From Leucobacter sp. cx-42 (GTDB taxonomy: Bacteria; Actinomycetota; Actinomycetes; Actinomycetales; Microbacteriaceae): a stretch of 64,000 bases of DNA. The notes beneath the pieces were generated by a model. The model was not told where the DNA came from, did not search any database, and saw only the letters and a list, made by a program, of their open reading frames with translations. Shown piece after piece: positions 1 to 64,000 of this stretch. The stretch spans positions 124,001 through 188,000 of the forward strand of contig NZ_JACVMU010000007.1 in the NCBI RefSeq assembly GCF_014529985.1, in the 5' to 3' direction. The position numbers and the translations under genes were made by a program. Within the stretch, counting starts at the first letter, position 1, and each line of letters begins with the position of its first letter.

Positions 1-1
1 T

Positions 2-145
2 CTCCCCAAGGGCTCGGATCTCACCCCCGCAATCACCGCAGCAATGCAGGAGCTCGTCACCACTGACGCATACACCGAGGCATTCGCAAAGTGGGGCATC
101 AACGAAAGCAACTACGTCACCCCTGACGAAGTTCCCGTTTCGTAA
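2..145 (+). CDS. Amino-acid ABC transporter substrate-binding protein, C-terminal fragment
   Basis: The window opens inside this gene; only the last 47 codons are present, ending at TAA. The visible tail (KGSDLTPAITAAMQEL, then YTEAFAKWGI) resembles the C-terminal lobe of family 3 extracellular solute-binding proteins for polar amino acids. The assignment rests mainly on context: a matching permease begins 41 bases downstream and an ATPase overlaps that. It would be the extracytoplasmic receptor of the importer. The ligand cannot be told from this fragment. Confidence 0.8.
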   Translation, partial: LPKGSDLTPAITAAMQELVTTDAYTEAFAKWGINESNYVTPDEVPVS

Positions 146-185
146 ATTCCCCGCTCGACCGTAAGCACAGAGGTACAAGATCACG

Positions 186-1139
186 ATGAGTACATTGGTG
201 GATCCGATGAACGAAACAACCACAACGCATGCTCCTCCCACGGAGGACTATCCGATAGCCCAGAAGAAGCACCCCTGGCGGTGGATCTCTGGCGGCATCA
301 TCCTGTTCCTGATCGGGATGCTGGTGTACTCGGCGATCACGAACCCCCGGTTCCGCTGGGATGTCATCGGCCTGTACTTCCGCGATGTGTCCATCGCGGA
401 AGGCATCAAGCTCACCCTGTTCCTCACGATTGTGTGCATGGTTGTCGGCGTCCTGCTCGGCATTGTGCTCGCGGTCATGCGACTTTCGGTCAATCCGGTT
501 ATCAGAGGGGCAGCTGGCCTCTACGTATTCTTCTTCCGAGGCACTCCGGTCCTCGTGCAGCTGCTCCTCTGGTACAACCTCGCCGCGCTCTACCCGGACA
601 TCACGTTTGGCATTCCCGGCATTCACCTCGACGCCAACCAGATCGTCACGCCACTCATGGCGGCCATTCTCGGCCTCGGCCTCAATGAGGCCGCCTACAT
701 GTCCGAGATCGTTCGCGCCGGCATCCTCTCGGTCGACCAGGGCCAGTCCGAAGCGTCTGGCGCACTTGGCCTCAATCGTCTGCAGACCATGATCAAGGTC
801 GTGCTCCCACAGGCCATGCGTGTCATCATCCCGCCGACAGGCAACGAGACGATCGGCATGCTCAAACAGACCTCACTCGTCAGTGTGCTCGCCGTTTCCG
901 AGCTGCTCTACACCACCCAGGTGATCTACACCAAGAACTTCCAGGTCATCCCAATGCTCATCGTCGCGAGCATTTGGTACATCATCATGACCACCGTATT
1001 TACGCTCGGCCAGGCATGGCTCGAAAACCGGTATTCCCGCGGCGCAACCCGTACCGTCCAGGTCAGCTGGACCCAGCGAATCCGTAACGCCATGCGCGTC
1101 CACGCACCCGAAAGCAACCCGAAGGGTCTCAAGTCATGA
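186..1139 (+). CDS. Polar amino-acid ABC transporter permease (HisM/GlnP type)
   Basis: Membrane subunit of a polar amino-acid importer, 317 residues. A cytoplasmic N-terminus of about 38 residues precedes the first transmembrane segment near residue 40. The family EAA loop that docks on the ATPase is visible in the C-terminal half ([20 protein letters not shown]). The stop overlaps the start of the ATPase gene by 4 bases (ATGA), so translation is probably coupled. ATG at 207 is an alternative start. Substrate is not determinable; the closest families carry glutamine, glutamate, histidine or arginine. Confidence 0.92.
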
Positions 1140-1906
1140 CCAACCCAGATCTCATGGTGCGCGCAGCAAACGTGCACAAGCACTTCGGCTCGCTCCAGGT
1201 ACTCAAGGGCGTCGACCTCGAGGTCGGCCGCGGTGAGGTCGTCTGCCTCATCGGCGCATCGGGGTCGGGTAAGAGCACGCTCCTGCGTTGCATCAACCAC
1301 CTCGAAAAGCTCGATGGCGGTCGCATCTGGGTCGACGATAATGTCGTTGGCTACGAGCTCCGGAACAAGACGCTGCATGAAAAGAACTACAGCGAGATTT
1401 GCAAGGACCGCACCCAGACGGGAATGGTCTTCCAGCAGTTCAATCTCTTTGGTCACATGACCGTTCTGGAGAACATCATGCTGGCCCCGAAGACGGTACT
1501 TCGCAAGCGCACGGCTGACGTCAAGCCTCGCGCATTGGCGCTTCTCGAACAGGTTGGCCTTGCGGACAAGGCCAACGCCTACCCGCGCCAGCTCTCCGGC
1601 GGCCAGCAGCAGCGCGTCGCGATTGCGCGAGCACTCTGCATGGATCCCAAGCTCATGCTCTTTGATGAGCCCACCAGCGCACTCGACCCCGAGCTCGTCG
1701 GTGAAGTACTCAAGGTCATGCGTGACCTTGCTGCCTCGGGCATGACGATGATCGTCGTCACGCACGAGATGGGATTCGCACGGGAGGTCGCGGATCGCGT
1801 GGTCTTCATGCACGGCGGCCAGATCGTCGAGCAGGGTCCCGCCGCAGAGGTACTCGAGAACCCGCAGCACGAACGCACCAAGGCGTTCTTGGCAGCGGTG
1901 CACTAG
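1136..1906 (+). CDS. Polar amino-acid ABC transporter ATP-binding protein (GlnQ type)
   Basis: ATPase subunit that energises the importer, 256 residues, the normal length for the family. Walker [10 protein letters not shown] lies at residues 40-48, the ABC signature LSGGQQQR at 153-160, and Walker B LMLFDEP at 173-179. The order receptor–permease–ATPase with a 4-base overlap marks one operon that starts upstream of the window. The next gene (2064) encodes a cyanophycinase-like enzyme whose products could feed an amino-acid importer; that link is inference. Confidence 0.95.
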
Positions 1907-1919
1907 GCCTTCGACGCAC

Positions 1920-1951
1920 GCGGCCCGCGATGTACGCATTTCGCGGGCCGC
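1920..1951 (+). terminator. GC-rich hairpin after the ABC operon
   Basis: An 11-bp perfect inverted repeat (GCGGCCCGCGA with its complement) and a 10-base loop lie 13 bases after the ATPase stop. There is no T-tract, so it is either a poor intrinsic terminator or an mRNA 3' stabilising hairpin. Confidence 0.5.
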
Positions 1952-2063
1952 TCCCGGTGAACGTCGTACGTACTCGGCGATACGCCACCTACTGTCCCTG
2001 GGCTTCGAACCGGGGCTGAGCCGCTGCATGCCCGCGCGCGGCCAAACTCAATGAAGAGAATGG

Positions 2064-4031
2064 ATGAAATACGTGGATCACGCAAAGATTCGCCGAACTC
2101 TCGGCGTCACGGCTGTGGTTGCCTCACTCACAGCTACCAGCCTGGCATTCGGCGCAGCCTCAGCGCTTGCGAACGATGACGCCACGGTTGCCCCGGCAGT
2201 CGTTGACACCGGCAAGAAGGGCACCGTCGTCATGATTGGCGGCGCAATCAGCCCAAGCGATGAGAGTGGCCATAGCGCCGCAATCATGGATGAGATTGTG
2301 CGGCTCGCGCAGGAGCACGCTGACCCAGGCAATAGGCCGCTCATCGCAGTGTCAACCGCGGCCTCAACTCCCGCAGCAAACGCCATCGAAGCGGCAGACG
2401 AAGAAGAAGATAACGCCACCATCAACGGCATGGCTTACTACAAGCAGTGGTTCGAAAGTCATGGCGCTGATGTCTACCCGATCCCGGTTGATGTCAACAC
2501 CGGTCTCGATTACGAAGGCGACCCGTATAGCGCCGACAATGCGCGTGACCAAGCAGTTGCAGACGAAATCGCCAAGGCTGACGGCGTCTTCTTCGGCGGT
2601 GGCGACCAGACCAACTACATTCGCGCATTTATGGATTGCGAAGGCCCCGACGCTGAAGCTGAAGCGATTCACGCCTACACGAGCTGCACCGATACCGTCG
2701 CGATGACTGCGATCCGCTCCGTGGTCGACAGCGGTGGCGTCACCGGCGGCACGAGCGCCGGCCTTGCGATCCAGCAAGGCAAGGACATGATTTCTGGCGG
2801 TTCCCTCTACCAGTCGTGGTCAGAAGGCCCTCGCCCGGGCTGGTTCACCGGAGATGATCCCGTGATCGGTGATCCGCTCACCTATGTCCCTTCGGGTGGC
2901 TTCGGCTTCTTCGATGAGGGCACCATGGACTCCCACTTCGCACGTCGCGACCGCCAGCCCCGTGTGATCCGCCTCGCGATTGACCGTGGTCACGAGCTGG
3001 CATTCGGTGTCGAAGAAAAGACCGCGCTCATCGTCGATCGCGCGACCCGTCAGGGACGCGTCATCGGCGATCTCGGCGCGACCATGCTCGATGTGAGCAA
3101 TGCGGCATCGGACGGCCAGAACGTCACCGGCGTGCGCTACTCCTACTTCAAGGACGGCTCAACCATCGACTTCGCCACCCGCGAGATCACCCTGCCTGGC
3201 GAAATCAAGACCGGCCCCGGCACCGAAACCATTCCTGCCGATTGGGCACAGGAAGATATCTGGGGCTCGGCAGACTGCAACGACGGCATCTTCGGCACCA
3301 CGGACGTCATTGAGACTCTGCTCCCCTCAACCGAGTCCACCCTGTCCGGCACCACCTGCGACGCAGGCGATGGCAAGCCTCGCTTTGTCACCACCTTCAA
3401 TCGCACCGCGAATACCCAGTGGACCGACGCTGGCAGCTTCACCGGTCTCGAAATGACCATCGCACACCAGGCCTCGTTCGAGGTCGCTGCAGTGTCCAAT
3501 CTGGATAAGGTCATCGCTGGCGAGGCGACCGATCTCCAGTTCACTGTCACGAACACTGGCGGCACGGGCTTCATCAACGTCGCGGCCAACGGCGCAGCGA
3601 CGACCTCCGCAGCTTCGGCTCGGGCCGCCGCACCGGTACTGCTCCCCGGCGAGTCGGTCACTGTCACCGCCCCCATCAGCGCGAAGCTTGGCGCTCAGGA
3701 ATACGCACCGAACGTGACCGCTACCCCGAGCACGCTCGACGGCGTTCCCCTCGGTATCGACGCGACCACCGCGTCCAGTGAGGTCTTCACCGTCACTGGC
3801 GTCGCAGCGACCCCCACCACGCCCGAGAAGCCCGGCACCAAGCCTGGTACTGATGCAGGCACCGGCGGCGTCGCGACTGGCGGATCAGACACCACGGCCA
3901 AGGACGGTGCACTCGCAAACACCGGCGCTGATGCAACCGCTGGAATGGCCTTCGGCCTCGCGGGTCTCGCACTCGTCGTCGCTGGCGCAGCTGCGACCCT
4001 CTTCGGCCGCCGCGCTCGCGCACAGCGATAA
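2064..4031 (+). CDS. Secreted, LAxTG-anchored cyanophycinase-like peptidase (S51 family)
   Basis: A 655-residue predicted surface protein. Residues 1 to about 36 look like a Sec signal peptide ending near ASALA. The next ~300 residues match the S51/cyanophycinase pattern: FFGGGDQTN, the nucleophile motif GGTSAG (Ser231), a DSHFARRDRQPR segment like the family's D-x-H-F-x-x-R region, and GVEEKTALIV. A Thr/Ala-rich extracellular C-terminal half follows, then LANTG (617-621), a hydrophobic helix and a basic tail (RRARAQR). LAxTG is the motif of class E sortases in high-GC Gram-positives. Cyanophycinases release beta-Asp-Arg dipeptides from cyanophycin; wall-anchored action on that polymer is inferred. 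Another beta-aspartyl peptide substrate is possible. Confidence 0.82.
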   Translation: MKYVDHAKIRRTLGVTAVVASLTATSLAFGAASALANDDATVAPAVVDTGKKGTVVMIGGAISPSDESGHSAAIMDEIVRLAQEHADPGNRPLIAVSTAASTPAANAIEAADEEEDNATINGMAYYKQWFESHGADVYPIPVDVNTGLDYEGDPYSADNARDQAVADEIAKADGVFFGGGDQTNYIRAFMDCEGPDAEAEAIHAYTSCTDTVAMTAIRSVVDSGGVTGGTSAGLAIQQGKDMISGGSLYQSWSEGPRPGWFTGDDPVIGDPLTYVPSGGFGFFDEGTMDSHFARRDRQPRVIRLAIDRGHELAFGVEEKTALIVDRATRQGRVIGDLGATMLDVSNAASDGQNVTGVRYSYFKDGSTIDFATREITLPGEIKTGPGTETIPADWAQEDIWGSADCNDGIFGTTDVIETLLPSTESTLSGTTCDAGDGKPRFVTTFNRTANTQWTDAGSFTGLEMTIAHQASFEVAAVSNLDKVIAGEATDLQFTVTNTGGTGFINVAANGAATTSAASARAAAPVLLPGESVTVTAPISAKLGAQEYAPNVTATPSTLDGVPLGIDATTASSEVFTVTGVAATPTTPEKPGTKPGTDAGTGGVATGGSDTTAKDGALANTGADATAGMAFGLAGLALVVAGAAATLFGRRARAQR

Positions 4032-4046
4032 CGCCTCCTGAAAAGA

Positions 4047-4084
4047 CTTGTGGCCCCGCTCATTCAATTGAGCGGGGCCACAAG
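4047..4084. terminator. Bidirectional intrinsic terminator
   Basis: A 14-bp perfect stem (CTTGTGGCCCCGCT and its complement) with a 10-base loop lies between the convergent cyanophycinase gene and the 4101-4442 gene. It is flanked by an A-run on the left and a T-rich stretch on the right, so it can serve both strands. Confidence 0.85.
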
Positions 4085-4100
4085 GCATTTGTTTGACGGA

Positions 4101-4442
4101 TCAGCCAGCCAGCGGCGGCATGTCCCACACGGCGTCATACTGCACCGAGAGCTCTGGCCAGATCTCGCGCAGGGCGTCATCTAGTGACTGCACGGTCTCC
4201 GCTGGGTCGCCAAACACAATGATCTCGTGCGGAATCACGCGGCCAGAACGATCCGTGCGGCCCCGCGGGTCCATGAGTCGGAACATAAAGCCGGTGTTGT
4301 CGTTCGTACGGGCGAAGAAGTCGCCAGACGCGGGTGCGCCACGAAACGCTTGCTCGAAGGCAGGGAGCGGATCCGCACAGCCATCTGCGCGGAGAAACTT
4401 AAAGCCCCAGGTCTTGCCACGGGTGGCCCAGATGATCTTCAT
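4101..4442 (-). CDS. Conserved-looking protein of unknown function, partner of the GTPase-like gene
   Basis: 113 residues, not recognised. It begins MKIIWATRGKTWGFKFL and ends WDMPPLAG, and is rich in aromatic residues and charged turns. There is no signal peptide, membrane helix or cysteine pair, so a small soluble cytoplasmic domain is likely. Its ATG overlaps the stop of the upstream GTPase-like gene by 4 bases, so the two are co-transcribed and probably translationally coupled. That suggests a partner or regulator of the GTPase, but no activity can be assigned. Confidence 0.8.
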   Translation of the reverse strand: MKIIWATRGKTWGFKFLRADGCADPLPAFEQAFRGAPASGDFFARTNDNTGFMFRLMDPRGRTDRSGRVIPHEIIVFGDPAETVQSLDDALREIWPELSVQYDAVWDMPPLAG

Positions 4443-5593
4443 CGGTTTCTCCTGAGCAGTATGTGTGCGCGCTCCGCCTGTTCGAGCGCGAGTTTAAAGC
4501 CCGTGAGAATCATGGCTAAGTGATCATTCTTTGCGCGCGCCTTTTCGTTGAGTTTCTGCAGCGCGTCTCCGCCGAGCTGCGCAGCCTGATTGATCTCATT
4601 CGCGCCAACAAATTTGAATACAAGGCCGAGACGGCCGCGAAGGAACGGCGTGACAAACCCGAGCAAGCCGCCGGCGAGTGTGCCGACATTGCGCAACGCC
4701 TTCTCCGCAATCTGCACAGGAAGCTGCTTAGCAGCTGCCCACTTTGCATGACGTTCGAACGGCATAATTACTGAAAGTGGCAGTATTAGATCCACACCGA
4801 CGCGCTTTTCAACGTCAATAGTGCCGGGAGTGAATTGGGCCGCTGAAATAAGCATGAAGTCATCTCCGATGGAGAGCGCTTCCGCCCCATCGATCATCCC
4901 GCTAATCACACCTTTGAGGTCTTCGAGCTCAGCGCCCGCTTTCTCGATAATGAGGTCGCGGAACCAATAGACATCGTGCTCTGGCATGAGGTCGGCTTTG
5001 GAGAGCGCTACCGGCCAGATACGTGGGAACACCGCGAGCTTCTCGCCGTTTAGACACAAGTTCTCCTGCATGGCAAGCAGCGTGTTCCGGAAGTTTGCGA
5101 AGAGGCTCTTGAGGTAACGTTCTTCCTCACCAACGTTATCCAAGAGCCGCTGAGCGTCAACCAGAAGAAAGGCGACGTCAGCTCCGAGGAGCGAACGGAA
5201 GGTCTCTACTCGACGTTCAGCCTCAGCTGGACCACCTGGTTCCTGTTCGAACCACTCGCCTGGATAATCGTGCCAGGTCAAGCGTGCGGCTGAGAATGGC
5301 TGCTTCTTCGAACCGTTACCGACGTTCCAGTTGTGCGGCTGGATCGAGAACGAATGCCGCGATACGTCGAATCGCGTCGCAGCAGGCGGCACAGCAGAGT
5401 TCTTCATACCGAGGTAGTTCTGGTGCAGTCGTAGGCCAGCACCCAGGTCGTCAGCGATAACGCGGAATCCGTTTTCCTTCGGATACTGGGCTTCCTGTGT
5501 AAAACCATAGAAGGAAGAAACAAGTACTGATTTACCGCTGCCGCTTTCACCAAACACGGCGATCTCTTGCTCGAGCTTCTTTAGTTCTTTCAT
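4439..5593 (-). CDS. P-loop GTPase-like protein of unknown function
   Basis: 384 residues. GESGSGKS at 15-22 is a P-loop. DYPGE at 109-113 resembles a switch II / Walker B D-x-x-G motif, FLLVDAQ follows, and SKAD at 198-201 fits a degenerate [NT]KxD base-recognition motif. Together these suggest a TRAFAC-like GTPase rather than an ATPase. Residues about 303-330 are hydrophobic and could touch the membrane, and the C-terminus is a charged helix. The start has TAGGCT six bases upstream, which fits a leaderless mRNA. AAA, AAT and TTT codons appear more often than in neighbouring genes. YcjX-type or other orphan TRAFAC families are possible relatives. Confidence 0.8.
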   Translation of the reverse strand: MKELKKLEQEIAVFGESGSGKSVLVSSFYGFTQEAQYPKENGFRVIADDLGAGLRLHQNYLGMKNSAVPPAATRFDVSRHSFSIQPHNWNVGNGSKKQPFSAARLTWHDYPGEWFEQEPGGPAEAERRVETFRSLLGADVAFLLVDAQRLLDNVGEEERYLKSLFANFRNTLLAMQENLCLNGEKLAVFPRIWPVALSKADLMPEHDVYWFRDLIIEKAGAELEDLKGVISGMIDGAEALSIGDDFMLISAAQFTPGTIDVEKRVGVDLILPLSVIMPFERHAKWAAAKQLPVQIAEKALRNVGTLAGGLLGFVTPFLRGRLGLVFKFVGANEINQAAQLGGDALQKLNEKARAKNDHLAMILTGFKLALEQAERAHILLRRNR

Positions 5594-5758
5594 AGCTTCA
5601 GCCTAGTCAAATACTCATGTGGGCATAGCTCCACTCGCAGGCTCCACGCACCCCTTTGTCCTTCAAGCGATTCTCGGGGTCGTCGAAACTGGCGCAGCCG
5701 CTGCCTTCTTCTTCTGCCGTAACGCTCAAGTTCAGGGATAAGCGACAGTACGTGCCAG

Positions 5759-5796
5759 GGGGCTGGGTTCTACATTTCGGTGTGAAACCCAGCCCC
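5759..5796 (-). terminator. Intrinsic terminator after the rhodanese gene
   Basis: An 11-bp perfect stem (GGGGCTGGGTT and its complement) with a 16-base loop lies 20 bases beyond the stop of the rhodanese gene. The rest of 5594-5816 shows no convincing gene. Confidence 0.7.
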
Positions 5797-5816
5797 TGAC
5801 GCGTGTACGCACTTCC

Positions 5817-6224
5817 CTATTCGGCGATCACCGGGATTCCCGTAAGGACGGCGGCTGCGTCGAGACCGCCAAGATCTGTCACCTGCTTAATGCCTGCGGC
5901 TTGCAGGAGCTTGACGGCCTGGCTTGAGCGGCTCCCCGAGCGGCAGTACACGTAATACTCCTGCTCCGGATCGAGTGCTGCCGCTTGCGCGGCTACTTCG
6001 CCTGCGTTGAAATCAAGTACCGTTGCGCCGGTGAGGTGTCCGCTCGCAAACTCCTGCGGGGTACGCACATCGAGAATGACTGCGTCAGCTGGCACCTCGA
6101 TGGTATGTGTGCTGGCTTGTGGTTCCGCACCATCGCCTGCGGCTGGAGCGCACCCGGTAAGCCCAACAGCAAGCGCAACGGCTGCGAGTGGGAAGGTGAG
6201 TGCGGTGAGCATCTTACGAAGCAT
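5817..6224 (-). CDS. Rhodanese-domain lipoprotein
   Basis: 135 residues from the ATG at 6224, chosen because AAAGGA lies about 7 bases upstream and the protein then begins with a lipoprotein signal peptide (lipobox LTGC, lipidated Cys25). A longer reading frame to 6356 would bury that signal. The rest is one rhodanese domain with catalytic loop CRSGSRSS (Cys94). It would carry sulfane sulfur as a persulfide outside the membrane, tethered by lipid. The gene overlaps the DUF4395 gene by 11 bases and shares its CsoR/CstR-type operator, so a role in persulfide handling is a reasonable inference. Confidence 0.9.
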   Translation of the reverse strand: MLRKMLTALTFPLAAVALAVGLTGCAPAAGDGAEPQASTHTIEVPADAVILDVRTPQEFASGHLTGATVLDFNAGEVAAQAAALDPEQEYYVYCRSGSRSSQAVKLLQAAGIKQVTDLGGLDAAAVLTGIPVIAE

Positions 6225-6816
6225 CGGTCGTCCTTTCGATCGGGGAAATGTGATTGCCAGAGGTAGGCGCCGCGCAGGTGTCGCCCGCGCAGTACATCGG
6301 TGGACGTCTCGAAAAAAGCCCCTGCAACTTACATCCCACGCAAATGCCAAACGCAACTTCGAGAAACAGGAAGCTCAAACAGAGCCCACACAACGCAAGA
6401 GTGACCCACAGCGGAGCTTGGAACAGCCCCGTGGCCGCGCAGGCGACAACGCCCATCCCGTAGCCCATCCACCAGGCAAAGAGCTTCTGCGGTGCGCCAA
6501 CCCACTCTGGGGTTTGCCGTCGAACGAACAGCGCGCCAAGCGCAAGGGATGGCGCCCATTTCTCGCCCGCCGTCACACGAATGAACATGTCGATTATGAA
6601 CAACGCCCCGAAGGGTTTCAGTGCTTCAGCTGAGCCTGTAGTCGCGGCAATGACGTACAGCACCAGGCCGGGCAGAAACAGCAACCCAGCCCCGGCCCGC
6701 GCTACGCGCTCATTGATCACGGGAATTTCGTAACCAGGTACCCACTGGCCAACGGGGGAGGCGTCCTGGCGCGCAGGGTCCACGTTGAGCGAGGCATCGC
6801 GTTGCGAATGAGGCAT
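6214..6816 (-). CDS. DUF4395 membrane protein
   Basis: 200 residues with several hydrophobic segments and the GICVGC cysteine motif near the C-terminus that is typical of DUF4395 proteins; further cysteines occur in MYCAGDTCA. AAGG lies about 6 bases before the ATG. DUF4395 genes are often found beside rhodanese or thioredoxin-like genes, as here, and probably work in thiol or sulfur chemistry at the membrane, but the biochemical activity is unknown. It is the first gene of a two-gene operon with the rhodanese lipoprotein. Confidence 0.85.
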   Translation of the reverse strand: MPHSQRDASLNVDPARQDASPVGQWVPGYEIPVINERVARAGAGLLFLPGLVLYVIAATTGSAEALKPFGALFIIDMFIRVTAGEKWAPSLALGALFVRRQTPEWVGAPQKLFAWWMGYGMGVVACAATGLFQAPLWVTLALCGLCLSFLFLEVAFGICVGCKLQGLFSRRPPMYCAGDTCAAPTSGNHISPIERTTDAS

Positions 6817-6877
6817 GACTGACCTTACGTCCGGTGTGCAAGATTTGCAGGCGCAAGAGCGCCAACACCTCCACCAT

Positions 6878-6896
6878 ACTATACCCCTGGGGGTAT
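6878..6896 (-). promoter_or_regulatory. CsoR/CstR-type operator overlapping the -10 box
   Basis: ATACCCCTGGGGGTAT at 6881-6896 is a near-perfect inverted repeat of the form recognised by CsoR-family repressors (copper-sensing CsoR, persulfide-sensing CstR). The minus-strand -10 candidate TATAGT (6878-6883) overlaps its end, so a bound repressor would block the DUF4395–rhodanese promoter. The rhodanese target favours the persulfide-sensing branch. No csoR/cstR gene lies in the window. Confidence 0.7.
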
Positions 6897-6989
6897 TGGT
6901 TCACCGGGGACATCGCAGTGAGTTGTCGCCTAAAACACTGCCGCCGCGCCACCACCATCACCCAGCGCAATCAGCGTGCAACACGTAGC

Positions 6990-7493
6990 CTATACAGCAG
7001 CAATTGCCGATTGTAGGAGCTCGTAGGCTGCCGCATCGATTGTCACCAGACGCACTTCGCTCACGTCTGACTTCACTTGCGAAAGAGTGTGCACCGCAAT
7101 CGTGATGGCGTCTTCAATAGGCCAGCGATAAATACCGGAGCTGAGGAGTGGGAACGCAACGCTTTGCGCGCCGAGTTCACTCGCCACCTCCATCGAACGG
7201 CGATAGCAAGACGCCAACAGCTCAGGGTCACGCTGGCCACGGCCATAATTGGGGCCCGGGGTATGAATAACCCACTTTGCCGGCAAGTCACCGGCCGTCG
7301 TGAAGCCAGCATTTCCCGTCGCGAGGCCCTCTGGGAAGCGAGTAATACACTCAGCCAAAATCGCGCGCCCACCCGCTCGGTGAATGGCGCCGTCAACTCC
7401 CCCGCCACCGCGCATGCGATAGTTCGCAGCATTCACGATCGCGTCAACGTGCTGCTCAGTGATACTCCCCAGAACTGCGGTAATAGTCGTCAT
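6990..7493 (-). CDS. Macro-domain protein (ADP-ribose / O-acetyl-ADP-ribose hydrolase family)
   Basis: 167 residues, a stand-alone macrodomain of the YmdB/MacroD type. The ADP-ribose-binding elements are visible: DAIVNAANYRMRGGGGVDGAIHRAGG near the N-terminus (diphosphate loop and catalytic Asn/Gly region) and FPLLSSGIYRWP in the second half. Such enzymes hydrolyse O-acetyl-ADP-ribose or remove mono-ADP-ribose from Asp/Glu. No ADP-ribosyltransferase or sirtuin gene is adjacent. TAGTGT lies six bases before the ATG, fitting a leaderless transcript. Confidence 0.9.
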   Translation of the reverse strand: MTTITAVLGSITEQHVDAIVNAANYRMRGGGGVDGAIHRAGGRAILAECITRFPEGLATGNAGFTTAGDLPAKWVIHTPGPNYGRGQRDPELLASCYRRSMEVASELGAQSVAFPLLSSGIYRWPIEDAITIAVHTLSQVKSDVSEVRLVTIDAAAYELLQSAIAAV

Positions 7494-7545
7494 GCGTTCA
7501 CACTAGAGCCGACCACTGACATTTCGGGACCCCCAGACGCCAAAA

Positions 7546-7570
7546 GGCTCCGACCGCAATGGTCGGAGCC
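7546..7570. terminator. Terminator after the tRNA gene
   Basis: A 10-bp perfect stem (GGCTCCGACC and its complement) with a 5-base loop sits just beyond the tRNA 3' end. It is flanked by AAAA on one side and TTTT on the other, so it can work in either direction. Confidence 0.85.
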
Positions 7571-7576
7571 TTTTAT

Positions 7577-7652
7577 TGGTGGATCTAAGGGGATTCGAAC
7601 CCCTGACCCCCTGCATGCCATGCAGGTGCGCTACCAACTGCGCCATAGACCC
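7577..7652 (-). tRNA. tRNA-Ala (anticodon GGC), CCA encoded
   Basis: The minus strand folds as a full cloverleaf: 7-bp acceptor stem starting GGGTCTA, a D-arm with GCGC pairs, anticodon stem CCTGC/GCAGG around loop ATGGCAT, and a T-arm with TTCGAAT. Discriminator A and the CCA end are encoded. Loop positions 34-36 read GGC, so it decodes GCC alanine codons. It lies 36 bases after rsfS and is followed at once by a terminator, so it is probably the last unit of the upstream transcript. Confidence 0.97.
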
Positions 7653-7688
7653 AAGTGAAGTCGGACGAATGCTCGCCCGACGACTCTC

Positions 7689-8090
7689 TTACTCTACCTC
7701 GAGACGAGCCTCGTGAGCCAATCGCGCACGCTCGAGCGTGTCGTTGACATCAATGCTCGGGCAATCGCCCCAGAGGCGCTCGAGCTGGTAGAACTCACGG
7801 TCCTCGTGATGGAACACGTGAACGAGCAAATCACCAAAATCGAGCAGGACCCAGCGTCCACCCGAACGCCCCTCACGACGAATCGTGCGAACGCCGGACT
7901 TATTCAGCTCGTCCTCGATGTTGTCAGAGATAGCCTGAACGTTGCGCTCAACAGAGCCACTCACAATCAGGAACGCGTCAGCGTAACCGAACTGCTCGGC
8001 TACGTTCAAGGCAACCTGGTCGGTTGCGCCCTTCGCGTCGGCGGCGAGGACCGCGGTCTCAATGATGGACTCAAGCGGCTGCGTCTCCAC
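7689..8090 (-). CDS. rsfS: Ribosome silencing factor RsfS (Iojap family)
   Basis: 133 residues. The RsfS/DUF143 fold is recognised by DQVALNVAEQFGYADAFLIVSGS, RNVQAISDNIED, and GRWVLLDFGDLLVHVFHHEDREFYQLERLW. The protein binds L14 on the 50S subunit and blocks subunit joining in starvation. It follows nadD and the acidic membrane-protein gene in the order usual for actinobacteria. Start at ATG 8090. Confidence 0.95.
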   Translation of the reverse strand: METQPLESIIETAVLAADAKGATDQVALNVAEQFGYADAFLIVSGSVERNVQAISDNIEDELNKSGVRTIRREGRSGGRWVLLDFGDLLVHVFHHEDREFYQLERLWGDCPSIDVNDTLERARLAHEARLEVE

Positions 8091-8126
8091 TACGGTGACC
8101 CTTTCGAAGAAGTGTTTCTGAAGAAC

Positions 8127-9530
8127 TCAGAATGCGCCGCTGTTTACGGCCCAAACAATAATACCGCCAACGACTACGACCAGTCCGCCACCCGAGAGCG
8201 CAAGGATCATCGGAAGCTTGCTCTTCTCGCGTGTCGGAGCGGCTACCACAGGCGCCTCGCGAACGGTCTGCGCACTCACAGCGGCGCGCGCGGAGACCGG
8301 AGCGACACCGTGGTCTGCCGTTGCGTTGAGGGAGTCTTCAACCACCTCAGCAACAAACGGATCGTACTCAGCCGAGTGCTGCAGCGACGCGTGCGTACCA
8401 GTTTCGCCGAGCGACTTCGGAAGATGAATAGCTCCAGTGACGAAAAGTTCACCGGTCATACCCAACGGCCCGGTCAGCGAGTCGGTTGCCTCGGGGTGTG
8501 AAGGAAGGATGAGCGCCGAAGTGTTGCTTGGGCTCGCCGCGCCCTCCTGCGCCACGGCGCGGGAGATAAGCGACTCGAAGTCTCCCTGAGCCGCAGCAGC
8601 ACCACCGACACGTGATGCGGGATCGTCAATGACGGGATGCCACTCCTCCGGCGGGCGAATATCAGGGAAGGTATACGCCGGTGCATCATCTGATGCAGGC
8701 GATTCCTCCTCGACAGCCTCTTCGCCAACTACCGGCGCGACTGCGGTGACGGGAAGTTCATCAGCCTCAACCGAGGCTTCGACCTGCTCAGCGTCACTTG
8801 AGTCTTCAGGTACCTCAATGTCAGCTTCAGCTTCTGTCTCTGCCTCAGCTGCGTCTTCAAGGTCAGAAGCCTCAGCATTTGCAGACTCAGCTTCGGCAGA
8901 CTCGGCCTCGTCAGACTTCTTGCCACGACGCCACAGCGAACCAAAGCCACGCTTTGACTTTGCTTCCTGCTCGCTGCCGTCAGACTCTTCAGTGCCGTCA
9001 GCCGTGTCTGCGCTGTCTACCGGAGCCGCGTCTTCACCCGCATCAGCAGCCTCAGCGCTGGGCTCTTCGGCCAGCTTCAGCTCCTCGAAGGTGTACGGTG
9101 CAGTCTCCGGGAATGCAGTGTCGTCAATCGCCGGGACCTCGGCGAAAAGATCCGCAGCGCCCGGCGCGACAATCTCAGCCTCGGGCTCAACGTCGCCAGA
9201 TTCGACAGCTTCTACCGACTCAACTGCGGGCGCAAGCACCTCTGCAGCGAAGTTCTCAGAAGCAACTTCTTCCTGCAATGCAGCAACAGCCTCTTCACGG
9301 AGCTGTCGCATCTCGCGACGCGAACGCGGCGTGCCGTCCTCGTGGACAGGCGAAATTTCGATTGCTTCGAGGACTACCTCTGGGATCGACGCCGTGATCG
9401 GCGCCGGTTCCTCTACGGTCTCCTCAACCGGCTCAACCGGCTGCTCATTTGCGGCACTATCGTGTGCGCGCTCCGCTTCTTCGCGGGCACGCAGCTCGCG
9501 ACGCGTTAACGGTCGTTCCTGCTCACTCAT
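8127..9530 (-). CDS. Acidic, low-complexity protein with a C-terminal membrane anchor, unknown function
   Basis: 467 residues from ATG 9530, which overlaps the nadD stop by 4 bases; a longer frame to 9638 would run into nadD and is rejected. The N-terminus carries two similar basic segments ([13 protein letters not shown] and [13 protein letters not shown]). A long Glu/Ala/Asp/Ser-rich stretch broken by a basic patch ([14 protein letters not shown]) follows. A more ordered region has [20 protein letters not shown] and [14 protein letters not shown], and the last ~25 residues form one membrane helix. Topology suggests a cytoplasmic body and a tail anchor. Function unknown; its place between nadD and rsfS suggests a lineage-conserved gene. 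Confidence 0.8.
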
Positions 9531-10126
9531 GATTCCAATGCTCCCTCGGCGTATAGCCCATGCTTTGCAATGTACTGCACGACGCCGTCTGGCACGAGGT
9601 ACCACACGGGAAAACCTCGTCCAACACGCTCTCGGCAATCCGTCGATGAGATCGCAAGCGCTGGAATCTCCAGAGTACTTACGTTTTCATGGGAGAGCCC
9701 AGACAGTTCAAGTTCATGGCCGGGGCGAGTCACCGCAATAAAATGCGAGAGGCCCCAGAGGCGGTCTACGTCTTTCCAGCCGACGATCTGTTTGATGGCG
9801 TCGGCGCCCGTGATGAAGAAGAGTTCTGCATCGGGCATCTGCTCCCGGAGGTCCGCGAGCGTGTCGACCGTGTAGGTGGGGCCGAGTCGATCAATATCAA
9901 CTCGGCTCACCTTAAAGCGCGGGTTCGAGGCGGTCGCGATTACCGTCATCAAATAACGGTGCTCCCCCTCGGAAACGTTACTCTTTTGCCACGGCCGACC
10001 GGTCGGCACGAAAATGACCTCATCGAGGTCAAAACTCTGTGCCACCTCACTGGCTGCGACGAGGTGGCCGTGGTGAATGGGATCGAATGTTCCACCCATC
10101 ACCCCGACCCTGCGTCGGTTAGCCAC
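9527..10126 (-). CDS. nadD: Nicotinate-nucleotide adenylyltransferase
   Basis: 199 residues. It transfers AMP from ATP to nicotinate mononucleotide in NAD synthesis. The nucleotidyltransferase motif [11 protein letters not shown] is at residues 11-21, and the C-terminal [10 protein letters not shown] matches the family's ISST-x-[IC]R signature. The stop overlaps the start of the acidic membrane-protein gene (ATGA), and a 69-residue membrane-protein gene ends 2 bases upstream, so the three form one operon. Confidence 0.96.
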
Positions 10127-10128
10127 GA

Positions 10129-10338
10129 TTAGTGCTGCGACTCGCCGCCGTGCTCACGTGCGTATGCCTCTGCCTTCTCCGAGTGACGGTTTGCAACGTC
10201 ACGGAAGGAGAACACAACGAGACCCATTACGGCGAAGAGAGCGCCGACGATAATGCCGTAGGCAACCGCCGGAATCGGCAGTTCGTTCACAATGTGCGCG
10301 CCCTCAGAGGCTGCGAGAACGGTTGCTGCAAGTGACAT
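10129..10338 (-). CDS. Small single-pass membrane protein, unknown function
   Basis: 69 residues: a short N-terminal region, one hydrophobic helix ([20 protein letters not shown]), then a charged soluble tail ending HGGESQH. It lies between proA and nadD, 2 bases from nadD. Small proteins of this kind occur at this place in related actinobacteria, which supports a real gene, but no function is known. Confidence 0.75.
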
Positions 10339-10399
10339 GAAAACCCCTTGTGTGGAAACTCAAGAAACAGATGTTCAAATATAAGTGTAGCGGTTGCCG

Positions 10400-11653
10400 C
10401 TAGCGGATCTGGCCAGCGCCGCGCACGAGCCACTTCGTGCTCGTCAGCTCGGGCAGTCCCATCGGGCCGCGTGCGTGCATCTTCTGGGTCGAAATTCCGA
10501 CCTCCGCGCCGAAGCCAAACTCGCCGCCGTCAGTGAAGCGAGAAGAGGCATTGACCATGACGACCGCAGCGTCGATCTCTGCGAGGAATCGATCCGCACT
10601 CGCGATATCGCTCGTCACAATAACCTCGGTGTGACGGGTCGAGTAACGCTCAATGTGCTCGATTGCTTCGTCCAGCGAGTCGACCACGCGAACGCCCATC
10701 GTGAGGCTGTGATGCTCGGTCTCCCAGGTCGCATCGTCAGCCGCGGTGACAACGTCGTTCGCAGCAATTGCGCGATCGTCGCCGAGCAGGCTGACGCCGC
10801 TCTCTGCGAGCGAGGAGAGGATCCGCGGAAGCATACGCTCAGCAGCGTCACGGTGCACCAGCAGCGTCTCAGCAGCGTTGCAAACGCTCGGGCGGTGAGT
10901 CTTCGCATTGCGCACAATTTCCACGGCCATGTCTTCGTCAGCGGACGCGTCAACATAGACGTGCACGACACCCGCTCCGGTTTCGATGACGGGGACAGTG
11001 GACTCCTGCACAACGGTCGAAATGAGGCCTGCGCTACCGCGCGGGATTAGCACGTCAATGAAGCCACGGGCTCGCATGAGGCGGTTCGCGCCCTCGCGGC
11101 CGAATTCATCGATGGTCTGAACCACGTCGCCGTCGAGTCCCGATGCCGTAATTGCCTGCTGAATGAGGCGCACGAGAACTTCGTTGGAGGATGCGGCGGC
11201 GGATCCGCCACGCAGCACTGCGCCGTTCCCGCTCTTGAGCGCGATTGCGGCAATATCAACCGTGACGTTCGGGCGCGCCTCGTAAATCGCGCCGACGACG
11301 CCAAACGGGACGCGGACCTGCGAAATGCGGATACCGTTCGCGAGGGTACTGCCGCGTACGATCTCACCAACGGGGTCCGGGAGCGCGATGATCTCGCGCA
11401 CAGCTGCGGCGAGACCCTTCAAGCGGTCTTCGTCGAGACGGAGGCGGTCGAGGAGGCCATCGCCGATGCCCTGCTCGCGTCCACGGTCGAGATCTTTGGT
11501 GTTCTCTGCCACGATCTCTGGGATGTTCGTCTCAATGGTCTGTGCAATCGCTTCTAGAGCGCGATTCTTCTCATCGGTGGTCGCGGTACCGAGACGGCGC
11601 GACGCGGTCTTTGCACGCTGCAAGCGTGCGAGAAACAGATCTGAGGTAGCCAT
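10400..11653 (-). CDS. proA: Glutamate-5-semialdehyde dehydrogenase (gamma-glutamyl phosphate reductase)
   Basis: 417 residues; the second step of proline synthesis, reducing gamma-glutamyl phosphate with NADPH. An aldehyde-dehydrogenase-type fold with active-site Cys in SVCNAAETLLVH; the C-terminal LTSTKWLVRG is also typical of ProA. The start is taken at ATG 11653 rather than the GTG at 11659: TAGACT (11660-11665) lies six bases upstream, a leaderless arrangement. It may therefore have its own promoter although proB is 64 bases upstream. Confidence 0.95.
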   Translation of the reverse strand: MATSDLFLARLQRAKTASRRLGTATTDEKNRALEAIAQTIETNIPEIVAENTKDLDRGREQGIGDGLLDRLRLDEDRLKGLAAAVREIIALPDPVGEIVRGSTLANGIRISQVRVPFGVVGAIYEARPNVTVDIAAIALKSGNGAVLRGGSAAASSNEVLVRLIQQAITASGLDGDVVQTIDEFGREGANRLMRARGFIDVLIPRGSAGLISTVVQESTVPVIETGAGVVHVYVDASADEDMAVEIVRNAKTHRPSVCNAAETLLVHRDAAERMLPRILSSLAESGVSLLGDDRAIAANDVVTAADDATWETEHHSLTMGVRVVDSLDEAIEHIERYSTRHTEVIVTSDIASADRFLAEIDAAVVMVNASSRFTDGGEFGFGAEVGISTQKMHARGPMGLPELTSTKWLVRGAGQIR

Positions 11654-11717
11654 GACCACAGTCTAGGACACAGATGTGTCGGTCACAGCTACCTCAGAGC
11701 TATAGATTGCCTACGAG

Positions 11718-12500
11718 TTAGGCGGATGCGGGCCGGGCGTCGAACCAGGTTCCGCGATCCGCGCCCTCAAGCACGGAATCAAACAGGCGCGCCTCGGTCA
11801 ACAGCACCTCGGCGCCAGCGTCAGCAGCGAGGCGAGCGGCCTGCACCTTGGTCGCGGCACCGCCGGTGCCCCAACCTGAACGGCTCTCACCAATCTCGAT
11901 ACCTTCGAGCGGATCACGGAAACCAACGCGCGGAATACGCTTGGCGCCGGGATTCTCGGGCGGTGCGGTGTACAGCGCGTCTACATCAGAGAGCAGCACG
12001 AGCAGATCGGCACCAATGAGGCGTGCGACAAGCGCCGCAAGCCGATCGTTGTCGCCGAAGCGGATCTCGTGGGTTGCGACCGTATCGTTCTCGTTGATGA
12101 TCGGGAGAATGCCGAGCTCAAGCAGACGCTCGAGCGCACGCTTCGCGTTGCCGCGGTGCGTCGGGTTCTCCATGTCGTTCGCGGTCAGGAGTACCTGACC
12201 GCCGACAATCTCGTGGCTCGTGAACGCACGCTGGTAGCGGTTGACCAGAACATTCTGACCAACCGCGGCAGCGGCCTGCTGAGTTGCGAGGTCGTCGGGA
12301 CGCTCGTCCAGCTTCAGGAACGGAACGCCGGTTGCGATCGCGCCGCTCGACACCAGCACAACCTGTGCTCCGGCAGCGTGCAGCTTCGCAAGCGAATCAA
12401 CGAGGAGTGGGATCTGTGCGGCGTTGTCGCCACTCACCGAGGAGGAGCCAACCTTTACGATGACTCGCTTCGCAGCAAAGAGCTTCTCGCTCAGATTCAC
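11718..12500 (-). CDS. proB: Glutamate 5-kinase
   Basis: 260 residues; phosphorylates glutamate in the first step of proline synthesis. The amino-acid-kinase fold is shown by IVKVGSSSV, VLVSSGAIATG, INENDTVAT and GTGGAATKVQAA. It is the short form, lacking the C-terminal PUA domain found in the E. coli enzyme. It starts with GTG that overlaps the obg stop (GTGA), so it is translationally coupled to obg. Confidence 0.95.
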   Translation of the reverse strand: MNLSEKLFAAKRVIVKVGSSSVSGDNAAQIPLLVDSLAKLHAAGAQVVLVSSGAIATGVPFLKLDERPDDLATQQAAAAVGQNVLVNRYQRAFTSHEIVGGQVLLTANDMENPTHRGNAKRALERLLELGILPIINENDTVATHEIRFGDNDRLAALVARLIGADLLVLLSDVDALYTAPPENPGAKRIPRVGFRDPLEGIEIGESRSGWGTGGAATKVQAARLAADAGAEVLLTEARLFDSVLEGADRGTWFDARPASA

Positions 12501-14017
12501 TCTTCTTCCTTCCAGAGTCCTGCCTCGCGCTCGCGCTCGAGCTCGGCACGTGCTTCTGCCTTCGCGTCCATCATCTTGTAGTAGTCAGCGCGACGCTCGT
12601 TGTTCGTACGGCGCGAATTTCGATCGATGCGATCATCAGAGCCACGAACGCCAACCTGCACCTCGGCAGCACTCGTAATCGAGGGCTCCCAATCGAAGAC
12701 GACGCCCGAACCTGGGCCAATCACGACGGTTGAGCCAGAGACTGCACCAGCCTTGACGAGCGCGTCCTCGAGGCCGGCCTTCTGCAGGCGGTCAGCGAGA
12801 TAGCCCACAGCCTCATCGTTTGCGAAGTCCGTCTGCTCAACCCAGCGCTCGGGGCGCTCACCGAGAATACGGAAGATCGTGCCGTGCGTGCCACCCTCAG
12901 TGCGAACCGTGAACGATGCTTGACGGCCGCCACGGCTGCGCTGCTTGGGCTCAAGCACGATGCGCTCGCGCACCTCTGCAGCCGCAGCGAGCTCAGCTGC
13001 GCGTGCTTCCTCGACGAGGCCAGCCAGCGCGAAGGAAAGCTCGCGCAGGCCTTCGTGGCTTGCAGTCGAGATCTCGAAGACACGGTAGCCCTGCTTCTCA
13101 AGGTCGCCTCGTACGAACTCCGCGAGCTCACGAGCCTCAGGGATGTCGATCTTATTGAGTGCGATCAGCTGGGGGCGCTCGTTGAGCGGCTTCTGGCCCT
13201 CAGGTACTGGGTACGCCTCAAGTTCTGCCTTGATGACCTCGAGGTCAGACAGCGGATCGCGTCCCGGCTCAAGCGTTGCGCAGTCAAGGACGTGCAGCAG
13301 CGCGCTGCAGCGCTCGACGTGACGGAGGAAATCAAGGCCAAGGCCCTTACCCTCACTCGCGCCCTCGATGAGACCGGGAACGTCTGCAACGGTGTACCGG
13401 TGCTCACCAGCAACAACCACACCGAGATTCGGGTGGAGCGTGGTGAACGGGTAGTCGGCAATCTTTGGCTTTGCCGCACTCATTGCGGCAATGAGGCTTG
13501 ACTTACCAGCGGACGGGTAGCCGACGAACGCAACGTCTGCGATCGTCTTCAGCTCAAGGGTGAGCGAGAGTGCCTTGCCCTTGGTCCCGAGCAGCGAGAA
13601 GCCTGGCGCCTTACGCTTCGGGCTCGCGAGCGCCCAGTTACCGAGGCCACCGATGCCACCACGAGCGGCGAGGAATCGCATGCCGGGCTCGGTGAAATCA
13701 GCGAGGGTCTCCCCCTTCGAGCTCTTGATCACCGTTCCGACAGGAACGCTCAGCGCAAGCTCTGTGCCGTTTGTGCCATCGCGGTAGTCGCCAGCACCAT
13801 ATCCACCGTTTTCAGACATGAGGTGTGGGCGTCGATGGAAATCGATCAGCGTCGTGCTCTGTGGGTCAGCAACGAAAACGATGTCACCACCGTTTCCGCC
13901 TGCGCCACCGTCTGGGCCAGCGAGAGGCTTAAACTTCTCACGCTTTACCGAGACACAGCCGTCGCCACCGCGTCCTGCCTGCAGGTGCACCTGCACCTGA
14001 TCAACGAACGTCACCAT
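12497..14017 (-). CDS. obg: GTPase ObgE/CgtA
   Basis: 506 residues. A Gly-rich Obg fold (about 1-158: GRGGDGCVSVKREKF, GGAGGNGGDI) is followed by a G domain with GYPSAGKSSL (G1), DVPGLIEGA (G3) and NKID (G4), then an OCT-type C-terminal domain and an acidic/basic tail. It acts in 50S assembly and stress control. It follows rplU–rpmA, as in most bacteria, but a terminator lies between; it overlaps proB by 4 bases. Confidence 0.96.
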   Translation of the reverse strand: MVTFVDQVQVHLQAGRGGDGCVSVKREKFKPLAGPDGGAGGNGGDIVFVADPQSTTLIDFHRRPHLMSENGGYGAGDYRDGTNGTELALSVPVGTVIKSSKGETLADFTEPGMRFLAARGGIGGLGNWALASPKRKAPGFSLLGTKGKALSLTLELKTIADVAFVGYPSAGKSSLIAAMSAAKPKIADYPFTTLHPNLGVVVAGEHRYTVADVPGLIEGASEGKGLGLDFLRHVERCSALLHVLDCATLEPGRDPLSDLEVIKAELEAYPVPEGQKPLNERPQLIALNKIDIPEARELAEFVRGDLEKQGYRVFEISTASHEGLRELSFALAGLVEEARAAELAAAAEVRERIVLEPKQRSRGGRQASFTVRTEGGTHGTIFRILGERPERWVEQTDFANDEAVGYLADRLQKAGLEDALVKAGAVSGSTVVIGPGSGVVFDWEPSITSAAEVQVGVRGSDDRIDRNSRRTNNERRADYYKMMDAKAEARAELEREREAGLWKEEE

Positions 14018-14077
14018 GACTTTTCCACCCTCTCACCTGCGGCCAATTACACCTCCAAGTGTATGGCCGTAAAACAA

Positions 14078-14105
14078 CAAGAGGCGAGCCGAAGCCCGCC
14101 TCTTG
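14078..14105 (-). terminator. Intrinsic terminator after rpmA
   Basis: On the minus strand a CAAGAGGCG stem with extra GGC/GCT pairing closes on a TTCG tetraloop and is followed by a T-rich run (TTGTTTTA). It ends the rplU–rpmA transcript before obg. Confidence 0.85.
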
Positions 14106-14120
14106 CGAAAACCCGCGAAC

Positions 14121-14375
14121 TTACGCTGCGGTGACGATGTTGACGACCTTGCGGCCGCCCTTTGCGCCGAATTCAACCTCGCCTGCAGCAAGTGCGAACA
14201 GCGTGTCATCCTTGCCACGGCCGACGTTTACGCCGGGGTGGAACTTGGTGCCACGCTGGCGAACGATGATTTCGCCTGCGTTCACGTCCTGGCCACCGAA
14301 GCGCTTCACGCCGAGGCGCTGTGCGTTCGAGTCGCGGCCGTTCTTGCTAGAGCCTACGCCCTTCTTTGATGCCAT
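14121..14375 (-). CDS. rpmA: 50S ribosomal protein L27
   Basis: 84 residues, normal length. The start [20 protein letters not shown] and [24 protein letters not shown] are diagnostic. No N-terminal cleavable extension of the Firmicutes type is present. It lies 34 bases after rplU in the same transcript. Confidence 0.98.
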
Positions 14376-14409
14376 GAGTCTCTACTCCTTAGGTAGCAGC
14401 CGAAGCTGG

Positions 14410-14718
14410 TTACTTGATGCCGGTGACCTTGAGGCGGGTCAGGTCCTGACGGTGACCCTGGCGGCTCTTGTAACCGGTCTTGTTCTTGTAGCGCTGAATG
14501 ACGATCTTCGGGCCGCGGAGGTCGCCGAGAACCTCAGCAGTAACCTTTACCTTTGCAAGCTTCGCTGCATCGGTGGTCACGGTCTCGCCGTCGACGAGGA
14601 GAACTGCGGGAAGCTGAACCTTACCCTTTGCGTCACCTGCCATACGGTTAACGGTGATGATCGAACCGATTTCGACCTTCTCCTGCCGGCCGCCTGCGCG
14701 CACAACTGCGTAAACCAC
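14410..14718 (-). CDS. rplU: 50S ribosomal protein L21
   Basis: 102 residues; starts with GTG behind AAAAGG. The [15 protein letters not shown] start, [24 protein letters not shown] and C-terminal TRLKVTGI mark L21. It is first in the rplU–rpmA operon with a strong promoter (14821-14850) and a leader of roughly 95 bases. Confidence 0.98.
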
Positions 14719-14820
14719 TTGTCACCCTTTTCCTAGGATCGTCTTTCTAAGTCAGTCGCAATTGGTCTGCAACCGAAACACTGTCGCCGATGCACATAAA
14801 AGCATCTAGCACAACGATCA

Positions 14821-14850
14821 ATATTAACTTGAACTTCTATTTTCGGTCAA
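14821..14850 (-). promoter_or_regulatory. rplU: Predicted promoter of rplU–rpmA
   Basis: On the minus strand TTGACC (14845-14850) and TAATAT (14821-14826) are separated by 18 bases, close to the vegetative sigma consensus. The expected transcript start is near 14814. Confidence 0.7.
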
Positions 14851-14866
14851 ATATGTGCCAGCGTGT

Positions 14867-14897
14867 CGAGCCTGGTGTCGACCAATCACCAGGCTCG
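14867..14897 (-). terminator. Hairpin after the RNase E/G gene
   Basis: A 10-bp perfect stem (CGAGCCTGGT and its complement) with an 11-base loop, 10 bases beyond the stop. No strong T-tract follows, so termination may be weak. Confidence 0.6.
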
Positions 14898-14906
14898 ATG
14901 GGACTG

Positions 14907-17405
14907 TTAGTCCCGCTCGGAAGCCTTTTCTTGCACGCGCACATCGAGCGCATCAAAAATGAGCTGCTGCGGATCTACCGCGACGTCTTTCGCCACCTGG
15001 GGTGCCGAGTCTTCCGTTGCCGAACCAGCGGACTGCGTCGCGCGATTCGCACGAGCCGATCCACCTGCCGGCTGCGAAGCCCGACGACGAGCTCGCGACG
15101 TTCCGACCGCGGGTGCGTCCGGAAGAGCGTCGAGAACGCTATCAAGCAGGTTCGCTGCAGGGCTCGGTTCAGCAGCTGCGGGTGCGGCGCCACCACGGCG
15201 GGCCTTCCCACTCACTACCTTGCCGCTCTTCTTTTCTTCTGCGACAGCTGGTTTCGATCCCGCATGCGCGGGTTCGTCAGCCGATGAAGCAGGAAGTGTC
15301 GAAGCGGCTACCTGAGCCAGCATGTTCTTAGCGCCATCGGTGATGGCGTGAGCCTTAGCGTCGGCTGCGACAGGCTGCGACTGGTTTTCACCCTGCGCAT
15401 TGCCGTTGTCGCTCTTGTTGCCGGCGTGAGTGTTCGTGTTGCCACCACCGCTGTTGTTGCGGTTTCGCTTCGATGAACGGGGTGCCTCGTTACGATGCTT
15501 CGAGACGGGATCGTGGTGCACCACAACGCCACGGCCCGCGCACACATCGCAGGGCTCGCTGAACGACTCGAGCAGGCCAAGGCCCAGCTTCTTACGAGTC
15601 ATCTGAACGAGACCAAGCGAGGTCACCTCAGCCACCTGATGCTTGGTGCGGTCGCGGCCGAGGCATTCAACAAGACGACGAAGCACGAGATCGCGGTTCG
15701 ACTCGAGGACCATGTCAATGAAGTCAATGACGATGATGCCACCGACATCGCGCAGCCGAAGCTGACGAACGATTTCCTCAGCAGCCTCAAGGTTGTTCTT
15801 AGTGACGGTCTCTTCGAGGTTGCCACCAGAGCCAACGAACTTGCCCGTGTTGACGTCGACAACGGTCATTGCCTCAGTGCGGTCAATGACGAGCGAGCCA
15901 CCCGATGGCAGCCAGACCTTTCGGTCGAGCGCCTTCGCGATCTGCTCCGTCACGCGGAACTTATCAAAGACATCACGCTCACCCTCGTAGCGCTCGACGC
16001 GCTGCAGCAGATCGGGAGCAACCTGCTCGAGGTAGTTCGAGATCGTCGCGTGCGTATCGTTGCCCGAAATCACCATGCGCTGGAAATCTTCATTAAAGAC
16101 GTCACGCACAATCTTGATGAGCATGTCCGGCTCTGAGTGCAGCAGTGCGGGACCGCCACCCTTCGCCATGCGTGCCTGGATGTGCTCCCACTGACGTGCA
16201 AGATGCTGAACGTCGCGAGTGAGCTGCTCTTCGGTCGCACCTTCGGCAGCCGTGCGCACGATGACGCCAGCGCCGCTCGGGAGGACTTCCTTGAGGATCT
16301 TCTTCAGGCGTGCACGCTCGGTATCGGGCAGTTTGCGGGAGATGCCGTTCATCGCGCCGCCGGGGACATACACGAGGAAGCGACCGGGAAGCGAAATTTG
16401 GCTGGTCAGGCGTGCACCCTTGTGCCCCACCGGGTCCTTCGTGACCTGCACGAGCACACGATCGCCGGGCTTCAGTGCATTCTCGATCTTGCGAGCGGTG
16501 TTTCCACCTTCGAACTCAGACCAGTCAACTTCGCCTGAGTAAAGCACCGCGTTGCGGCCGCGCCCAATATCAACGAATGCTGCTTCCATGCTCGGGAGCA
16601 CGTTCTGCACACGACCGATGTACACGTTGCCGATCAGTGAGTTCTCGCTCGAACGAGCAACGTAGTGCTCAACCAGAACGCTGTCTTCAAGTACGCCGAT
16701 CTGAATGCGGTCAGCAGAGCTGCGCACGATCATTTCGCGGTCGACTGCCTCGCGGCGAGCAAGGAATTCCGACTCGGTAATGACTGTGCGACGACGACCT
16801 GCGTCACGCCCATCACGACGACGCTGCTTCTTAGCCTCGAGTCGAGTTGAGCCCTTCACGCGCTGCGGCTCGGTCACCACCGGAGCCGACTGGCGACGCT
16901 GGGGCTCAGCCTCAGGCGCCGCCTGAGGTGCAGCAGAACGACGCTCACGACGCTCACGACGTGCGGGCTGCTCAGCCTCGCGATCATGCTGACGAAGCGC
17001 CTGATGCTGCTCTTCAAAGATGTCATCGAGCTGACGGAAGTTACCACGACGGGGGCGCGGATCAATCGGCGGAACGTCAGGAGCAAGGAAGATCAGCCGC
17101 GTGGTCGCACGGAACTGCTCTTCTGGCGAGAGCGCAGCGAGGGGTAGTACGAGCGGCAGGCCGTCGGAACCCTTCACAACCTCGGGCTCTGCGGGCTTTG
17201 CTTCTTCCGCCTTAACCTCTTCGGCGACAACCTCAGCGGCAGCGTCGGGCTTCTCAGCTTCGTCAGCGGTCGTCTCAGTCACAGCTGCATTCGCTGCTTC
17301 GGCGGGCGCGTCAGCCACGGCCACCTCGACAACTTCGACAGTTTCTACGGATTCTTCTCCCGATCCGCCCACTTCTGGGGTCTCGGTAATCTTGTTCGTC
17401 ACCAT
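14907..17405 (-). CDS. rne: Ribonuclease E/G
   Basis: 832 residues from ATG 17405, preceded by GGAGA; the frame is open to 17564 but that extension is not protein-like. Residues 1 to about 190 are acidic and low-complexity. An S1 domain follows near 235-295, then the RNase E/G catalytic core (VDVNTGKFVGSGG, GGIIVIDFIDM with the metal-binding Asp residues). A CxxC Zn-link (CDVCAGRG) lies near residue 620, and the tail is disordered, Asn/Ala-rich. It is an endoribonuclease for rRNA processing and mRNA decay. The layout with the core flanked by two low-complexity arms is the actinobacterial one. The gap to the divergent VKOR gene is about 250 bases, so a long 5' leader is possible. Confidence 0.95.
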   Translation of the reverse strand: MVTNKITETPEVGGSGEESVETVEVVEVAVADAPAEAANAAVTETTADEAEKPDAAAEVVAEEVKAEEAKPAEPEVVKGSDGLPLVLPLAALSPEEQFRATTRLIFLAPDVPPIDPRPRRGNFRQLDDIFEEQHQALRQHDREAEQPARRERRERRSAAPQAAPEAEPQRRQSAPVVTEPQRVKGSTRLEAKKQRRRDGRDAGRRRTVITESEFLARREAVDREMIVRSSADRIQIGVLEDSVLVEHYVARSSENSLIGNVYIGRVQNVLPSMEAAFVDIGRGRNAVLYSGEVDWSEFEGGNTARKIENALKPGDRVLVQVTKDPVGHKGARLTSQISLPGRFLVYVPGGAMNGISRKLPDTERARLKKILKEVLPSGAGVIVRTAAEGATEEQLTRDVQHLARQWEHIQARMAKGGGPALLHSEPDMLIKIVRDVFNEDFQRMVISGNDTHATISNYLEQVAPDLLQRVERYEGERDVFDKFRVTEQIAKALDRKVWLPSGGSLVIDRTEAMTVVDVNTGKFVGSGGNLEETVTKNNLEAAEEIVRQLRLRDVGGIIVIDFIDMVLESNRDLVLRRLVECLGRDRTKHQVAEVTSLGLVQMTRKKLGLGLLESFSEPCDVCAGRGVVVHHDPVSKHRNEAPRSSKRNRNNSGGGNTNTHAGNKSDNGNAQGENQSQPVAADAKAHAITDGAKNMLAQVAASTLPASSADEPAHAGSKPAVAEEKKSGKVVSGKARRGGAAPAAAEPSPAANLLDSVLDALPDAPAVGTSRARRRASQPAGGSARANRATQSAGSATEDSAPQVAKDVAVDPQQLIFDALDVRVQEKASERD

Positions 17406-17618
17406 TCCTGGTGCTCTCCATTCACTGCCCCAAATACGGGATCTGGAGCAAAAACTCTTGGCGCAATGCGCCTTAACAACTCGTACTCTTCCGCGTACCG
17501 GCAGACCGTCGCCCTGTGCGACTGGCCTCGCTTTCCGGCGGTGCAAGACTCTTGTGGGTAACACGACTATGCGTTGCCACAGCTTCCATTATTACATGCG
17601 ACTTGCGACATAGCCTCG

Positions 17619-17647
17619 TCTGACGTTCAGTGTCGTGGGTTTAGAAT
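17619..17647 (+). promoter_or_regulatory. Predicted promoter of the VKOR-family gene
   Basis: CTGACG near 17620 and TAGAAT at 17642-17647 are spaced 16 bases apart. TAGAAT ends six bases before the ATG, so the transcript should begin at or beside the start codon. Confidence 0.65.
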
Positions 17648-17653
17648 CGGGGC

Positions 17654-18262
17654 ATGACTGAGGTGACGCAGACCCCAACCCGTTCCCGCGTGTTCCCGAT
17701 TGCGACAATCGTGCTCGGATTCATCGGGCTTTTCGCGGCTTTCGAGCTCATCACCGAGTACATCAAGAAGATCAAAGAGCCGGGATACATCCCGAACTGT
17801 AACGTAAGCGTGCTGGTCACCTGTGGCCCAAACATGGACTCTTGGCAGGGTTCCATCTTTGGCTTCAGTAACACAATCATCGGCATCGGTGCATTCATGG
17901 CTCCGATCATCGTCGGTGTCGCATTGCTCGCAGGTGCCCGGTTTGCGAACTGGTTCTGGGCCCTCTACCGCATCGGCCTCGCGCTCGGCCTCGTGTTTGT
18001 CGGCTGGCTCGCATACCAGAGCATCTACAGCCTCGGCACCCTGTGCCCGTGGTGCATGGTGGTGTGGTCGGTCACGATCCCGCTCTTCTGGACCACACTG
18101 TTCCAGCCCGAGGCTGCGGGCTACGTGAACGTTTCCGACCAGACCAAGCAGCGCTTCGTCAACATGCGCTCATGGGTGTGGGTAGCGATCGTACTCTGCT
18201 TCGTCGTTATTGCGGCAGCAGCTCAGTTCCGTCTTGATTGGTTCGCTGAGTTCACGCGTTAA
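17654..18262 (+). CDS. Vitamin K epoxide reductase (VKOR) family membrane protein
   Basis: 202 residues with several membrane helices. The active-site pair is C131-P-W-C134, and a second cysteine pair lies at residues 49 and 57 in the first extracytoplasmic loop, the usual VKOR arrangement. In actinobacteria such proteins reoxidise the DsbA-like oxidase that forms disulfides in exported proteins, passing electrons to quinone. No DsbA partner lies beside it. It is divergent from the RNase E/G gene. Confidence 0.93.
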   Translation: MTEVTQTPTRSRVFPIATIVLGFIGLFAAFELITEYIKKIKEPGYIPNCNVSVLVTCGPNMDSWQGSIFGFSNTIIGIGAFMAPIIVGVALLAGARFANWFWALYRIGLALGLVFVGWLAYQSIYSLGTLCPWCMVVWSVTIPLFWTTLFQPEAAGYVNVSDQTKQRFVNMRSWVWVAIVLCFVVIAAAAQFRLDWFAEFTR

Positions 18263-18275
18263 TCACCGCAACACC

Positions 18276-18312
18276 AAGGGTCCGGGTCGCAGGCAATGCG
18301 GCTCGGACCTTT
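18276..18312. terminator. Terminator between the VKOR gene and coaE
   Basis: An imperfect long stem (GGTCCG…CGGACC with wobble pairs in the middle) sits between convergent genes, with TTTGT on the plus side and TTGG on the minus side. Confidence 0.7.
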
Positions 18313-18343
18313 GTCTATGTGCTCGCGGGCCTCGCGGGGCGGA

Positions 18344-18964
18344 TCACTCCCCCAGCGACTGCCAGATCGCATCGACCTGGGCGCGGGTCGCATCCAGTGA
18401 CTCAGCAGTATGAATGAGGATGTCCGCAATCGCACGACGGTCCTCATCGGTGGCCTGACTCGCGATACGTCGCTGCGCTTCCTCTTCACTCAGACCGCGC
18501 AAGTCACGCAAGCGATCGAGACGCACCTCCGCAGGCGCGTCTGCAACCACGATGACATCCCATTGCTGCGGCGATCCCGCTCCGCCGAGCCCGTGCCCCG
18601 ATTCCACAAGCAGGGGAATCTCATAGACGATAACCGCGTGCGGATCCGCCTCGCGAGCGGCATCGATGCGCTCGGCCGCAAGACGACGAACTTCCGGGTG
18701 CACGATTCCATTCAGTGTCGCAAGCGCTTCCGCGTCGCCAAACACCCGCGCGCCAAGCGCAGCACGATTGAGCTCTCCTGAAGCCGAATCGAGCACATCA
18801 GCACCGAACGCCTGCACGATACCGGCAAGACCAGGCGTACCGGGCGCCACGGCTTCGCGGGCAAGCTGGTCAGCGTCAATGACGACCGCCCCGAGCTCCG
18901 CGAAGCGGGCACTGACCGTGGACTTGCCTGAGGCGATACCGCCTGTGAGTGCAATAAGTGTCAT
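18344..18964 (-). CDS. coaE: Dephospho-CoA kinase
   Basis: 206 residues; the last step of coenzyme A synthesis. P-loop GIASGKST is at residues 9-16, followed by VIDADQLAREAV and the lid/LID-like region RIASQATDEDRRAIAD. GGAG lies just before the ATG. It sits downstream of rpsA but a terminator intervenes, so it has its own expression or depends on read-through. Confidence 0.95.
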   Translation of the reverse strand: MTLIALTGGIASGKSTVSARFAELGAVVIDADQLAREAVAPGTPGLAGIVQAFGADVLDSASGELNRAALGARVFGDAEALATLNGIVHPEVRRLAAERIDAAREADPHAVIVYEIPLLVESGHGLGGAGSPQQWDVIVVADAPAEVRLDRLRDLRGLSEEEAQRRIASQATDEDRRAIADILIHTAESLDATRAQVDAIWQSLGE

Positions 18965-18980
18965 ATCTCCATCAAACCAG

Positions 18981-19010
18981 AAAGCCCGGCTCCAGAAGGA
19001 GCCGGGCTTT
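18981..19010 (-). terminator. Intrinsic terminator after rpsA
   Basis: A 13-bp perfect stem AAAGCCCGGCTCC with loop AGAA and its complement ending in CTTT, 28 bases after the rpsA stop. Confidence 0.9.
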
Positions 19011-19037
19011 CTTACGTAGCTATCGAGCTAGAAGGAC

Positions 19038-20480
19038 TTAGTTGCCTTCGAGCTGAGCCTTGAGTGCAGCGAGTGCCTCATCGTCAGCGAGTGCGCCGGT
19101 AGCGTTCGAGTCGCTCGAGAAGCTCGAAGCGGGTGCCTCAACTGCGGGAGCTGCTGCTGCCTCAGCGATCGAAGCTGCAACCTGCTTCTTGTGTGCTTCC
19201 CAACGCTCCTGAGCAGAAGCGTATTCCTTCTCCCAGTTCTCGCGCTGGCTCTCGAAGCCTTCCTTCCACTCCTGGGTCTCAGGGTCGAAGCCTTCGGGGT
19301 ACTTGTACTCGCCGTTCTCGTCGTACTCAGTGGTCATACCGTAGAGTGCGGGATCGAACTCGGTGCCCTCGGGGTCAACGCCCTCGTTTGCCTGCTTGAG
19401 GCTGAGCGAGATGCGGCGACGCTCGAGATCGATGTCGATGATCTTGACGAAGACTTCCTGGCCGGCCTGAACGACCTGCTCAGCGAGCTCAACGTGCTGA
19501 CCCGAGAGCTCCGAGATGTGCACGAGGCCCTCGATGCCGTCTGCAACGCGAACGAACGCGCCGAAGGGAACGAGCTTGGTGACGACGCCCGGTGCAATCT
19601 GGCCGATTGCGTGGGTGCGTGCGAATACCTGCCAGGGATCTTCCTGCGTAGCCTTGAGCGACAGCGAAACGCGCTCGCGGTCGAGCTCAACCGAAAGAAC
19701 CTCAACGGTTACTTCCTGGCCAACCTCAACGACGTCCGAAGCGTGCTCGATGTGCTTCCACGAGAGCTCCGAAACGTGCACGAGGCCGTCGACGCCACCG
19801 AGGTCCACGAATGCACCGAAGTTGACGATCGACGAGATGACACCCTTGCGAACCTGGCCGGGCTTGAGCTCTGCGAGGAACGACGAACGGGTAGCCGACT
19901 GGGTCTCCTCGAGGAGTGCGCGACGCGAAAGCACAACGTTGTTGCGGTTCTTGTCGAGCTCGAGGATCTTTGCCTCGATCTCCTGGCCGAGGTACGGCGT
20001 GAGATCGCGGACGCGGCGGAGCTCGATGAGCGATGCGGGGAGGAAGCCACGGAGTCCGATGTCAACGATGAGGCCGCCCTTGACAACCTCGATGACGGTA
20101 CCGGTAACAACGCCGTCGCTTTCCTTGATGCGCTCGACATCGCCCCAAGCACGCTCGTACTGAGCACGCTTCTTCGAGAGGATCAGGCGGCCTTCCTTGT
20201 CCTCCTTCTGGAGAACGAGTGCCTCAACCGAGTCGCCGACCTTGACGACCTCATCGGGGTCAACGTCGTGCTTGATGGACAGCTCGCGCGAGGGGATGAC
20301 GCCCTCGGTCTTGAAGCCTACGTCGAGGAGAACCTCGTCGCGGTCAATCTTTACAACGGTGCCCTCGATGAGGTCGCCGTCGTTGAAAGACTTGATGGTC
20401 AGTTCGACCGCTGCAAGGAAGTCCTCGGCCGAGCCGATGTCGTTGATTGCGACCTTGCTGGTGGTCGTTGAGTTAGTCAT
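19038..20480 (-). CDS. rpsA: 30S ribosomal protein S1
   Basis: 480 residues with four tandem S1 RNA-binding repeats (for example EGTVVKIDRDEVLLDVGFK, GLIVDIGLRGFLPASL, SIVNFGAFVDLGGVDGLVHV and KLVPFGAFVRVADGIEGLVH) and an acidic/Ala-rich tail. Four repeats are usual for actinobacterial S1. GGAG lies before the ATG. The 169-base upstream gap to ruvB has a small inverted repeat (CACTAAC/GTTAGTG near 20521) but no clear promoter. Confidence 0.97.
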   Translation of the reverse strand: MTNSTTTSKVAINDIGSAEDFLAAVELTIKSFNDGDLIEGTVVKIDRDEVLLDVGFKTEGVIPSRELSIKHDVDPDEVVKVGDSVEALVLQKEDKEGRLILSKKRAQYERAWGDVERIKESDGVVTGTVIEVVKGGLIVDIGLRGFLPASLIELRRVRDLTPYLGQEIEAKILELDKNRNNVVLSRRALLEETQSATRSSFLAELKPGQVRKGVISSIVNFGAFVDLGGVDGLVHVSELSWKHIEHASDVVEVGQEVTVEVLSVELDRERVSLSLKATQEDPWQVFARTHAIGQIAPGVVTKLVPFGAFVRVADGIEGLVHISELSGQHVELAEQVVQAGQEVFVKIIDIDLERRRISLSLKQANEGVDPEGTEFDPALYGMTTEYDENGEYKYPEGFDPETQEWKEGFESQRENWEKEYASAQERWEAHKKQVAASIAEAAAAPAVEAPASSFSSDSNATGALADDEALAALKAQLEGN

Positions 20481-20649
20481 GAAATTGGTCTCCAGAATGG
20501 ACAGGAAATCAGGCGGACACGCACTAACTCACGTTAGTGAGGCACAAGGCCTCCGAAGCGGTGTCCGCGTGGACAGGTTTCGCCACAAATGTGACACTCA
20601 ACCCTACCCCGAATCTGAAAGTTTTGCCAGCAGCATGCGACGCGGCGAG

Positions 20650-21654
20650 TTATGCCGCTGGCGGCACCAATCCCAGGTGTTCCCAGCCAAGTCGCGTGGC
20701 GATCCGCCCACGTGGCGAACGCGCGATGAGACCAGCGCGCATAAGGAATGGCTCAACGACCGCCTCGATCGTCTCCGACTCCTCACCGACAGACGCAGCG
20801 AGGGTCGATAGGCCGACAGGACCGCCGCCAAAACGCTCAATAATCACGCCAAGCACCTCGCGGTCAAGGCGGTCGAGGCCATTCTCATCCACGTCATACA
20901 GAGAGAGCGCCGCGCGCACCGCAAGTACATCCGCCTCCACCTCGTGCACGAGGCAGTAGTCACGCACTCGGCGCAGCAGTCGGTTTGCGATACGGGGCGT
21001 GCCACGAGAGCGACCCGCGATCTCCACGACGCCAGCATCTGCGAGTGGGAACGCGAGGAGACGAGCTGCGCGCGCGACCACCCGTTCAAGTTCGGTGTGC
21101 GCGTAGTACTCAAGGTGCGCAGTGAAGCCGAAACGGTCGCGCAACGGGTTGGGCAGCAGGCCAGCCCGCGTCGTCGCGCCAACGAGCGTGAACGGCGCCA
21201 ATTCGAGCGGCACAGAGGTCGCACCGGCACCCTTGCCCACCATGATGTCGACCTTGAAATCTTCCATCGCGAGATACAGCATCTCTTCGGCGCTGCGCGC
21301 CATGCGATGGATCTCGTCAATGAACAGGACTTCGCCCGGCGACAGCGAGGACAACACCGCGGCGAGGTCGCCAGCGTGCTGAATTGCCGGGCCAGATGTC
21401 TGCTGCAGCGGCACCTCAAGTTCGGCCGCAACGATCATCGACAGCGTGGTCTTGCCAAGCCCGGGAGGGCCAGCAAGCAGAATATGGTCGGGCGTACGGC
21501 CATCAATTGCCGCTGCCCCGAGCAGTAGCCCGAGCTGGTCGCGCACCTTTTCCTGACCAACAAACTCGGCGAGCGAGCCAGGGCGCAGGGCACCCTCGTA
21601 GGTGAGTTCGGCGGATCGGCCCTGCGGGGAGAGCTCACCGTTGTCGACGCTCAA
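20650..21654 (-). CDS. ruvB: Holliday junction branch-migration helicase RuvB
   Basis: 334 residues. AAA+ ATPase with Walker A GPPGLGKT, Walker B LFIDEIHR, sensor region GATTRAGLL and a C-terminal winged helix (GWEHLGL). It forms the hexameric motor of RuvAB. Its start overlaps the ruvA stop by 4 bases. No ruvC lies beside it. Confidence 0.97.
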
Positions 21655-22268
21655 CGTCCCACCCCGCGGTTACTCTGCAAAAGTGCGAGCGCGGCACGCA
21701 ACAGTCCGGCGTGGCTCGCGGGAGCACCAGCGTCGAGCGCATCCTGCGCTGCCTGCTGAGCATCAGATTCGCGCCAGCCGAGGCCAACGAGGCCCTCTGC
21801 GACTGCCGCTACGACGGCCTCGTTGGGATCCGCACTCTCTGCTGCGTCATGACGCAGCTCAATCTGGAGGCCGTCCAGTTTGCCAGCGAGCGACACAACG
21901 ATGAGCTTCGCGGTCTTCGGGCCGACGCCAGAAACCTTCTTGAACGGCTTCTCGTCTTCGCGCTTGACCGCCTCAACCAGCTCGGTCGGGGCAAGCGCAG
22001 ACAGCACACCAAGTGCCATGCGCGGGCCAACACCCGACACGCTCAGGAGGCGCGTGAAGAGCTCAAGCTCAACATCTTCGTGGAAGCCAAACAGCGTGAG
22101 TGAGTCCTCGCGCACGATCAACGATGTAACGAGCGAGAGGTGGTCACCGACAGTCACGCTGGGGCCGCGGCCTGCAGGCACCTCGACGCGGTAGCCCAGG
22201 CCACCAACACCAATAACTACCCAGCCGGCACCCTGCGAGAGGACCGGCCCGTTAATCGAAGAAATCAC
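21651..22268 (-). CDS. ruvA: Holliday junction branch-migration protein RuvA
   Basis: 205 residues: an OB-fold N-terminus ([19 protein letters not shown]), two helix-hairpin-helix motifs ([19 protein letters not shown] and [19 protein letters not shown]) and a RuvB-binding C-terminal three-helix domain. It starts with GTG; TAGGGT (22276-22281) ends seven bases upstream, indicating a leaderless ruvAB transcript starting right after the leuA terminator. Confidence 0.97.
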
Positions 22269-22289
22269 AGTGCCAACCCTAAACGCACG

Positions 22290-22323
22290 AATGGCCGGAG
22301 TGACTCACGCCACTCCGGCCATT
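22290..22323 (-). terminator. Intrinsic terminator after leuA
   Basis: A stem of about 12 bp (ATGGCCGGAGTG and its complement) with an 8-base loop lies between leuA and ruvA. The minus strand ends in CATTCG, so the T-tract is weak. Confidence 0.75.
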
Positions 22324-22342
22324 CGAACAAATGTACGACTAC

Positions 22343-24103
<1,761 letters not shown>

Positions 24104-24138
24104 CTACGTTCGCTTGTTTGTTCCGCCAAACACAAACA

Positions 24139-24178
24139 CCGCGACGAGGAAGGCCAGAAGGATTAGGCCTCGTCGCGG
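24139..24178 (-). promoter_or_regulatory. Attenuator-like hairpin in the leuA leader
   Basis: A perfect 11-bp stem (CCGCGACGAGG with CCTCGTCGCGG) with an 18-base loop, followed on the minus strand by TGTTTGTGTTT. Its 5' arm begins six bases after the leucine-codon run of the leader peptide, and the leader stop codon lies in the loop. A ribosome paused on the leucine codons would cover the 5' arm and prevent the stem. Alternative AGGCC/GGCCT pairing exists within the loop. Confidence 0.72.
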
Positions 24179-24207
24179 CAACTAAGGAGAAGCGTGCCGA
24201 ACAGCAT
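24163..24207 (-). CDS. leuL: leuA leader peptide (14 residues)
   Basis: Reads MLFGTLLLSCRDEA then TAA. Three leucine codons in a row (CTT CTC CTT) plus an earlier CTG make 4 of 14 residues leucine, as expected of a sensor of charged tRNA-Leu. TATAGT (24215-24220) ends seven bases before the ATG, so the leader would be translated from a leaderless mRNA. It lies directly before an attenuator-like hairpin and leuA. Confidence 0.75.
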   Translation of the reverse strand: MLFGTLLLSCRDEA

Positions 24208-24214
24208 GTCTTTC

Positions 24215-24234
24215 ACTATAGCACCCGCTAACCT
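24215..24234. promoter_or_regulatory. Back-to-back -10 boxes for leuL–leuA and the DUF2207 gene
   Basis: TATAGT on the minus strand (24215-24220) and TAACCT on the plus strand (24229-24234) are only eight bases apart and point in opposite directions. Each lies 6-7 bases before its own start codon. The two polymerase sites overlap, so the promoters should compete. Confidence 0.6.
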
Positions 24235-24240
24235 AGCCAC

Positions 24241-26040
24241 ATGCCATGGACACGCTTTGCGCTAACCCCTGTACTGCTGCTGGCGGCATCCTCTGCCGCA
24301 ATATTTGGCGGATCAGCACCGGCTTCAGCCGATGTTGACGACTTCTCCTACAGCAGCTGGTCTGTGGACTACCGCATTACGCAAGATGACGACGGCCGCG
24401 CACTCACCCACGTGACCGAGACACTCGTGGCCGAGTTTCCCGAGGTTGATCAGAATCGCGGCATTGTTCGCGGTCTGCCGATGAACTACGAGAAGGCGGC
24501 AATCGATCCACGAGATTTCACCGTCACTGACGAGCATGGCGCAGCGGTCCCCTTTGACACTGAGGTGGACGAAGACGGGGACTTCATCGCGGTCCTCACC
24601 GGAAACAATGACTACGTCCACGGCCGCCAGACCTACGTCATCGACTACACGCTCAGCGACACCATTCTCGCGCGCGACGACGAAACCGCCGACGAGTTCT
24701 ACTGGGATCTCGTTGACTTCGAACACCACCAACAGATCGACGCCTTTCAGGCATCAATCACCGTAGATCCCACGCTTACGTCTTCGCTCAATGGCAACGT
24801 TGCGTGCTACGCCGGGGCTGCCGAATCAACGGACCGTTGTGACATCTCGCGCTCGGGCACGACATTCACCGTCCCCCCGGCCCCACTCGCCGCATATGAG
24901 GGCGTCACGGTCGCTATCGGATTCGCGCCGGGCACCTTCACCCAGCCGCCTGTGCGCCTGCCCAACGCACTCCTCGACACCGTGCCGTTCCTATCCGGCG
25001 GACTGGCTTTTCTCATGAGTCTCGGCTCGATGTTCACGGGGGTGCGATACATTCGCAAGCGGCGGATCGATCGCGGCACCATCATTGCCCAATACGACGT
25101 TCCCCGCGACCTCCCTCCACTGCTGGCAGCCAAGATTGCTGGGCGCTCCAGCTCCCCCGTTCCCGCCGAGTTTGTTCATCTCGCAGTGCAAGGCGCGATC
25201 CGCATCGAAGACGACCCCAAGAAGCCTGGCGCTCGATCGGCAAGGCCGACGCTGCGCCTGATGAGCCGCGAGGCAGCAGTCGACCCGCTCGATGGCGCGA
25301 CACTGAACAAGCTCTTCGGAAGCGCGGGTCCCGGCGCGAGCAAGACGCTCCCAAAGAAGGATGAGAAGTTCGGCGCTAGCATGCAGAAGCTCACGGAGGC
25401 AGGGAGTAAGCAGGCTCACTCGCGGGGCTACTTCGAGAAACGTCAGGTACCGCTTGCCCGGCTGCTCGCCTTCATCAGCATGCCGATCGCCGCGGTGCAC
25501 ATTGTGCTCACGATCATGGCACTGGTACAACGTGACTCCGGCTCGTCGGTACTGTTCCTCATCATCGCAATTGCCGCCATCGTCGGCATCATTTTTGGCC
25601 TGGTGCCACATGAGATGCACACGAAGCGCGGGGCCGAGGCACGCGAGTACCTGCTCGGCGTGAAGGAGTTCATTTCGGTCGCGGAGGCGGATCGCATTCG
25701 CGTGCTGCAATCACCCACCGGAGCAGAACGCCGTGAGGTTGACGAGGCGACGGTCGTGGAACTCTATGAGAAGCTCCTCCCCTACGCGATGCTGTTTGGC
25801 CTCGAGAAGCAGTGGACGAAAACCTTGCAAACGAAGTATGCGGAGACGCCAGGGTACTCCCCGCTCTGGTATCCGGCGCTCATGATGCACGGCGGGATCG
25901 ATCGCTTCGCGAGCGAGATCTCACGCTTCACCGACAACATGAGTTCGTCGGTGAGCTACACCTCAAGCAGCTCGGGCGGATCGAGCGGCGGTGGCTTCGC
26001 CGGCGGTGGCGGCGGAGGCGGGTTCAGCGGCGGTCGTTAG
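24241..26040 (+). CDS. DUF2207 membrane protein
   Basis: 599 residues. An N-terminal signal peptide (to about ASA in the mid-30s), then an extracytoplasmic beta-rich domain of ~230 residues with the DUF2207 pattern (WSVDYRITQDDDGRALTHVTETL, NRGIVRGLP, NDYVHGRQTYVIDY). A membrane segment near residue 250, a cytoplasmic domain, two more helices around 400-450, and an extreme Gly/Ser tail (GGGGGGGFSGG) follow. Function unknown; the family is widespread in actinobacteria. TAACCT six bases before ATG indicates a leaderless mRNA. Confidence 0.88.
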   Translation: MPWTRFALTPVLLLAASSAAIFGGSAPASADVDDFSYSSWSVDYRITQDDDGRALTHVTETLVAEFPEVDQNRGIVRGLPMNYEKAAIDPRDFTVTDEHGAAVPFDTEVDEDGDFIAVLTGNNDYVHGRQTYVIDYTLSDTILARDDETADEFYWDLVDFEHHQQIDAFQASITVDPTLTSSLNGNVACYAGAAESTDRCDISRSGTTFTVPPAPLAAYEGVTVAIGFAPGTFTQPPVRLPNALLDTVPFLSGGLAFLMSLGSMFTGVRYIRKRRIDRGTIIAQYDVPRDLPPLLAAKIAGRSSSPVPAEFVHLAVQGAIRIEDDPKKPGARSARPTLRLMSREAAVDPLDGATLNKLFGSAGPGASKTLPKKDEKFGASMQKLTEAGSKQAHSRGYFEKRQVPLARLLAFISMPIAAVHIVLTIMALVQRDSGSSVLFLIIAIAAIVGIIFGLVPHEMHTKRGAEAREYLLGVKEFISVAEADRIRVLQSPTGAERREVDEATVVELYEKLLPYAMLFGLEKQWTKTLQTKYAETPGYSPLWYPALMMHGGIDRFASEISRFTDNMSSSVSYTSSSSGGSSGGGFAGGGGGGGFSGGR

Positions 26041-26098
26041 CGGTCGGTGACGGCCGGTGACGGCTGCCCGAGGCGCGCTCCCTCGCCACGCACACGCA

Positions 26099-26170
26099 AA
26101 AGGGCCCGTTCTCTCACAACAGACAGTTGCAGCGGTGAATAGCTGCACGTCTCGAGAGAACGGGCCCTTT
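26099..26170. terminator. Long stem-loop between convergent genes
   Basis: A perfect 17-bp stem (AAAGGGCCCGTTCTCTC and its complement) encloses a 38-base loop that itself contains GCAGC/GCTGC pairing. Purine and pyrimidine runs at the ends allow termination on both strands between the DUF2207 and DUF5684 genes. The stem is longer and the loop larger than the other terminators in this window. Confidence 0.75.
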
Positions 26171-26208
26171 CGCGTGGTTGAGCGCAGCAACGTGGCCGCG
26201 CAACCGCG

Positions 26209-26580
26209 TTACTGCGCGTTGCGGTCGTACTTCGCCTGGCCGAAACCGATGATGAAGAAGCCGATCGTGGAGAAGATCCAGATCAAGAACACCGAGAATG
26301 CGGTGCTCTTGCCGAACTTCATTCCCACACGGAGGCACACCATGATGTTGAAGATGAAACCGATGATCGGAACGATGTAGAGCAGCGAAAGCCAGCCTGA
26401 GTAGCCGGCAATCTTCACGAGGAAGATGATGTTCACAATCGGGATAATCGCGAGAATACCCGCGTACCCGGCCTTGGTGAAGACCTTCCACATCGCAATG
26501 ACGACGAGGATGTACCAGGCCACGGAGACTACGCCGAGACCACCCTGCATCAATGCGACAAACTGCTCACTTACGTCCAC
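26209..26580 (-). CDS. DUF5684 small membrane protein
   Basis: 123 residues with three to four hydrophobic helices. The segment VFTKAGYAGILAIIPIVNII fits the DUF5684 pattern of an aromatic/Lys turn followed by I-P-x-x-N. No enzymatic motif. It is 46 bases after era but on its own ribosome site (GAGGAG); function unknown. Confidence 0.8.
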   Translation of the reverse strand: MDVSEQFVALMQGGLGVVSVAWYILVVIAMWKVFTKAGYAGILAIIPIVNIIFLVKIAGYSGWLSLLYIVPIIGFIFNIMVCLRVGMKFGKSTAFSVFLIWIFSTIGFFIIGFGQAKYDRNAQ

Positions 26581-26626
26581 TTCGGTCTCCTCTTCGAGGT
26601 CGGATTGCGCTGGCTATGTAGCCGCT

Positions 26627-27571
26627 TTAGAAACCGAGCTTACCGAGCGCCTTCGGGTCACGCTGCCATTCCTTCAAAACTTTTACGCGGATCGAAAGGT
26701 ACACCCGGCGCCCGAGCAGCTCTTCAATGCCTTTGCGTGCGGTCTCACCGATCGCCTTCAGACGCTGCCCGCCCTTGCCGATCACGATGCCCTTCTGGCT
26801 GTCACGCTCGACGTACACCGAAGCGTAAATCTCGATGAGGCCATCCTCGCGCTCCTCGCGGTCATCGACCGAAGCTGCGAGCGAGTGCGGCAGCTCTTCA
26901 CGAGCACCCGCGAGTGCAGCCTCACGGATGAGCTCTGCGATCCGCTCGTCTTCGCTCTCATCGGTGATCGTCTCGTCCTCGTAGAGCGCTGGCGACTCAG
27001 GCATGAGGTCGAGGAGCACCTCAGAGAGGATGTCGAGCTGCTGGTCTTCCGTTGACGAGATCGGCACGACCGCATCCCACTCGCGCATTGCGCCGAGCTT
27101 GGTGAGCTGGTCGATGATCTCGGTCTGCGAAGCACTGTCGATCTTCGTGAGGATCGCAACCTTCTTTGCACGCGGGAAATCGTTCAGGCGCTCATCGATG
27201 AAACGATCGCCGGGGCCAATCTTCTCGTTCGCGGGCACGCAGAAACCGATCACATCGACGTCGCCGAGCGTGGTCTCCACGAGTGCGTTCAGACGCTCAC
27301 CGAGGAGCGTGCGCGGGCGGTGAATGCCCGGGGTGTCAACGATGATGAGCTGACCATCGGGACGGTGCACGATACCGCGAATCACGCGACGCGTCGTCTG
27401 CGGCTTTTCACTCGTGATGACGATCTTCTCGCCAACGAGTGCGTTGGTCAGGGTCGACTTGCCAACATTGGGGCGACCGACGAATGAGACAAAGCCAGCG
27501 CGGAACGGCTTCTCAGCAGCCTCCGCAGGCCCGGTCACGTCGCCAGCAGGCTGCGAAACTTCTTCGCTCAT
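26627..27571 (-). CDS. era: GTPase Era
   Basis: 314 residues. G1 GRPNVGKSTL, G3 DTPGIHRPR, G4 TKID, and a C-terminal KH domain (GIVIGKGGQRLKAIGETARKGIE). It binds the 3' end of 16S rRNA in 30S maturation. Last gene of the hinT–phoH–ybeY–CNNM–era run, 5 bases after the CNNM gene; ybeY upstream works in the same process. Confidence 0.97.
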   Translation of the reverse strand: MSEEVSQPAGDVTGPAEAAEKPFRAGFVSFVGRPNVGKSTLTNALVGEKIVITSEKPQTTRRVIRGIVHRPDGQLIIVDTPGIHRPRTLLGERLNALVETTLGDVDVIGFCVPANEKIGPGDRFIDERLNDFPRAKKVAILTKIDSASQTEIIDQLTKLGAMREWDAVVPISSTEDQQLDILSEVLLDLMPESPALYEDETITDESEDERIAELIREAALAGAREELPHSLAASVDDREEREDGLIEIYASVYVERDSQKGIVIGKGGQRLKAIGETARKGIEELLGRRVYLSIRVKVLKEWQRDPKALGKLGF

Positions 27572-27576
27572 GATGA

Positions 27577-28878
27577 TTACTCTTCCTCTTGCTGTGCTGA
27601 CGACGCTTCGTCGTCATTGAATTTTTGGGCGCGGATCGTGACGAGCCGCTGTCTGCGACGCTCGACCTCGACGGCCTCAAGTCTGATGTCCTCGACGACT
27701 GCGGAGTCGCCGGGTTCCGGGAGTTTGCCTACGAGCATGGTGAGCAGGCCGCCGACCGTATCAACGTCTTCGACGTCGAGTTCGGCCTCGAACAGGTCTG
27801 CGAGACGGTCGATCGGCAGGCGCGCACTGACGAGGTATGTCTCGTCACCTTCCTCGACGATGTCAACGGTTTCACGGTCATGCTCGTCGCTGATCTCGCC
27901 AAAGAGTTCCTCAATGAGGTCTTCCAGCGTCACGAGGCCGGAGATGCCGCCGTACTCGTCCACAACGAACGCAAGGTGGTTGGCCTCGTCCTGCATCTGC
28001 CGCAGGAGACGATCCGCGCGCTGAAGCTCGGGGACAAACACCGGCGACTTCGTAATGCGCGTGACCGGTGAGGTTTCTGCCTCATCAGGCCGCCGCAAGA
28101 CGAACTTACTCGCGTCGCGCAGATGCACCACGCCAACGATGTCATCGGTGTCCCCACCGACGACCGGAAGGCGTGAATGACGCGAGCTCAGCTGCGCTTC
28201 AAGCGCCTCGCGCACGCTCTGATCTGCGCTCACGGTCACCATGTCGATGCGCGGCACCATGACTTCGCGAACGTAGGTGTCGTTGAGCTCAACGATCGAA
28301 TGAATGAGGTCGCGGTCGTCGTCTTCGAGCACAGCCTGCTCGGCCGCTTGATCAACCACGGACAGCAGCTGTTGCTCATCACGAATGCGAGCAGCACCGT
28401 CACGACCGGGCGTCACTCGGTGGCCGAACCTGATCAGGCCGTTCGAAAGCGGACCCAAAAGGATGCGGATCGCGTGCACCGTCGGAGCCGTAAAACGAAT
28501 CACGCCGTCAGGGCGATGAGTACCGACCGTGCGCGGACTCGAGCCGACGAGCACGAACGTCACGGCCGTCATCACGATCGTTGCGATGACGAGTTCGAGC
28601 CACAGTTCGTCGAGCATGTAGGCGAGCACGAGCGTGATGAGTACCGCCGAGAGCACCTCAGCAAACACACGTGCAAATGACAGCGCGTTGATGTGGCTTT
28701 CTTCGTTCTCGGCAATCGCGCGGATCGACTTACTCGAGCGACCACCCTCGTCTGCGAGCGCGAGGAGTTCAGCCCGCGAACGCACCGAAAGTGCCGCATC
28801 GGTTGCAGCGAGCAGGCCACCGATCGCGGCAAGCAGCAGCGCCGCGATGATGAGGAGGGCAGCTAAGCCAGCGCTCAA
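27577..28878 (-). CDS. CNNM/CBS transporter-associated protein (HlyC/CorC family)
   Basis: 433 residues. An N-terminal CNNM (DUF21) membrane domain with three to four helices is followed by a CBS pair (VPRIDMVTVSADQSVREAL; HLAFVVDEYGGISGLVTLEDLIEELFGEI) and a C-terminal CorC_HlyC FAD-like domain. The family is linked to Mg/Co ion efflux or homeostasis; old 'hemolysin' names are misleading. Start overlaps the ybeY stop by 4 bases. Confidence 0.92.
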   Translation of the reverse strand: MSAGLAALLIIAALLLAAIGGLLAATDAALSVRSRAELLALADEGGRSSKSIRAIAENEESHINALSFARVFAEVLSAVLITLVLAYMLDELWLELVIATIVMTAVTFVLVGSSPRTVGTHRPDGVIRFTAPTVHAIRILLGPLSNGLIRFGHRVTPGRDGAARIRDEQQLLSVVDQAAEQAVLEDDDRDLIHSIVELNDTYVREVMVPRIDMVTVSADQSVREALEAQLSSRHSRLPVVGGDTDDIVGVVHLRDASKFVLRRPDEAETSPVTRITKSPVFVPELQRADRLLRQMQDEANHLAFVVDEYGGISGLVTLEDLIEELFGEISDEHDRETVDIVEEGDETYLVSARLPIDRLADLFEAELDVEDVDTVGGLLTMLVGKLPEPGDSAVVEDIRLEAVEVERRRQRLVTIRAQKFNDDEASSAQQEEE

Positions 28879-29336
28879 AGTGAACGCTCTCGCGCGTGGA
28901 ACGCGGTGACGATGTCGCGCTGAATGCCGAACATCTCGGCTTCCTCTGGCGGGGTCGCGTGATCGAAGCCGAGCAGATGCAGCATGCCGTGCGTCGTGAG
29001 AATGATGATCTCCTGCGCGAGGTCATGTCCCGCGGCGTCGGCCTGACGATCTGCCACCTGGGGGCAGATCACGATGTCGCCGAGAATGCCAGCTGGCGTC
29101 TTCGAATCAAGACGACCGGGGCGCAGCTCGTCCATCGGGAAGCTGAGGACATCGGTTGCGCCAGGTTCGCCCATCCACTGCTCGTGCAGGTCAGACATCG
29201 CGGGCTCATCGACGAGCATGATTGCTACGTCGGTGTCGGCGTGCACGTGCATCGCCTCGAGCGCGAACAGCGCGAGGCGCTGCAGCTGCTCTTCAGAAAC
29301 TTCGATTGCTGATTCGTTATTGATCTCTACGCTCAT
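28875..29336 (-). CDS. ybeY: Endoribonuclease YbeY
   Basis: 153 residues. The UPF0054 zinc-binding motif HGMLHLLGFDH gives the three metal histidines, preceded by DVLSFPMDEL. It matures the 16S rRNA 3' end and takes part in ribosome quality control. It overlaps both neighbours by 4 bases (phoH upstream, CNNM downstream), a fully coupled arrangement. Confidence 0.97.
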   Translation of the reverse strand: MSVEINNESAIEVSEEQLQRLALFALEAMHVHADTDVAIMLVDEPAMSDLHEQWMGEPGATDVLSFPMDELRPGRLDSKTPAGILGDIVICPQVADRQADAAGHDLAQEIIILTTHGMLHLLGFDHATPPEEAEMFGIQRDIVTAFHARERSL

Positions 29337-30349
29337 GAGGCGTCTCCTTGGTTCTTCTGCTCATCGTAATCCTGGTACGCGTCGACGATGCGACCGACCA
29401 GGCTATGACGAACGATGTCGTCTGCGGTGAGCTCCGCAAAATGGATGTCCTCGACGTCGCCGAGGATGCGCTGCACAACTCCGAGGCCGCTGCGGCCCTT
29501 CGGGCGATCGACCTGGGTGAGATCGCCCGTGATGACCATCTTCGAGCCATAGCCGAGACGGGTCAGGAACATCTTCATCTGTTCGGGTGTCGTGTTCTGC
29601 GCTTCGTCAAGAATGACGAACGCTTCGTTCAGGGTGCGACCGCGCATGTAGGCGAGTGGGGCGACCTCGATGGTGCCGTTCGCGAGCAGACGGCCGACAA
29701 GATCTTGGTCCATCATTGCACTCACCGCATCGAACAGCGGGCGCAGGTACGGGTCAATCTTTTCCTCAAGACCACCGGGCAGGAAGCCAAGGCTCTCCCC
29801 CGCTTCGACCGCGGGACGGGTGAGCATGATCTTCGAGACTTCGCGGCGCTGCAGGGCCTGCACGGCCTTCGCCATCGCCAAGTACGTCTTGCCAGTGCCG
29901 GCAGGTCCGATGCCGAACACAATAGTGTTGTCATCAATCGCGTCGACGTAGCTGCGCTGGCCGTCGGTCTGGGCACGTACGGCGTTGCCCCGCACCTGCA
30001 CGATCGGCTCGCTGAGACGCTGGGCGGCGGATCCCGCCTGCCCCTTGTTGACCAAATGGGTGATCGCGCGCACATCGTGTGCTGAGACCTGCCCGCTCTT
30101 GCGAGCAAGATCGAGCACCTCAAGCACGACTGCCTCAGCGGCACGCACCTGTGCGACGTCACCGCGCAGGGTCATCACCTCATCACGTACGTGGAACCGT
30201 ACGCCTGGATGCAGCTCCTCGAGGTCACGAACGAGCTGGTCTCGGTGCCCGAGGAACGAACTCAGTTCGACACCCGAGAGCGTAATGGTGCGTGTCAGCT
30301 CACGTGAGTTGACGGACGCGGAAGTGGGGCTGGTTGTTTCAGGCTCCAA
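29333..30349 (-). CDS. PhoH family ATPase
   Basis: 338 residues if the TTG at 30349 is the start. That choice is made because AAGGAG lies 10 bases upstream inside the end of hinT, and because the frame upstream of it is only the hinT coding region read out of frame. Walker A GPAGTGKT and Walker B FVILDEAQN mark the PhoH ATPase; an N-terminal KH-like region (HPGVRFHVRDEVMTLRGD) precedes it. Likely RNA helicase or nuclease-associated, usually paired with ybeY as here. It overlaps hinT by 11 bases and ybeY by 4. Confidence 0.9.
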   Translation of the reverse strand: MEPETTSPTSASVNSRELTRTITLSGVELSSFLGHRDQLVRDLEELHPGVRFHVRDEVMTLRGDVAQVRAAEAVVLEVLDLARKSGQVSAHDVRAITHLVNKGQAGSAAQRLSEPIVQVRGNAVRAQTDGQRSYVDAIDDNTIVFGIGPAGTGKTYLAMAKAVQALQRREVSKIMLTRPAVEAGESLGFLPGGLEEKIDPYLRPLFDAVSAMMDQDLVGRLLANGTIEVAPLAYMRGRTLNEAFVILDEAQNTTPEQMKMFLTRLGYGSKMVITGDLTQVDRPKGRSGLGVVQRILGDVEDIHFAELTADDIVRHSLVGRIVDAYQDYDEQKNQGDAS

Positions 30350-30689
30350 CGAGCGAGTTCTCCTTGAGGTCTCCTGCGAGCACATGGGCGTGCACATGGA
30401 ATACGGTCTGGCCGACAGTTTCACCCGAGTTGAAGAGCAGACGGAAGTCACCGTTGCCGTGCTTCTCTGCGAGCTGCTTCGCTACCGCAACCATCTCGGC
30501 GAGGGTTTCGGGGTCACCAGCGGCAAGTTCGACGACGTTCTCATACTCGGTTGATTTAGGGATCACGAGAATGTGAACGGGCGCCTGGGGCGCAATATCT
30601 GGGAACGCGATCACGCGCTCGGTCTCGGCGAGAATCTCGACCGGGATATCTCCAGAAACGATCTTGGCGAAAATGGTGTCCTGAGCCAT
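30339..30689 (-). CDS. Histidine-triad (HIT) nucleotide-binding protein
   Basis: 116 residues, HinT branch: CPF-like start replaced by DTIFAKIVSGDIP, and the triad HVHAHVLAG gives the H-x-H-x-H catalytic motif. Such proteins hydrolyse purine phosphoramidates such as adenylated amines. TAGACT (30696-30701) lies six bases before the ATG, so this is likely a leaderless first gene of the operon that runs to era. Confidence 0.95.
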   Translation of the reverse strand: MAQDTIFAKIVSGDIPVEILAETERVIAFPDIAPQAPVHILVIPKSTEYENVVELAAGDPETLAEMVAVAKQLAEKHGNGDFRLLFNSGETVGQTVFHVHAHVLAGDLKENSLVGA

Positions 30690-30738
30690 ACCACCAGTCT
30701 ACCCGGCCAGGGCCGATGCGAAAGAGTCGCAAACGCAG

Positions 30739-30779
30739 TTCGCCCCTGGCAGACAGCAAGCGCTGGAGCCAGGGGCGAA
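30739..30779 (-). terminator. Intrinsic terminator after the amino-acid permease
   Basis: A 12-bp perfect stem TTCGCCCCTGGC with its complement and a 17-base loop between the permease stop and hinT; no clear T-tract. Confidence 0.7.
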
Positions 30780-30802
30780 CGATGCGATGACGAACAGTCG
30801 TT

Positions 30803-32278
30803 TTAGGCTTCGTCGGTTGCGGGCACGTCGGCCTGCAACTTTTCTGCGTCACGCTTCTTCAGCTTCTTCCGAACAAGCGGCCAGAAGAGTACGAGTACCA
30901 CGGTCGCAATAAGGCTCGTCCACACCTGGGTGCGGCCTGCCTCAGTCGTGAGCATGATGATGAGGATCGCGACGATTGCGAGGATGAGGACAATGTTCAG
31001 CCAGGGGTGCAGCCACATCTTCAGCTTCAGCCCCTTCACCTCATCGGGGCTCATCTTCTGACGCAAGCGCATCTGCGTGATTGCGATGAAGACGTAGACG
31101 AAGAGCGCAACGAGGCCAGCCGAGTTCATGATGAACGAGAAGACGCCCGAGTCAGGCGCTGCGAAGTTCACAATGGTTGCGGCGACCGCACCACTCGTGG
31201 AGGCGATCAGTGCCCAGACAGGCACGCCGTTACGTGAACGCTTCGAAATCAGCTTTGGCGCGAAGCCCTGGTCTGCAAGAGCAGCGAACATGCGTGATGC
31301 CGAGTACAGGCCAGAGTTCAGTACCGAGATCACCGCGGTGAAGATGATGAGCTGCATGATCATCGCTGCGCCGGGAACGCCCAGCAGCGAGAACACCTGC
31401 GTGAACGGAGCGACTGCGACGCTCACGGGTTCGGGGAGTTCATCCCAGGGAATGACCATCGTGATGATGAGCACTGCACCCACGAAGAAGAGCAAGATGC
31501 GCCAGATGATCGTGTGCGTAGCCTGACGGATACCCTTCGCCGGGTCTTCCGATTCAGCGGCTGCCATAACCGCAATCTCAGTGCCGAAGTACGAGAAGAT
31601 GACGAGTGCTACACCAGTGAAGACTACGCCGAAACCGTTCGGTGCGAAGCCGCCATGCTCCCACAGATTCGGTACAGAGAACGTTGCATTCGGCCAGAGA
31701 CCAAGCGCGAAGAGCAGACCAGCACCCAGGAACACCACGATCGCAACGACCTTGATGCTTGCGAGCCAGAACTCAACCTCGCCGAAGGTACGAACCGAAA
31801 TGAGGTTGGTGCCAACGAAGATTGCGATCAGAATGAGCGACCATGCCCATCCTGGCAGGAAGGTGAACCAGCCGTTGAGGGTTTCACCACCGAGTACGGC
31901 CTCATATGCAAGGACACCGACCCAGAAGTACCAGTACAGCCAGCCGACGAGATACGCCGCCCAGTTGCCCAGACCAACTCGTGCATACTCCATGAACGAA
32001 CCGATGGTGGGCCGCGCCGCCGCCATCTCTCCGAGCATGCGCATCGCCAGGAAGACGAGAAGTCCGCCAATGAGGTAGGACAGCACCGCTGCCGGTCCAA
32101 CCGCGCGAATAACGTTGCCAGATCCCACAAACAAACTCGCGCCAATGATGCCACCAAGCGTGATCATCGTCACGTGGCGAGACGCCAGCTTTTTGTGCTG
32201 AATGGGGGGCGGCGTCGAGGCGTTCGGTATCTCTTTTGCTCCGTTGTTTAGTGCACCGTTTGAGTTGTTGTCACTCAC
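30803..32278 (-). CDS. Amino-acid permease (APC superfamily, AAT family)
   Basis: 491 residues, about 12 membrane helices. The N-terminal MITLGGIIGASLFVGSGNVIRAVGP is the substrate-binding loop of the AAT family (relatives CycA, AnsP, GabP, ProY). It imports an amino acid with H+; the substrate is not predictable. The protein ends in a basic, then acidic cytoplasmic tail. It starts with GTG behind AGAGG; TATACC with an upstream TTGCGA may be the promoter about 85 bases before the start. Confidence 0.92.
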   Translation of the reverse strand: MSDNNSNGALNNGAKEIPNASTPPPIQHKKLASRHVTMITLGGIIGASLFVGSGNVIRAVGPAAVLSYLIGGLLVFLAMRMLGEMAAARPTIGSFMEYARVGLGNWAAYLVGWLYWYFWVGVLAYEAVLGGETLNGWFTFLPGWAWSLILIAIFVGTNLISVRTFGEVEFWLASIKVVAIVVFLGAGLLFALGLWPNATFSVPNLWEHGGFAPNGFGVVFTGVALVIFSYFGTEIAVMAAAESEDPAKGIRQATHTIIWRILLFFVGAVLIITMVIPWDELPEPVSVAVAPFTQVFSLLGVPGAAMIMQLIIFTAVISVLNSGLYSASRMFAALADQGFAPKLISKRSRNGVPVWALIASTSGAVAATIVNFAAPDSGVFSFIMNSAGLVALFVYVFIAITQMRLRQKMSPDEVKGLKLKMWLHPWLNIVLILAIVAILIIMLTTEAGRTQVWTSLIATVVLVLFWPLVRKKLKKRDAEKLQADVPATDEA

Positions 32279-32429
32279 TTGTAAAAACCTCTATATACCT
32301 ATGTTCAACGCACATCTTTCGGGAACGCTCGTAGCGAACCCCATGCGTGAGCACGATGGTATACCCAGGTGACTTATATCGCAAAAGCCAGAGCTTGGCC
32401 AGAGTTGAAATGATCCCGTTTGGTGGAAC

Positions 32430-32453
32430 AAATCAGTGCATATGCACTGATTT
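32430..32453. repeat. Perfect 24-bp palindrome overlapping the rsmE stop
   Basis: A fully symmetric A/T-flanked sequence with centre CATATG. As RNA it gives a 10-bp stem with an ATAT loop followed by TTTGTT on the minus strand, so it may end the rsmE transcript. It also lies 152 bases upstream of the permease start and could be a protein-binding site. Confidence 0.6.
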
Positions 32454-33219
32454 ACCAGCGGTGTAGCCCCACATTCAGCACGGCGAGCGCAGCTGGACCA
32501 GCAGATGATGTGCGAAGTACCGTATTTCCGAGTACGAGCACACGCGCGCCAGCAGCCTCAAGCTCGTCAATTTCGCCGTCAGAAAGTCCACCTTCTGGGC
32601 CAACAACGAGCATGATCTCACGCGCCTGACGGTCAAGACCATCGGTAGCCCAAGAGCTCAGCGCACGTTCACCGCGCGGGTGCAGCACGATGACTTCGAT
32701 TTCGGGATCCGCTGCAGCCGCACAGAGGTCACGTGTGGTCGCGAGCGGACCAACTTCCGGGATCCAGGCACGAAGCGACTGCTTCGATGCCTCGCGAGCA
32801 ATGCGCTGCCATTTGGCAATGCCCTTCGCTGACTTCTCTGCGCCGCCAGCGCCATCCCAGCGCGAGACTGAACGCGCAGCCTGCCAGGGCACAAAGCCGT
32901 CAACGCCAAATTCCGTCGACTGCTCGACGGCGCGCTCATCTCGGTCGCCCTTTGCGAGCGCTTGTACGAGGGTGAGGCGAATCTCTGGCGCTGCGTCCTG
33001 CGTCACGTCGAGCAGACGTACCGAAAACCGGTCCTTGCCAACGACGGTTGCCTCGGCGTTTGCGAGCGCGCCCGCGCCATTGCCGATGAGGATCTGCTCA
33101 CCCTGCCGCAGACGACTGACGCGAACTGCGTGCCGAGCTTCGTCACCGGTAATTTCGATGACGGCGCCAGGAACGAATTCAGCTGCGGTCAGGCCCTCAC
33201 GGTAGTAGAGATTCGCCAC
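32452..33219 (-). CDS. rsmE: 16S rRNA (uracil1498-N3)-methyltransferase
   Basis: 255 residues. N-terminal PUA-like domain (ITGDEARHAVRVSRLRQGEQILIGNG) and a SPOUT trefoil-knot domain with the SAM-binding LVVGPEGGLSDGEIDEL and LGNTVLRTSSAGPAAL. It methylates U1498 of 16S rRNA. It starts with GTG only 5 bases after dnaJ with no good ribosome site, so it probably depends on re-initiation. Confidence 0.95.
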   Translation of the reverse strand: MANLYYREGLTAAEFVPGAVIEITGDEARHAVRVSRLRQGEQILIGNGAGALANAEATVVGKDRFSVRLLDVTQDAAPEIRLTLVQALAKGDRDERAVEQSTEFGVDGFVPWQAARSVSRWDGAGGAEKSAKGIAKWQRIAREASKQSLRAWIPEVGPLATTRDLCAAAADPEIEVIVLHPRGERALSSWATDGLDRQAREIMLVVGPEGGLSDGEIDELEAAGARVLVLGNTVLRTSSAGPAALAVLNVGLHRW

Positions 33220-33224
33220 GGCGC

Positions 33225-34334
33225 TTAGTTCTTAAAGAAGCGATCGCGGATCTTGCCGAAGAAGCCCTGGTGGAACTCACCAAAGTGGGGATCTTCGTCC
33301 TTGCGCAGTGCCGCGAGCTGGCGCACGAGATCTTTCTCACGCTTGCTGAGCTTCGCGGGGGTCACGACCTGCACAGCAACCTTGAGGTCGCCGCGGTTCG
33401 TGGTCTGAAGGCCCTGGATGCCGCGGCCACGCACGGTGATGATGTCACCCGACTGGACGCCAGCGGGAACCTCAATCTCAACCTTGTCACCGTCAAGCGA
33501 ATCGAGCGAGACCTCAGCGCCGAGCACCGCGTCAGTCATTGCGACCTGGAGCGTGCTGAGCAGATCATCGCCGTCGCGGCTGAAGATGTCGTGGTGCGTC
33601 ACACGGAATTCAATGAAGAGATCGCCGTTGGGGCCGCCACCTGGGCCAACCTCGCCACCACCACGCATCTGCATGCGGGTGCCGGTCTCGATACCCGAGG
33701 GGATATCGAGGGGAAGCTCGCGGCGCTCGCGCACGCGGCCCTTGCCTGCGCACGAGGTGCAGGGGTGCTCAATAATCGTGCCGTAGCCTGAGCAGCTGCC
33801 GCAGGGGTGCATCGTCACAACGTTGCCGAAGAGCGAGCGAACCTGACGCTGCACCTGACCCTGGCCGTGGCAGACGTCACAGGTAACGGGGCTCGTGCCG
33901 GGCTGGCAGCCACTGCCGTCACACGTATTGCAGAGCACTGCGGTATTGATGGTGATGTCGCGCTTCGCACCGAAGACAACCTCTTCGAGGGGAACGTCAA
34001 TGCGAATGAGTGCGTCCTCGCCGCGCTCGGCGCGCGAGCGGGGGCCCTGTGATCCGCTGCCGAAGCCGCCACCAAAGAAGGTCTCGAAGATATCGCCGAA
34101 GCCGCCGCCTGCGCCGCCGAAGCCGGGCTGATCGCCACCGCGGTCGTAACGCGCGCGCTGCTCTGCGTCGCTGAGCACGTCGTATGCGTGAGTGACGTCC
34201 TTGAAACGCTCTGCGGCGTCCTCAGACGGGTTCACATCGGGGTGGAGCTGACGCGCAAGCTTGCGGTACGCCTTCTTGATCTCTTCTGGGGTCGCTTCGC
34301 GGGAAACTCCGAGGACCTCGTAGTGATCTGCCAC
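33225..34334 (-). CDS. dnaJ: Chaperone DnaJ (DnaJ2 type)
   Basis: 369 residues: J domain with HPD (RQLHPDVN), a Gly/Phe-rich linker, and four CxxCxGxG zinc motifs ([32 protein letters not shown]), then the client-binding domains. It is the actinobacterial DnaJ2 paralogue that sits beside hrcA. GTG start behind AAGGAG. It lies in the same run as hrcA and so should be under CIRCE control. Confidence 0.96.
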
Positions 34335-34389
34335 TCTGATTGCTCCTTAGTGGTTGCGGTGAAAAACTGATGAAAAACGGCGAAGGCTG

Positions 34390-35427
34390 CTAGTGCGCTT
34401 CGTCAAGGATCTGATTGAGGTACCGTGCGACAGCGCGGACGCTCGAAATGTTGCCTGCGTAGTCCATGCGGACGGGACCGAGCACGCCGAGGCGCGCAGC
34501 ATTGTCACCTGCGGAGGCATAGTTGGTGGCGATGACCGACGCTTCGGGCAGGCCATACAGCGCGTTCTCACGCCCGATCGAGGCGGCAACGTCACGCTGG
34601 TCATGCACGAGTTCTTCAAACAAGCGCAACAGCGTTACCTGCTCCTCGATCGCCTCGAGCACGGTGGTCAGGGTACCGGAGTACTCCCCCGGCCGCGAGA
34701 GATTCGCTGTGCCAGCAACCGCGATCTTGTCACTGCGATTCGCTTTGAGCTGCCCGAGCACGATGTCGAGTACGCGCCCGATGAGCTCGTTTTCGAGCGG
34801 ATCGACCCACTCGTTCGCGTTCGCAGCGAGTGCGGTCAGCGCGCGTTCAGCGGAGTCAAGATCGAGACCGATGATCGCCTGCGCGATCCGCCCCCTGAGT
34901 CCGTTCACCCACGCCTCGGTCACCTGCGCAGAAGGCAACTTCGCGACCTGCTGCTCAACCACGCCGGAGCCAAGGATGAGCACGCACAGCACGCGATCTT
35001 CGCCGACGGCAACGAGGTCGATGTGACGCACGACCGTGCTGCGTAGCGACGGGTACTGCGCAACGGCCACCTGGTTCGTGAGCTGCGCGAGCAGTCGAAC
35101 CGTGCGGCTCATCGCATCGTCGAGATCATTCGATTCACCGAGGAACCGTTCGATCGCGGTGCGCTGCGCCCCCGTGAGCGGACGTGCGCGAGCCAAAGTG
35201 TCAACGTAGAGCCGGTAGCCCTTGTCCGTCGGCACACGGCCAGAAGAAGTGTGTGTCTGCGCGATGAGCTCTTGGTCTTCGAGCGAAGCCATGTCATTGC
35301 GAATGGTCGCGGCCGAAACCCCGAAGCTGTGCCGATCAACGATGGATTTCGAACCAACCGGCTCGCTCGTCGCAACGTAGTCACTCACGATCGCGTGCAA
35401 GACAGCGAGACCGCGTTCGGTAACCAT
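34390..35427 (-). CDS. hrcA: Heat-inducible transcription repressor HrcA
   Basis: 345 residues from ATG 35427; the frame is open to 35454 but that part lies in the CIRCE operator, and AGGGAG is 6 bases upstream of 35427. N-terminal winged helix (LAVLHAIVSDYVATSEPVGSKSI, then VSAATIRNDMASLEDQELI), then the GAF-like and dimerisation parts. It represses its own operon and other chaperone genes through CIRCE. Confidence 0.96.
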   Translation of the reverse strand: MVTERGLAVLHAIVSDYVATSEPVGSKSIVDRHSFGVSAATIRNDMASLEDQELIAQTHTSSGRVPTDKGYRLYVDTLARARPLTGAQRTAIERFLGESNDLDDAMSRTVRLLAQLTNQVAVAQYPSLRSTVVRHIDLVAVGEDRVLCVLILGSGVVEQQVAKLPSAQVTEAWVNGLRGRIAQAIIGLDLDSAERALTALAANANEWVDPLENELIGRVLDIVLGQLKANRSDKIAVAGTANLSRPGEYSGTLTTVLEAIEEQVTLLRLFEELVHDQRDVAASIGRENALYGLPEASVIATNYASAGDNAARLGVLGPVRMDYAGNISSVRAVARYLNQILDEAH

Positions 35428-35440
35428 CGCGACTCCCTTC

Positions 35441-35467
35441 CTGGCACTCAACACCTTCGAGTGCCAA
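35441..35467 (-). promoter_or_regulatory. CIRCE operator
   Basis: On the minus strand TTGGCACTC, nine bases, GAGTGCCAG: the CIRCE inverted repeat with one-base variation in each outer position from TTAGCACTC-N9-GAGTGCTAA. It ends 13 bases before the hrcA ATG, implying autoregulation. Confidence 0.93.
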
Positions 35468-35494
35468 GTCTAGCGCAGCCAGCCTCAGAAATAC

Positions 35495-36733
35495 TTAGCT
35501 CAGCAGAGCGCCGACTACGCGGTCAGCGAGCAGCCGCCCCTTGAGTGTCGGCACGATTCTGGGTGCGGATCCGCCACTTCCCAATGCAGCGCGACCCTCG
35601 ATGAGGCCGTCAGCAATCAGTCCGGCAACCGCTCCGCGTTCGCTCTCAGCAAGAGCCGCGATCGGGAGGCCGTCGGCAATGCGGGTCTGCAGGAGCACCT
35701 GTTCCTCGTGCCGAGCCTCGTCGTCGAGCAGTTCACGCTCGAGCGCGGGCGAGAGGCCCTGCGAGATCCGGTCAGCGTAGGCGCGGGGATGCTTGACGTT
35801 CCACCAGCGCGTGCCACCGATGTGACTGTGCGCACCCGGGCCGGCAGCCCACCAGTCCTCGCCGGTCCAGTACGAGAGGTTGTGGCGTGAACGGTGATCC
35901 TCGCTGCGCGCCCAGTTACTCACCTCGTACCATTCGTAGCCGGCTGCCGCGAGCTTCGCGTCTGCATGCTCGTACATCTCAGCGTGCAGGTCGTCGTCAG
36001 TCTCCGGGTACTCGCCGCGCTTGATCTGCGCGGCAAGCTTCGTGCCGGGCTCGACGATCAGAGCGTAGGCCGAGAGATGATCGGGCGCCATCGCGAGTGC
36101 AGCATCGAGCGTGGTCTCCCACTCCTCGATGGTCTCGCCAGGCGAACCGTAGATGAGGTCAAGACTGACCTGCAGGCCGACCTCGCGCGCCCAGGCAACC
36201 ACCTGCGGCACGCGCTCAGGTGAGTGCGTACGGTCAAGCACGCGCAACACCTTCGGCACAGCCGACTGCATGCCGAAGCTCACGCGGGTGAAGCCGTTGT
36301 CTGCAAGGTGCTGCAGGTAGTCGCGATCCACCGAATCGGGGTTTGCCTCGGTCGTGACTTCAGCGCCCTCCGCGATGCCCCACTCGTCACGGATACGGTT
36401 GAGCATCAGCACGAGGTCGGCAGCGGGAAGCAGCGTCGGGGTACCGCCGCCGAAGAAGACGGTCGACACCTGGCGCTCGGGAAGACCCGAGTCACGCATC
36501 ACCTTGGCACCAAAGCTCAGCTCAGTTGCCGCCTCAGACGCGTAGTGCGACTGGTTCGTGGTGCCGAGCTCGCTCGCGGTGTAGGTGTTGAAGTCGCAGT
36601 ATCCGCAGCGCACACGGCAGTACGGGACGTGGACGTACACGCCGAACTTCCGGTCTTCTGCGCCAGGAAGCACAGAGGCCGGAAGGGCACCGTCAGCGGG
36701 AGCAGGCTCGCCGGGCGGGAAGGTGCTTGGCAC
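35495..36733 (-). CDS. hemW: Radical SAM haem chaperone HemW
   Basis: 412 residues. The radical-SAM cluster motif C-x3-C-x2-C appears as YCRVRCGYC, with FFGGGTPTLL and SFGMQS typical of the HemW/HemN branch, and a C-terminal winged domain. HemW lacks coproporphyrinogen dehydrogenase activity and inserts haem; it is often misnamed HemN. It follows the DUF1990 gene by 2 bases and is upstream of hrcA. The cytochrome bd genes in this window would be possible haem users. Confidence 0.94.
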   Translation of the reverse strand: MPSTFPPGEPAPADGALPASVLPGAEDRKFGVYVHVPYCRVRCGYCDFNTYTASELGTTNQSHYASEAATELSFGAKVMRDSGLPERQVSTVFFGGGTPTLLPAADLVLMLNRIRDEWGIAEGAEVTTEANPDSVDRDYLQHLADNGFTRVSFGMQSAVPKVLRVLDRTHSPERVPQVVAWAREVGLQVSLDLIYGSPGETIEEWETTLDAALAMAPDHLSAYALIVEPGTKLAAQIKRGEYPETDDDLHAEMYEHADAKLAAAGYEWYEVSNWARSEDHRSRHNLSYWTGEDWWAAGPGAHSHIGGTRWWNVKHPRAYADRISQGLSPALERELLDDEARHEEQVLLQTRIADGLPIAALAESERGAVAGLIADGLIEGRAALGSGGSAPRIVPTLKGRLLADRVVGALLS

Positions 36734-36735
36734 GG

Positions 36736-37518
36736 TTAGCGATCCGCCGAATCATCAGCGGGAAGCTCGATGATTATGGGTTCGGCAGCATCCTCAGACA
36801 CTACCGGGTCAGTTTCAACCGCAACATCGCCCGCTGCCGCGTCGTTCGGCAGCGTGTTCACCGGGGCAGCACCGGGCTGCAACGCCTCAAGGATGCGCTT
36901 GGCAGCATCAACGACGTTGCGTTGATCGCCACGTGCCTTCAGGCCGAGGAAACCGTTCTGCGAGGAGTAGAAGAAGCCGCGAACGCCGGCCCAGACCGTG
37001 CCGTCTTCTTTCAGCTCCACAACCGCGAAGTGCTCGCCGTAGGGGCCGCCCTCTGCAGAACGATCGCCCCATGCGAAGCCAATGCGGTTCGTCTCAACGA
37101 GCGTGTAGACCACGAGAATCTCGCGGTCGAGGTCGCCAATTCGCAGCCGAGCAGTGGTGCCAGCAGTGATGAACGGCTCACCGTCGGGGCCAAACAGCTC
37201 CTCGGTGTTGCCACTGGGCAGGGGCGAACCCTCGGCATCGAACGCGACACCAACGTAGTTACTGCCCTCGCCACGATCGACATCGTCGACCGCGCAGCCC
37301 GCACCACGGTGCGCACCCCAGGTCATCAGCCAACTGGAGGCCAGGATGAATCGCTCTTCGCCGCTCCCGAGCTGGGCCGTCTCCTCGTATGAGGTACTCC
37401 CGGCAGGCGGGAAGCGGAGCAGATCACTCGCCCGCGAGGCGCCGACGGCTGCGTAGCCAACCGGCATCTCGCGGTGCGTCGAGCGCCGCGGAAGTTCTTC
37501 CTTCGGCGCCGGGGTCAC
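36736..37518 (-). CDS. DUF1990 family protein
   Basis: 260 residues. DUF1990 features: [21 protein letters not shown] near the N-terminus, [25 protein letters not shown], and [22 protein letters not shown] in the middle, with a long acidic tail that is unusual for the family. No enzymatic motif or membrane helix. It overlaps lepA by 4 bases and is 2 bases from hemW, so it is translated within that operon; function unknown. Confidence 0.82.
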
Positions 37519-39365
37519 TTCTTCGCGTCCTTCGTCTCGACGTCGCCCGACAGCGCTGCGATGAAGGCCTCCTGTGGCACCTCAACGCGGCCGACCATCT
37601 TCATGCGCTTCTTGCCTTCCTTCTGCTTTTCGAGCAGCTTGCGCTTACGGCTGATATCGCCGCCGTAGCACTTGGCAAGGACGTCCTTACGGATGGCGCG
37701 GATCGTCTCGCGAGCAATAATGCGCGAGCCAACCGCTGCCTGGATGGGCACCTCGAACTGCTGGCGCGGGATAAGCTTGCGCAGGCGCTCAGCCATCATC
37801 GTGCCGTAGTGGTATGCGTTGTCACGGTGGACGATCGCGCTGAACGCGTCGACCTTGTCGCCCTGGAGGAGGATGTCGACCTTCACGAGGTCTGCTTCCT
37901 GCTCACCCATGGGTTCGTAGTCGAGTGACGCGTAGCCCTGGGTACGACTCTTGAGATGGTCGAAGAAGTCGAACACGATCTCGCCGAGGGGAACGCTGTA
38001 GCGAAGCTCAACGCGCTCGCCGAGGTATTCCATGCCCATGAGGCTGCCTCGGCGGCTCTGGCAGAGCTCCATGACGGTTCCGACGTAGTCCTTGGGGGTG
38101 AGAATCGCGACGCGCACGACGGGCTCGCGAACCGAGCGGATCTTGCCCTCGGGGTACTCGCTTGGGTTCGTCACGGTCGTCTCCGAGCCGTCTTCACTCG
38201 TGACCTGGTAGACCACACTGGGCGCGGTCGCGATGAGGTCGAGGTCGAACTCGCGGCGCAGGCGCTCCGAGATGATCTCGAGGTGCAACAGGCCAAGGAA
38301 GCCACAGCGGAAGCCGAAGCCAAGCGCGACCGAGGTCTCTGGCTCGTACTGGAGCGCCGCGTCAGAAAGCTTGAGCTTGTCGAGCGCCTCGCGGAGCACC
38401 GGGTAGTCGGAACCGTCGATCGGGTACAGACCCGAGAAGACCATGGGCTTCGGGTCAGTGTAGCCGGGCAGCGCCTCTTCAGCACCGTGGAACTTGGTGG
38501 TGACGGTATCGCCAACCTTCGACTGGCGAACGTCCTTCACACCGGTGATGAGGTATCCCACCTCGCCGACGCCGAGACCCTTGGTCGGGGTCGGCCCGGG
38601 AGCCGAGACGCCAATCTCGAGCGCTTCGTGCTCGGTCTTGGTCGACATCATGAGGACCTTCTCACGCGGGGTGAGCTTGCCGTCAACCATACGGACGTAA
38701 GTAACCACGCCACGGTAGGGGTCGTAGACCGAGTCGAAGATCATTGCGCGGGCGGGGCCGTCAGCGTCGCCGACGGGCGCGGGAACGCGCTCAATGACGC
38801 TGTTGAGCAGCTCTTCAACACCCATGCCGGTCTTGCCCGACACCTTGAGAATGTCATCGGGGTTGCCACCGATGAGATCCGCGATCTCAGCAGCTACGCG
38901 CTCAGGGTCTGCAGCTGGGAGGTCGATCTTGTTCAAGACGGGGATGATCTCGAGATCGTTCTCCATCGCGAGGTAGAGGTTCGCGAGCGTCTGCGCCTCG
39001 ATGCCCTGTGCGGCGTCAACGAGCAAGATCGCACCCTCACACGCTGCCAGCGAGCGAGATACCTCGTAGCTGAAGTCAACGTGACCCGGGGTATCGATCA
39101 TGTTCAGTGCATAGTCACCACCGTCGTGGTTCCAATGCATACGGACAGCCTGCGACTTAATGGTGATACCGCGCTCGCGCTCGATATCCATGTTGTCGAG
39201 GTACTGAGCGCGCATATCGCGGTCAGAAACAGTGCCCGTGACCTGCAGCATGCGGTCAGCGAGGGTGGACTTACCGTGGTCGATGTGCGCGATGATGCAG
39301 AAGTTGCGAATCTTCGCGGGGTCGGTCGACGACGGCGCTGGGGGGTTCACACTACGAGGAGACAT
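37515..39365 (-). CDS. lepA: Elongation factor 4 (LepA)
   Basis: 616 residues. GTPase with [10 protein letters not shown] (G1), DTPGHVDF (G3), NKIDLP (G4), then EF-G-like domains and the LepA-specific C-terminal domain ([22 protein letters not shown]). It back-translocates or remodels ribosomes, mostly in initiation and assembly. First gene of the lepA–DUF1990–hemW run. Confidence 0.97.
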
Positions 39366-39695
39366 TGTGGCTCATTATCTCACAGTGGCCCCTGAGTTGC
39401 TGTTCCCCCTATATGAGAGCACGCGTGGCGTGCCCCTGAGCGCGGTTGCGGCGCTGCTGGGCACCACCGGGGCGCGGATCAGCGCCTCCCCCACAACCGC
39501 TCTTACGCACGTTGTGTGACCGTCACGCGTCCACAATGCGAACACGCACGACGACGCACCCAGCAGGAATGACCCTTCATCTGATAGAGTTAATCTCTGA
39601 CTTGCGTGTGGAACTATCCACACATCCGGGAGGTGCCCTCTCTCACCGAAACGGAACAATTCATATTGACCTTGAAATGAAGGAACTCACTTAAC
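39366..39695. other. Intergenic region between divergent lepA and rpsT
   Basis: 330 bases without a convincing gene. It should hold both promoters, though no strong -35/-10 pair was found; TAGAGT near 39583 is a weak rpsT -10 candidate. The rpsT leader has a small hairpin, GTGTGGA/TCCACAC around loop ACTA (39606-39623). A 50-codon frame from GTG 39367 has a GAGGAG upstream but that sequence is also the lepA N-terminus. Confidence 0.6.
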
Positions 39696-39956
39696 GTGGC
39701 AAACATCAAGTCGCAGCTGAAGCGCATCAAGACCAACCGCAAGGCTACCGAGCGTAACCGTGCATACAAGAGCGAGCTGCGTACCCTCATTCGCAAGACC
39801 CGCGAGTCGATCGCGGCTGGCGACAAGACCGCTGCTGAGGCAAACCTCAAGGTTGCTACCCGCAAGCTCGACAAGGCTGTTTCGAAGGGTGTTCTGCACA
39901 AGAACAACGCTGCGAACCGCAAGTCGAAGCTCGCAGCTCAGGTTGCAGCTATCTAA
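39696..39956 (+). CDS. rpsT: 30S ribosomal protein S20
   Basis: 86 residues, normal length, very basic. Starts with GTG ([20 protein letters not shown]), with AAGGAA about ten bases upstream. S20 binds 16S rRNA early in 30S assembly. Own transcript, ended by the hairpin at 39978. Confidence 0.98.
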
Positions 39957-39977
39957 GACTGCTTTCTGAAGCATCGC

Positions 39978-40011
39978 AAAGCAGCGGATCACTTCGGTGG
40001 TCCGCTGCTTT
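39978..40011 (+). terminator. Intrinsic terminator after rpsT
   Basis: A stem of about 15 bp (AAAGCAGCGGATCAC pairing with GTGGTCCGCTGCTTT, one mismatch) closed by a TTCG tetraloop. Confidence 0.85.
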
Positions 40012-40059
40012 CGTCTATCCGCAGTCGTGATGTGCTGCGTTCATGTGAGGAGACACGCT

Positions 40060-40560
40060 TTGCCCGCTGCTTGGAAAGCACTGTTGCAGACGAAAACCCC
40101 GCCGCGCCCTGCGCTGAGCAAAATCGTGGTCGCCACGCTGGTCGCTGGCATTGCGCTGTGCTCGTTGGTCGCGATTGGCACATGGACGGGGCATCAACTA
40201 CTGATCCCGCCGCTCGCTGCGAGCATGGTGTTGATTGTGACGGGTCCGAATCTACACCTGTCGCAGCCGCGTCAGGTCGTTGGCGGGCACCTGCTGTCTG
40301 CGCTGGTCGGCGTGGGCGTTGGCTACATCAGTCATTCGCTGTGGGCTGCCGCTATCGCTGGCGCACTCTCGCTCGGCGTGATGCTCGTGCTGCGCACGGC
40401 GCACTCCCCTGGCGCGGCGACGGCGATGATTGCGGCGATGACAGTGTCGGGTCAGTGGTCGCTGATTATCTCGACGGTGCTTGGCGCGATCATTCTCGTG
40501 GTGTTCGGCATTCTGTTGAACAAGATCAAGCACACGGGCTACCCCGCATACTGGTGGTAA
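40060..40560 (+). CDS. HPP family integral membrane protein
   Basis: 166 residues from the TTG at 40060, which has GAGGAG 8 bases upstream; the longer frame from 39997 would start inside the rpsT terminator. Four membrane helices, with PPLAASMVLIVTGP and the QPRQVVGGHLLSALVG motif of the HPP family; HSPGAATAMIA also fits. Some HPP proteins in cyanobacteria and plastids transport nitrite; a substrate here is unknown. Convergent with holA, 7 bases apart. Confidence 0.85.
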   Translation: MPAAWKALLQTKTPPRPALSKIVVATLVAGIALCSLVAIGTWTGHQLLIPPLAASMVLIVTGPNLHLSQPRQVVGGHLLSALVGVGVGYISHSLWAAAIAGALSLGVMLVLRTAHSPGAATAMIAAMTVSGQWSLIISTVLGAIILVVFGILLNKIKHTGYPAYWW

Positions 40561-40567
40561 ACCGGCG

Positions 40568-41605
40568 TTAGCGGCTGGTGCGGCCTCGGAGAGCAACGAA
40601 GCTCACGAGCTGCTCGAGCGCGTACTCGGGATCGCGGGTGCCGCCCTTGAGCTTCCACTCGGTCTCGCACGCCAAGTCGATTGCGCGTGCGAGGTCTTCT
40701 TCGCGCCAGGCCTGCGCGTCACGTACGGCGTTCTGCACCATCCACGGTGCCATACCGAGTTCTTTCGCAAGCTGACCCGCGTTGCCACGGGCACCGTAGA
40801 CTCGTGCCATGCCGCGCAGCTTCATGTTGAGTGCCGCGAGCATCGGGATCGGTGAGAGGCCGGTCAGGAGCGCCTGACGCAGGAGCACGAGCGCGTCTGA
40901 GCGCCGGCCTGCAATTGCCGCATCTGCAAGCTTGAAGCCGCTGGCCTCGACACGGCCCTCGGTCGCGCGGTTGACCTCGGTTTCGGTGAGGTTGCGGCCG
41001 ACGTCTGAGACGAGCTGCACGCACGCACCTGCGAGCTCACCGACGCTACCGGAGGCGTAGGCCGCGACGAGCATGCGGACCGCGCCAGGTGTTGCCTGCG
41101 CGCCAAGGCGACGGAACTCCTGCTGCGCGAACGCGAGTCGGTCAGACTCTTTCTTGATCTCGGGGCACACGATCTCGATCGCGCCGGGTGCGCTCCCGCG
41201 AACAGTGTCCAACAAGGCTTTGCCGCGCATGCCATTGACGTGACGAAGCACGAGAGTCGTGTCTTCTGCCGGGTCAAGCACATACCGCTTGGCGTCTTCA
41301 ATGAACGCATCGGAACTTTTCTCGACATTACTCACGCGGATGAGTCGAGGTTCGGCAAAAAGCGACGGGCTCGCAAGCGTGAAGAGTTCGCCCGCCGCAT
41401 AGGACGCAGCATCGATATCGTGCACCTCGAGCTCAGCATTCTCAGCTTTGAGCTGTTCGCGAATGCGTTGCCCTGCCCGATCAGCAAGAAACTCTTCAGC
41501 GCCGCTCACGAGCACGGTTGGCGCTGGGCGCGCTTCGGTCCAGTCACACTGCGGTGCCTTGGTCTTCGCGCTCTTCGCCGGTGTCGTTCGTGCTGCTGCT
41601 GCCAC
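40568..41605 (-). CDS. holA: DNA polymerase III delta subunit
   Basis: 345 residues from GTG 41605. The choice rests on TAGAGT (41613-41618) ending seven bases upstream, a leaderless layout; the open frame to 41686 is not protein-like. AAA+-type delta fold: LVSGAEEFLADRAGQRIREQL, LFAEPRLIRV, VCPEIKKESDRLAF and the C-terminal PWMVQNAVRDAQAW. It opens the beta clamp in the clamp loader. It normally follows comEA–comEC; here a plus-strand iron-uptake locus separates them. Confidence 0.93.
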   Translation of the reverse strand: MAAAARTTPAKSAKTKAPQCDWTEARPAPTVLVSGAEEFLADRAGQRIREQLKAENAELEVHDIDAASYAAGELFTLASPSLFAEPRLIRVSNVEKSSDAFIEDAKRYVLDPAEDTTLVLRHVNGMRGKALLDTVRGSAPGAIEIVCPEIKKESDRLAFAQQEFRRLGAQATPGAVRMLVAAYASGSVGELAGACVQLVSDVGRNLTETEVNRATEGRVEASGFKLADAAIAGRRSDALVLLRQALLTGLSPIPMLAALNMKLRGMARVYGARGNAGQLAKELGMAPWMVQNAVRDAQAWREEDLARAIDLACETEWKLKGGTRDPEYALEQLVSFVALRGRTSR

Positions 41606-41719
41606 GACACACACTCTACCCGCCCCCGCCGACATCAGCAGGTTCACCCCAGTTAACGCCCCATGAGCATCCCACTGGAAACACATGGATAAGCGGGAAC
41701 CTCATTCATCTGACTAATA

Positions 41720-41738
41720 TTAGGAGAGCCTTACTTCT
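41720..41738 (+). promoter_or_regulatory. DtxR/IdeR-type iron box upstream of the AraC gene
   Basis: TTAGGAGAGCCTTACTTCT matches 13 of 19 bases of the DtxR consensus, including the core AGCCT and the TTAGG half-site. TAATAT, a -10 candidate, overlaps its left end (41715-41720), and the box ends right before the ATG. An iron-loaded repressor bound here would block transcription of the regulator. Confidence 0.65.
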
Positions 41739-42632
41739 ATGACTAACTCCCAGGTGACCATGACAGTTCTCACTCTGCACGCCGACCGTGCACCACGCCC
41801 GAGCCTCCAGACTGAAGCCCCTGAGCCACTCTTGGCACGGCTTCCTCTGCACTCGCCAGAACACTACGTCGCCGATCCATATCTCTTCACCACTAGCGTG
41901 CACATCCCCAACCATGCCGTCACCTGGGCTCGCCACAGTCACCCAGAACACGAGCTCCTCTGGACAGACCGTGGTGTTGTCACAATGGTGACTGGTGGCC
42001 GCCAGTGGACAGTCACCCCAGGCATTGGACTATGGATCCCAGCCGGGATGGAGCACGAAGGCTCCTCACGCGAAAGTACCGAGATCCGCACCACCTACTT
42101 TGCACCGGAAAGCTGGACGCGCGTCTGGGACAAGCCCGTCGCGGTGCGACTTGTGCCGGCCGCACGTGAGTTGCTGATTCACCTGAAGAATACCCGCATG
42201 TCAGTGCAACAACGCTTGCGTGCGCAAGAGGTCTGCATCGACATGCTTGAGTTGAACGATTCTCTTGGTCTCGACGTCCCGATCCCAGAGGACCGGAGGC
42301 TCGCACTTCTCGTGGAAAAGGTCCTGAGTGACCCGGCCGACGACCGCTCTCTCGAGCAGTGGGCTTCGCTGCTCAACATGACATCACGAACGCTTACTCG
42401 TGCATTCAGCGCCGAAGTTGCAATGAGCTTCACGCAGTGGCGTCGACTCGTGAGAATGCGCGCTGCGCTCGGCTCGCTCACCGATGGCAACAGCGTGAAG
42501 TACGTCGCACGTCGTGTGGGCTACAGCACAACAAGTGCGTTCGTCACTGCTTTCAGAAAGACCATTGGCTGCACGCCAGGCGAGTTCACCGAGCGAATTA
42601 CCGGGCAGGGCCGAAACCGGCGCGCAGCTTAA
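41739..42632 (+). CDS. AraC family transcriptional regulator of the siderophore locus
   Basis: 297 residues. An N-terminal cupin-like sensor (HSHPEHELLWTDRGVVTMVTG, GLWIPAGMEHEG) is followed by a C-terminal double helix-turn-helix (LEQWASLLNMTSRTLTRAFSAE; SVKYVARRVGYSTTSAFVTAF). It lies first in a run of ferric-siderophore uptake genes and likely activates them on sensing a siderophore or iron state; this is inference from position. ATG 41760 is an alternative start. The iron box before it suggests control by iron as well. Confidence 0.9.
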   Translation: MTNSQVTMTVLTLHADRAPRPSLQTEAPEPLLARLPLHSPEHYVADPYLFTTSVHIPNHAVTWARHSHPEHELLWTDRGVVTMVTGGRQWTVTPGIGLWIPAGMEHEGSSRESTEIRTTYFAPESWTRVWDKPVAVRLVPAARELLIHLKNTRMSVQQRLRAQEVCIDMLELNDSLGLDVPIPEDRRLALLVEKVLSDPADDRSLEQWASLLNMTSRTLTRAFSAEVAMSFTQWRRLVRMRAALGSLTDGNSVKYVARRVGYSTTSAFVTAFRKTIGCTPGEFTERITGQGRNRRAA

Positions 42633-42749
42633 CGCCTGTCTCATATGAGAAACGACCTGTCTCCCCAGGTCTGAAGTACCACCGTAGCTTGGAAGTACGC
42701 GCCAGACCGGCGCGATCGCCCTCACAGCCACCGGAGCTCGCCTCGCATT

Positions 42750-43835
42750 ATGCCCATGCCGACTCAAGCCAGCACTCAACCCCGAGATCACGCGGACTTA
42801 CGCGATTCACCGGAACGACCGAGCCAAGGAAAGGCCTCAGGAAACCTCGCACGCACGCTCTGGTTATTCGTGGCTTGTCTCGGACTCGGTGTCATCGTCG
42901 TCGCAAGCATCGTCATCGGCTCACGTGAAATTCCCCTGGCTACCGTGTGGGACGCACTCTTCGCACCGGCCGATACCGAGGATCACTTTGTCGTCCGCGA
43001 TCTGCGCGTCCCCCGCACCGTCGTCGCTATCGTCGTTGCTGCAGCACTTGGCATTGCCGGGGCACTCATTCAGGCACTCACCCGCAATCCTCTTGCAGAT
43101 CCCGGCATCCTTGGCGTCAATTCAGGGGCCTCATTCGCTGTCGCAGTGGGGGTCGGCGCATTCGGTGCAGCCTCAATCACCGAATACATCTGGTTCGCGT
43201 TCGGCGGCGCCCTCATCGTCACGTTTGCGGTGTACGCCATCGGCTCGGCTGGCCGCGGTGGCGCGGATCCACTCCGACTCGTGCTCGCTGGTGTTGCGCT
43301 CGGTGCAGCCCTGAGTGGCCTAACTTCAGCTTTGACGCTGCTAAATCCTCAGGCCTTTGACAAGATGCGAAACTGGGGCGCCGGCACCGTCGTCGGTCGC
43401 GACCTCGATACCGTTTGGCCTGTCTTGCCGTTCCTCGCAATCGGACTGATCATCGCCATGTGCCTCGCACGATCGCTCAACGCCATCGCGCTCGGTGACG
43501 ATCTGGCTGCGGCGCTCGGCGCGAACGTGCTGCGTACCCGAATCCTCGTGGTCATTGCGGTAACGCTTTTAGCTGGTGGTGCAACCGCAATTGCAGGACC
43601 AATTGGTTTCGTCGGCCTCATGGTGCCGCACGTTGCACGCTGGATCGTTGGGCCAGACCAACGGTGGATCTTTGCCTACACCCTGGTTCTCGCACCAGCA
43701 CTGCTTTTACTTGCGGACATCGCCGGACGACTCATCATGCGTCCAGCAGAGGTCCCCGTCGGAATCGTGACAGCGTTCGTGGGCGCACCGGTACTCATTA
43801 TGCTCATCCGCAAGCGGAAGGTGAGTGGCCTGTGA
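42750..43835 (+). CDS. Ferric-siderophore ABC transporter permease (FecCD family), first subunit
   Basis: 361 residues, about ten membrane helices. FecCD signatures: GALIQALTRNPLADPGILGVNSGA, ALGANVLRTRIL and GPIGFVGLMVPHVARWIVGPDQRW. Together with the second permease it forms the channel. The 117 bases before it hold an inverted repeat (CGCGCC/GGCGCG near 42690) but no clear promoter. Its stop overlaps the second permease start. Confidence 0.94.
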   Translation: MPMPTQASTQPRDHADLRDSPERPSQGKASGNLARTLWLFVACLGLGVIVVASIVIGSREIPLATVWDALFAPADTEDHFVVRDLRVPRTVVAIVVAAALGIAGALIQALTRNPLADPGILGVNSGASFAVAVGVGAFGAASITEYIWFAFGGALIVTFAVYAIGSAGRGGADPLRLVLAGVALGAALSGLTSALTLLNPQAFDKMRNWGAGTVVGRDLDTVWPVLPFLAIGLIIAMCLARSLNAIALGDDLAAALGANVLRTRILVVIAVTLLAGGATAIAGPIGFVGLMVPHVARWIVGPDQRWIFAYTLVLAPALLLLADIAGRLIMRPAEVPVGIVTAFVGAPVLIMLIRKRKVSGL

Positions 43836-44944
43836 GCACTCCATCGAAACCACAGTCGGCATACACGCAAGGAGATGCTCCAGCGAATCCGCACCTGCCA
43901 CAGCATGTGCAGTTTGGCCGCACCTTCCGCAGATGGCATGTGCGCGGCGTATGGCTCCGAATCGACATGCGTGTGTTCACCATGTGCCTCGCCCTGGTGA
44001 CGCTCGCGGTCGTCATTTTTATTGCGGCTCTCGCAAGCGGCGACTACCCGCTGACAGTTGCTCAGGTATGGCAGGCACTCACCTCGCAGGCCGAAGAGTT
44101 CACGCGGACCGTCGTCATCGAGTGGCGCATGCCGCGCGCGCTCGCGGCATGCGCGTTTGGCACAGCGCTTGGGGCAAGCGGCGCTATCTTCCAGTCGCTC
44201 ACGAGAAACCCGCTCGCAAGTCCCGATATTTTGGGCTTCTCAGCCGGCGCCTACACCGGCGCGCTCATCGTCATCATTGTGCTGCAGGGCACTTACCTTG
44301 ACGTTGCAGCAGGCGCGTTCGTAGGCGGCATTGCTACTGCTGGACTCGTGTACATTCTCGCGTTCAGGGGTGGCGTGCAGGGTTTTCGACTCATCATTTC
44401 AGGTATCGCGGTGTCAGCAATGCTGAGCTCGCTCAACACGTGGCTGACACTCACTGCAAATCTCGATACCGCCCTGGTCGCGGCTGTCTGGGGGGCCGGA
44501 TCCCTCAACGGCATGACCTGGCTACAGACCGGCGCTGGCACTGTGCTGGTGATCATACTTCTTGCGGTCACCCTAGGGTTCACTCGACCGCTCAAACAGC
44601 TTGAGCTTGGCGATGATGCCGCGCAGGCACTTGGCGTGCGCGTCGAGCCTATTCGCCTGGTTCTCATGCTGCTCTCGGTCGCACTCATCGCCGTAGTAAC
44701 CGCCGCAGCTGGCCCGATCTCATTCGTCGCGTTCGCCGCACCGCAGATCGCGCGTCGCATTACTCGATCTCCCGGTGTCTCTGTTGCCGCATCGGCCTGC
44801 ATGGGTGCGGTTCTCCTTTCGGCCTCTGACTATGTCGCACTGCACGCGCTTCCAGCAATGCTTCCAGTCGGCACCGTGACCGTCGTTCTTGGTGGCGGTT
44901 ACCTCATTTGGTTGCTCATCGCCGAAGCCCGCAAGCGCGGTTAA
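43832..44944 (+). CDS. Ferric-siderophore ABC transporter permease (FecCD family), second subunit
   Basis: 370 residues from GTG 43832, which overlaps the previous stop (GTGA); the frame is open to 43664 but that part lies inside the first permease. It has a ~50-residue cytoplasmic N-terminus, then about ten helices with GAIFQSLTRNPLASPDILGFSAGA and GPISFVAFAAPQIARRI. Heterodimeric FecCD pairs are usual for catecholate or hydroxamate siderophore importers. Confidence 0.94.
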   Translation: MSTPSKPQSAYTQGDAPANPHLPQHVQFGRTFRRWHVRGVWLRIDMRVFTMCLALVTLAVVIFIAALASGDYPLTVAQVWQALTSQAEEFTRTVVIEWRMPRALAACAFGTALGASGAIFQSLTRNPLASPDILGFSAGAYTGALIVIIVLQGTYLDVAAGAFVGGIATAGLVYILAFRGGVQGFRLIISGIAVSAMLSSLNTWLTLTANLDTALVAAVWGAGSLNGMTWLQTGAGTVLVIILLAVTLGFTRPLKQLELGDDAAQALGVRVEPIRLVLMLLSVALIAVVTAAAGPISFVAFAAPQIARRITRSPGVSVAASACMGAVLLSASDYVALHALPAMLPVGTVTVVLGGGYLIWLLIAEARKRG

Positions 44945-44979
44945 CACCTTCATTCCCCACGCTCTCAGAAAGCACTCGC

Positions 44980-45834
44980 ATGACTGTTTCTCCTTCTGCC
45001 GCCACTGCACTACAGGTTGCCGACGTCACGATTGGCTATGACCGAAAGACCATCTCAGAGAATCTCTCGGTCGCGATTCCAGACGAATCATTCACCGTCA
45101 TCGTTGGCCCCAACGCGTGTGGCAAGTCGACCCTGCTTCGCGCACTTTCCAGACTCATACGTCCGACTGCCGGCGAAGTGCTGCTCGACGGCAAGAATAT
45201 TGCAACGTATAAGGCGAAGGCTGTAGCGCGGAAGCTCGGCCTACTTCCCCAGTCATCCATCGCCCCAGAGGGAATCACTGTGGCGGATCTCATCGCGAGA
45301 GGCCGGTACCCACACCAGGGCCTCATCCGCCAGTGGACCGACGTTGACGAACACGCTGTACTTCAGGCTATGAACGCAACGGGAGTCACCGAGCTCTCAC
45401 CCCGTCTCGTCGATGAGCTTTCAGGTGGACAGAAGCAACGCGTGTGGGTCGCCATGGTGCTTGCTCAAGAAACCCCGCTGTTGTTGCTTGATGAACCCAC
45501 CACTTATCTCGATATTGCACATCAGATTGACTTACTCGAACTCTTCACCGATCTGCACCTTGCTGGAAACACGCTTGTTGCAGTCCTACACGACCTCAAT
45601 CAGGCAGCGCGTTACGGCACTCACCTCATCGCTATGAAAGATGGCGCCGTGGTTACCCAGGGGTCTCCAGAAGAGGTCGTCACCGCTGAGATCGTCGAGG
45701 AGGTCTTTGGGCTCGCGTGCATCGTCGTTCCCGACCCGGTCACCGGATCCCCGACCGTTGTGCCACTCGGTCGTGACCGTTCACGTCCAGATCGCGAAGC
45801 GCCACGTCTCCCCCTCGATGCGAGAAGTTTCTAA
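44980..45834 (+). CDS. Ferric-siderophore ABC transporter ATP-binding protein (FepC type)
   Basis: 284 residues from ATG 44980. Walker A GPNACGKST, signature ELSGGQKQRVWVAM, Walker B LLLLDEPTTYLDIAHQ, and the family's ARGRYPHQGLIRQW. The DEPTTYLDI form is characteristic of the FepC/FhuC ATPases. It lies 35 bases after the second permease and 80 before the lipoprotein. Confidence 0.94.
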   Translation: MTVSPSAATALQVADVTIGYDRKTISENLSVAIPDESFTVIVGPNACGKSTLLRALSRLIRPTAGEVLLDGKNIATYKAKAVARKLGLLPQSSIAPEGITVADLIARGRYPHQGLIRQWTDVDEHAVLQAMNATGVTELSPRLVDELSGGQKQRVWVAMVLAQETPLLLLDEPTTYLDIAHQIDLLELFTDLHLAGNTLVAVLHDLNQAARYGTHLIAMKDGAVVTQGSPEEVVTAEIVEEVFGLACIVVPDPVTGSPTVVPLGRDRSRPDREAPRLPLDARSF

Positions 45835-45914
45835 CGTTGTACTCAGTGGCCAAAGCAAACACGCTGCGGCCCTCTCGCCTGCCAAACAGGCACCACATCA
45901 TGTCAAGGATTTAT

Positions 45915-46940
45915 ATGCCACTCTCAATTGCCGAATCCGGCATTTCACGCCTCAGGCCTGCCCGTCGCACACGCGCCCTAATGTTCCTCTCAGCGGCAGT
46001 TTCGGTTGGCCTGCTCACCGGTTGCGCTGGCGGTAACACTGCAGGGACCGAGAGCAGCGCCTCAGGTGAAACTATCGATTTCAACTACGAGGGCTACACT
46101 GCAGAGATCCCCGCAGATCCGCAGCGCGTAGTCGTGCTCGATAGCCGCAGTGGCCTCGAAATGGCGCTCCTCGCGGACTACCCACTCGTAGCAACTGCAT
46201 ACGGTGAGGACAGCCCGCTCTCACCGCTCGTTGATGAGGACGTCGCTCATCTGAAAAATACTGCATTTGATTTGAACCGCGAGGAGATCGCCTCGTACAA
46301 CCCCGATCTCATTGTCGTTGGCAAGGGTTGGTGGGATTTCTATGAGGGCGAAGACTTCAAACTTGATGACATCGCTCCCGTGCTCGCCGTGAACGATGGC
46401 ATTGATGTTGAGGGTGCCTCTGCCGAGGATCCGTTCGTGGCGATGACTGCACAGCTCAATATGCTCGGTCGTGAAAATCAGGCCGAGGCCGCTATCGAAG
46501 GTTACGAGCAGGCGGTAGAAGACGCACGTAAGCGCATTGAGTCCTATACCAAGGGCAAGTCGATCGCCGTCATTCACGCACCAGTTGATAATTTCACGGT
46601 CATTTCCGACGAGTCGCTCTACCAGGTCGTGTTCCCCGCGCTCGGATTCAACATTTATGACAATGCAGAGATCACTGCTGCACCGCCTAACCCAAACGGT
46701 ATGGGCCACATGCTGAGCTATGAAAGCGCAGTCAGCTCGCTCGGTGACGCAGATGCATTGCTCGTCTACAAAGCCGATGTCGATGCGGATCTTGATCCGC
46801 TGCTCAACCGAGTGCCAGCGGTCGCAAACGGTACTTGGATCGAGGGCAACCTAGCTGAGCGATTCGGCTTCGCGCTGACCTACACCAGTGTCGTTGACGG
46901 CATTGCGGACGCAGTTGAGGAGTTCCCCGACTTCAAGTAG
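45915..46940 (+). CDS. Ferric-siderophore-binding lipoprotein
   Basis: 341 residues from ATG 45915, with AAGGA 6 bases upstream; the frame begins at 45837 but that part has no ribosome site. A lipoprotein signal ends in LLTGC. The class III solute-binding fold follows (RVVVLDSRSGLEMALLADYPLVATAYGED, YNPDLIVVGKGWWDFYEG, the long inter-lobe helix, and TYTSVVDGIADAVEEFPDF at the end). It binds ferric siderophore outside the cell and hands it to the FecCD pair. Specific siderophore not predictable; no biosynthesis genes are nearby. Confidence 0.93.
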   Translation: MPLSIAESGISRLRPARRTRALMFLSAAVSVGLLTGCAGGNTAGTESSASGETIDFNYEGYTAEIPADPQRVVVLDSRSGLEMALLADYPLVATAYGEDSPLSPLVDEDVAHLKNTAFDLNREEIASYNPDLIVVGKGWWDFYEGEDFKLDDIAPVLAVNDGIDVEGASAEDPFVAMTAQLNMLGRENQAEAAIEGYEQAVEDARKRIESYTKGKSIAVIHAPVDNFTVISDESLYQVVFPALGFNIYDNAEITAAPPNPNGMGHMLSYESAVSSLGDADALLVYKADVDADLDPLLNRVPAVANGTWIEGNLAERFGFALTYTSVVDGIADAVEEFPDFK

Positions 46941-46943
46941 TCA

Positions 46944-46976
46944 CAGAGTGAGCTGCAGGGGGTGCAGCTCACTCTG
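46944..46976 (+). terminator. Hairpin after the binding lipoprotein
   Basis: A 14-bp perfect stem (CAGAGTGAGCTGCA and its complement) with loop GGGGG starts 3 bases after the stop. No T-tract. Confidence 0.7.
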
Positions 46977-46983
46977 CACATGT

Positions 46984-47029
46984 GTGCCGGTACGGTTTCA
47001 TCTCCGCAAGTGACCGTACCGGCACTTTT
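46984..47029. terminator. Intrinsic terminator between the iron locus and comEC
   Basis: A 13-bp perfect stem (GTGCCGGTACGGT and its complement) with a 16-base loop and a following TTTTG run; AAAA on the other side lets it serve comEC too. Together with the hairpin before it, it makes a double terminator. Confidence 0.85.
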
Positions 47030-47068
47030 GTATCGATCGTGACATACACGCCCGTGCGTTTCGCATCT

Positions 47069-49537
47069 TTAAGGCAGCCGAACAGATGCACCTCGCCCTT
47101 TCATATGAAATCCACGCAGCCCCTGCACTTCCAGCACAAATACGACCGTGCCCAAGTCATCTGTTCGCCAAGTCTGCATACCCATCTTTTGAAGTGCAGA
47201 GAGTAACTCTTGGTTGGGGTGCCCGTAGCGGTTCTTGCTACCAACAGATACGAAGGCAGCCCCAGCACCCACCTGCTCGTAAAGGGTGAGGTACTGATCC
47301 TTTGACCCGTGATGCGCAATCTTCACGATGTCGCTAGAGACATCTAGCCCAGCGGCGAGCATGCTTTTCTGCTCGTCTTTACCAGTGTCGGCAAGCATGA
47401 GAATGCGCTGACCCTGGATCGAAACCGACATCACAATACTCGCCGCGTTTGTATCTTTCGGAACGACTCCCTGAGCCGGAGCCAACGCTTTCCACCACAA
47501 GCCAGAATTTCCTCCGGGAACAGCTCCTCCGGTATCACCCTGCCGCACAATCACTGGCGTCAGGCCATGCGCACGCAAACTTTTCACGAGTGCACGATCT
47601 TCGCCGTCATCAGCATTCGCCGGCGCAATGATCACCGTCTCCGTGATTCCCGCGACCGCATCTAACGCACCGACATGATCACGATCATCGTGGGTGAGTA
47701 CCAGCTGATCTATGCGTGATACCCCGAAGCGCTTCAGGCATTGCTGCAATAGGTGTTCATCGTCTCCCGTATCAACTAACATGACGAAGTCAGGGCGTTC
47801 AGGGTCCCGCAGCAGCGTTGCGTCTCCCTGTCCGACATCGCAAGAAACGATCGCCCAGTCTTGCGGAATCCCAATTTTGGACGCTACCGGCGCAACACCG
47901 ATCATCGTGAGTGCAATGCCAGCACTGGTCGCCCCGAGCAAAACACTGATCCGCTTCGCAGCTACCGGCAGCCGTTGCACCTCACCCCATGGAAGTCTGC
48001 GCTTCCCTGTTTCCCACGTGCCTCGCGAGAGTTGTCTCGTAATCACCGCCACCAGCATCACACCGATCGCTTCAACCAATGCCAAGGCGCCTGCCCCGAA
48101 CCAACCTCCGCTCCAATGCCATCGCCCAAACGGCAACTCTGATCCAATCGCTGCGATTATTTCGATCCAGCGCGCCGGTATCGCGGCAAGATATACCAGA
48201 CACGTTCCAGCTTGTTCTGCGACCGGAAGAACGATGGTAGCGCCCAGCCCGAGTGCAGTCCCAAGAGGTGCCGCAGGCGCTGCCAAGACGTTTGCGAACA
48301 CACTCACAATTGAGACGCCTGATTGCAGAAGTAGGAGCAGTGGACCGCATGTGAGTTGAGCCGCCAGCGTGAGCGCAAACGGTGTCGCAAGCCATCCGGG
48401 TACCCGACACCTGCGCTTCAGTCCGCTCGTGAACTGCCGAGAGAACAACAGGATGCCTAGTGTGGCAGTGACCGAGAGCGCGAATCCGGCTTGAACAGCT
48501 TCCCATGGGTCGCGGATCAAGAGGATCAGCACAGCAGCTCCCAACGCAGATAATGCCTGCGATCGTTTCCCTGCAAACTGCGAAATCAACACGACAGCTG
48601 CCATCACCGCGGCTCGCTGCACGCTCGAGTCGGGCCCAACTATGCCAACGAACCCGAGGAGAAACAACCCCGCAATTGGAAGCCTCGCCCGACGCCCAAG
48701 CCCCAAGCGCGAGGCAAGCCAGATTCCGGCGGAGACAACGAGCGCACAGTTCGCGCCTGAGACGGCAGTGAGATGCGTCAGCCCGGTTTCCAGCATGTCG
48801 GCGGAGAGGTCTTCATTCACCAGCGAGGTATCACCCACGGCGAAGCCCGGAACTAGCGACGCGCTCGCCACCGGAGAAGCTGCCGCCAAAAGGCTTGCGC
48901 GTAGGCGGGAAGCAGTCGCGTTCCAGCCTCCTGCAGGCGCAACTACCTGCAAGCTGCGCACGGTAATGTGCCAAGCACTTGTAGCACCGAGCATCGCTGG
49001 TTTCGGCCGCCCGCGCACAGCGACTCTCGTCCCGGGTCCGAACGTCACATCTGGAGCCCCATCGAGCCAGAGATTTACCGGCACGGCTGCCCCATGCATA
49101 TCGGCCATCGCCTGCATCCCAAAACTCGCTCCTCCGGCGGGAGCCGCAGTTGCTCTCGGGAATCCGACGACATCAGCTTGAAACTCAATGGCCCGTTCTT
49201 GCTTCGCCGCTGCAACAAACTCAACGTGCATCCTCGCGGTGTCACTCATCTCTACCCGCGCTGCGAGCAGAATGACGACAGTCAATAACACGAGCAGCGC
49301 GCTACGAACCGTCGGCGCACTACGATTGCCGTCTCGATGACGGGATCGAAGCGTGCCCACCAGCGTAACGATTCCAGCGACAAACGCAACGGCAATGCAC
49401 CATCGGCTTGCTTCTGGACGATGAATCAAGAGCGCATACATGACCCAACCTGCAAGCGCAGGAAAGAGGAGCCGCCACGCGCCAGGTGGGCCTGTGCTCG
49501 CATCGACGAGAAATTGGCCGTCGACTCGCGATTTCAT
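47069..49537 (-). CDS. comEC: DNA internalisation / competence protein ComEC
   Basis: 822 residues: N-terminal membrane helices and a small OB-like domain (DUF4131), the ComEC membrane core (HLTAVSGANCALV), and a C-terminal metallo-beta-lactamase domain with LTHDDRDHVGALDAV and KIAHHGSKDQY. It would form the channel for single-stranded DNA uptake. The metal motif reads H-D-D-R-D-H. Its start overlaps comEA by 4 bases. holA, its usual downstream neighbour, is displaced by the iron locus. Confidence 0.94.
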   Translation of the reverse strand: MKSRVDGQFLVDASTGPPGAWRLLFPALAGWVMYALLIHRPEASRWCIAVAFVAGIVTLVGTLRSRHRDGNRSAPTVRSALLVLLTVVILLAARVEMSDTARMHVEFVAAAKQERAIEFQADVVGFPRATAAPAGGASFGMQAMADMHGAAVPVNLWLDGAPDVTFGPGTRVAVRGRPKPAMLGATSAWHITVRSLQVVAPAGGWNATASRLRASLLAAASPVASASLVPGFAVGDTSLVNEDLSADMLETGLTHLTAVSGANCALVVSAGIWLASRLGLGRRARLPIAGLFLLGFVGIVGPDSSVQRAAVMAAVVLISQFAGKRSQALSALGAAVLILLIRDPWEAVQAGFALSVTATLGILLFSRQFTSGLKRRCRVPGWLATPFALTLAAQLTCGPLLLLLQSGVSIVSVFANVLAAPAAPLGTALGLGATIVLPVAEQAGTCLVYLAAIPARWIEIIAAIGSELPFGRWHWSGGWFGAGALALVEAIGVMLVAVITRQLSRGTWETGKRRLPWGEVQRLPVAAKRISVLLGATSAGIALTMIGVAPVASKIGIPQDWAIVSCDVGQGDATLLRDPERPDFVMLVDTGDDEHLLQQCLKRFGVSRIDQLVLTHDDRDHVGALDAVAGITETVIIAPANADDGEDRALVKSLRAHGLTPVIVRQGDTGGAVPGGNSGLWWKALAPAQGVVPKDTNAASIVMSVSIQGQRILMLADTGKDEQKSMLAAGLDVSSDIVKIAHHGSKDQYLTLYEQVGAGAAFVSVGSKNRYGHPNQELLSALQKMGMQTWRTDDLGTVVFVLEVQGLRGFHMKGRGASVRLP

Positions 49538-50439
49538 AATGTGACTAGCGGCTTGAGCGATTCAAGTGTTTTGTCGCCAATGCCGCTCACTTCACCGAGC
49601 TGATCAATCGTGCGAAAACCACCGTTTGCCTTCCGCCACTCGATGATTCGTGCAGCGAGGGCAGGCCCAACGCGAGGCAACGTCTCAAAGTCGCTCTCGT
49701 TCGCAGTATTCAGGCTCACCAGCGGAGCGTCGCCGCCACTTGTCGCACCACCGCCTTGACTCTGATCTGAGACTGCAGCAGCTGAAGCTAGCGACTGTTC
49801 GAGGTTTGGTACAACAATTTGTTCGCCGTCAATGACCAACCGTGCAAGATTGACGTCGGTGAGTACCGCAGTTGCAGTAGCGCCACCGGCAGCCGCCATC
49901 GCGTCAAGCACCCGTGATCCCTGAGGCAGTTCGACCACCCCGGGCTGCTCCACCTCTCCTACGACGTGCACGGCAAGCAGAGATTCAGGTTGGCCCGTCC
50001 CCTCGTTTTCCGTAATCACGCCGCCACCAGCACTTGCAGACTGCTCAGACTCGACAAACGGAGCCGTAGCCTCCCCCGGCTGCTCCCAAATCAACAGCAG
50101 AGTGACGAGTGAAGCGACAACGAACAACGCGATTGCGGCGGCAGCCGGTAGGGCGATCGACCGCTTCGTCAGGGCGGCGACGGAGACCCGTTCGCGCCAG
50201 GTGAGCGCAGGAGCCTCGGCAGTTCGTTTTGGGTGTGCAAGGGCCCAGCGCCCTGGCACATTGGGCTCCTGAACCGACGCAGGTTCCGTCGCTGTCTGAT
50301 CGCCTTGCACGAGGTGCAACCAACCTTGCTGTGTCGGTGTTTCCCGCGGGCCGGTGCTCTCTGCATCGTGCATCGGCTCGCGCGTCTGCTCGTACACATG
50401 CTTTCGAATTGGTGGAAGTTCCCAGTGCTGCGGTCTCAT
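49534..50439 (-). CDS. comEA: Competence protein ComEA, helix-hairpin-helix DNA receptor
   Basis: 301 residues. A long cytoplasmic N-terminus, one membrane helix near residues 95-120, a SLBB-like domain (VHVVGEVEQPGVVELPQGSRV), a Ser/Gly linker and two C-terminal HhH motifs (FETLPRVGPALAARIIEWR; LGEVSGIGDKTLESL). It binds double-stranded DNA at the surface and passes it to ComEC. The N-terminal extension is longer than in Bacillus ComEA. Confidence 0.92.
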   Translation of the reverse strand: MRPQHWELPPIRKHVYEQTREPMHDAESTGPRETPTQQGWLHLVQGDQTATEPASVQEPNVPGRWALAHPKRTAEAPALTWRERVSVAALTKRSIALPAAAAIALFVVASLVTLLLIWEQPGEATAPFVESEQSASAGGGVITENEGTGQPESLLAVHVVGEVEQPGVVELPQGSRVLDAMAAAGGATATAVLTDVNLARLVIDGEQIVVPNLEQSLASAAAVSDQSQGGGATSGGDAPLVSLNTANESDFETLPRVGPALAARIIEWRKANGGFRTIDQLGEVSGIGDKTLESLKPLVTL

Positions 50440-50540
50440 GCAGCCCAGTTTGGGAGTGAATACCTGCGCAGAAGGGTGGGTTCACAGAATTGTGGGCAAT
50501 GCACGCGATTCAACAGACATTCACGATTGTGCACAACATA

Positions 50541-50578
50541 CGAAGGCCGCGCAGCTCGTAAGAACTGCGCGGCCTTCG
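50541..50578 (-). terminator. Intrinsic terminator after leuS
   Basis: A 14-bp perfect stem (CGAAGGCCGCGCAG and its complement) with a 10-base loop, 29 bases past the leuS stop. Confidence 0.85.
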
Positions 50579-50606
50579 TGACGCTTATCGCGTGAAGCGG
50601 AAACGA

Positions 50607-53135
50607 CTACTTCGCGGGCTTCACCGCGATGCTCACGATCTTGGGAACGCGAACAATGAAGTTCACGATCTCCTGATCGCCGATAGCGCGCTTCACGCCG
50701 TCGTCTGCGAGTGCAGCCTCGCGTGCTTCGTCTTCGGTAACCGATGCGGGCAGCGTGAGACGCGCGCGCACCTTGCCGTTGACCTGCACGACCATGGTGA
50801 CCTCGTCCTCGACGAGCAGCGACTCGTCAGCGGCGGGCCAGGTTGCGAGTGCAACTGTCGCCTCGTGGCCGAGCTTGGCCCACATGTCTTCTGCTGCGAA
50901 GGGCGCGAAGAGCGAGAGGATCTGTGCGATCGCCTCTGCCGACTCACGAACAGCGGGGTCTGCGATGCCGCAGCCCTTGTCGATTGCCTTGCGGGTGAAG
51001 TTCACCTGATCCATGAGACGTGCGACGACAACGTTGAACTTGTACTGCTCAATGAGGGTCGGTGCGTCTGCGAGGAGCTGGTGGGTGTGCTTGCGGAGCG
51101 CCTTGTCACTGCCGGCGAAGTCGACGCCAGCGGGGGCACCGTTCTGCTCGACATCGTCGGCGATACGCCACGCACGTGCGAGGAACTTTGCCGAGCCCTG
51201 CACCGAAACGTCAGCCCAGTCGATGTCGTCCTCGGGCGGACCAGCGAACGCGAGCGTGACGCGCAGTGCGTCAGCGCCGTGCTCCGACAGCTCCGAAGCG
51301 AACTCGACGAGATTGCCCTTCGACTTCGACATCTTCGCGCCGTCGAGCAGCACCATGCCCTGGTTGAGGAGCGAGGTGAAGGGCTCTTCGAAGTCGAGGT
51401 AGCCGAGGTCGTGCAGCACCTTGGTGATGAAGCGCGAGTAGAGCAGGTGCAGAATTGCGTGCTCAACGCCGCCAGCGTACTGATCGACGGGGCCCCACTT
51501 CTTTGCTGCCTCGGGGTCGAACGCCTGGGTGTCGTCGTTCGACGAGAGGAAGCGGAGGAAGTACCACGAGCTGTCCACGAAGGTGTCCATCGTGTCAGGG
51601 TCGCGCAGCCATTCGCCGTCTTCATCGGTGACGGTTGCCCACTCGGTTGCGGCGCCGAGCGGCGACGAACCCTTGGGCTTGAGGTCGAGGCCCTCAGATG
51701 CGGGCAGCTCAACGGGCAGCGACTCCTGCGAGACGGGCTTCATTTCGCCCTCGTGCTCGCCGGTGCCGTGCAGGATGGGGATCGGAGTACCCCAGTAACG
51801 CTGACGCGAGATGAGCCAGTCGCGCAGGCGGTAGGTCGTGGTCGCACGGCCTGTGCCGCGTGTCTCAAGCACCTCGATCGCCTTGGCGATTGCCTCAGCC
51901 TTAGGCAGGCCGTCGAGCTCGCCCGAGTTAACGAGCAGGCCTTCGCCCGCGGTCGCCTTGCCGCTCTCAGCGGGGTTGGGGAGCTCTGCACCGTCTTCGT
52001 CACGCACGTCGACGACCACACGAACGGGGAGGTCGAACTTGAGAGCGAAGTCAAGGTCGCGCTGGTCGTGCGCTGGCACGGCCATGATCGCGCCGTGACC
52101 GTAATCAGCGAGCACGTAGTCAGATGCCCACACGGGGATGCGCTCACCGTTCACGGGGTTCACAGCGAAGTGATCGAGGAAGACGCCGGTCTTCTCGCGA
52201 TCCGCATTCTGACGCTCGATCTCGGTCTGCTTCTGCGTCTGCTCCAGGTATGCCTGGAACTGCATGCGAACCTCGGGCGATGCGCCAGCTGCGAGCTCTG
52301 CAGCGAGGTCAGCATCGGGAGCGACCACCATGAAGGTTGCGCCGTGCAGGGTATCGGGACGGGTCGTGAAGACGGGAACCTTCTCGTCGCGACCCTCGAT
52401 CTCGAACTCGACCTCTGCGCCACGCGAGCGACCGATCCAGTTGCGCTGCATGTTGAGCACCTTGGTGGGCCACTGGCCCTCGAGGGTGTCGAGGTCGTCG
52501 AGCAGGCGATCCGCGTAATCAGTGATGCGGAAGTACCACTGGGTCAGCTTCTTCTTGACGACCATCGCGCCGGAGCGCTCCGAAGTGCCGTCAGCGAGGA
52601 CCTGCTCGTTCGCGAGCACGGTCTGGTCTACGGGGTCCCAGTTGACCCAGCTCGCCTTGCGGTATGCGAGACCCTTTTCGTACATCTTGAGGAACAGCCA
52701 CTGGTTCCACTTGTAGTACTCGGGGTCGCTCGTGTGCAGCACGCGGCTCCAGTCGAATGACGGAGCGTACTTGCGGAACGAGTCCTTCTGCTGCTGAATG
52801 TTTGCGTAGGTCCACTCACGGGGATCAACGCCACGCTTGATTGCCGCGTTCTCAGCGGGGAGACCGAACGAGTCCCAGCCGATCGGGTGCAGCACGTCAT
52901 AGCCGCGACCGCGCCAGAAGCGAGCCATGATGTCACCGAAGCAGAATGCCTCAGCGTGACCCATGTGCAGGTCGCCCGACGGGTACGGGAACATATCGAG
53001 CACATACTTCTTCGGCTTGCCCGAATCTTCGTTACCCACCTGGAACGGCTTCATCTCGTCCCAGACGGGAAGCCAGCGTTCTTGGATCTTGCGGAAGTCG
53101 TAGCCTTCGGCGTCACGCCCCTGCTGCTCGGTCAC
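50607..53135 (-). CDS. leuS: Leucyl-tRNA synthetase
   Basis: 842 residues. Class I signature as MGHAEAF after YPSGDLH (HIGH region), the CP1 editing domain, KMSKSKGN, and the anticodon-binding and C-terminal domains. It starts with GTG behind GAGGT; TATTCT at 53190 is a weak -10 candidate. No leader peptide or T-box was seen. With leuA this gives two leucine genes in one window, but they are not linked in an operon. Confidence 0.98.
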
Positions 53136-53199
53136 ACATACCTCGTTTTCAACTGCGTCACACGCCCCGGCGGACGTGCATATCTTTCAAGAATACCGC

Positions 53200-54516
53200 T
53201 TACAGCGCGGCAAGAAGCGGAGTTGCCTTCAGATGCTTCTCTGCGGCCTCCATTGCCGGGTCGGAGTCAGCGGTGATTCCTCCCCCGGCGCCAATGCGCA
53301 CGGTCGTTTCGACTGCCCCACCGACTCCCTCGCGCGAGTGGATTTCCACGCTGCGAATGGTCATTGCGATCTCTGCGTCACCGTTTTCGTCGACCCACCC
53401 GAAGCACCCGGAGTAGAGGCCGCGCGGGCCAGCCTCAAGCGCCCCGAGAATCTCGACGGCGCGTCGTTTCGGCGCCCCGGTCATGGATCCACCTGGGAAG
53501 CAGGCCGCAAGAGCGTCCCACATGTCGTTCCCCGCAGCCAGGTCGCCAGCGACCGTACTCACGAGTTGGTGCACGTGCGGGTGGGTTTCTACCTCAAGGA
53601 AGCGCTCGACGCGCACCGATCCTACGGTGCATACCCGGCTGAGATCGTTGCGCATGAGGTCAACGATCATGAGGTTTTCTGCGCGTTCCTTCGGGTCGGT
53701 GCGGAGCTCGGTTGCGAGTGCGCGATCCGCCGCTTCGGTCGTCCCACGTTTGCGCGTGCCCTTGATCGGGTGCGTCCGCACGGTGCCGTCGTGCACGCTG
53801 AGGAAGCGCTCGGGGCTCACACTCACGAGCGCGCGGTCGCCCGCGACGATCACACCACCGCGCACGGCTGGGCCTGTGGCGCGCAGCTGCAAGAACAGGG
53901 CGAGCGGATCAACCCGCTCAGTTACGACCGTCTCAGCCGTGTCGGTGAGGCACAGGACGTAGGCATCACCCTCGGCGATCGCGGAGCGGCACGCTTCGAC
54001 CTCGGCCTCGTACTGCGCATCCGTGCGACGCCAGGCGAGATCGAGATTGCGTGGGGTACGGGCGGGCGTGGTCAGGGGCTCGGCAGCAGCTGCCGCCGCG
54101 CGGAGCGGTGCATCGAAGCGCGCGAGCCAGTGGGTACGTGCCGGGGCGGATCCGCGCAGGGTCGCACGTCCGGTCGCGTGGTCGATCGCGAGTACGGCAT
54201 CGAGGCGGATCGCGAAGCTCGCGTCGCCAGAAAATCCGGGCGCACGTGGCACGCCCAGCAGACCAACACCAAACTCATACGAGAGCGCGAGCGCCCAGTA
54301 GGCGCCGGCAGCGGATTCCGCACGAAGCTCCGCGAGGAACTCGTGCTGCGCACCTGGCTGCGGCATACGAACCTCAGCGGCAACGCCAAGCAGACTCACC
54401 GCTGATTCTCCTGGCGCTGGCGCGGCGCCGTCAAACCAGCACCACGCCTCACCTGAAGCGGCCAGCACAGCCGCGGCGGTCGAGGCGTCGACGGCGTACG
54501 GCAGCTCGGTCAACAT
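53200..54516 (-). CDS. pabB: Aminodeoxychorismate synthase component I
   Basis: 438 residues from ATG 54516; TACCCT ends nine bases upstream, while the frame continues open to 54591 past that box. The chorismate-binding fold shows HPIKGTRKRG with the catalytic Lys seen in PabB and PGGSMTGAPKRRAVEI, the PabB form of the motif (anthranilate synthase has a different one). It makes 4-amino-4-deoxychorismate for folate. No glutamine amidotransferase (pabA) is adjacent. It diverges from pabC. Confidence 0.92.
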   Translation of the reverse strand: MLTELPYAVDASTAAAVLAASGEAWCWFDGAAPAPGESAVSLLGVAAEVRMPQPGAQHEFLAELRAESAAGAYWALALSYEFGVGLLGVPRAPGFSGDASFAIRLDAVLAIDHATGRATLRGSAPARTHWLARFDAPLRAAAAAAEPLTTPARTPRNLDLAWRRTDAQYEAEVEACRSAIAEGDAYVLCLTDTAETVVTERVDPLALFLQLRATGPAVRGGVIVAGDRALVSVSPERFLSVHDGTVRTHPIKGTRKRGTTEAADRALATELRTDPKERAENLMIVDLMRNDLSRVCTVGSVRVERFLEVETHPHVHQLVSTVAGDLAAGNDMWDALAACFPGGSMTGAPKRRAVEILGALEAGPRGLYSGCFGWVDENGDAEIAMTIRSVEIHSREGVGGAVETTVRIGAGGGITADSDPAMEAAEKHLKATPLLAAL

Positions 54517-54594
54517 CACCTCATAAGGGTAGCGTCGCCGCGCGGGGTCTTGCTCCACGGGCGGTGGGATCCGCCGCCCTGCTACGCTCACGGC

Positions 54595-55368
54595 ATGGAA
54601 CGTGAGCTACTTGTCGCCGATTCATTCCGCACCCGCACGAACTCCTTCACAGGAGAAACTGAGGCGCGCGGCATGGAGATGCATGTCTCCCGCTTTATCG
54701 ACTCGGTCGAGGAGGCGGTGGCTGGCGAGATCCCGTTCGATGATCTCGCGGGCTGGCTCACTGACTTCTTTGAGTCTGCCGGTGAAGATATCGCCGCGGG
54801 TGGCGATGGCTTCCCACGTTTTGAGCTGTGGCGCACCGAAGAGGGAGACCTGGAGCTGGCGTGCGCGATCCGCCCCCTTCCCGAACTCGGCGAGACGCTT
54901 GCACTCGTGACGACAGACCGAGCGGGTGAGCGCATCACGCCGTGGCGCAAGGGGCCGAACATTCCGTTCTACTCGGCACTCAATCGTGAGCTGGGGGCCG
55001 AGGCGCTGTTCGTCGATGAGGACGGGTTCGCCATCGAGGGCGCGACGACAAGCTTGGTGCTGTGGAATCCCAGCACGGGTGATGGCCACTTCCTTCCGGG
55101 CGCCGGTGAACGCCGGCCAGAGGGGCGGATCGTCTCGGTCACGGAGATCCTGGTTCGGGTCATCGCTGAGGAGGACGAGTCGAGTCAGGCGATCACCGAG
55201 ATTGCAGTGCTTGGCAGCGCGATCACCCTGTTCGAGGTCTGGGCGGTCAACGCGCTGCACGGTATTCGCGTGGTGACGAGCGTCGACGGCAAGGCAACAC
55301 AGCCGGCAAACGAAGAGCGCCTTGCGAGGTTCCGCAAGGTGCTCGACCAGAGCTGGCAGCCGGTATAA
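54595..55368 (+). CDS. pabC: Aminotransferase class IV, probable aminodeoxychorismate lyase
   Basis: 257 residues from ATG 54595; TACGCT (54583-54588) is six bases upstream, so it is probably leaderless. Class IV fold: the PLP-binding Lys is likely in WRKGPN, with FYSALNRELGAEALF and EDGFAIEGATTSLVLW behind it. It should release pyruvate from aminodeoxychorismate to give p-aminobenzoate. The divergent pabB supports this, but branched-chain or D-amino-acid aminotransferases share the fold. Confidence 0.85.
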   Translation: MERELLVADSFRTRTNSFTGETEARGMEMHVSRFIDSVEEAVAGEIPFDDLAGWLTDFFESAGEDIAAGGDGFPRFELWRTEEGDLELACAIRPLPELGETLALVTTDRAGERITPWRKGPNIPFYSALNRELGAEALFVDEDGFAIEGATTSLVLWNPSTGDGHFLPGAGERRPEGRIVSVTEILVRVIAEEDESSQAITEIAVLGSAITLFEVWAVNALHGIRVVTSVDGKATQPANEERLARFRKVLDQSWQPV

Positions 55369-55392
55369 GCGGCCCGCCAGCCTCAGATTCGA

Positions 55393-57054
55393 TTACAGCT
55401 CGAGTCGCGCGCCGGTCACATCCGTCGGCAAGTCGGTGTGCGTAATGAGTACGACCGCACGGTCATCGGGAATCGCACCGAGCAGATCGCGCATGAGCAC
55501 ATCTGCGCGCTCACGGTCGACACCCGCGGTTGGTTCGTCGAGAATGACGACCGGGAAGTCCGCGAGAATGGCCCGCGCGAGCGCAATTCGTTGCGCCTGA
55601 CCGCCCGACACGAGCGCGCCGTGTTCGCCGACTCGGGCGTCGAGCCCGCCGCGTTCTGCGAGCCACGGGCCGAGGCCCACACGCTCAATGACGGCGAGCA
55701 GCTCGTCGTCGCTCGCGGTTTCGTGTGCGAATTTCAGGTTCTGGCGAATATCTGAGTCGAAGAGGTGCGGGCTCTGCTCGCACAGGCCGACGAACGAACG
55801 CAGATCCGCGCCGGCGAGGGTGTTCGCCTCGACTCCGGCAACGCGATATTCCCCGCGGTACTCCAGCAAGCGGGTGAGCGCGAGGGCAAGCGTCGACTTT
55901 CCCGAGCCCGACGGGCCGGTGATCACGAGCAGCTCACCGGCAGCGAGTTCGAAGCTGATGCCGGTGACGGCATCATGATCCGCGCCAGCATGGCGAACCG
56001 AAAGGTGCTGCGCCGCAAGCAGCGGGGTGCCGGTCGGCACGGCCGCCGGCAGCTTGGCTGGCGACGCAGGGTCGACCGGAATCTCGGCGGGCAGCGGCTG
56101 CTCGGTGAGCTCGGCAATGCGATCGGCGCTTGCCTCAACCGCGCGACGAGCGGTAAAGGTCGCGAGCAACTGGGCATACACCTCGAAGACCGCGGCCGGC
56201 ACCACGACAATCGCAGCAAAGACCGGCGCCGAGATCGACTCGCCTGCTGCCGGCAACGCAATAAGGAAGATGCCGAGCGTCGCGATGCCAGCGCCAAGTG
56301 CCACAATCGCACCGGTCAGTCCAGCGGATCGCGCGCGGCGCTCCTGCACGGCCGCGAGCCGCGCCTCGGCCGCAGCAATGCGTGCGCGCTGCGCCGGCAG
56401 CGCGTCGAACGCGGCAAGCACCTCTGCCGAGGCGAACCGCTCGAGGAGCGCGTCCATGAGGCCGGATCGCGCGGCCGCGAGCTCGCGGTCACTCTCGCCA
56501 GCGAGACGGCGTGCGAGCCAGGCGGCAACGAAGCCCGAGAGCACGAGCACCAGGAGCAACACGAGCGCCGCGGGAATCGATGCGATCGCCACGACCAGCA
56601 CCGTCAGGCCAATGACGATGCCGCTCACGATCTTGGGCTGGCGAACGCGCAACGCCTCGTCCTGCAACTGATCAACGTCGTCAACAAAGGCCGACAGGAC
56701 CTCGCCACGCTTCGACGTTTCGAGCGCACCCGGCACCCGTGGGATCAAGCGCTCGAAGGTCTCCGTGCGGAGGTGTGCGAGCTGCTTGAGCGCAGAGTCG
56801 TGGCTCGATAGTCGCTCCACATACCGGAACGCCGCACGGCCAACCGCCAATGCTCGCACGCCCACGATCGCAAAAGTGAGGTGCAACACTGGCGGCTGCT
56901 CCCCCGCGCGCACGATGAGCCACATGCTCAACGCGAGCAGGCCAACGGCGCTGCCGTCAGAGAGGACGCCCAGCAAGATGCCAGGCATTCGGCGCTTCGT
57001 CATCGGCACCGCACGCGCGATGACCGTCTCGCGAGCCGTCACTGTTGCGCTCAT
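55393..57054 (-). CDS. cydC: Thiol reductant ABC exporter subunit CydC
   Basis: 553 residues: an N-terminal six-helix domain and a C-terminal ATPase with GPSGSGKST, VSGGQAQR and VILDEPTAGVD. With CydD it exports glutathione or cysteine and is needed to assemble cytochrome bd. It starts at ATG overlapping the cydD stop by 4 bases and ends close to the convergent pabC. No obvious terminator between them. Confidence 0.94.
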   Translation of the reverse strand: MSATVTARETVIARAVPMTKRRMPGILLGVLSDGSAVGLLALSMWLIVRAGEQPPVLHLTFAIVGVRALAVGRAAFRYVERLSSHDSALKQLAHLRTETFERLIPRVPGALETSKRGEVLSAFVDDVDQLQDEALRVRQPKIVSGIVIGLTVLVVAIASIPAALVLLLVLVLSGFVAAWLARRLAGESDRELAAARSGLMDALLERFASAEVLAAFDALPAQRARIAAAEARLAAVQERRARSAGLTGAIVALGAGIATLGIFLIALPAAGESISAPVFAAIVVVPAAVFEVYAQLLATFTARRAVEASADRIAELTEQPLPAEIPVDPASPAKLPAAVPTGTPLLAAQHLSVRHAGADHDAVTGISFELAAGELLVITGPSGSGKSTLALALTRLLEYRGEYRVAGVEANTLAGADLRSFVGLCEQSPHLFDSDIRQNLKFAHETASDDELLAVIERVGLGPWLAERGGLDARVGEHGALVSGGQAQRIALARAILADFPVVILDEPTAGVDRERADVLMRDLLGAIPDDRAVVLITHTDLPTDVTGARLEL

Positions 57055-58769
57055 GCCTGCACCTCTGCTGCTTCGATTCGTTCAACTCTGTCTGCGGCGT
57101 TCAGTACCGCCGGCCGGTGGCTCACTACCAACACCGCACGACCGGCATCAGCTTCATCACGCATTGCGCGGATCACCAACCGCTCCGAATCAGCATCAAG
57201 TGCCGAGGTGGGTTCATCGAGCACGACCGCTGGCGCGTCGAGCTGCCAGGTGCGGAAGAGTGCTCGCGCAACACTCACACGCTGCGACTGGCCACCGGAC
57301 AGACCGCTGCCGAGCGAGCCGAGTTCGTAATCGAGCTCGAGGTCTTCGAGACCGACCGTGTTGAGCGCGCGGCGCGCGAGCGCCACATCGGGCGTGCCGC
57401 CGAGTGCAAGGTTTTCACCAACTGTGCCCTGGATGAGGCCCGGTCGCTGACCCACCCAAGACAGGTGCGCCGGTCGGTAGACCGTGCCCTCGGTCGGTTC
57501 GAGCGTGCCCATAAGCAATGCAATGGCGGTCGACTTGCCGACGCCAGAGGGCCCGGCAAGCGCCACGACCTCACCTGGCGCGGCCGAAAGCTTCAGTGGT
57601 GGCGCGAGCTGCCGCGATCCGCGCACAAGTGGAACATCGGCGAGTCCGATGAGTCCATCGGTGACGGCGACATCACCAGCCGTGGTATCTGGCTTGGCAG
57701 CAGCGTCGGTGTCGGCATCGGCATCGGCATCGGCATCGGCACCAGCCTCGGCTGCGCCCCCGAGCTCCTTGCCATCGATGAGGTCAAACACGTCACCGAC
57801 TGCCGTGAGTCCCTCGGCCGAAGCGTGGAACGCCGCGCCAACCTGGCGGATCGGAATGAACACCTCAGGCAGCAACAGCAGCACGAAGAGACCCATCGCC
57901 AGCGGGAAGTCGCCCACGACCAACCGCGTGCCGACCGTGACCGCAACCAGCGCGATGGAGAAGGTACCGGCAAGGTCGAGCACGAAGCCCGACAGGAACG
58001 TCACGCGCAGCACCTTCATGGTGCTCTCGCGGTACTCGTCCGTCTCACGCGCGATGCGAGCGGCCTGGCGCTCCTCGCGGCGGAAAATCTTGAGGGTTGC
58101 CAGGCCAGTCACCACGTCGAGGAACGAGGCAGAGAGGTGCTGCAGTCGGCTCCACTGGCGATCCTGCACAGCTTTCGTTGCGAGGCCGATGAGCACCATG
58201 AACACGGGAATCACTGGGAACACGATGACGACGATGATGCCGCTCAGCGGATCCGCCAGAAATACGCATGCAATCATCACCGGGGTTGCAACGACCGCGA
58301 GAATGAGCTGCGGAACGTACCCGGCAAAATACCCGTCGAGCGCGTCGAGGCCGCGGCCGAGCGTGGTCGCAAGCCGCGAGTCCGGCACGCCAGCAGTGGC
58401 CTGCGGAGAGCGCGCATCGATCGCATCAAGGGCGGCGGATCGCAGCTCCGCCTTTACCCGCACCGAGCCGCGCGCCGCAAGCGCGTCCATGGCCCAGCTC
58501 GACCCTGCCCGCAGCAGCAGCGCAACCAGCGCACACCCCAGGAGGAACGGAAGCTGCTCAACCGGTGCGGTCCCCTGCGGGGTGAGGCTGAGATCCGAGC
58601 CCTTCGTGAACCGCAGCACCGGGAATGCCGCGGCCGCAATCGACTGCGCGAGGAACCAGCTCCAGGCGATAATCGCGAGGGTGCGGATCAGGCCGATCAG
58701 CGCACCCCACCCAAACACGGAACGGGCAGAACTCGCAGTGCGCAGCATGCGCGGGTCAAGCGGTTTCAC
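57051..58769 (-). CDS. cydD: Thiol reductant ABC exporter subunit CydD
   Basis: 572 residues from the GTG at 58769, which has AAGGAG 10 bases upstream; a start at 58811 would give a poor N-terminus. Six-helix exporter domain, a linker made of a Ala-Asp repeat (see 57714-57737), then an ATPase with GPSGVGKST, LSGGQSQR and [11 protein letters not shown]. Partner of CydC. Confidence 0.93.
   Translation of the reverse strand: MKPLDPRMLRTASSARSVFGWGALIGLIRTLAIIAWSWFLAQSIAAAAFPVLRFTKGSDLSLTPQGTAPVEQLPFLLGCALVALLLRAGSSWAMDALAARGSVRVKAELRSAALDAIDARSPQATAGVPDSRLATTLGRGLDALDGYFAGYVPQLILAVVATPVMIACVFLADPLSGIIVVIVFPVIPVFMVLIGLATKAVQDRQWSRLQHLSASFLDVVTGLATLKIFRREERQAARIARETDEYRESTMKVLRVTFLSGFVLDLAGTFSIALVAVTVGTRLVVGDFPLAMGLFVLLLLPEVFIPIRQVGAAFHASAEGLTAVGDVFDLIDGKELGGAAEAGADADADADADTDAAAKPDTTAGDVAVTDGLIGLADVPLVRGSRQLAPPLKLSAAPGEVVALAGPSGVGKSTAIALLMGTLEPTEGTVYRPAHLSWVGQRPGLIQGTVGENLALGGTPDVALARRALNTVGLEDLELDYELGSLGSGLSGGQSQRVSVARALFRTWQLDAPAVVLDEPTSALDADSERLVIRAMRDEADAGRAVLVVSHRPAVLNAADRVERIEAAEVQA
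57714..57737 (-). repeat. In-frame hexanucleotide repeat in cydD
   Basis: Four perfect GGCATC units (plus strand), with imperfect copies on both sides, encode an Ala-Asp run in the linker between the membrane and ATPase domains of CydD. Because the unit is six bases, gain or loss of copies would change linker length without a frameshift. Confidence 0.85.
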
Positions 58770-58808
58770 AGCGGTGAACTCCTTGAGGTGAAGCGGATCC
58801 GAATGCGC

Positions 58809-58846
58809 CAAGGGCCAGGCCCGGGTCTTCCCGAACCTGGCCCTTG
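58809..58846 (-). terminator. Hairpin between cydB and cydD
   Basis: An 11-bp perfect stem (CAAGGGCCAGG and its complement) lies 14 bases after the cydB stop and 40 before the cydD start, with little T-tract. It may attenuate cydDC relative to cydAB rather than end the transcript. Confidence 0.65.
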
Positions 58847-58859
58847 TATTGCACTCAGA

Positions 58860-59888
58860 CTAGTGTGCAGCGGCGGGAATCATGTCCCGACTGACGCGCT
58901 TACGGAATACCCAGTAGGTCCACGCCTGGTACGCAAGCACCAGCGGGAGGGTAATCACTGCAACCCAAGTCATGAACTCCAGGGTCTTTGGCGAGCTCGC
59001 CGCGCCCTCGATGGTCATCGAGAATGCGGGGTCAATGCTCGACACCATGAGGTTCGGGAACAGGGCGGCAAAGATCGTCAGCAGCGCGAACGCGATCGTG
59101 ACGGTGTTGCCAACGAATGCCCAGCCCTCACGACCTGCGAGGTTCGCAACCCAGCCGGCAATGAGCGCGACAGCGGCAATTGCAGCGCACGCGATGATGA
59201 GGCCGAGGTGCGGGCTGTCGAGGTTCATCACGATCGTCCAGACGAGGAAGCCAGCGGCTGCCACGATCGTGACGAGTCCAACGCGAGTTGCGAGCGCGCG
59301 AGCGCGGTCACGGATCTCGCCGGTGGTCTTCAGCGCGATGAAGACTGCGCCGTGGGTGAAGCAAAGCAGCGTCACGACTACGCCACCGAGCAGACCGTAC
59401 GGGTTGAGGAGCGTGAGCAGCGTGCCCTCGTAGAGCCAGCCACCGTTGTCCATCTTGGTGATGGGGAGACCCTGAACGAGGTTCGCGAACGCGGTGCCCC
59501 AGAGGAGCGGCGGCAGGAACGAGCCCCACATGATGAACTGGTCGAACCAGTTCGTCCACTGCTTCCCCTTGCCCTGGTGGCGGTACTCGAACGAGACACC
59601 GCGCAGAATCAGCGCAACGAGAATGAGGAGCAGCGCGAGGTAGAAGCCCGAGAACATCGTCGCGTACCACTCGGGGAACGCAGCAAACAGGCAGGCACCA
59701 GCAACGATGAGCCAGGTCTCGTTGAGATCCCAGACCGGGCCGATCGTGTTGATCATGACACGGCGGTCGGTGTCATCCTTGCTGATGAAGGGCATCGACA
59801 TGCCAACACCAAAGTCGAATCCATCGAGAACGAAGTAGCCGATGAGCAGCACTCCGACGATGAGGAACCAGATTGTCGTCAATTCCAT
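58860..59888 (-). CDS. cydB: Cytochrome bd oxidase subunit II
   Basis: 342 residues with about eight helices. GYFVLDGFDFGVGM, NETWLIVAGACLFAAFPEWY and QGKGKQWTNWFDQF fit the CydB family. It supports haem insertion and quinol oxidase assembly. 15 bases after cydA. Confidence 0.96.
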   Translation of the reverse strand: MELTTIWFLIVGVLLIGYFVLDGFDFGVGMSMPFISKDDTDRRVMINTIGPVWDLNETWLIVAGACLFAAFPEWYATMFSGFYLALLLILVALILRGVSFEYRHQGKGKQWTNWFDQFIMWGSFLPPLLWGTAFANLVQGLPITKMDNGGWLYEGTLLTLLNPYGLLGGVVVTLLCFTHGAVFIALKTTGEIRDRARALATRVGLVTIVAAAGFLVWTIVMNLDSPHLGLIIACAAIAAVALIAGWVANLAGREGWAFVGNTVTIAFALLTIFAALFPNLMVSSIDPAFSMTIEGAASSPKTLEFMTWVAVITLPLVLAYQAWTYWVFRKRVSRDMIPAAAH

Positions 59889-59903
59889 GATGATCGTCCC
59901 TCC

Positions 59904-61361
59904 TTAGTAGACCGTCGTCAGCTTGTGCTGATCCGGCTGCTTGCTGTCGTCGCCATCTTCAAATTCGATCTCAGGCAGGCCAGCGATCGCTGCCTTCCGG
60001 ATGAGTCCGAACTCGACCACGGCAAGCGCGCCGTACACGACTGTGAACACGATGAGCGAAATGAGGACTGCCCAACCGGGGACGCCCGGCGAGACTGCCT
60101 GCTCGGTCGTCATGAGGCCGAACACGATCCAGGGCTGGCGGCCCATCTCGGTGAAGATCCAGCCAACGAGCGAACCGAGCAGCGGAAGCGGAGCGGTCCA
60201 GATCGCAACGCGCCAGACCCAAGTGGGGAGCTGCGTCTTCTTGCGGGTCACCCAGAGGCCAACCGCAGAGATCACTGCTGCGAGGCCGCCAAGACCAATC
60301 ATCCAGCGGAACGACCAGTAGGTCACCCAAATGATCGGCGTGAAGCTGCCGTCAGCGGGGCAGGTCATGAGCGAGTCAGCACCGCAGAAATCGGCGGTGT
60401 ACTGCGCCTGCAGGTCGTTGATGCCTTCAACCGTGCCGTCGAACCCACCGGTAGACAGGTACGAGAGAAGGTACGGGATACGAATCGAGAAGATTTCGTG
60501 CAGGCCGTCGGGAGTGCCGAGGCTGAAGATCGAGAACGACGCGTCCTTACCCGAGGCTGTGTTGTAGATTGCCTCAGCTGCAGCCATCTTCATTGGCTGG
60601 GTCTCGGTCATGGTCATCGAGAGGTGGTGGCCGGTGAAGCCAGTGCCAGCGAACGCAATAATGTTTGTCCATGCGCCGAAGCGGAGTGCCGTGTGCATTT
60701 CATCAACGAACTGGTTGCGCTTGAGGTGCCATGCTGCGATAGCAACGATGACGACCGCAGCAAACATGATCGAGGCAAAAATCGTGTGCGGGAACTGCCA
60801 GACAGCAACCGGGTTCGTGAAGACCTCACCGATGTTGGTGAGCTCGGCACGGCCACGCTCTTCGTTAATCTCGAAGCCAACCGGGTTCTGCATGAAGGCA
60901 TTCGCCACGAGGATGAAGTACGCCGAGATGGTCGAACCGATCCAGACAAACCAGATACTCATGAGGTGCAGGCCGCGAGGCAGCTTGTTCCAGCCGAAGA
61001 TCCAGATGCCGATGAACGTTGCCTCGAAGAAGAACGCGATGAGGCCCTCGAGCGCAAGTGGTGCGCCAAAGACGTCGCCGACGAAGCGTGAGTAGTTCGA
61101 CCAGTTCATGCCGAACTGGAACTCCTGGACGATACCGGTGACAACACCCATCGTGAAGTTGATGAGCAGAATCTTGCCAAAGAGCTTGGTAAGTCGCAGG
61201 TACTTAATGTTGTCGGTGCGCACCCATGCGGTCTGCAGCAGTGCGACCAGCAAGCTCATGCCGAGCGTCAGCGGCACAAAGATGAAGTGGTACAGCGTGG
61301 TCAACCCGAACTGCCAACGGGCAAGCAAGAGCGGATCGAGCGCCTCGGTCATATATTGCAT
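59904..61361 (-). CDS. cydA: Cytochrome bd oxidase subunit I
   Basis: 485 residues, nine or so helices. LLLARWQFGLTTLYHFIFVPLTLG (haem b595 His region), the quinol-binding Q-loop and EMGRQPWIVFGLMTTEQAV (the GRQPW motif) are present. The Q-loop is of the short type, as in most actinobacteria. AGGAG lies 6 bases before the ATG, which favours 61361 over the ATG at 61352. High-affinity quinol oxidase for low oxygen or stress. Confidence 0.97.
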   Translation of the reverse strand: MQYMTEALDPLLLARWQFGLTTLYHFIFVPLTLGMSLLVALLQTAWVRTDNIKYLRLTKLFGKILLINFTMGVVTGIVQEFQFGMNWSNYSRFVGDVFGAPLALEGLIAFFFEATFIGIWIFGWNKLPRGLHLMSIWFVWIGSTISAYFILVANAFMQNPVGFEINEERGRAELTNIGEVFTNPVAVWQFPHTIFASIMFAAVVIVAIAAWHLKRNQFVDEMHTALRFGAWTNIIAFAGTGFTGHHLSMTMTETQPMKMAAAEAIYNTASGKDASFSIFSLGTPDGLHEIFSIRIPYLLSYLSTGGFDGTVEGINDLQAQYTADFCGADSLMTCPADGSFTPIIWVTYWSFRWMIGLGGLAAVISAVGLWVTRKKTQLPTWVWRVAIWTAPLPLLGSLVGWIFTEMGRQPWIVFGLMTTEQAVSPGVPGWAVLISLIVFTVVYGALAVVEFGLIRKAAIAGLPEIEFEDGDDSKQPDQHKLTTVY

Positions 61362-61692
61362 TGTTGACTCCTGAACGTGGAATCCCTATCCGCGCCAGCG
61401 AATCAAATTCCCGTAGTGAAGTTTTCCGAATCGGGCATATTGCCAAAATCGGTGAAAGCCAAAATGGCCGTCACCTGTGATTTTACGCATATCTATGAGA
61501 TTCCTGCGAATAATTCTTGACGTCAAAATTCTTCTAGTTTGATGTCAAAATATTCATAGCTTCACGTCAAAACAATGTTTCCTCGACCCGAAGCAAAATG
61601 GCGCCAGTTGTACCAACTCCGCTCGGCGCGAACATTCCGCCTCGCGCACAGACTTCCATTCAGCACACGGGTCGACGGCCTAAACTGGCTTG
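61362..61692. other. Intergenic regulatory region upstream of cydA
   Basis: 331 A/T-richer bases between divergent cydA and the DUF2183 gene, with no gene seen. It holds the three 22-bp-spaced repeats (61517-61572), a pair of GCCAAAAT copies 16 bases apart (61442-61449, 61458-61465), and a candidate cydA -10 box TAAAAT (minus, 61480-61485). The leaderless DUF2183 promoter is at its right end. Confidence 0.75.
61517..61572 (-). repeat. Three direct repeats with 22-bp period upstream of cydA
   Basis: GTCAAAA occurs at 61522, 61544 and 61566, exactly 22 bases apart. The units are TTGACGTCAAAA, TTTGATGTCAAAA and TTCACGTCAAAA; the first contains the 10-base palindrome TTGACGTCAA. The spacing is two helical turns, so the sites face the same side of the DNA. 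They lie about 45 to 95 bases upstream of the likely cydA start, where an activator or cooperative repressor would act. Confidence 0.78.
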
Positions 61693-62742
61693 GTGACTTC
61701 CCTACAGCAGCCAGATGATCGACCGCGCTTCGCAGCGCGCCTCGAAGATCGCATTCACGGCTTCCGAGAGAAGCGTGCAATTTCGCGCGGCAAGACTCCG
61801 TCCGTGATTCCCTACATTGGGTACGGCTCGACGGAGTGGGTGCGCGTCCTTGGCCGGGTGTTGTATTTGAAGCCAGACACCCGCGAGCACACACGCTTTC
61901 GCCCTGATGTCGCGGCAATTTCTCGCGTCCGGGGCTGGCGCACATTCACCAGCCTCGCCGTCCCATTTCAGCGAGTCCAGGTCCTTGTCGATGGCGAGCC
62001 AGTAGGCGAGGTGTTCGCAGATCGCGGCGGCGTCATCGACTCTATGGTGCCCGTGAGCCTCACCCCCGGCTGGCACACCGTCACATTGCAGACCGACGAG
62101 GCCGAAGCGGCACATGCCCCGGTCAACATTCTTGACCCGAAAGCCACGCTCGGCGTCATCTCTGACGTCGACGACACCATCCTGATGACGACCCTCCCCA
62201 AGCCGCTTGTAGCAGCCTGGAACAGTTTCGTTCTCGACGAGCATGCGCGCACGGCCATCCCCGGTATGCCCGTCATGCTCGATCACTTCACCGCTGCACA
62301 CCCGGGCGCGCCGGTGATCTATTTGTCGACCGGCGCCTGGAACGCGGCCCCCGCGCTCAGCCGTTTCCTGGAACGCAATCTGTACCCCATGGGTCCGTTG
62401 CTGCTGACCGACTGGGGTCCCACGCACGATCGTTGGTTCCGCAGCGGCAAGGAGCACAAGCGCCGCGAGCTCCGACGTATCACCAAAGAATTCCCCGGCG
62501 TGAAGTGGCTCCTCATCGGCGATGACGGCCAGCACGACGAGACGCATTACCACGAGTTCGCAACTGAACACCCTGAGAGCGTGGCCGCTGTGGCGATCCG
62601 CCAACTCTCGGTGGGCGAGGCCGTTCTTGCGGGAGGCCGTTCAAAGGCGCGTCTGCACCGAAATACCAGCGGTGTGCCCTGGGTCTATGGACCTGATGGG
62701 GCAACGCTGCGCGAAGAACTCAGGAACATCGGACTGCTATGA
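61693..62742 (+). CDS. DUF2183 (App1-like) phosphatase-domain protein
   Basis: 349 residues from GTG 61693; TAAACT (61681-61686) lies six bases upstream, a leaderless layout. The central part has GVISDVDDTILMT, a DxDxT haloacid-dehalogenase-type catalytic motif, and GDDGQHDETHYHEFA with further acidic residues, as in the APP1/DUF2183 family, which in yeast is phosphatidate phosphatase. A bacterial substrate is unknown. Its stop overlaps the FUSC gene by 4 bases. Confidence 0.88.
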   Translation: MTSLQQPDDRPRFAARLEDRIHGFREKRAISRGKTPSVIPYIGYGSTEWVRVLGRVLYLKPDTREHTRFRPDVAAISRVRGWRTFTSLAVPFQRVQVLVDGEPVGEVFADRGGVIDSMVPVSLTPGWHTVTLQTDEAEAAHAPVNILDPKATLGVISDVDDTILMTTLPKPLVAAWNSFVLDEHARTAIPGMPVMLDHFTAAHPGAPVIYLSTGAWNAAPALSRFLERNLYPMGPLLLTDWGPTHDRWFRSGKEHKRRELRRITKEFPGVKWLLIGDDGQHDETHYHEFATEHPESVAAVAIRQLSVGEAVLAGGRSKARLHRNTSGVPWVYGPDGATLREELRNIGLL

Positions 62743-63812
62743 CCATCAATCAGGGCCGCATGGACTGGCGAGGTGCGCCAAAGCGCATCACCGGACGATT
62801 CACCGTTTCACAGCGGCAATCAATCCTGCAGCCCCTGAAAGCGGCCGCTGCCGCCATTACCACCTGGCTGGTGTGCACGACGTTCCTTGATTCGCATCTC
62901 CCGATCTTTGGCGCCATTGCGGCGCTGCTCGTGATGCAGGAGAACGTTGACCAGTCCCTCACTCGCGGTATCGAACGCGTCGTCGGTGTGGTCGTTGGTA
63001 TTTCCGTTGCTCTCGGCGCAGCGGCCATCTTTGGCCCGCATCCTTGGCTCTTTATCGCCGCGATCATCGTCGCGATGCTCCTCGGCTGGATACTGCGCAT
63101 GTCCCAGTCTTCAGCAAACCAGATTGCCATCAGTGCACTGCTGATGATTGCGCTCGGCGGCCTCTCCATGGACTACGGCGTCGAACGACTCCTGGAGACC
63201 GCTATCGGCGCCACCATCGGCGTCCTGTTCAATGCGCTCATCGTCGCCCCGGTGCGCACGCCGTCGTTGCGCGCGGCGATCACTGACCTCACACAACAGT
63301 CTGCCGACGCGCTGATTCGCCTCGCTGAGGCGCTCGAAAGCCCCCGCGACGAGGCTTGGCTTCAGAACATGTACAACCAGGCGCGTTCGCTCAATGCCGA
63401 TCGCGCACGCGTACACACGCTGCTGCGCCAGGCGCGTGAGAGCCTGCGCCTGAATCCGCGGAGCCGGCGCTATCGCGCGGATCTCATCGAGGACGACGAG
63501 CTGTTCCAGCAGCTCCAGCCCATCATCACCCAGGTCATTGGCATGTCACGCACGACGTTTGATCTGTACGACGTTGATGTGGTGAATGATCCCGCGGTAC
63601 CCGGCATGGCCGATGAGATTCGCCGCGCTGCGCACGACCTGCGCCTGCTCTCAGCTGGTGACTCTGAGTGGATCTCCCATCATGAGCTGCCAGCGCTGAC
63701 TGCGCCGTATGTGATTCCGCGTGCCAACCCTGACCACTGGATCCTCATTGGTTCATTGATGGCGGATCTCGGCCGCGTGCGCGGCCGCATCACTGGCGGC
63801 CTCGACCTCTAA
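62739..63812 (+). CDS. FUSC-family membrane protein (aromatic-acid exporter type)
   Basis: 357 residues: six hydrophobic helices in the first ~170 residues (GAIAALLVMQENVDQSLTRGIERVVGVVVG is the family's motif region), then a cytoplasmic helical domain with charged heptads. Related to AaeB/YccS-like transporters. Coupled to the DUF2183 gene by a 4-base overlap, which suggests a joint envelope or lipid-related role, though this is inference. Confidence 0.87.
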   Translation: MTINQGRMDWRGAPKRITGRFTVSQRQSILQPLKAAAAAITTWLVCTTFLDSHLPIFGAIAALLVMQENVDQSLTRGIERVVGVVVGISVALGAAAIFGPHPWLFIAAIIVAMLLGWILRMSQSSANQIAISALLMIALGGLSMDYGVERLLETAIGATIGVLFNALIVAPVRTPSLRAAITDLTQQSADALIRLAEALESPRDEAWLQNMYNQARSLNADRARVHTLLRQARESLRLNPRSRRYRADLIEDDELFQQLQPIITQVIGMSRTTFDLYDVDVVNDPAVPGMADEIRRAAHDLRLLSAGDSEWISHHELPALTAPYVIPRANPDHWILIGSLMADLGRVRGRITGGLDL

Positions 63813-63863
63813 GCGCAGCTCACACCACGGAGGTAGAGCGCTCCCCCATTTCCTGAGACGACA

Positions 63864-63893
63864 AACGCCCCGTGACCAACGTCACGGGGCGTT
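63864..63893. terminator. Intrinsic terminator between convergent genes
   Basis: A 13-bp perfect stem AACGCCCCGTGAC with its complement and loop CAAC, flanked by TTCATACTT on the plus side. Confidence 0.85.
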
Positions 63894-63898
63894 CATAC

Positions 63899-64000
63899 TT
63901 ATTCTGCGGCGTACCGACCCTTGCGGTCTGCACGTTCACCTGGCGGAAGCAGGTCGGGTCGCACCTTCCGAGTGCGCTCGACGCGCTGTTCCTGGCGCCA
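63899..64000 (-). CDS. Unidentified gene, C-terminal fragment
   Basis: The last 33 codons of a gene that runs off the window, ending at TAA (63899-63901) right after the terminator. The tail RPDLLPPGERADRKGRYAAE is basic and rich in Arg. The frame is open to the edge and is followed by a good terminator, which supports a real gene; no family can be named. Confidence 0.65.
   Translation of the reverse strand, partial: WRQEQRVERTRKVRPDLLPPGERADRKGRYAAE

Follow-up and report, generated by a model that had tools for sequence, protein, structure and literature searches.

What do two overlapping genes of Leucobacter sp. cx-42, one with the motifs of a GTPase and the other encoding a protein of 113 amino acids, do together, and how did they come to lie between a cyanophycinase and a rhodanese gene, with no defence genes beside them? 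An earlier note on the window, that is, the whole stretch of 64,000 nucleotides that was analysed, had proposed that they form a two-gene system. We verified both open reading frames with their coordinates, their strand and the four bases that they share (Table 1). The motifs that mark the larger protein as a GTPase are likewise in place, with GESGSGKS (G1) at residues 15-22, DYPGE (G3) within HDYPGEW at residues 108-114, and SKAD (G4) at residues 198-201. The shared terminator reported earlier is a hairpin with a 16-pair stem (z = -6.95), which separates the pair from the convergent cyanophycinase-like gene and can serve both strands. No sigma-70-like promoter was found in positions 3900-6000, which is a weak test in an actinobacterial host.

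Table 1. Features of the gene pair and its surroundings, in positions of the window unless residues are given
Feature	Position	Strand	Remarks
GTPase gene, near DO-GTPase2/YcjX, 384 aa	4439-5593	minus	ATG start; G1, G3 and G4 motifs
Partner gene P2, 113 aa	4101-4442	minus	ATG start; no Pfam family; phrog_38171 match
ATGA stop/start overlap	4439-4442	minus	couples the GTPase and partner genes
Bidirectional intrinsic terminator	4047-4084	both	separates the pair from the convergent cyanophycinase gene
Insertion, as compared with the sister species' syntenic site	4032-5741		82-nt intergenic region in the sister
GTPase C-terminal segment	residues 303-330 of the GTPase		Gly/Ala-rich, hydrophobic

The two genes form a nearly obligate operon. 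Scanning one genome per species yielded 156 relatives of the GTPase, and among the best 80 of the 156, which were kept, every record is titled actinobacterial. The partner is encoded at 88 of 91 loci, and the overlap is exactly four bases at 82 of the 86 loci where both genes could be measured. Among 398 genomes of the family to which the window belongs, a sample with less bias, every full-length copy of the partner (26 of 26) adjoins a GTPase; the GTPases found there without a partner comprise three diverged copies from one small-genome genus, one fragment and one weak match. The concern that the 113-residue gene might not be conserved beside GTPase homologues falls away because the partner adjoins the GTPase nearly obligately. 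Distances among the GTPases and among the partners co-vary (r = 0.70, Mantel p = 0.0005), as would be expected for genes that are inherited or travel together. When neighbouring open reading frames were clustered in search of a third conserved gene, no widely recurring one was found; the remaining clusters cover at most 10 loci each, and those inspected consist of near relatives or generic island genes. Diverged solitary GTPases, with the partner absent, were seen at loci L010, L011 and L237, all in one small-genome genus.

This operon is a mobile accessory module that has been gained and lost. About 7% of the sampled genomes or species of the family (398 genomes) carry the pair, the partner occurs in 2 of 396 genomes of a phylum sample, and Curtobacterium plasmids carry copies of the pair. 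The GTPase tree scatters the Microbacteriaceae, which alone require 17 changes; supported branches force at least 8 of these. A sister genome (G624), which aligns to the window at 89% in the left flank and 85% in the right, lacks the pair at the syntenic site, where only the short gap given in Table 1 separates the cyanophycinase and rhodanese genes. Being patchy and missing from that site, the pair is therefore an accessory insertion. Its rarity in the genus favours a gain here over a deletion in the sister, although the two are not strictly separable. Just past the GTPase start, at the right end of the insertion (about 5631-5741), lies a stretch that resembles a decayed second copy of the cyanophycinase 3' end (alignment score 66; shuffled sequences reach at most 41), a remnant of the event that produced the insertion. 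The earlier note had suspected acquisition from codons that are less GC-rich; the sister's empty site shows it better, and codon composition supports a foreign origin for the GTPase gene only (GC3 0.62, window median 0.735), but not for the 113-residue gene (GC3 0.737). The sister genome also has about 4.2 kb of extra sequence of its own (L153, 12278-16490) relative to positions of about 7577-7582 of the window.

Neither protein had at first been assigned to a family that could be named. This holds for the partner, but not for the GTPase, which matches Pfam DO-GTPase2 (PF19993) weakly, at 22.7 bits against a curated cut-off of 27; the same profile is matched by all 70 homologues examined at E ≤ 1 (best E = 1.6e-10). 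Residues G15, S19, G20, K21, D109, P111, G112, E113, W114, K199 and D201 are invariant across these homologues, and the assignment as a GTPase stands. They include D109, G112 and E113, in agreement with the description of DO-GTPase2 as a TRAFAC GTPase whose Walker B/DxxG region holds a conserved Glu. E113 places a Glu at the position of Gln61, the catalytic Gln of Ras. The YcjX profile (PF04317, DUF463) weakly matches 51 of the 70 homologues and does not match the GTPase of the window. The closest fold to the predicted model (pLDDT 85) is YcjX (VIA), with Z 16.0 and rmsd 4.6 over 252 aligned residues at 18% identity; other G proteins reach Z 11-13. Based on the weak Pfam match and the best structural match, the GTPase probably belongs near DO-GTPase2 and YcjX. 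NCBIfam matches of the two proteins were rejected as P-loop noise and assign no family, PDB sequence searches with single sequences and profiles returned P-loop noise or nothing, and neither protein matches a PADLOC model at E ≤ 10.

The hydrophobic stretch near the C terminus of the GTPase exists as claimed, but it lies below the usual transmembrane threshold, with a best 19-residue Kyte-Doolittle mean of 1.19. Across the GTPase family the median of this value is 1.49, and 27 of 85 members exceed 1.6. The stretch is poorly modelled and gives no clear transmembrane helix.

The partner is a small protein with a confident model (pLDDT 92). The partner matches no Pfam family and has no match among PDB sequences. 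Its elements follow the order beta-beta-alpha-beta-beta-beta-alpha-alpha, which is the order of the longin domain. In the structure comparison most of the top places go to longin and roadblock domains of proteins that regulate GTPases (a Lokiarchaeal longin, CPLANE, Mon1-Ccz1, FLCN and TRAPP), with PAS, PHY and LuxR-type domains ranking just below as further candidate folds. These longin/roadblock matches are weak (Z ≤ 6.5, thus under 8; Foldseek E ≥ 0.03), a level too low to exclude a merely common arrangement, and we treat the longin likeness as a lead and not as family membership. The Roadblock profile Robl_LC7 (PF03259) is matched by 0 of the 74 partner proteins at E ≤ 1; Roadblock proteins are present in some relatives' genomes. 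The core motif of the partner is DPxGRxDxxGRxIPH.

A homologue of the partner is carried by a few phages. The phage profile phrog_38171 matches residues 5-107 of the partner (E 2.7e-16), and a fold search among viral models gave one strong match, A0A221J6F3 (TM 0.88, 35% identity), a 203-residue protein of Arthrobacter phage Nightmare. By tblastn, the partner finds gp8 of Nightmare (E 9e-14) and gp8 of Tokki (E 8e-16) and, more weakly, gp016 of Rhodococcus phage ReqiPepy6. The phage proteins share the domain of the 113-residue protein but differ in placing it after an N-terminal tag of 25 residues (DUF7211) and a hydrophobic segment. Seven residues of one loop, D58, R62, D64, G67, R68, P71 and H72, are invariant in bacterial and phage forms alike. 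The phage gene sits among head genes, between terminase and portal, and other genes in this interval share the tag; 119 phage records match part of gp8, nearly always the tag only. These tagged genes look like interchangeable cargo genes. Phage Gordon, related to Nightmare, has the same gene order minus the partner-domain gene, and the cluster is predicted to be lytic (PMC5679793). We saw no gene for a GTPase near the partner-domain gene in the phages. IMG/VR scans with the GTPase and partner alignments gave no relatives, and a scan with the phage gene matched one contig. At L182 (5301-8261) and L184 (6159-11909), a terminase-portal series consists of genes that each start with the ..HYGVKGMKWG tag (DUF7211). 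A record labelled 'Bacteriophage sp.' (MT835574, L095) was rejected as phage evidence, having NAD-synthesis neighbours and a stretch that resembles Brachybacterium locus L075; MT835574.1 looks like a Brachybacterium-like chromosomal contig.

In bacterial genomes, the surroundings of the pair give an indication of a link to defence. At 73 loci, the closest two genes to either side of the pair (280 genes, called with a simple in-house gene caller) matched 168 + 234 PADLOC models at E ≤ 1e-10, a redundant count of models and not of systems, as one protein can match many. In 20 arbitrary regions (146 genes), which come for the most part from a single family and so have a narrower origin than the test loci, 32 models were matched at the same threshold. 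The neighbourhoods of the pair thus appear rich in defence models relative to these controls. Neighbours checked individually include the type I restriction-modification proteins HsdM at L019 and L049 and HsdR at L064, NERD-helicases at L035 and L075, a UvrD-like helicase at L032, a Z1/MzaC-like protein at L070 and PDC-S02 at L082; two more neighbouring proteins, suspected by eye of a role in defence, had no PADLOC match. On a Curtobacterium plasmid, the pair adjoins a type ISP restriction enzyme, followed by CBASS-like genes (SAVED, CD-NTase and ThiF), and a TniQ gene set is also present; on a second plasmid a remnant of the partner lies beside a type ISP enzyme. Ordinary neighbours are found at many other loci, including the window.

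Because the pair often lies beside defence genes, and because copies of the partner occur in a few phages, it is probably an uncharacterised anti-phage system. We infer that it is a defence module in which the partner controls a GTPase switch, and hold this to be about as probable as its opposite. The 113-residue protein would bind the GTPase and control its nucleotide state, with the loop DPxGRxDxxGRxIPH as the likely contact. Since the GTPase has a Glu (E113) in place of the catalytic Gln of Ras, the partner may be needed for GTP hydrolysis. Infection would flip the switch and lead to an action that is perhaps located at the membrane, as the hydrophobic C-terminal stretch suggests. A phage version of the regulator such as that of Nightmare, with its tag and hydrophobic segment, might hold the switch off; the position of its gene and the shared N-terminal DUF7211 tag suggest that it could be delivered together with the DNA. 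The full picture, in which an undescribed GTPase of the YcjX/DO-GTPase2 type and a longin-like regulator act against phages and a regulator mimic, probably in the virion, disarms them, is a tentative one and less likely than not. In literature searches we found no description of the pair, in line with the earlier suggestion of an undescribed system, nor of the DUF7211 tag. If correct, the full picture would mean that bacterial immunity includes a minimal system built on a GTPase switch, that GAP1 is not the sole partner of the YcjX/DO-GTPase superfamily, and that longin-like regulators are tied to bacterial GTPases outside the MglAB line as well. It would also single out Nightmare gp8 as a phage gene whose role is open to direct comparison with the close relative Gordon, which lacks it, and, should the mimic exist, it would point to a GTPase/regulator arms race in bacteria.

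Among the nearest described relatives of such a module are the DO-GTPase/GAP1 conflict systems of Kaur et al. 2020 (PMC7159879). The pair resembles them in the GTPase superfamily, the Glu after DxxG, the accessory distribution and a dedicated downstream partner gene. By contrast, the 113-residue partner comes from another family, and no variable effector genes were seen in the operon. Judged by domain content, the pair is not a DO-GTPase/GAP1 system in the sense of Kaur et al., because a search of the whole genome found no GAP1-M domain.

An alternative is that the pair is an accessory switch for envelope stress or membrane maintenance, comparable to YcjX of the phage-shock regulon, which merely shares mobile islands with defence genes. 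YcjX (DUF463, PDB 6nz4-6nz6) provides the best structural match, membrane stress has been connected with DO-GTPase/YcjX proteins (PMC11237479), and the hydrophobic C-terminal segment of the GTPase would fit such a role. YcjX itself belongs to the psp stress regulon, however, whereas the GTPase described here is shorter, has a 113-residue partner and is mobile in actinobacteria. Very patchy presence and the mobility of two genes are unlike stress housekeeping, no widely recurring third gene accompanies the pair, and the domain of the partner is found in phages; we consider this alternative unlikely. It is also conceivable that the 113-residue protein is the active component, with R62, D64, R68 and H72 as its active site, that the GTPase controls it, and that in phages this domain serves as a cargo effector directed against the host. 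The positions conserved between bacterial and phage copies are indeed polar residues of a loop, and the phage domain occurs within the series of tagged genes from terminase to portal. Yet the partner has no sequence similarity to any enzyme, and the folds that it weakly resembles are chiefly binding platforms, which makes this proposal quite improbable. A G-protein pair for signalling or polarity with no role in phage infection, like MglA/MglB and the conservon GTPase/roadblock pairs, would share the combination of a GTPase with a small partner, which is here modelled in a related, roadblock/longin-like arrangement, but is very unlikely in view of a GTPase of another family and size, a partner with no Roadblock match in Pfam, the mobility of the ATGA-coupled genes and the lack of a widely recurring signalling gene nearby.

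A minor observation concerns genes for ADP-ribosylglycohydrolase-like proteins, which, as read by eye, recur near the pair at L016, L020 and L067.
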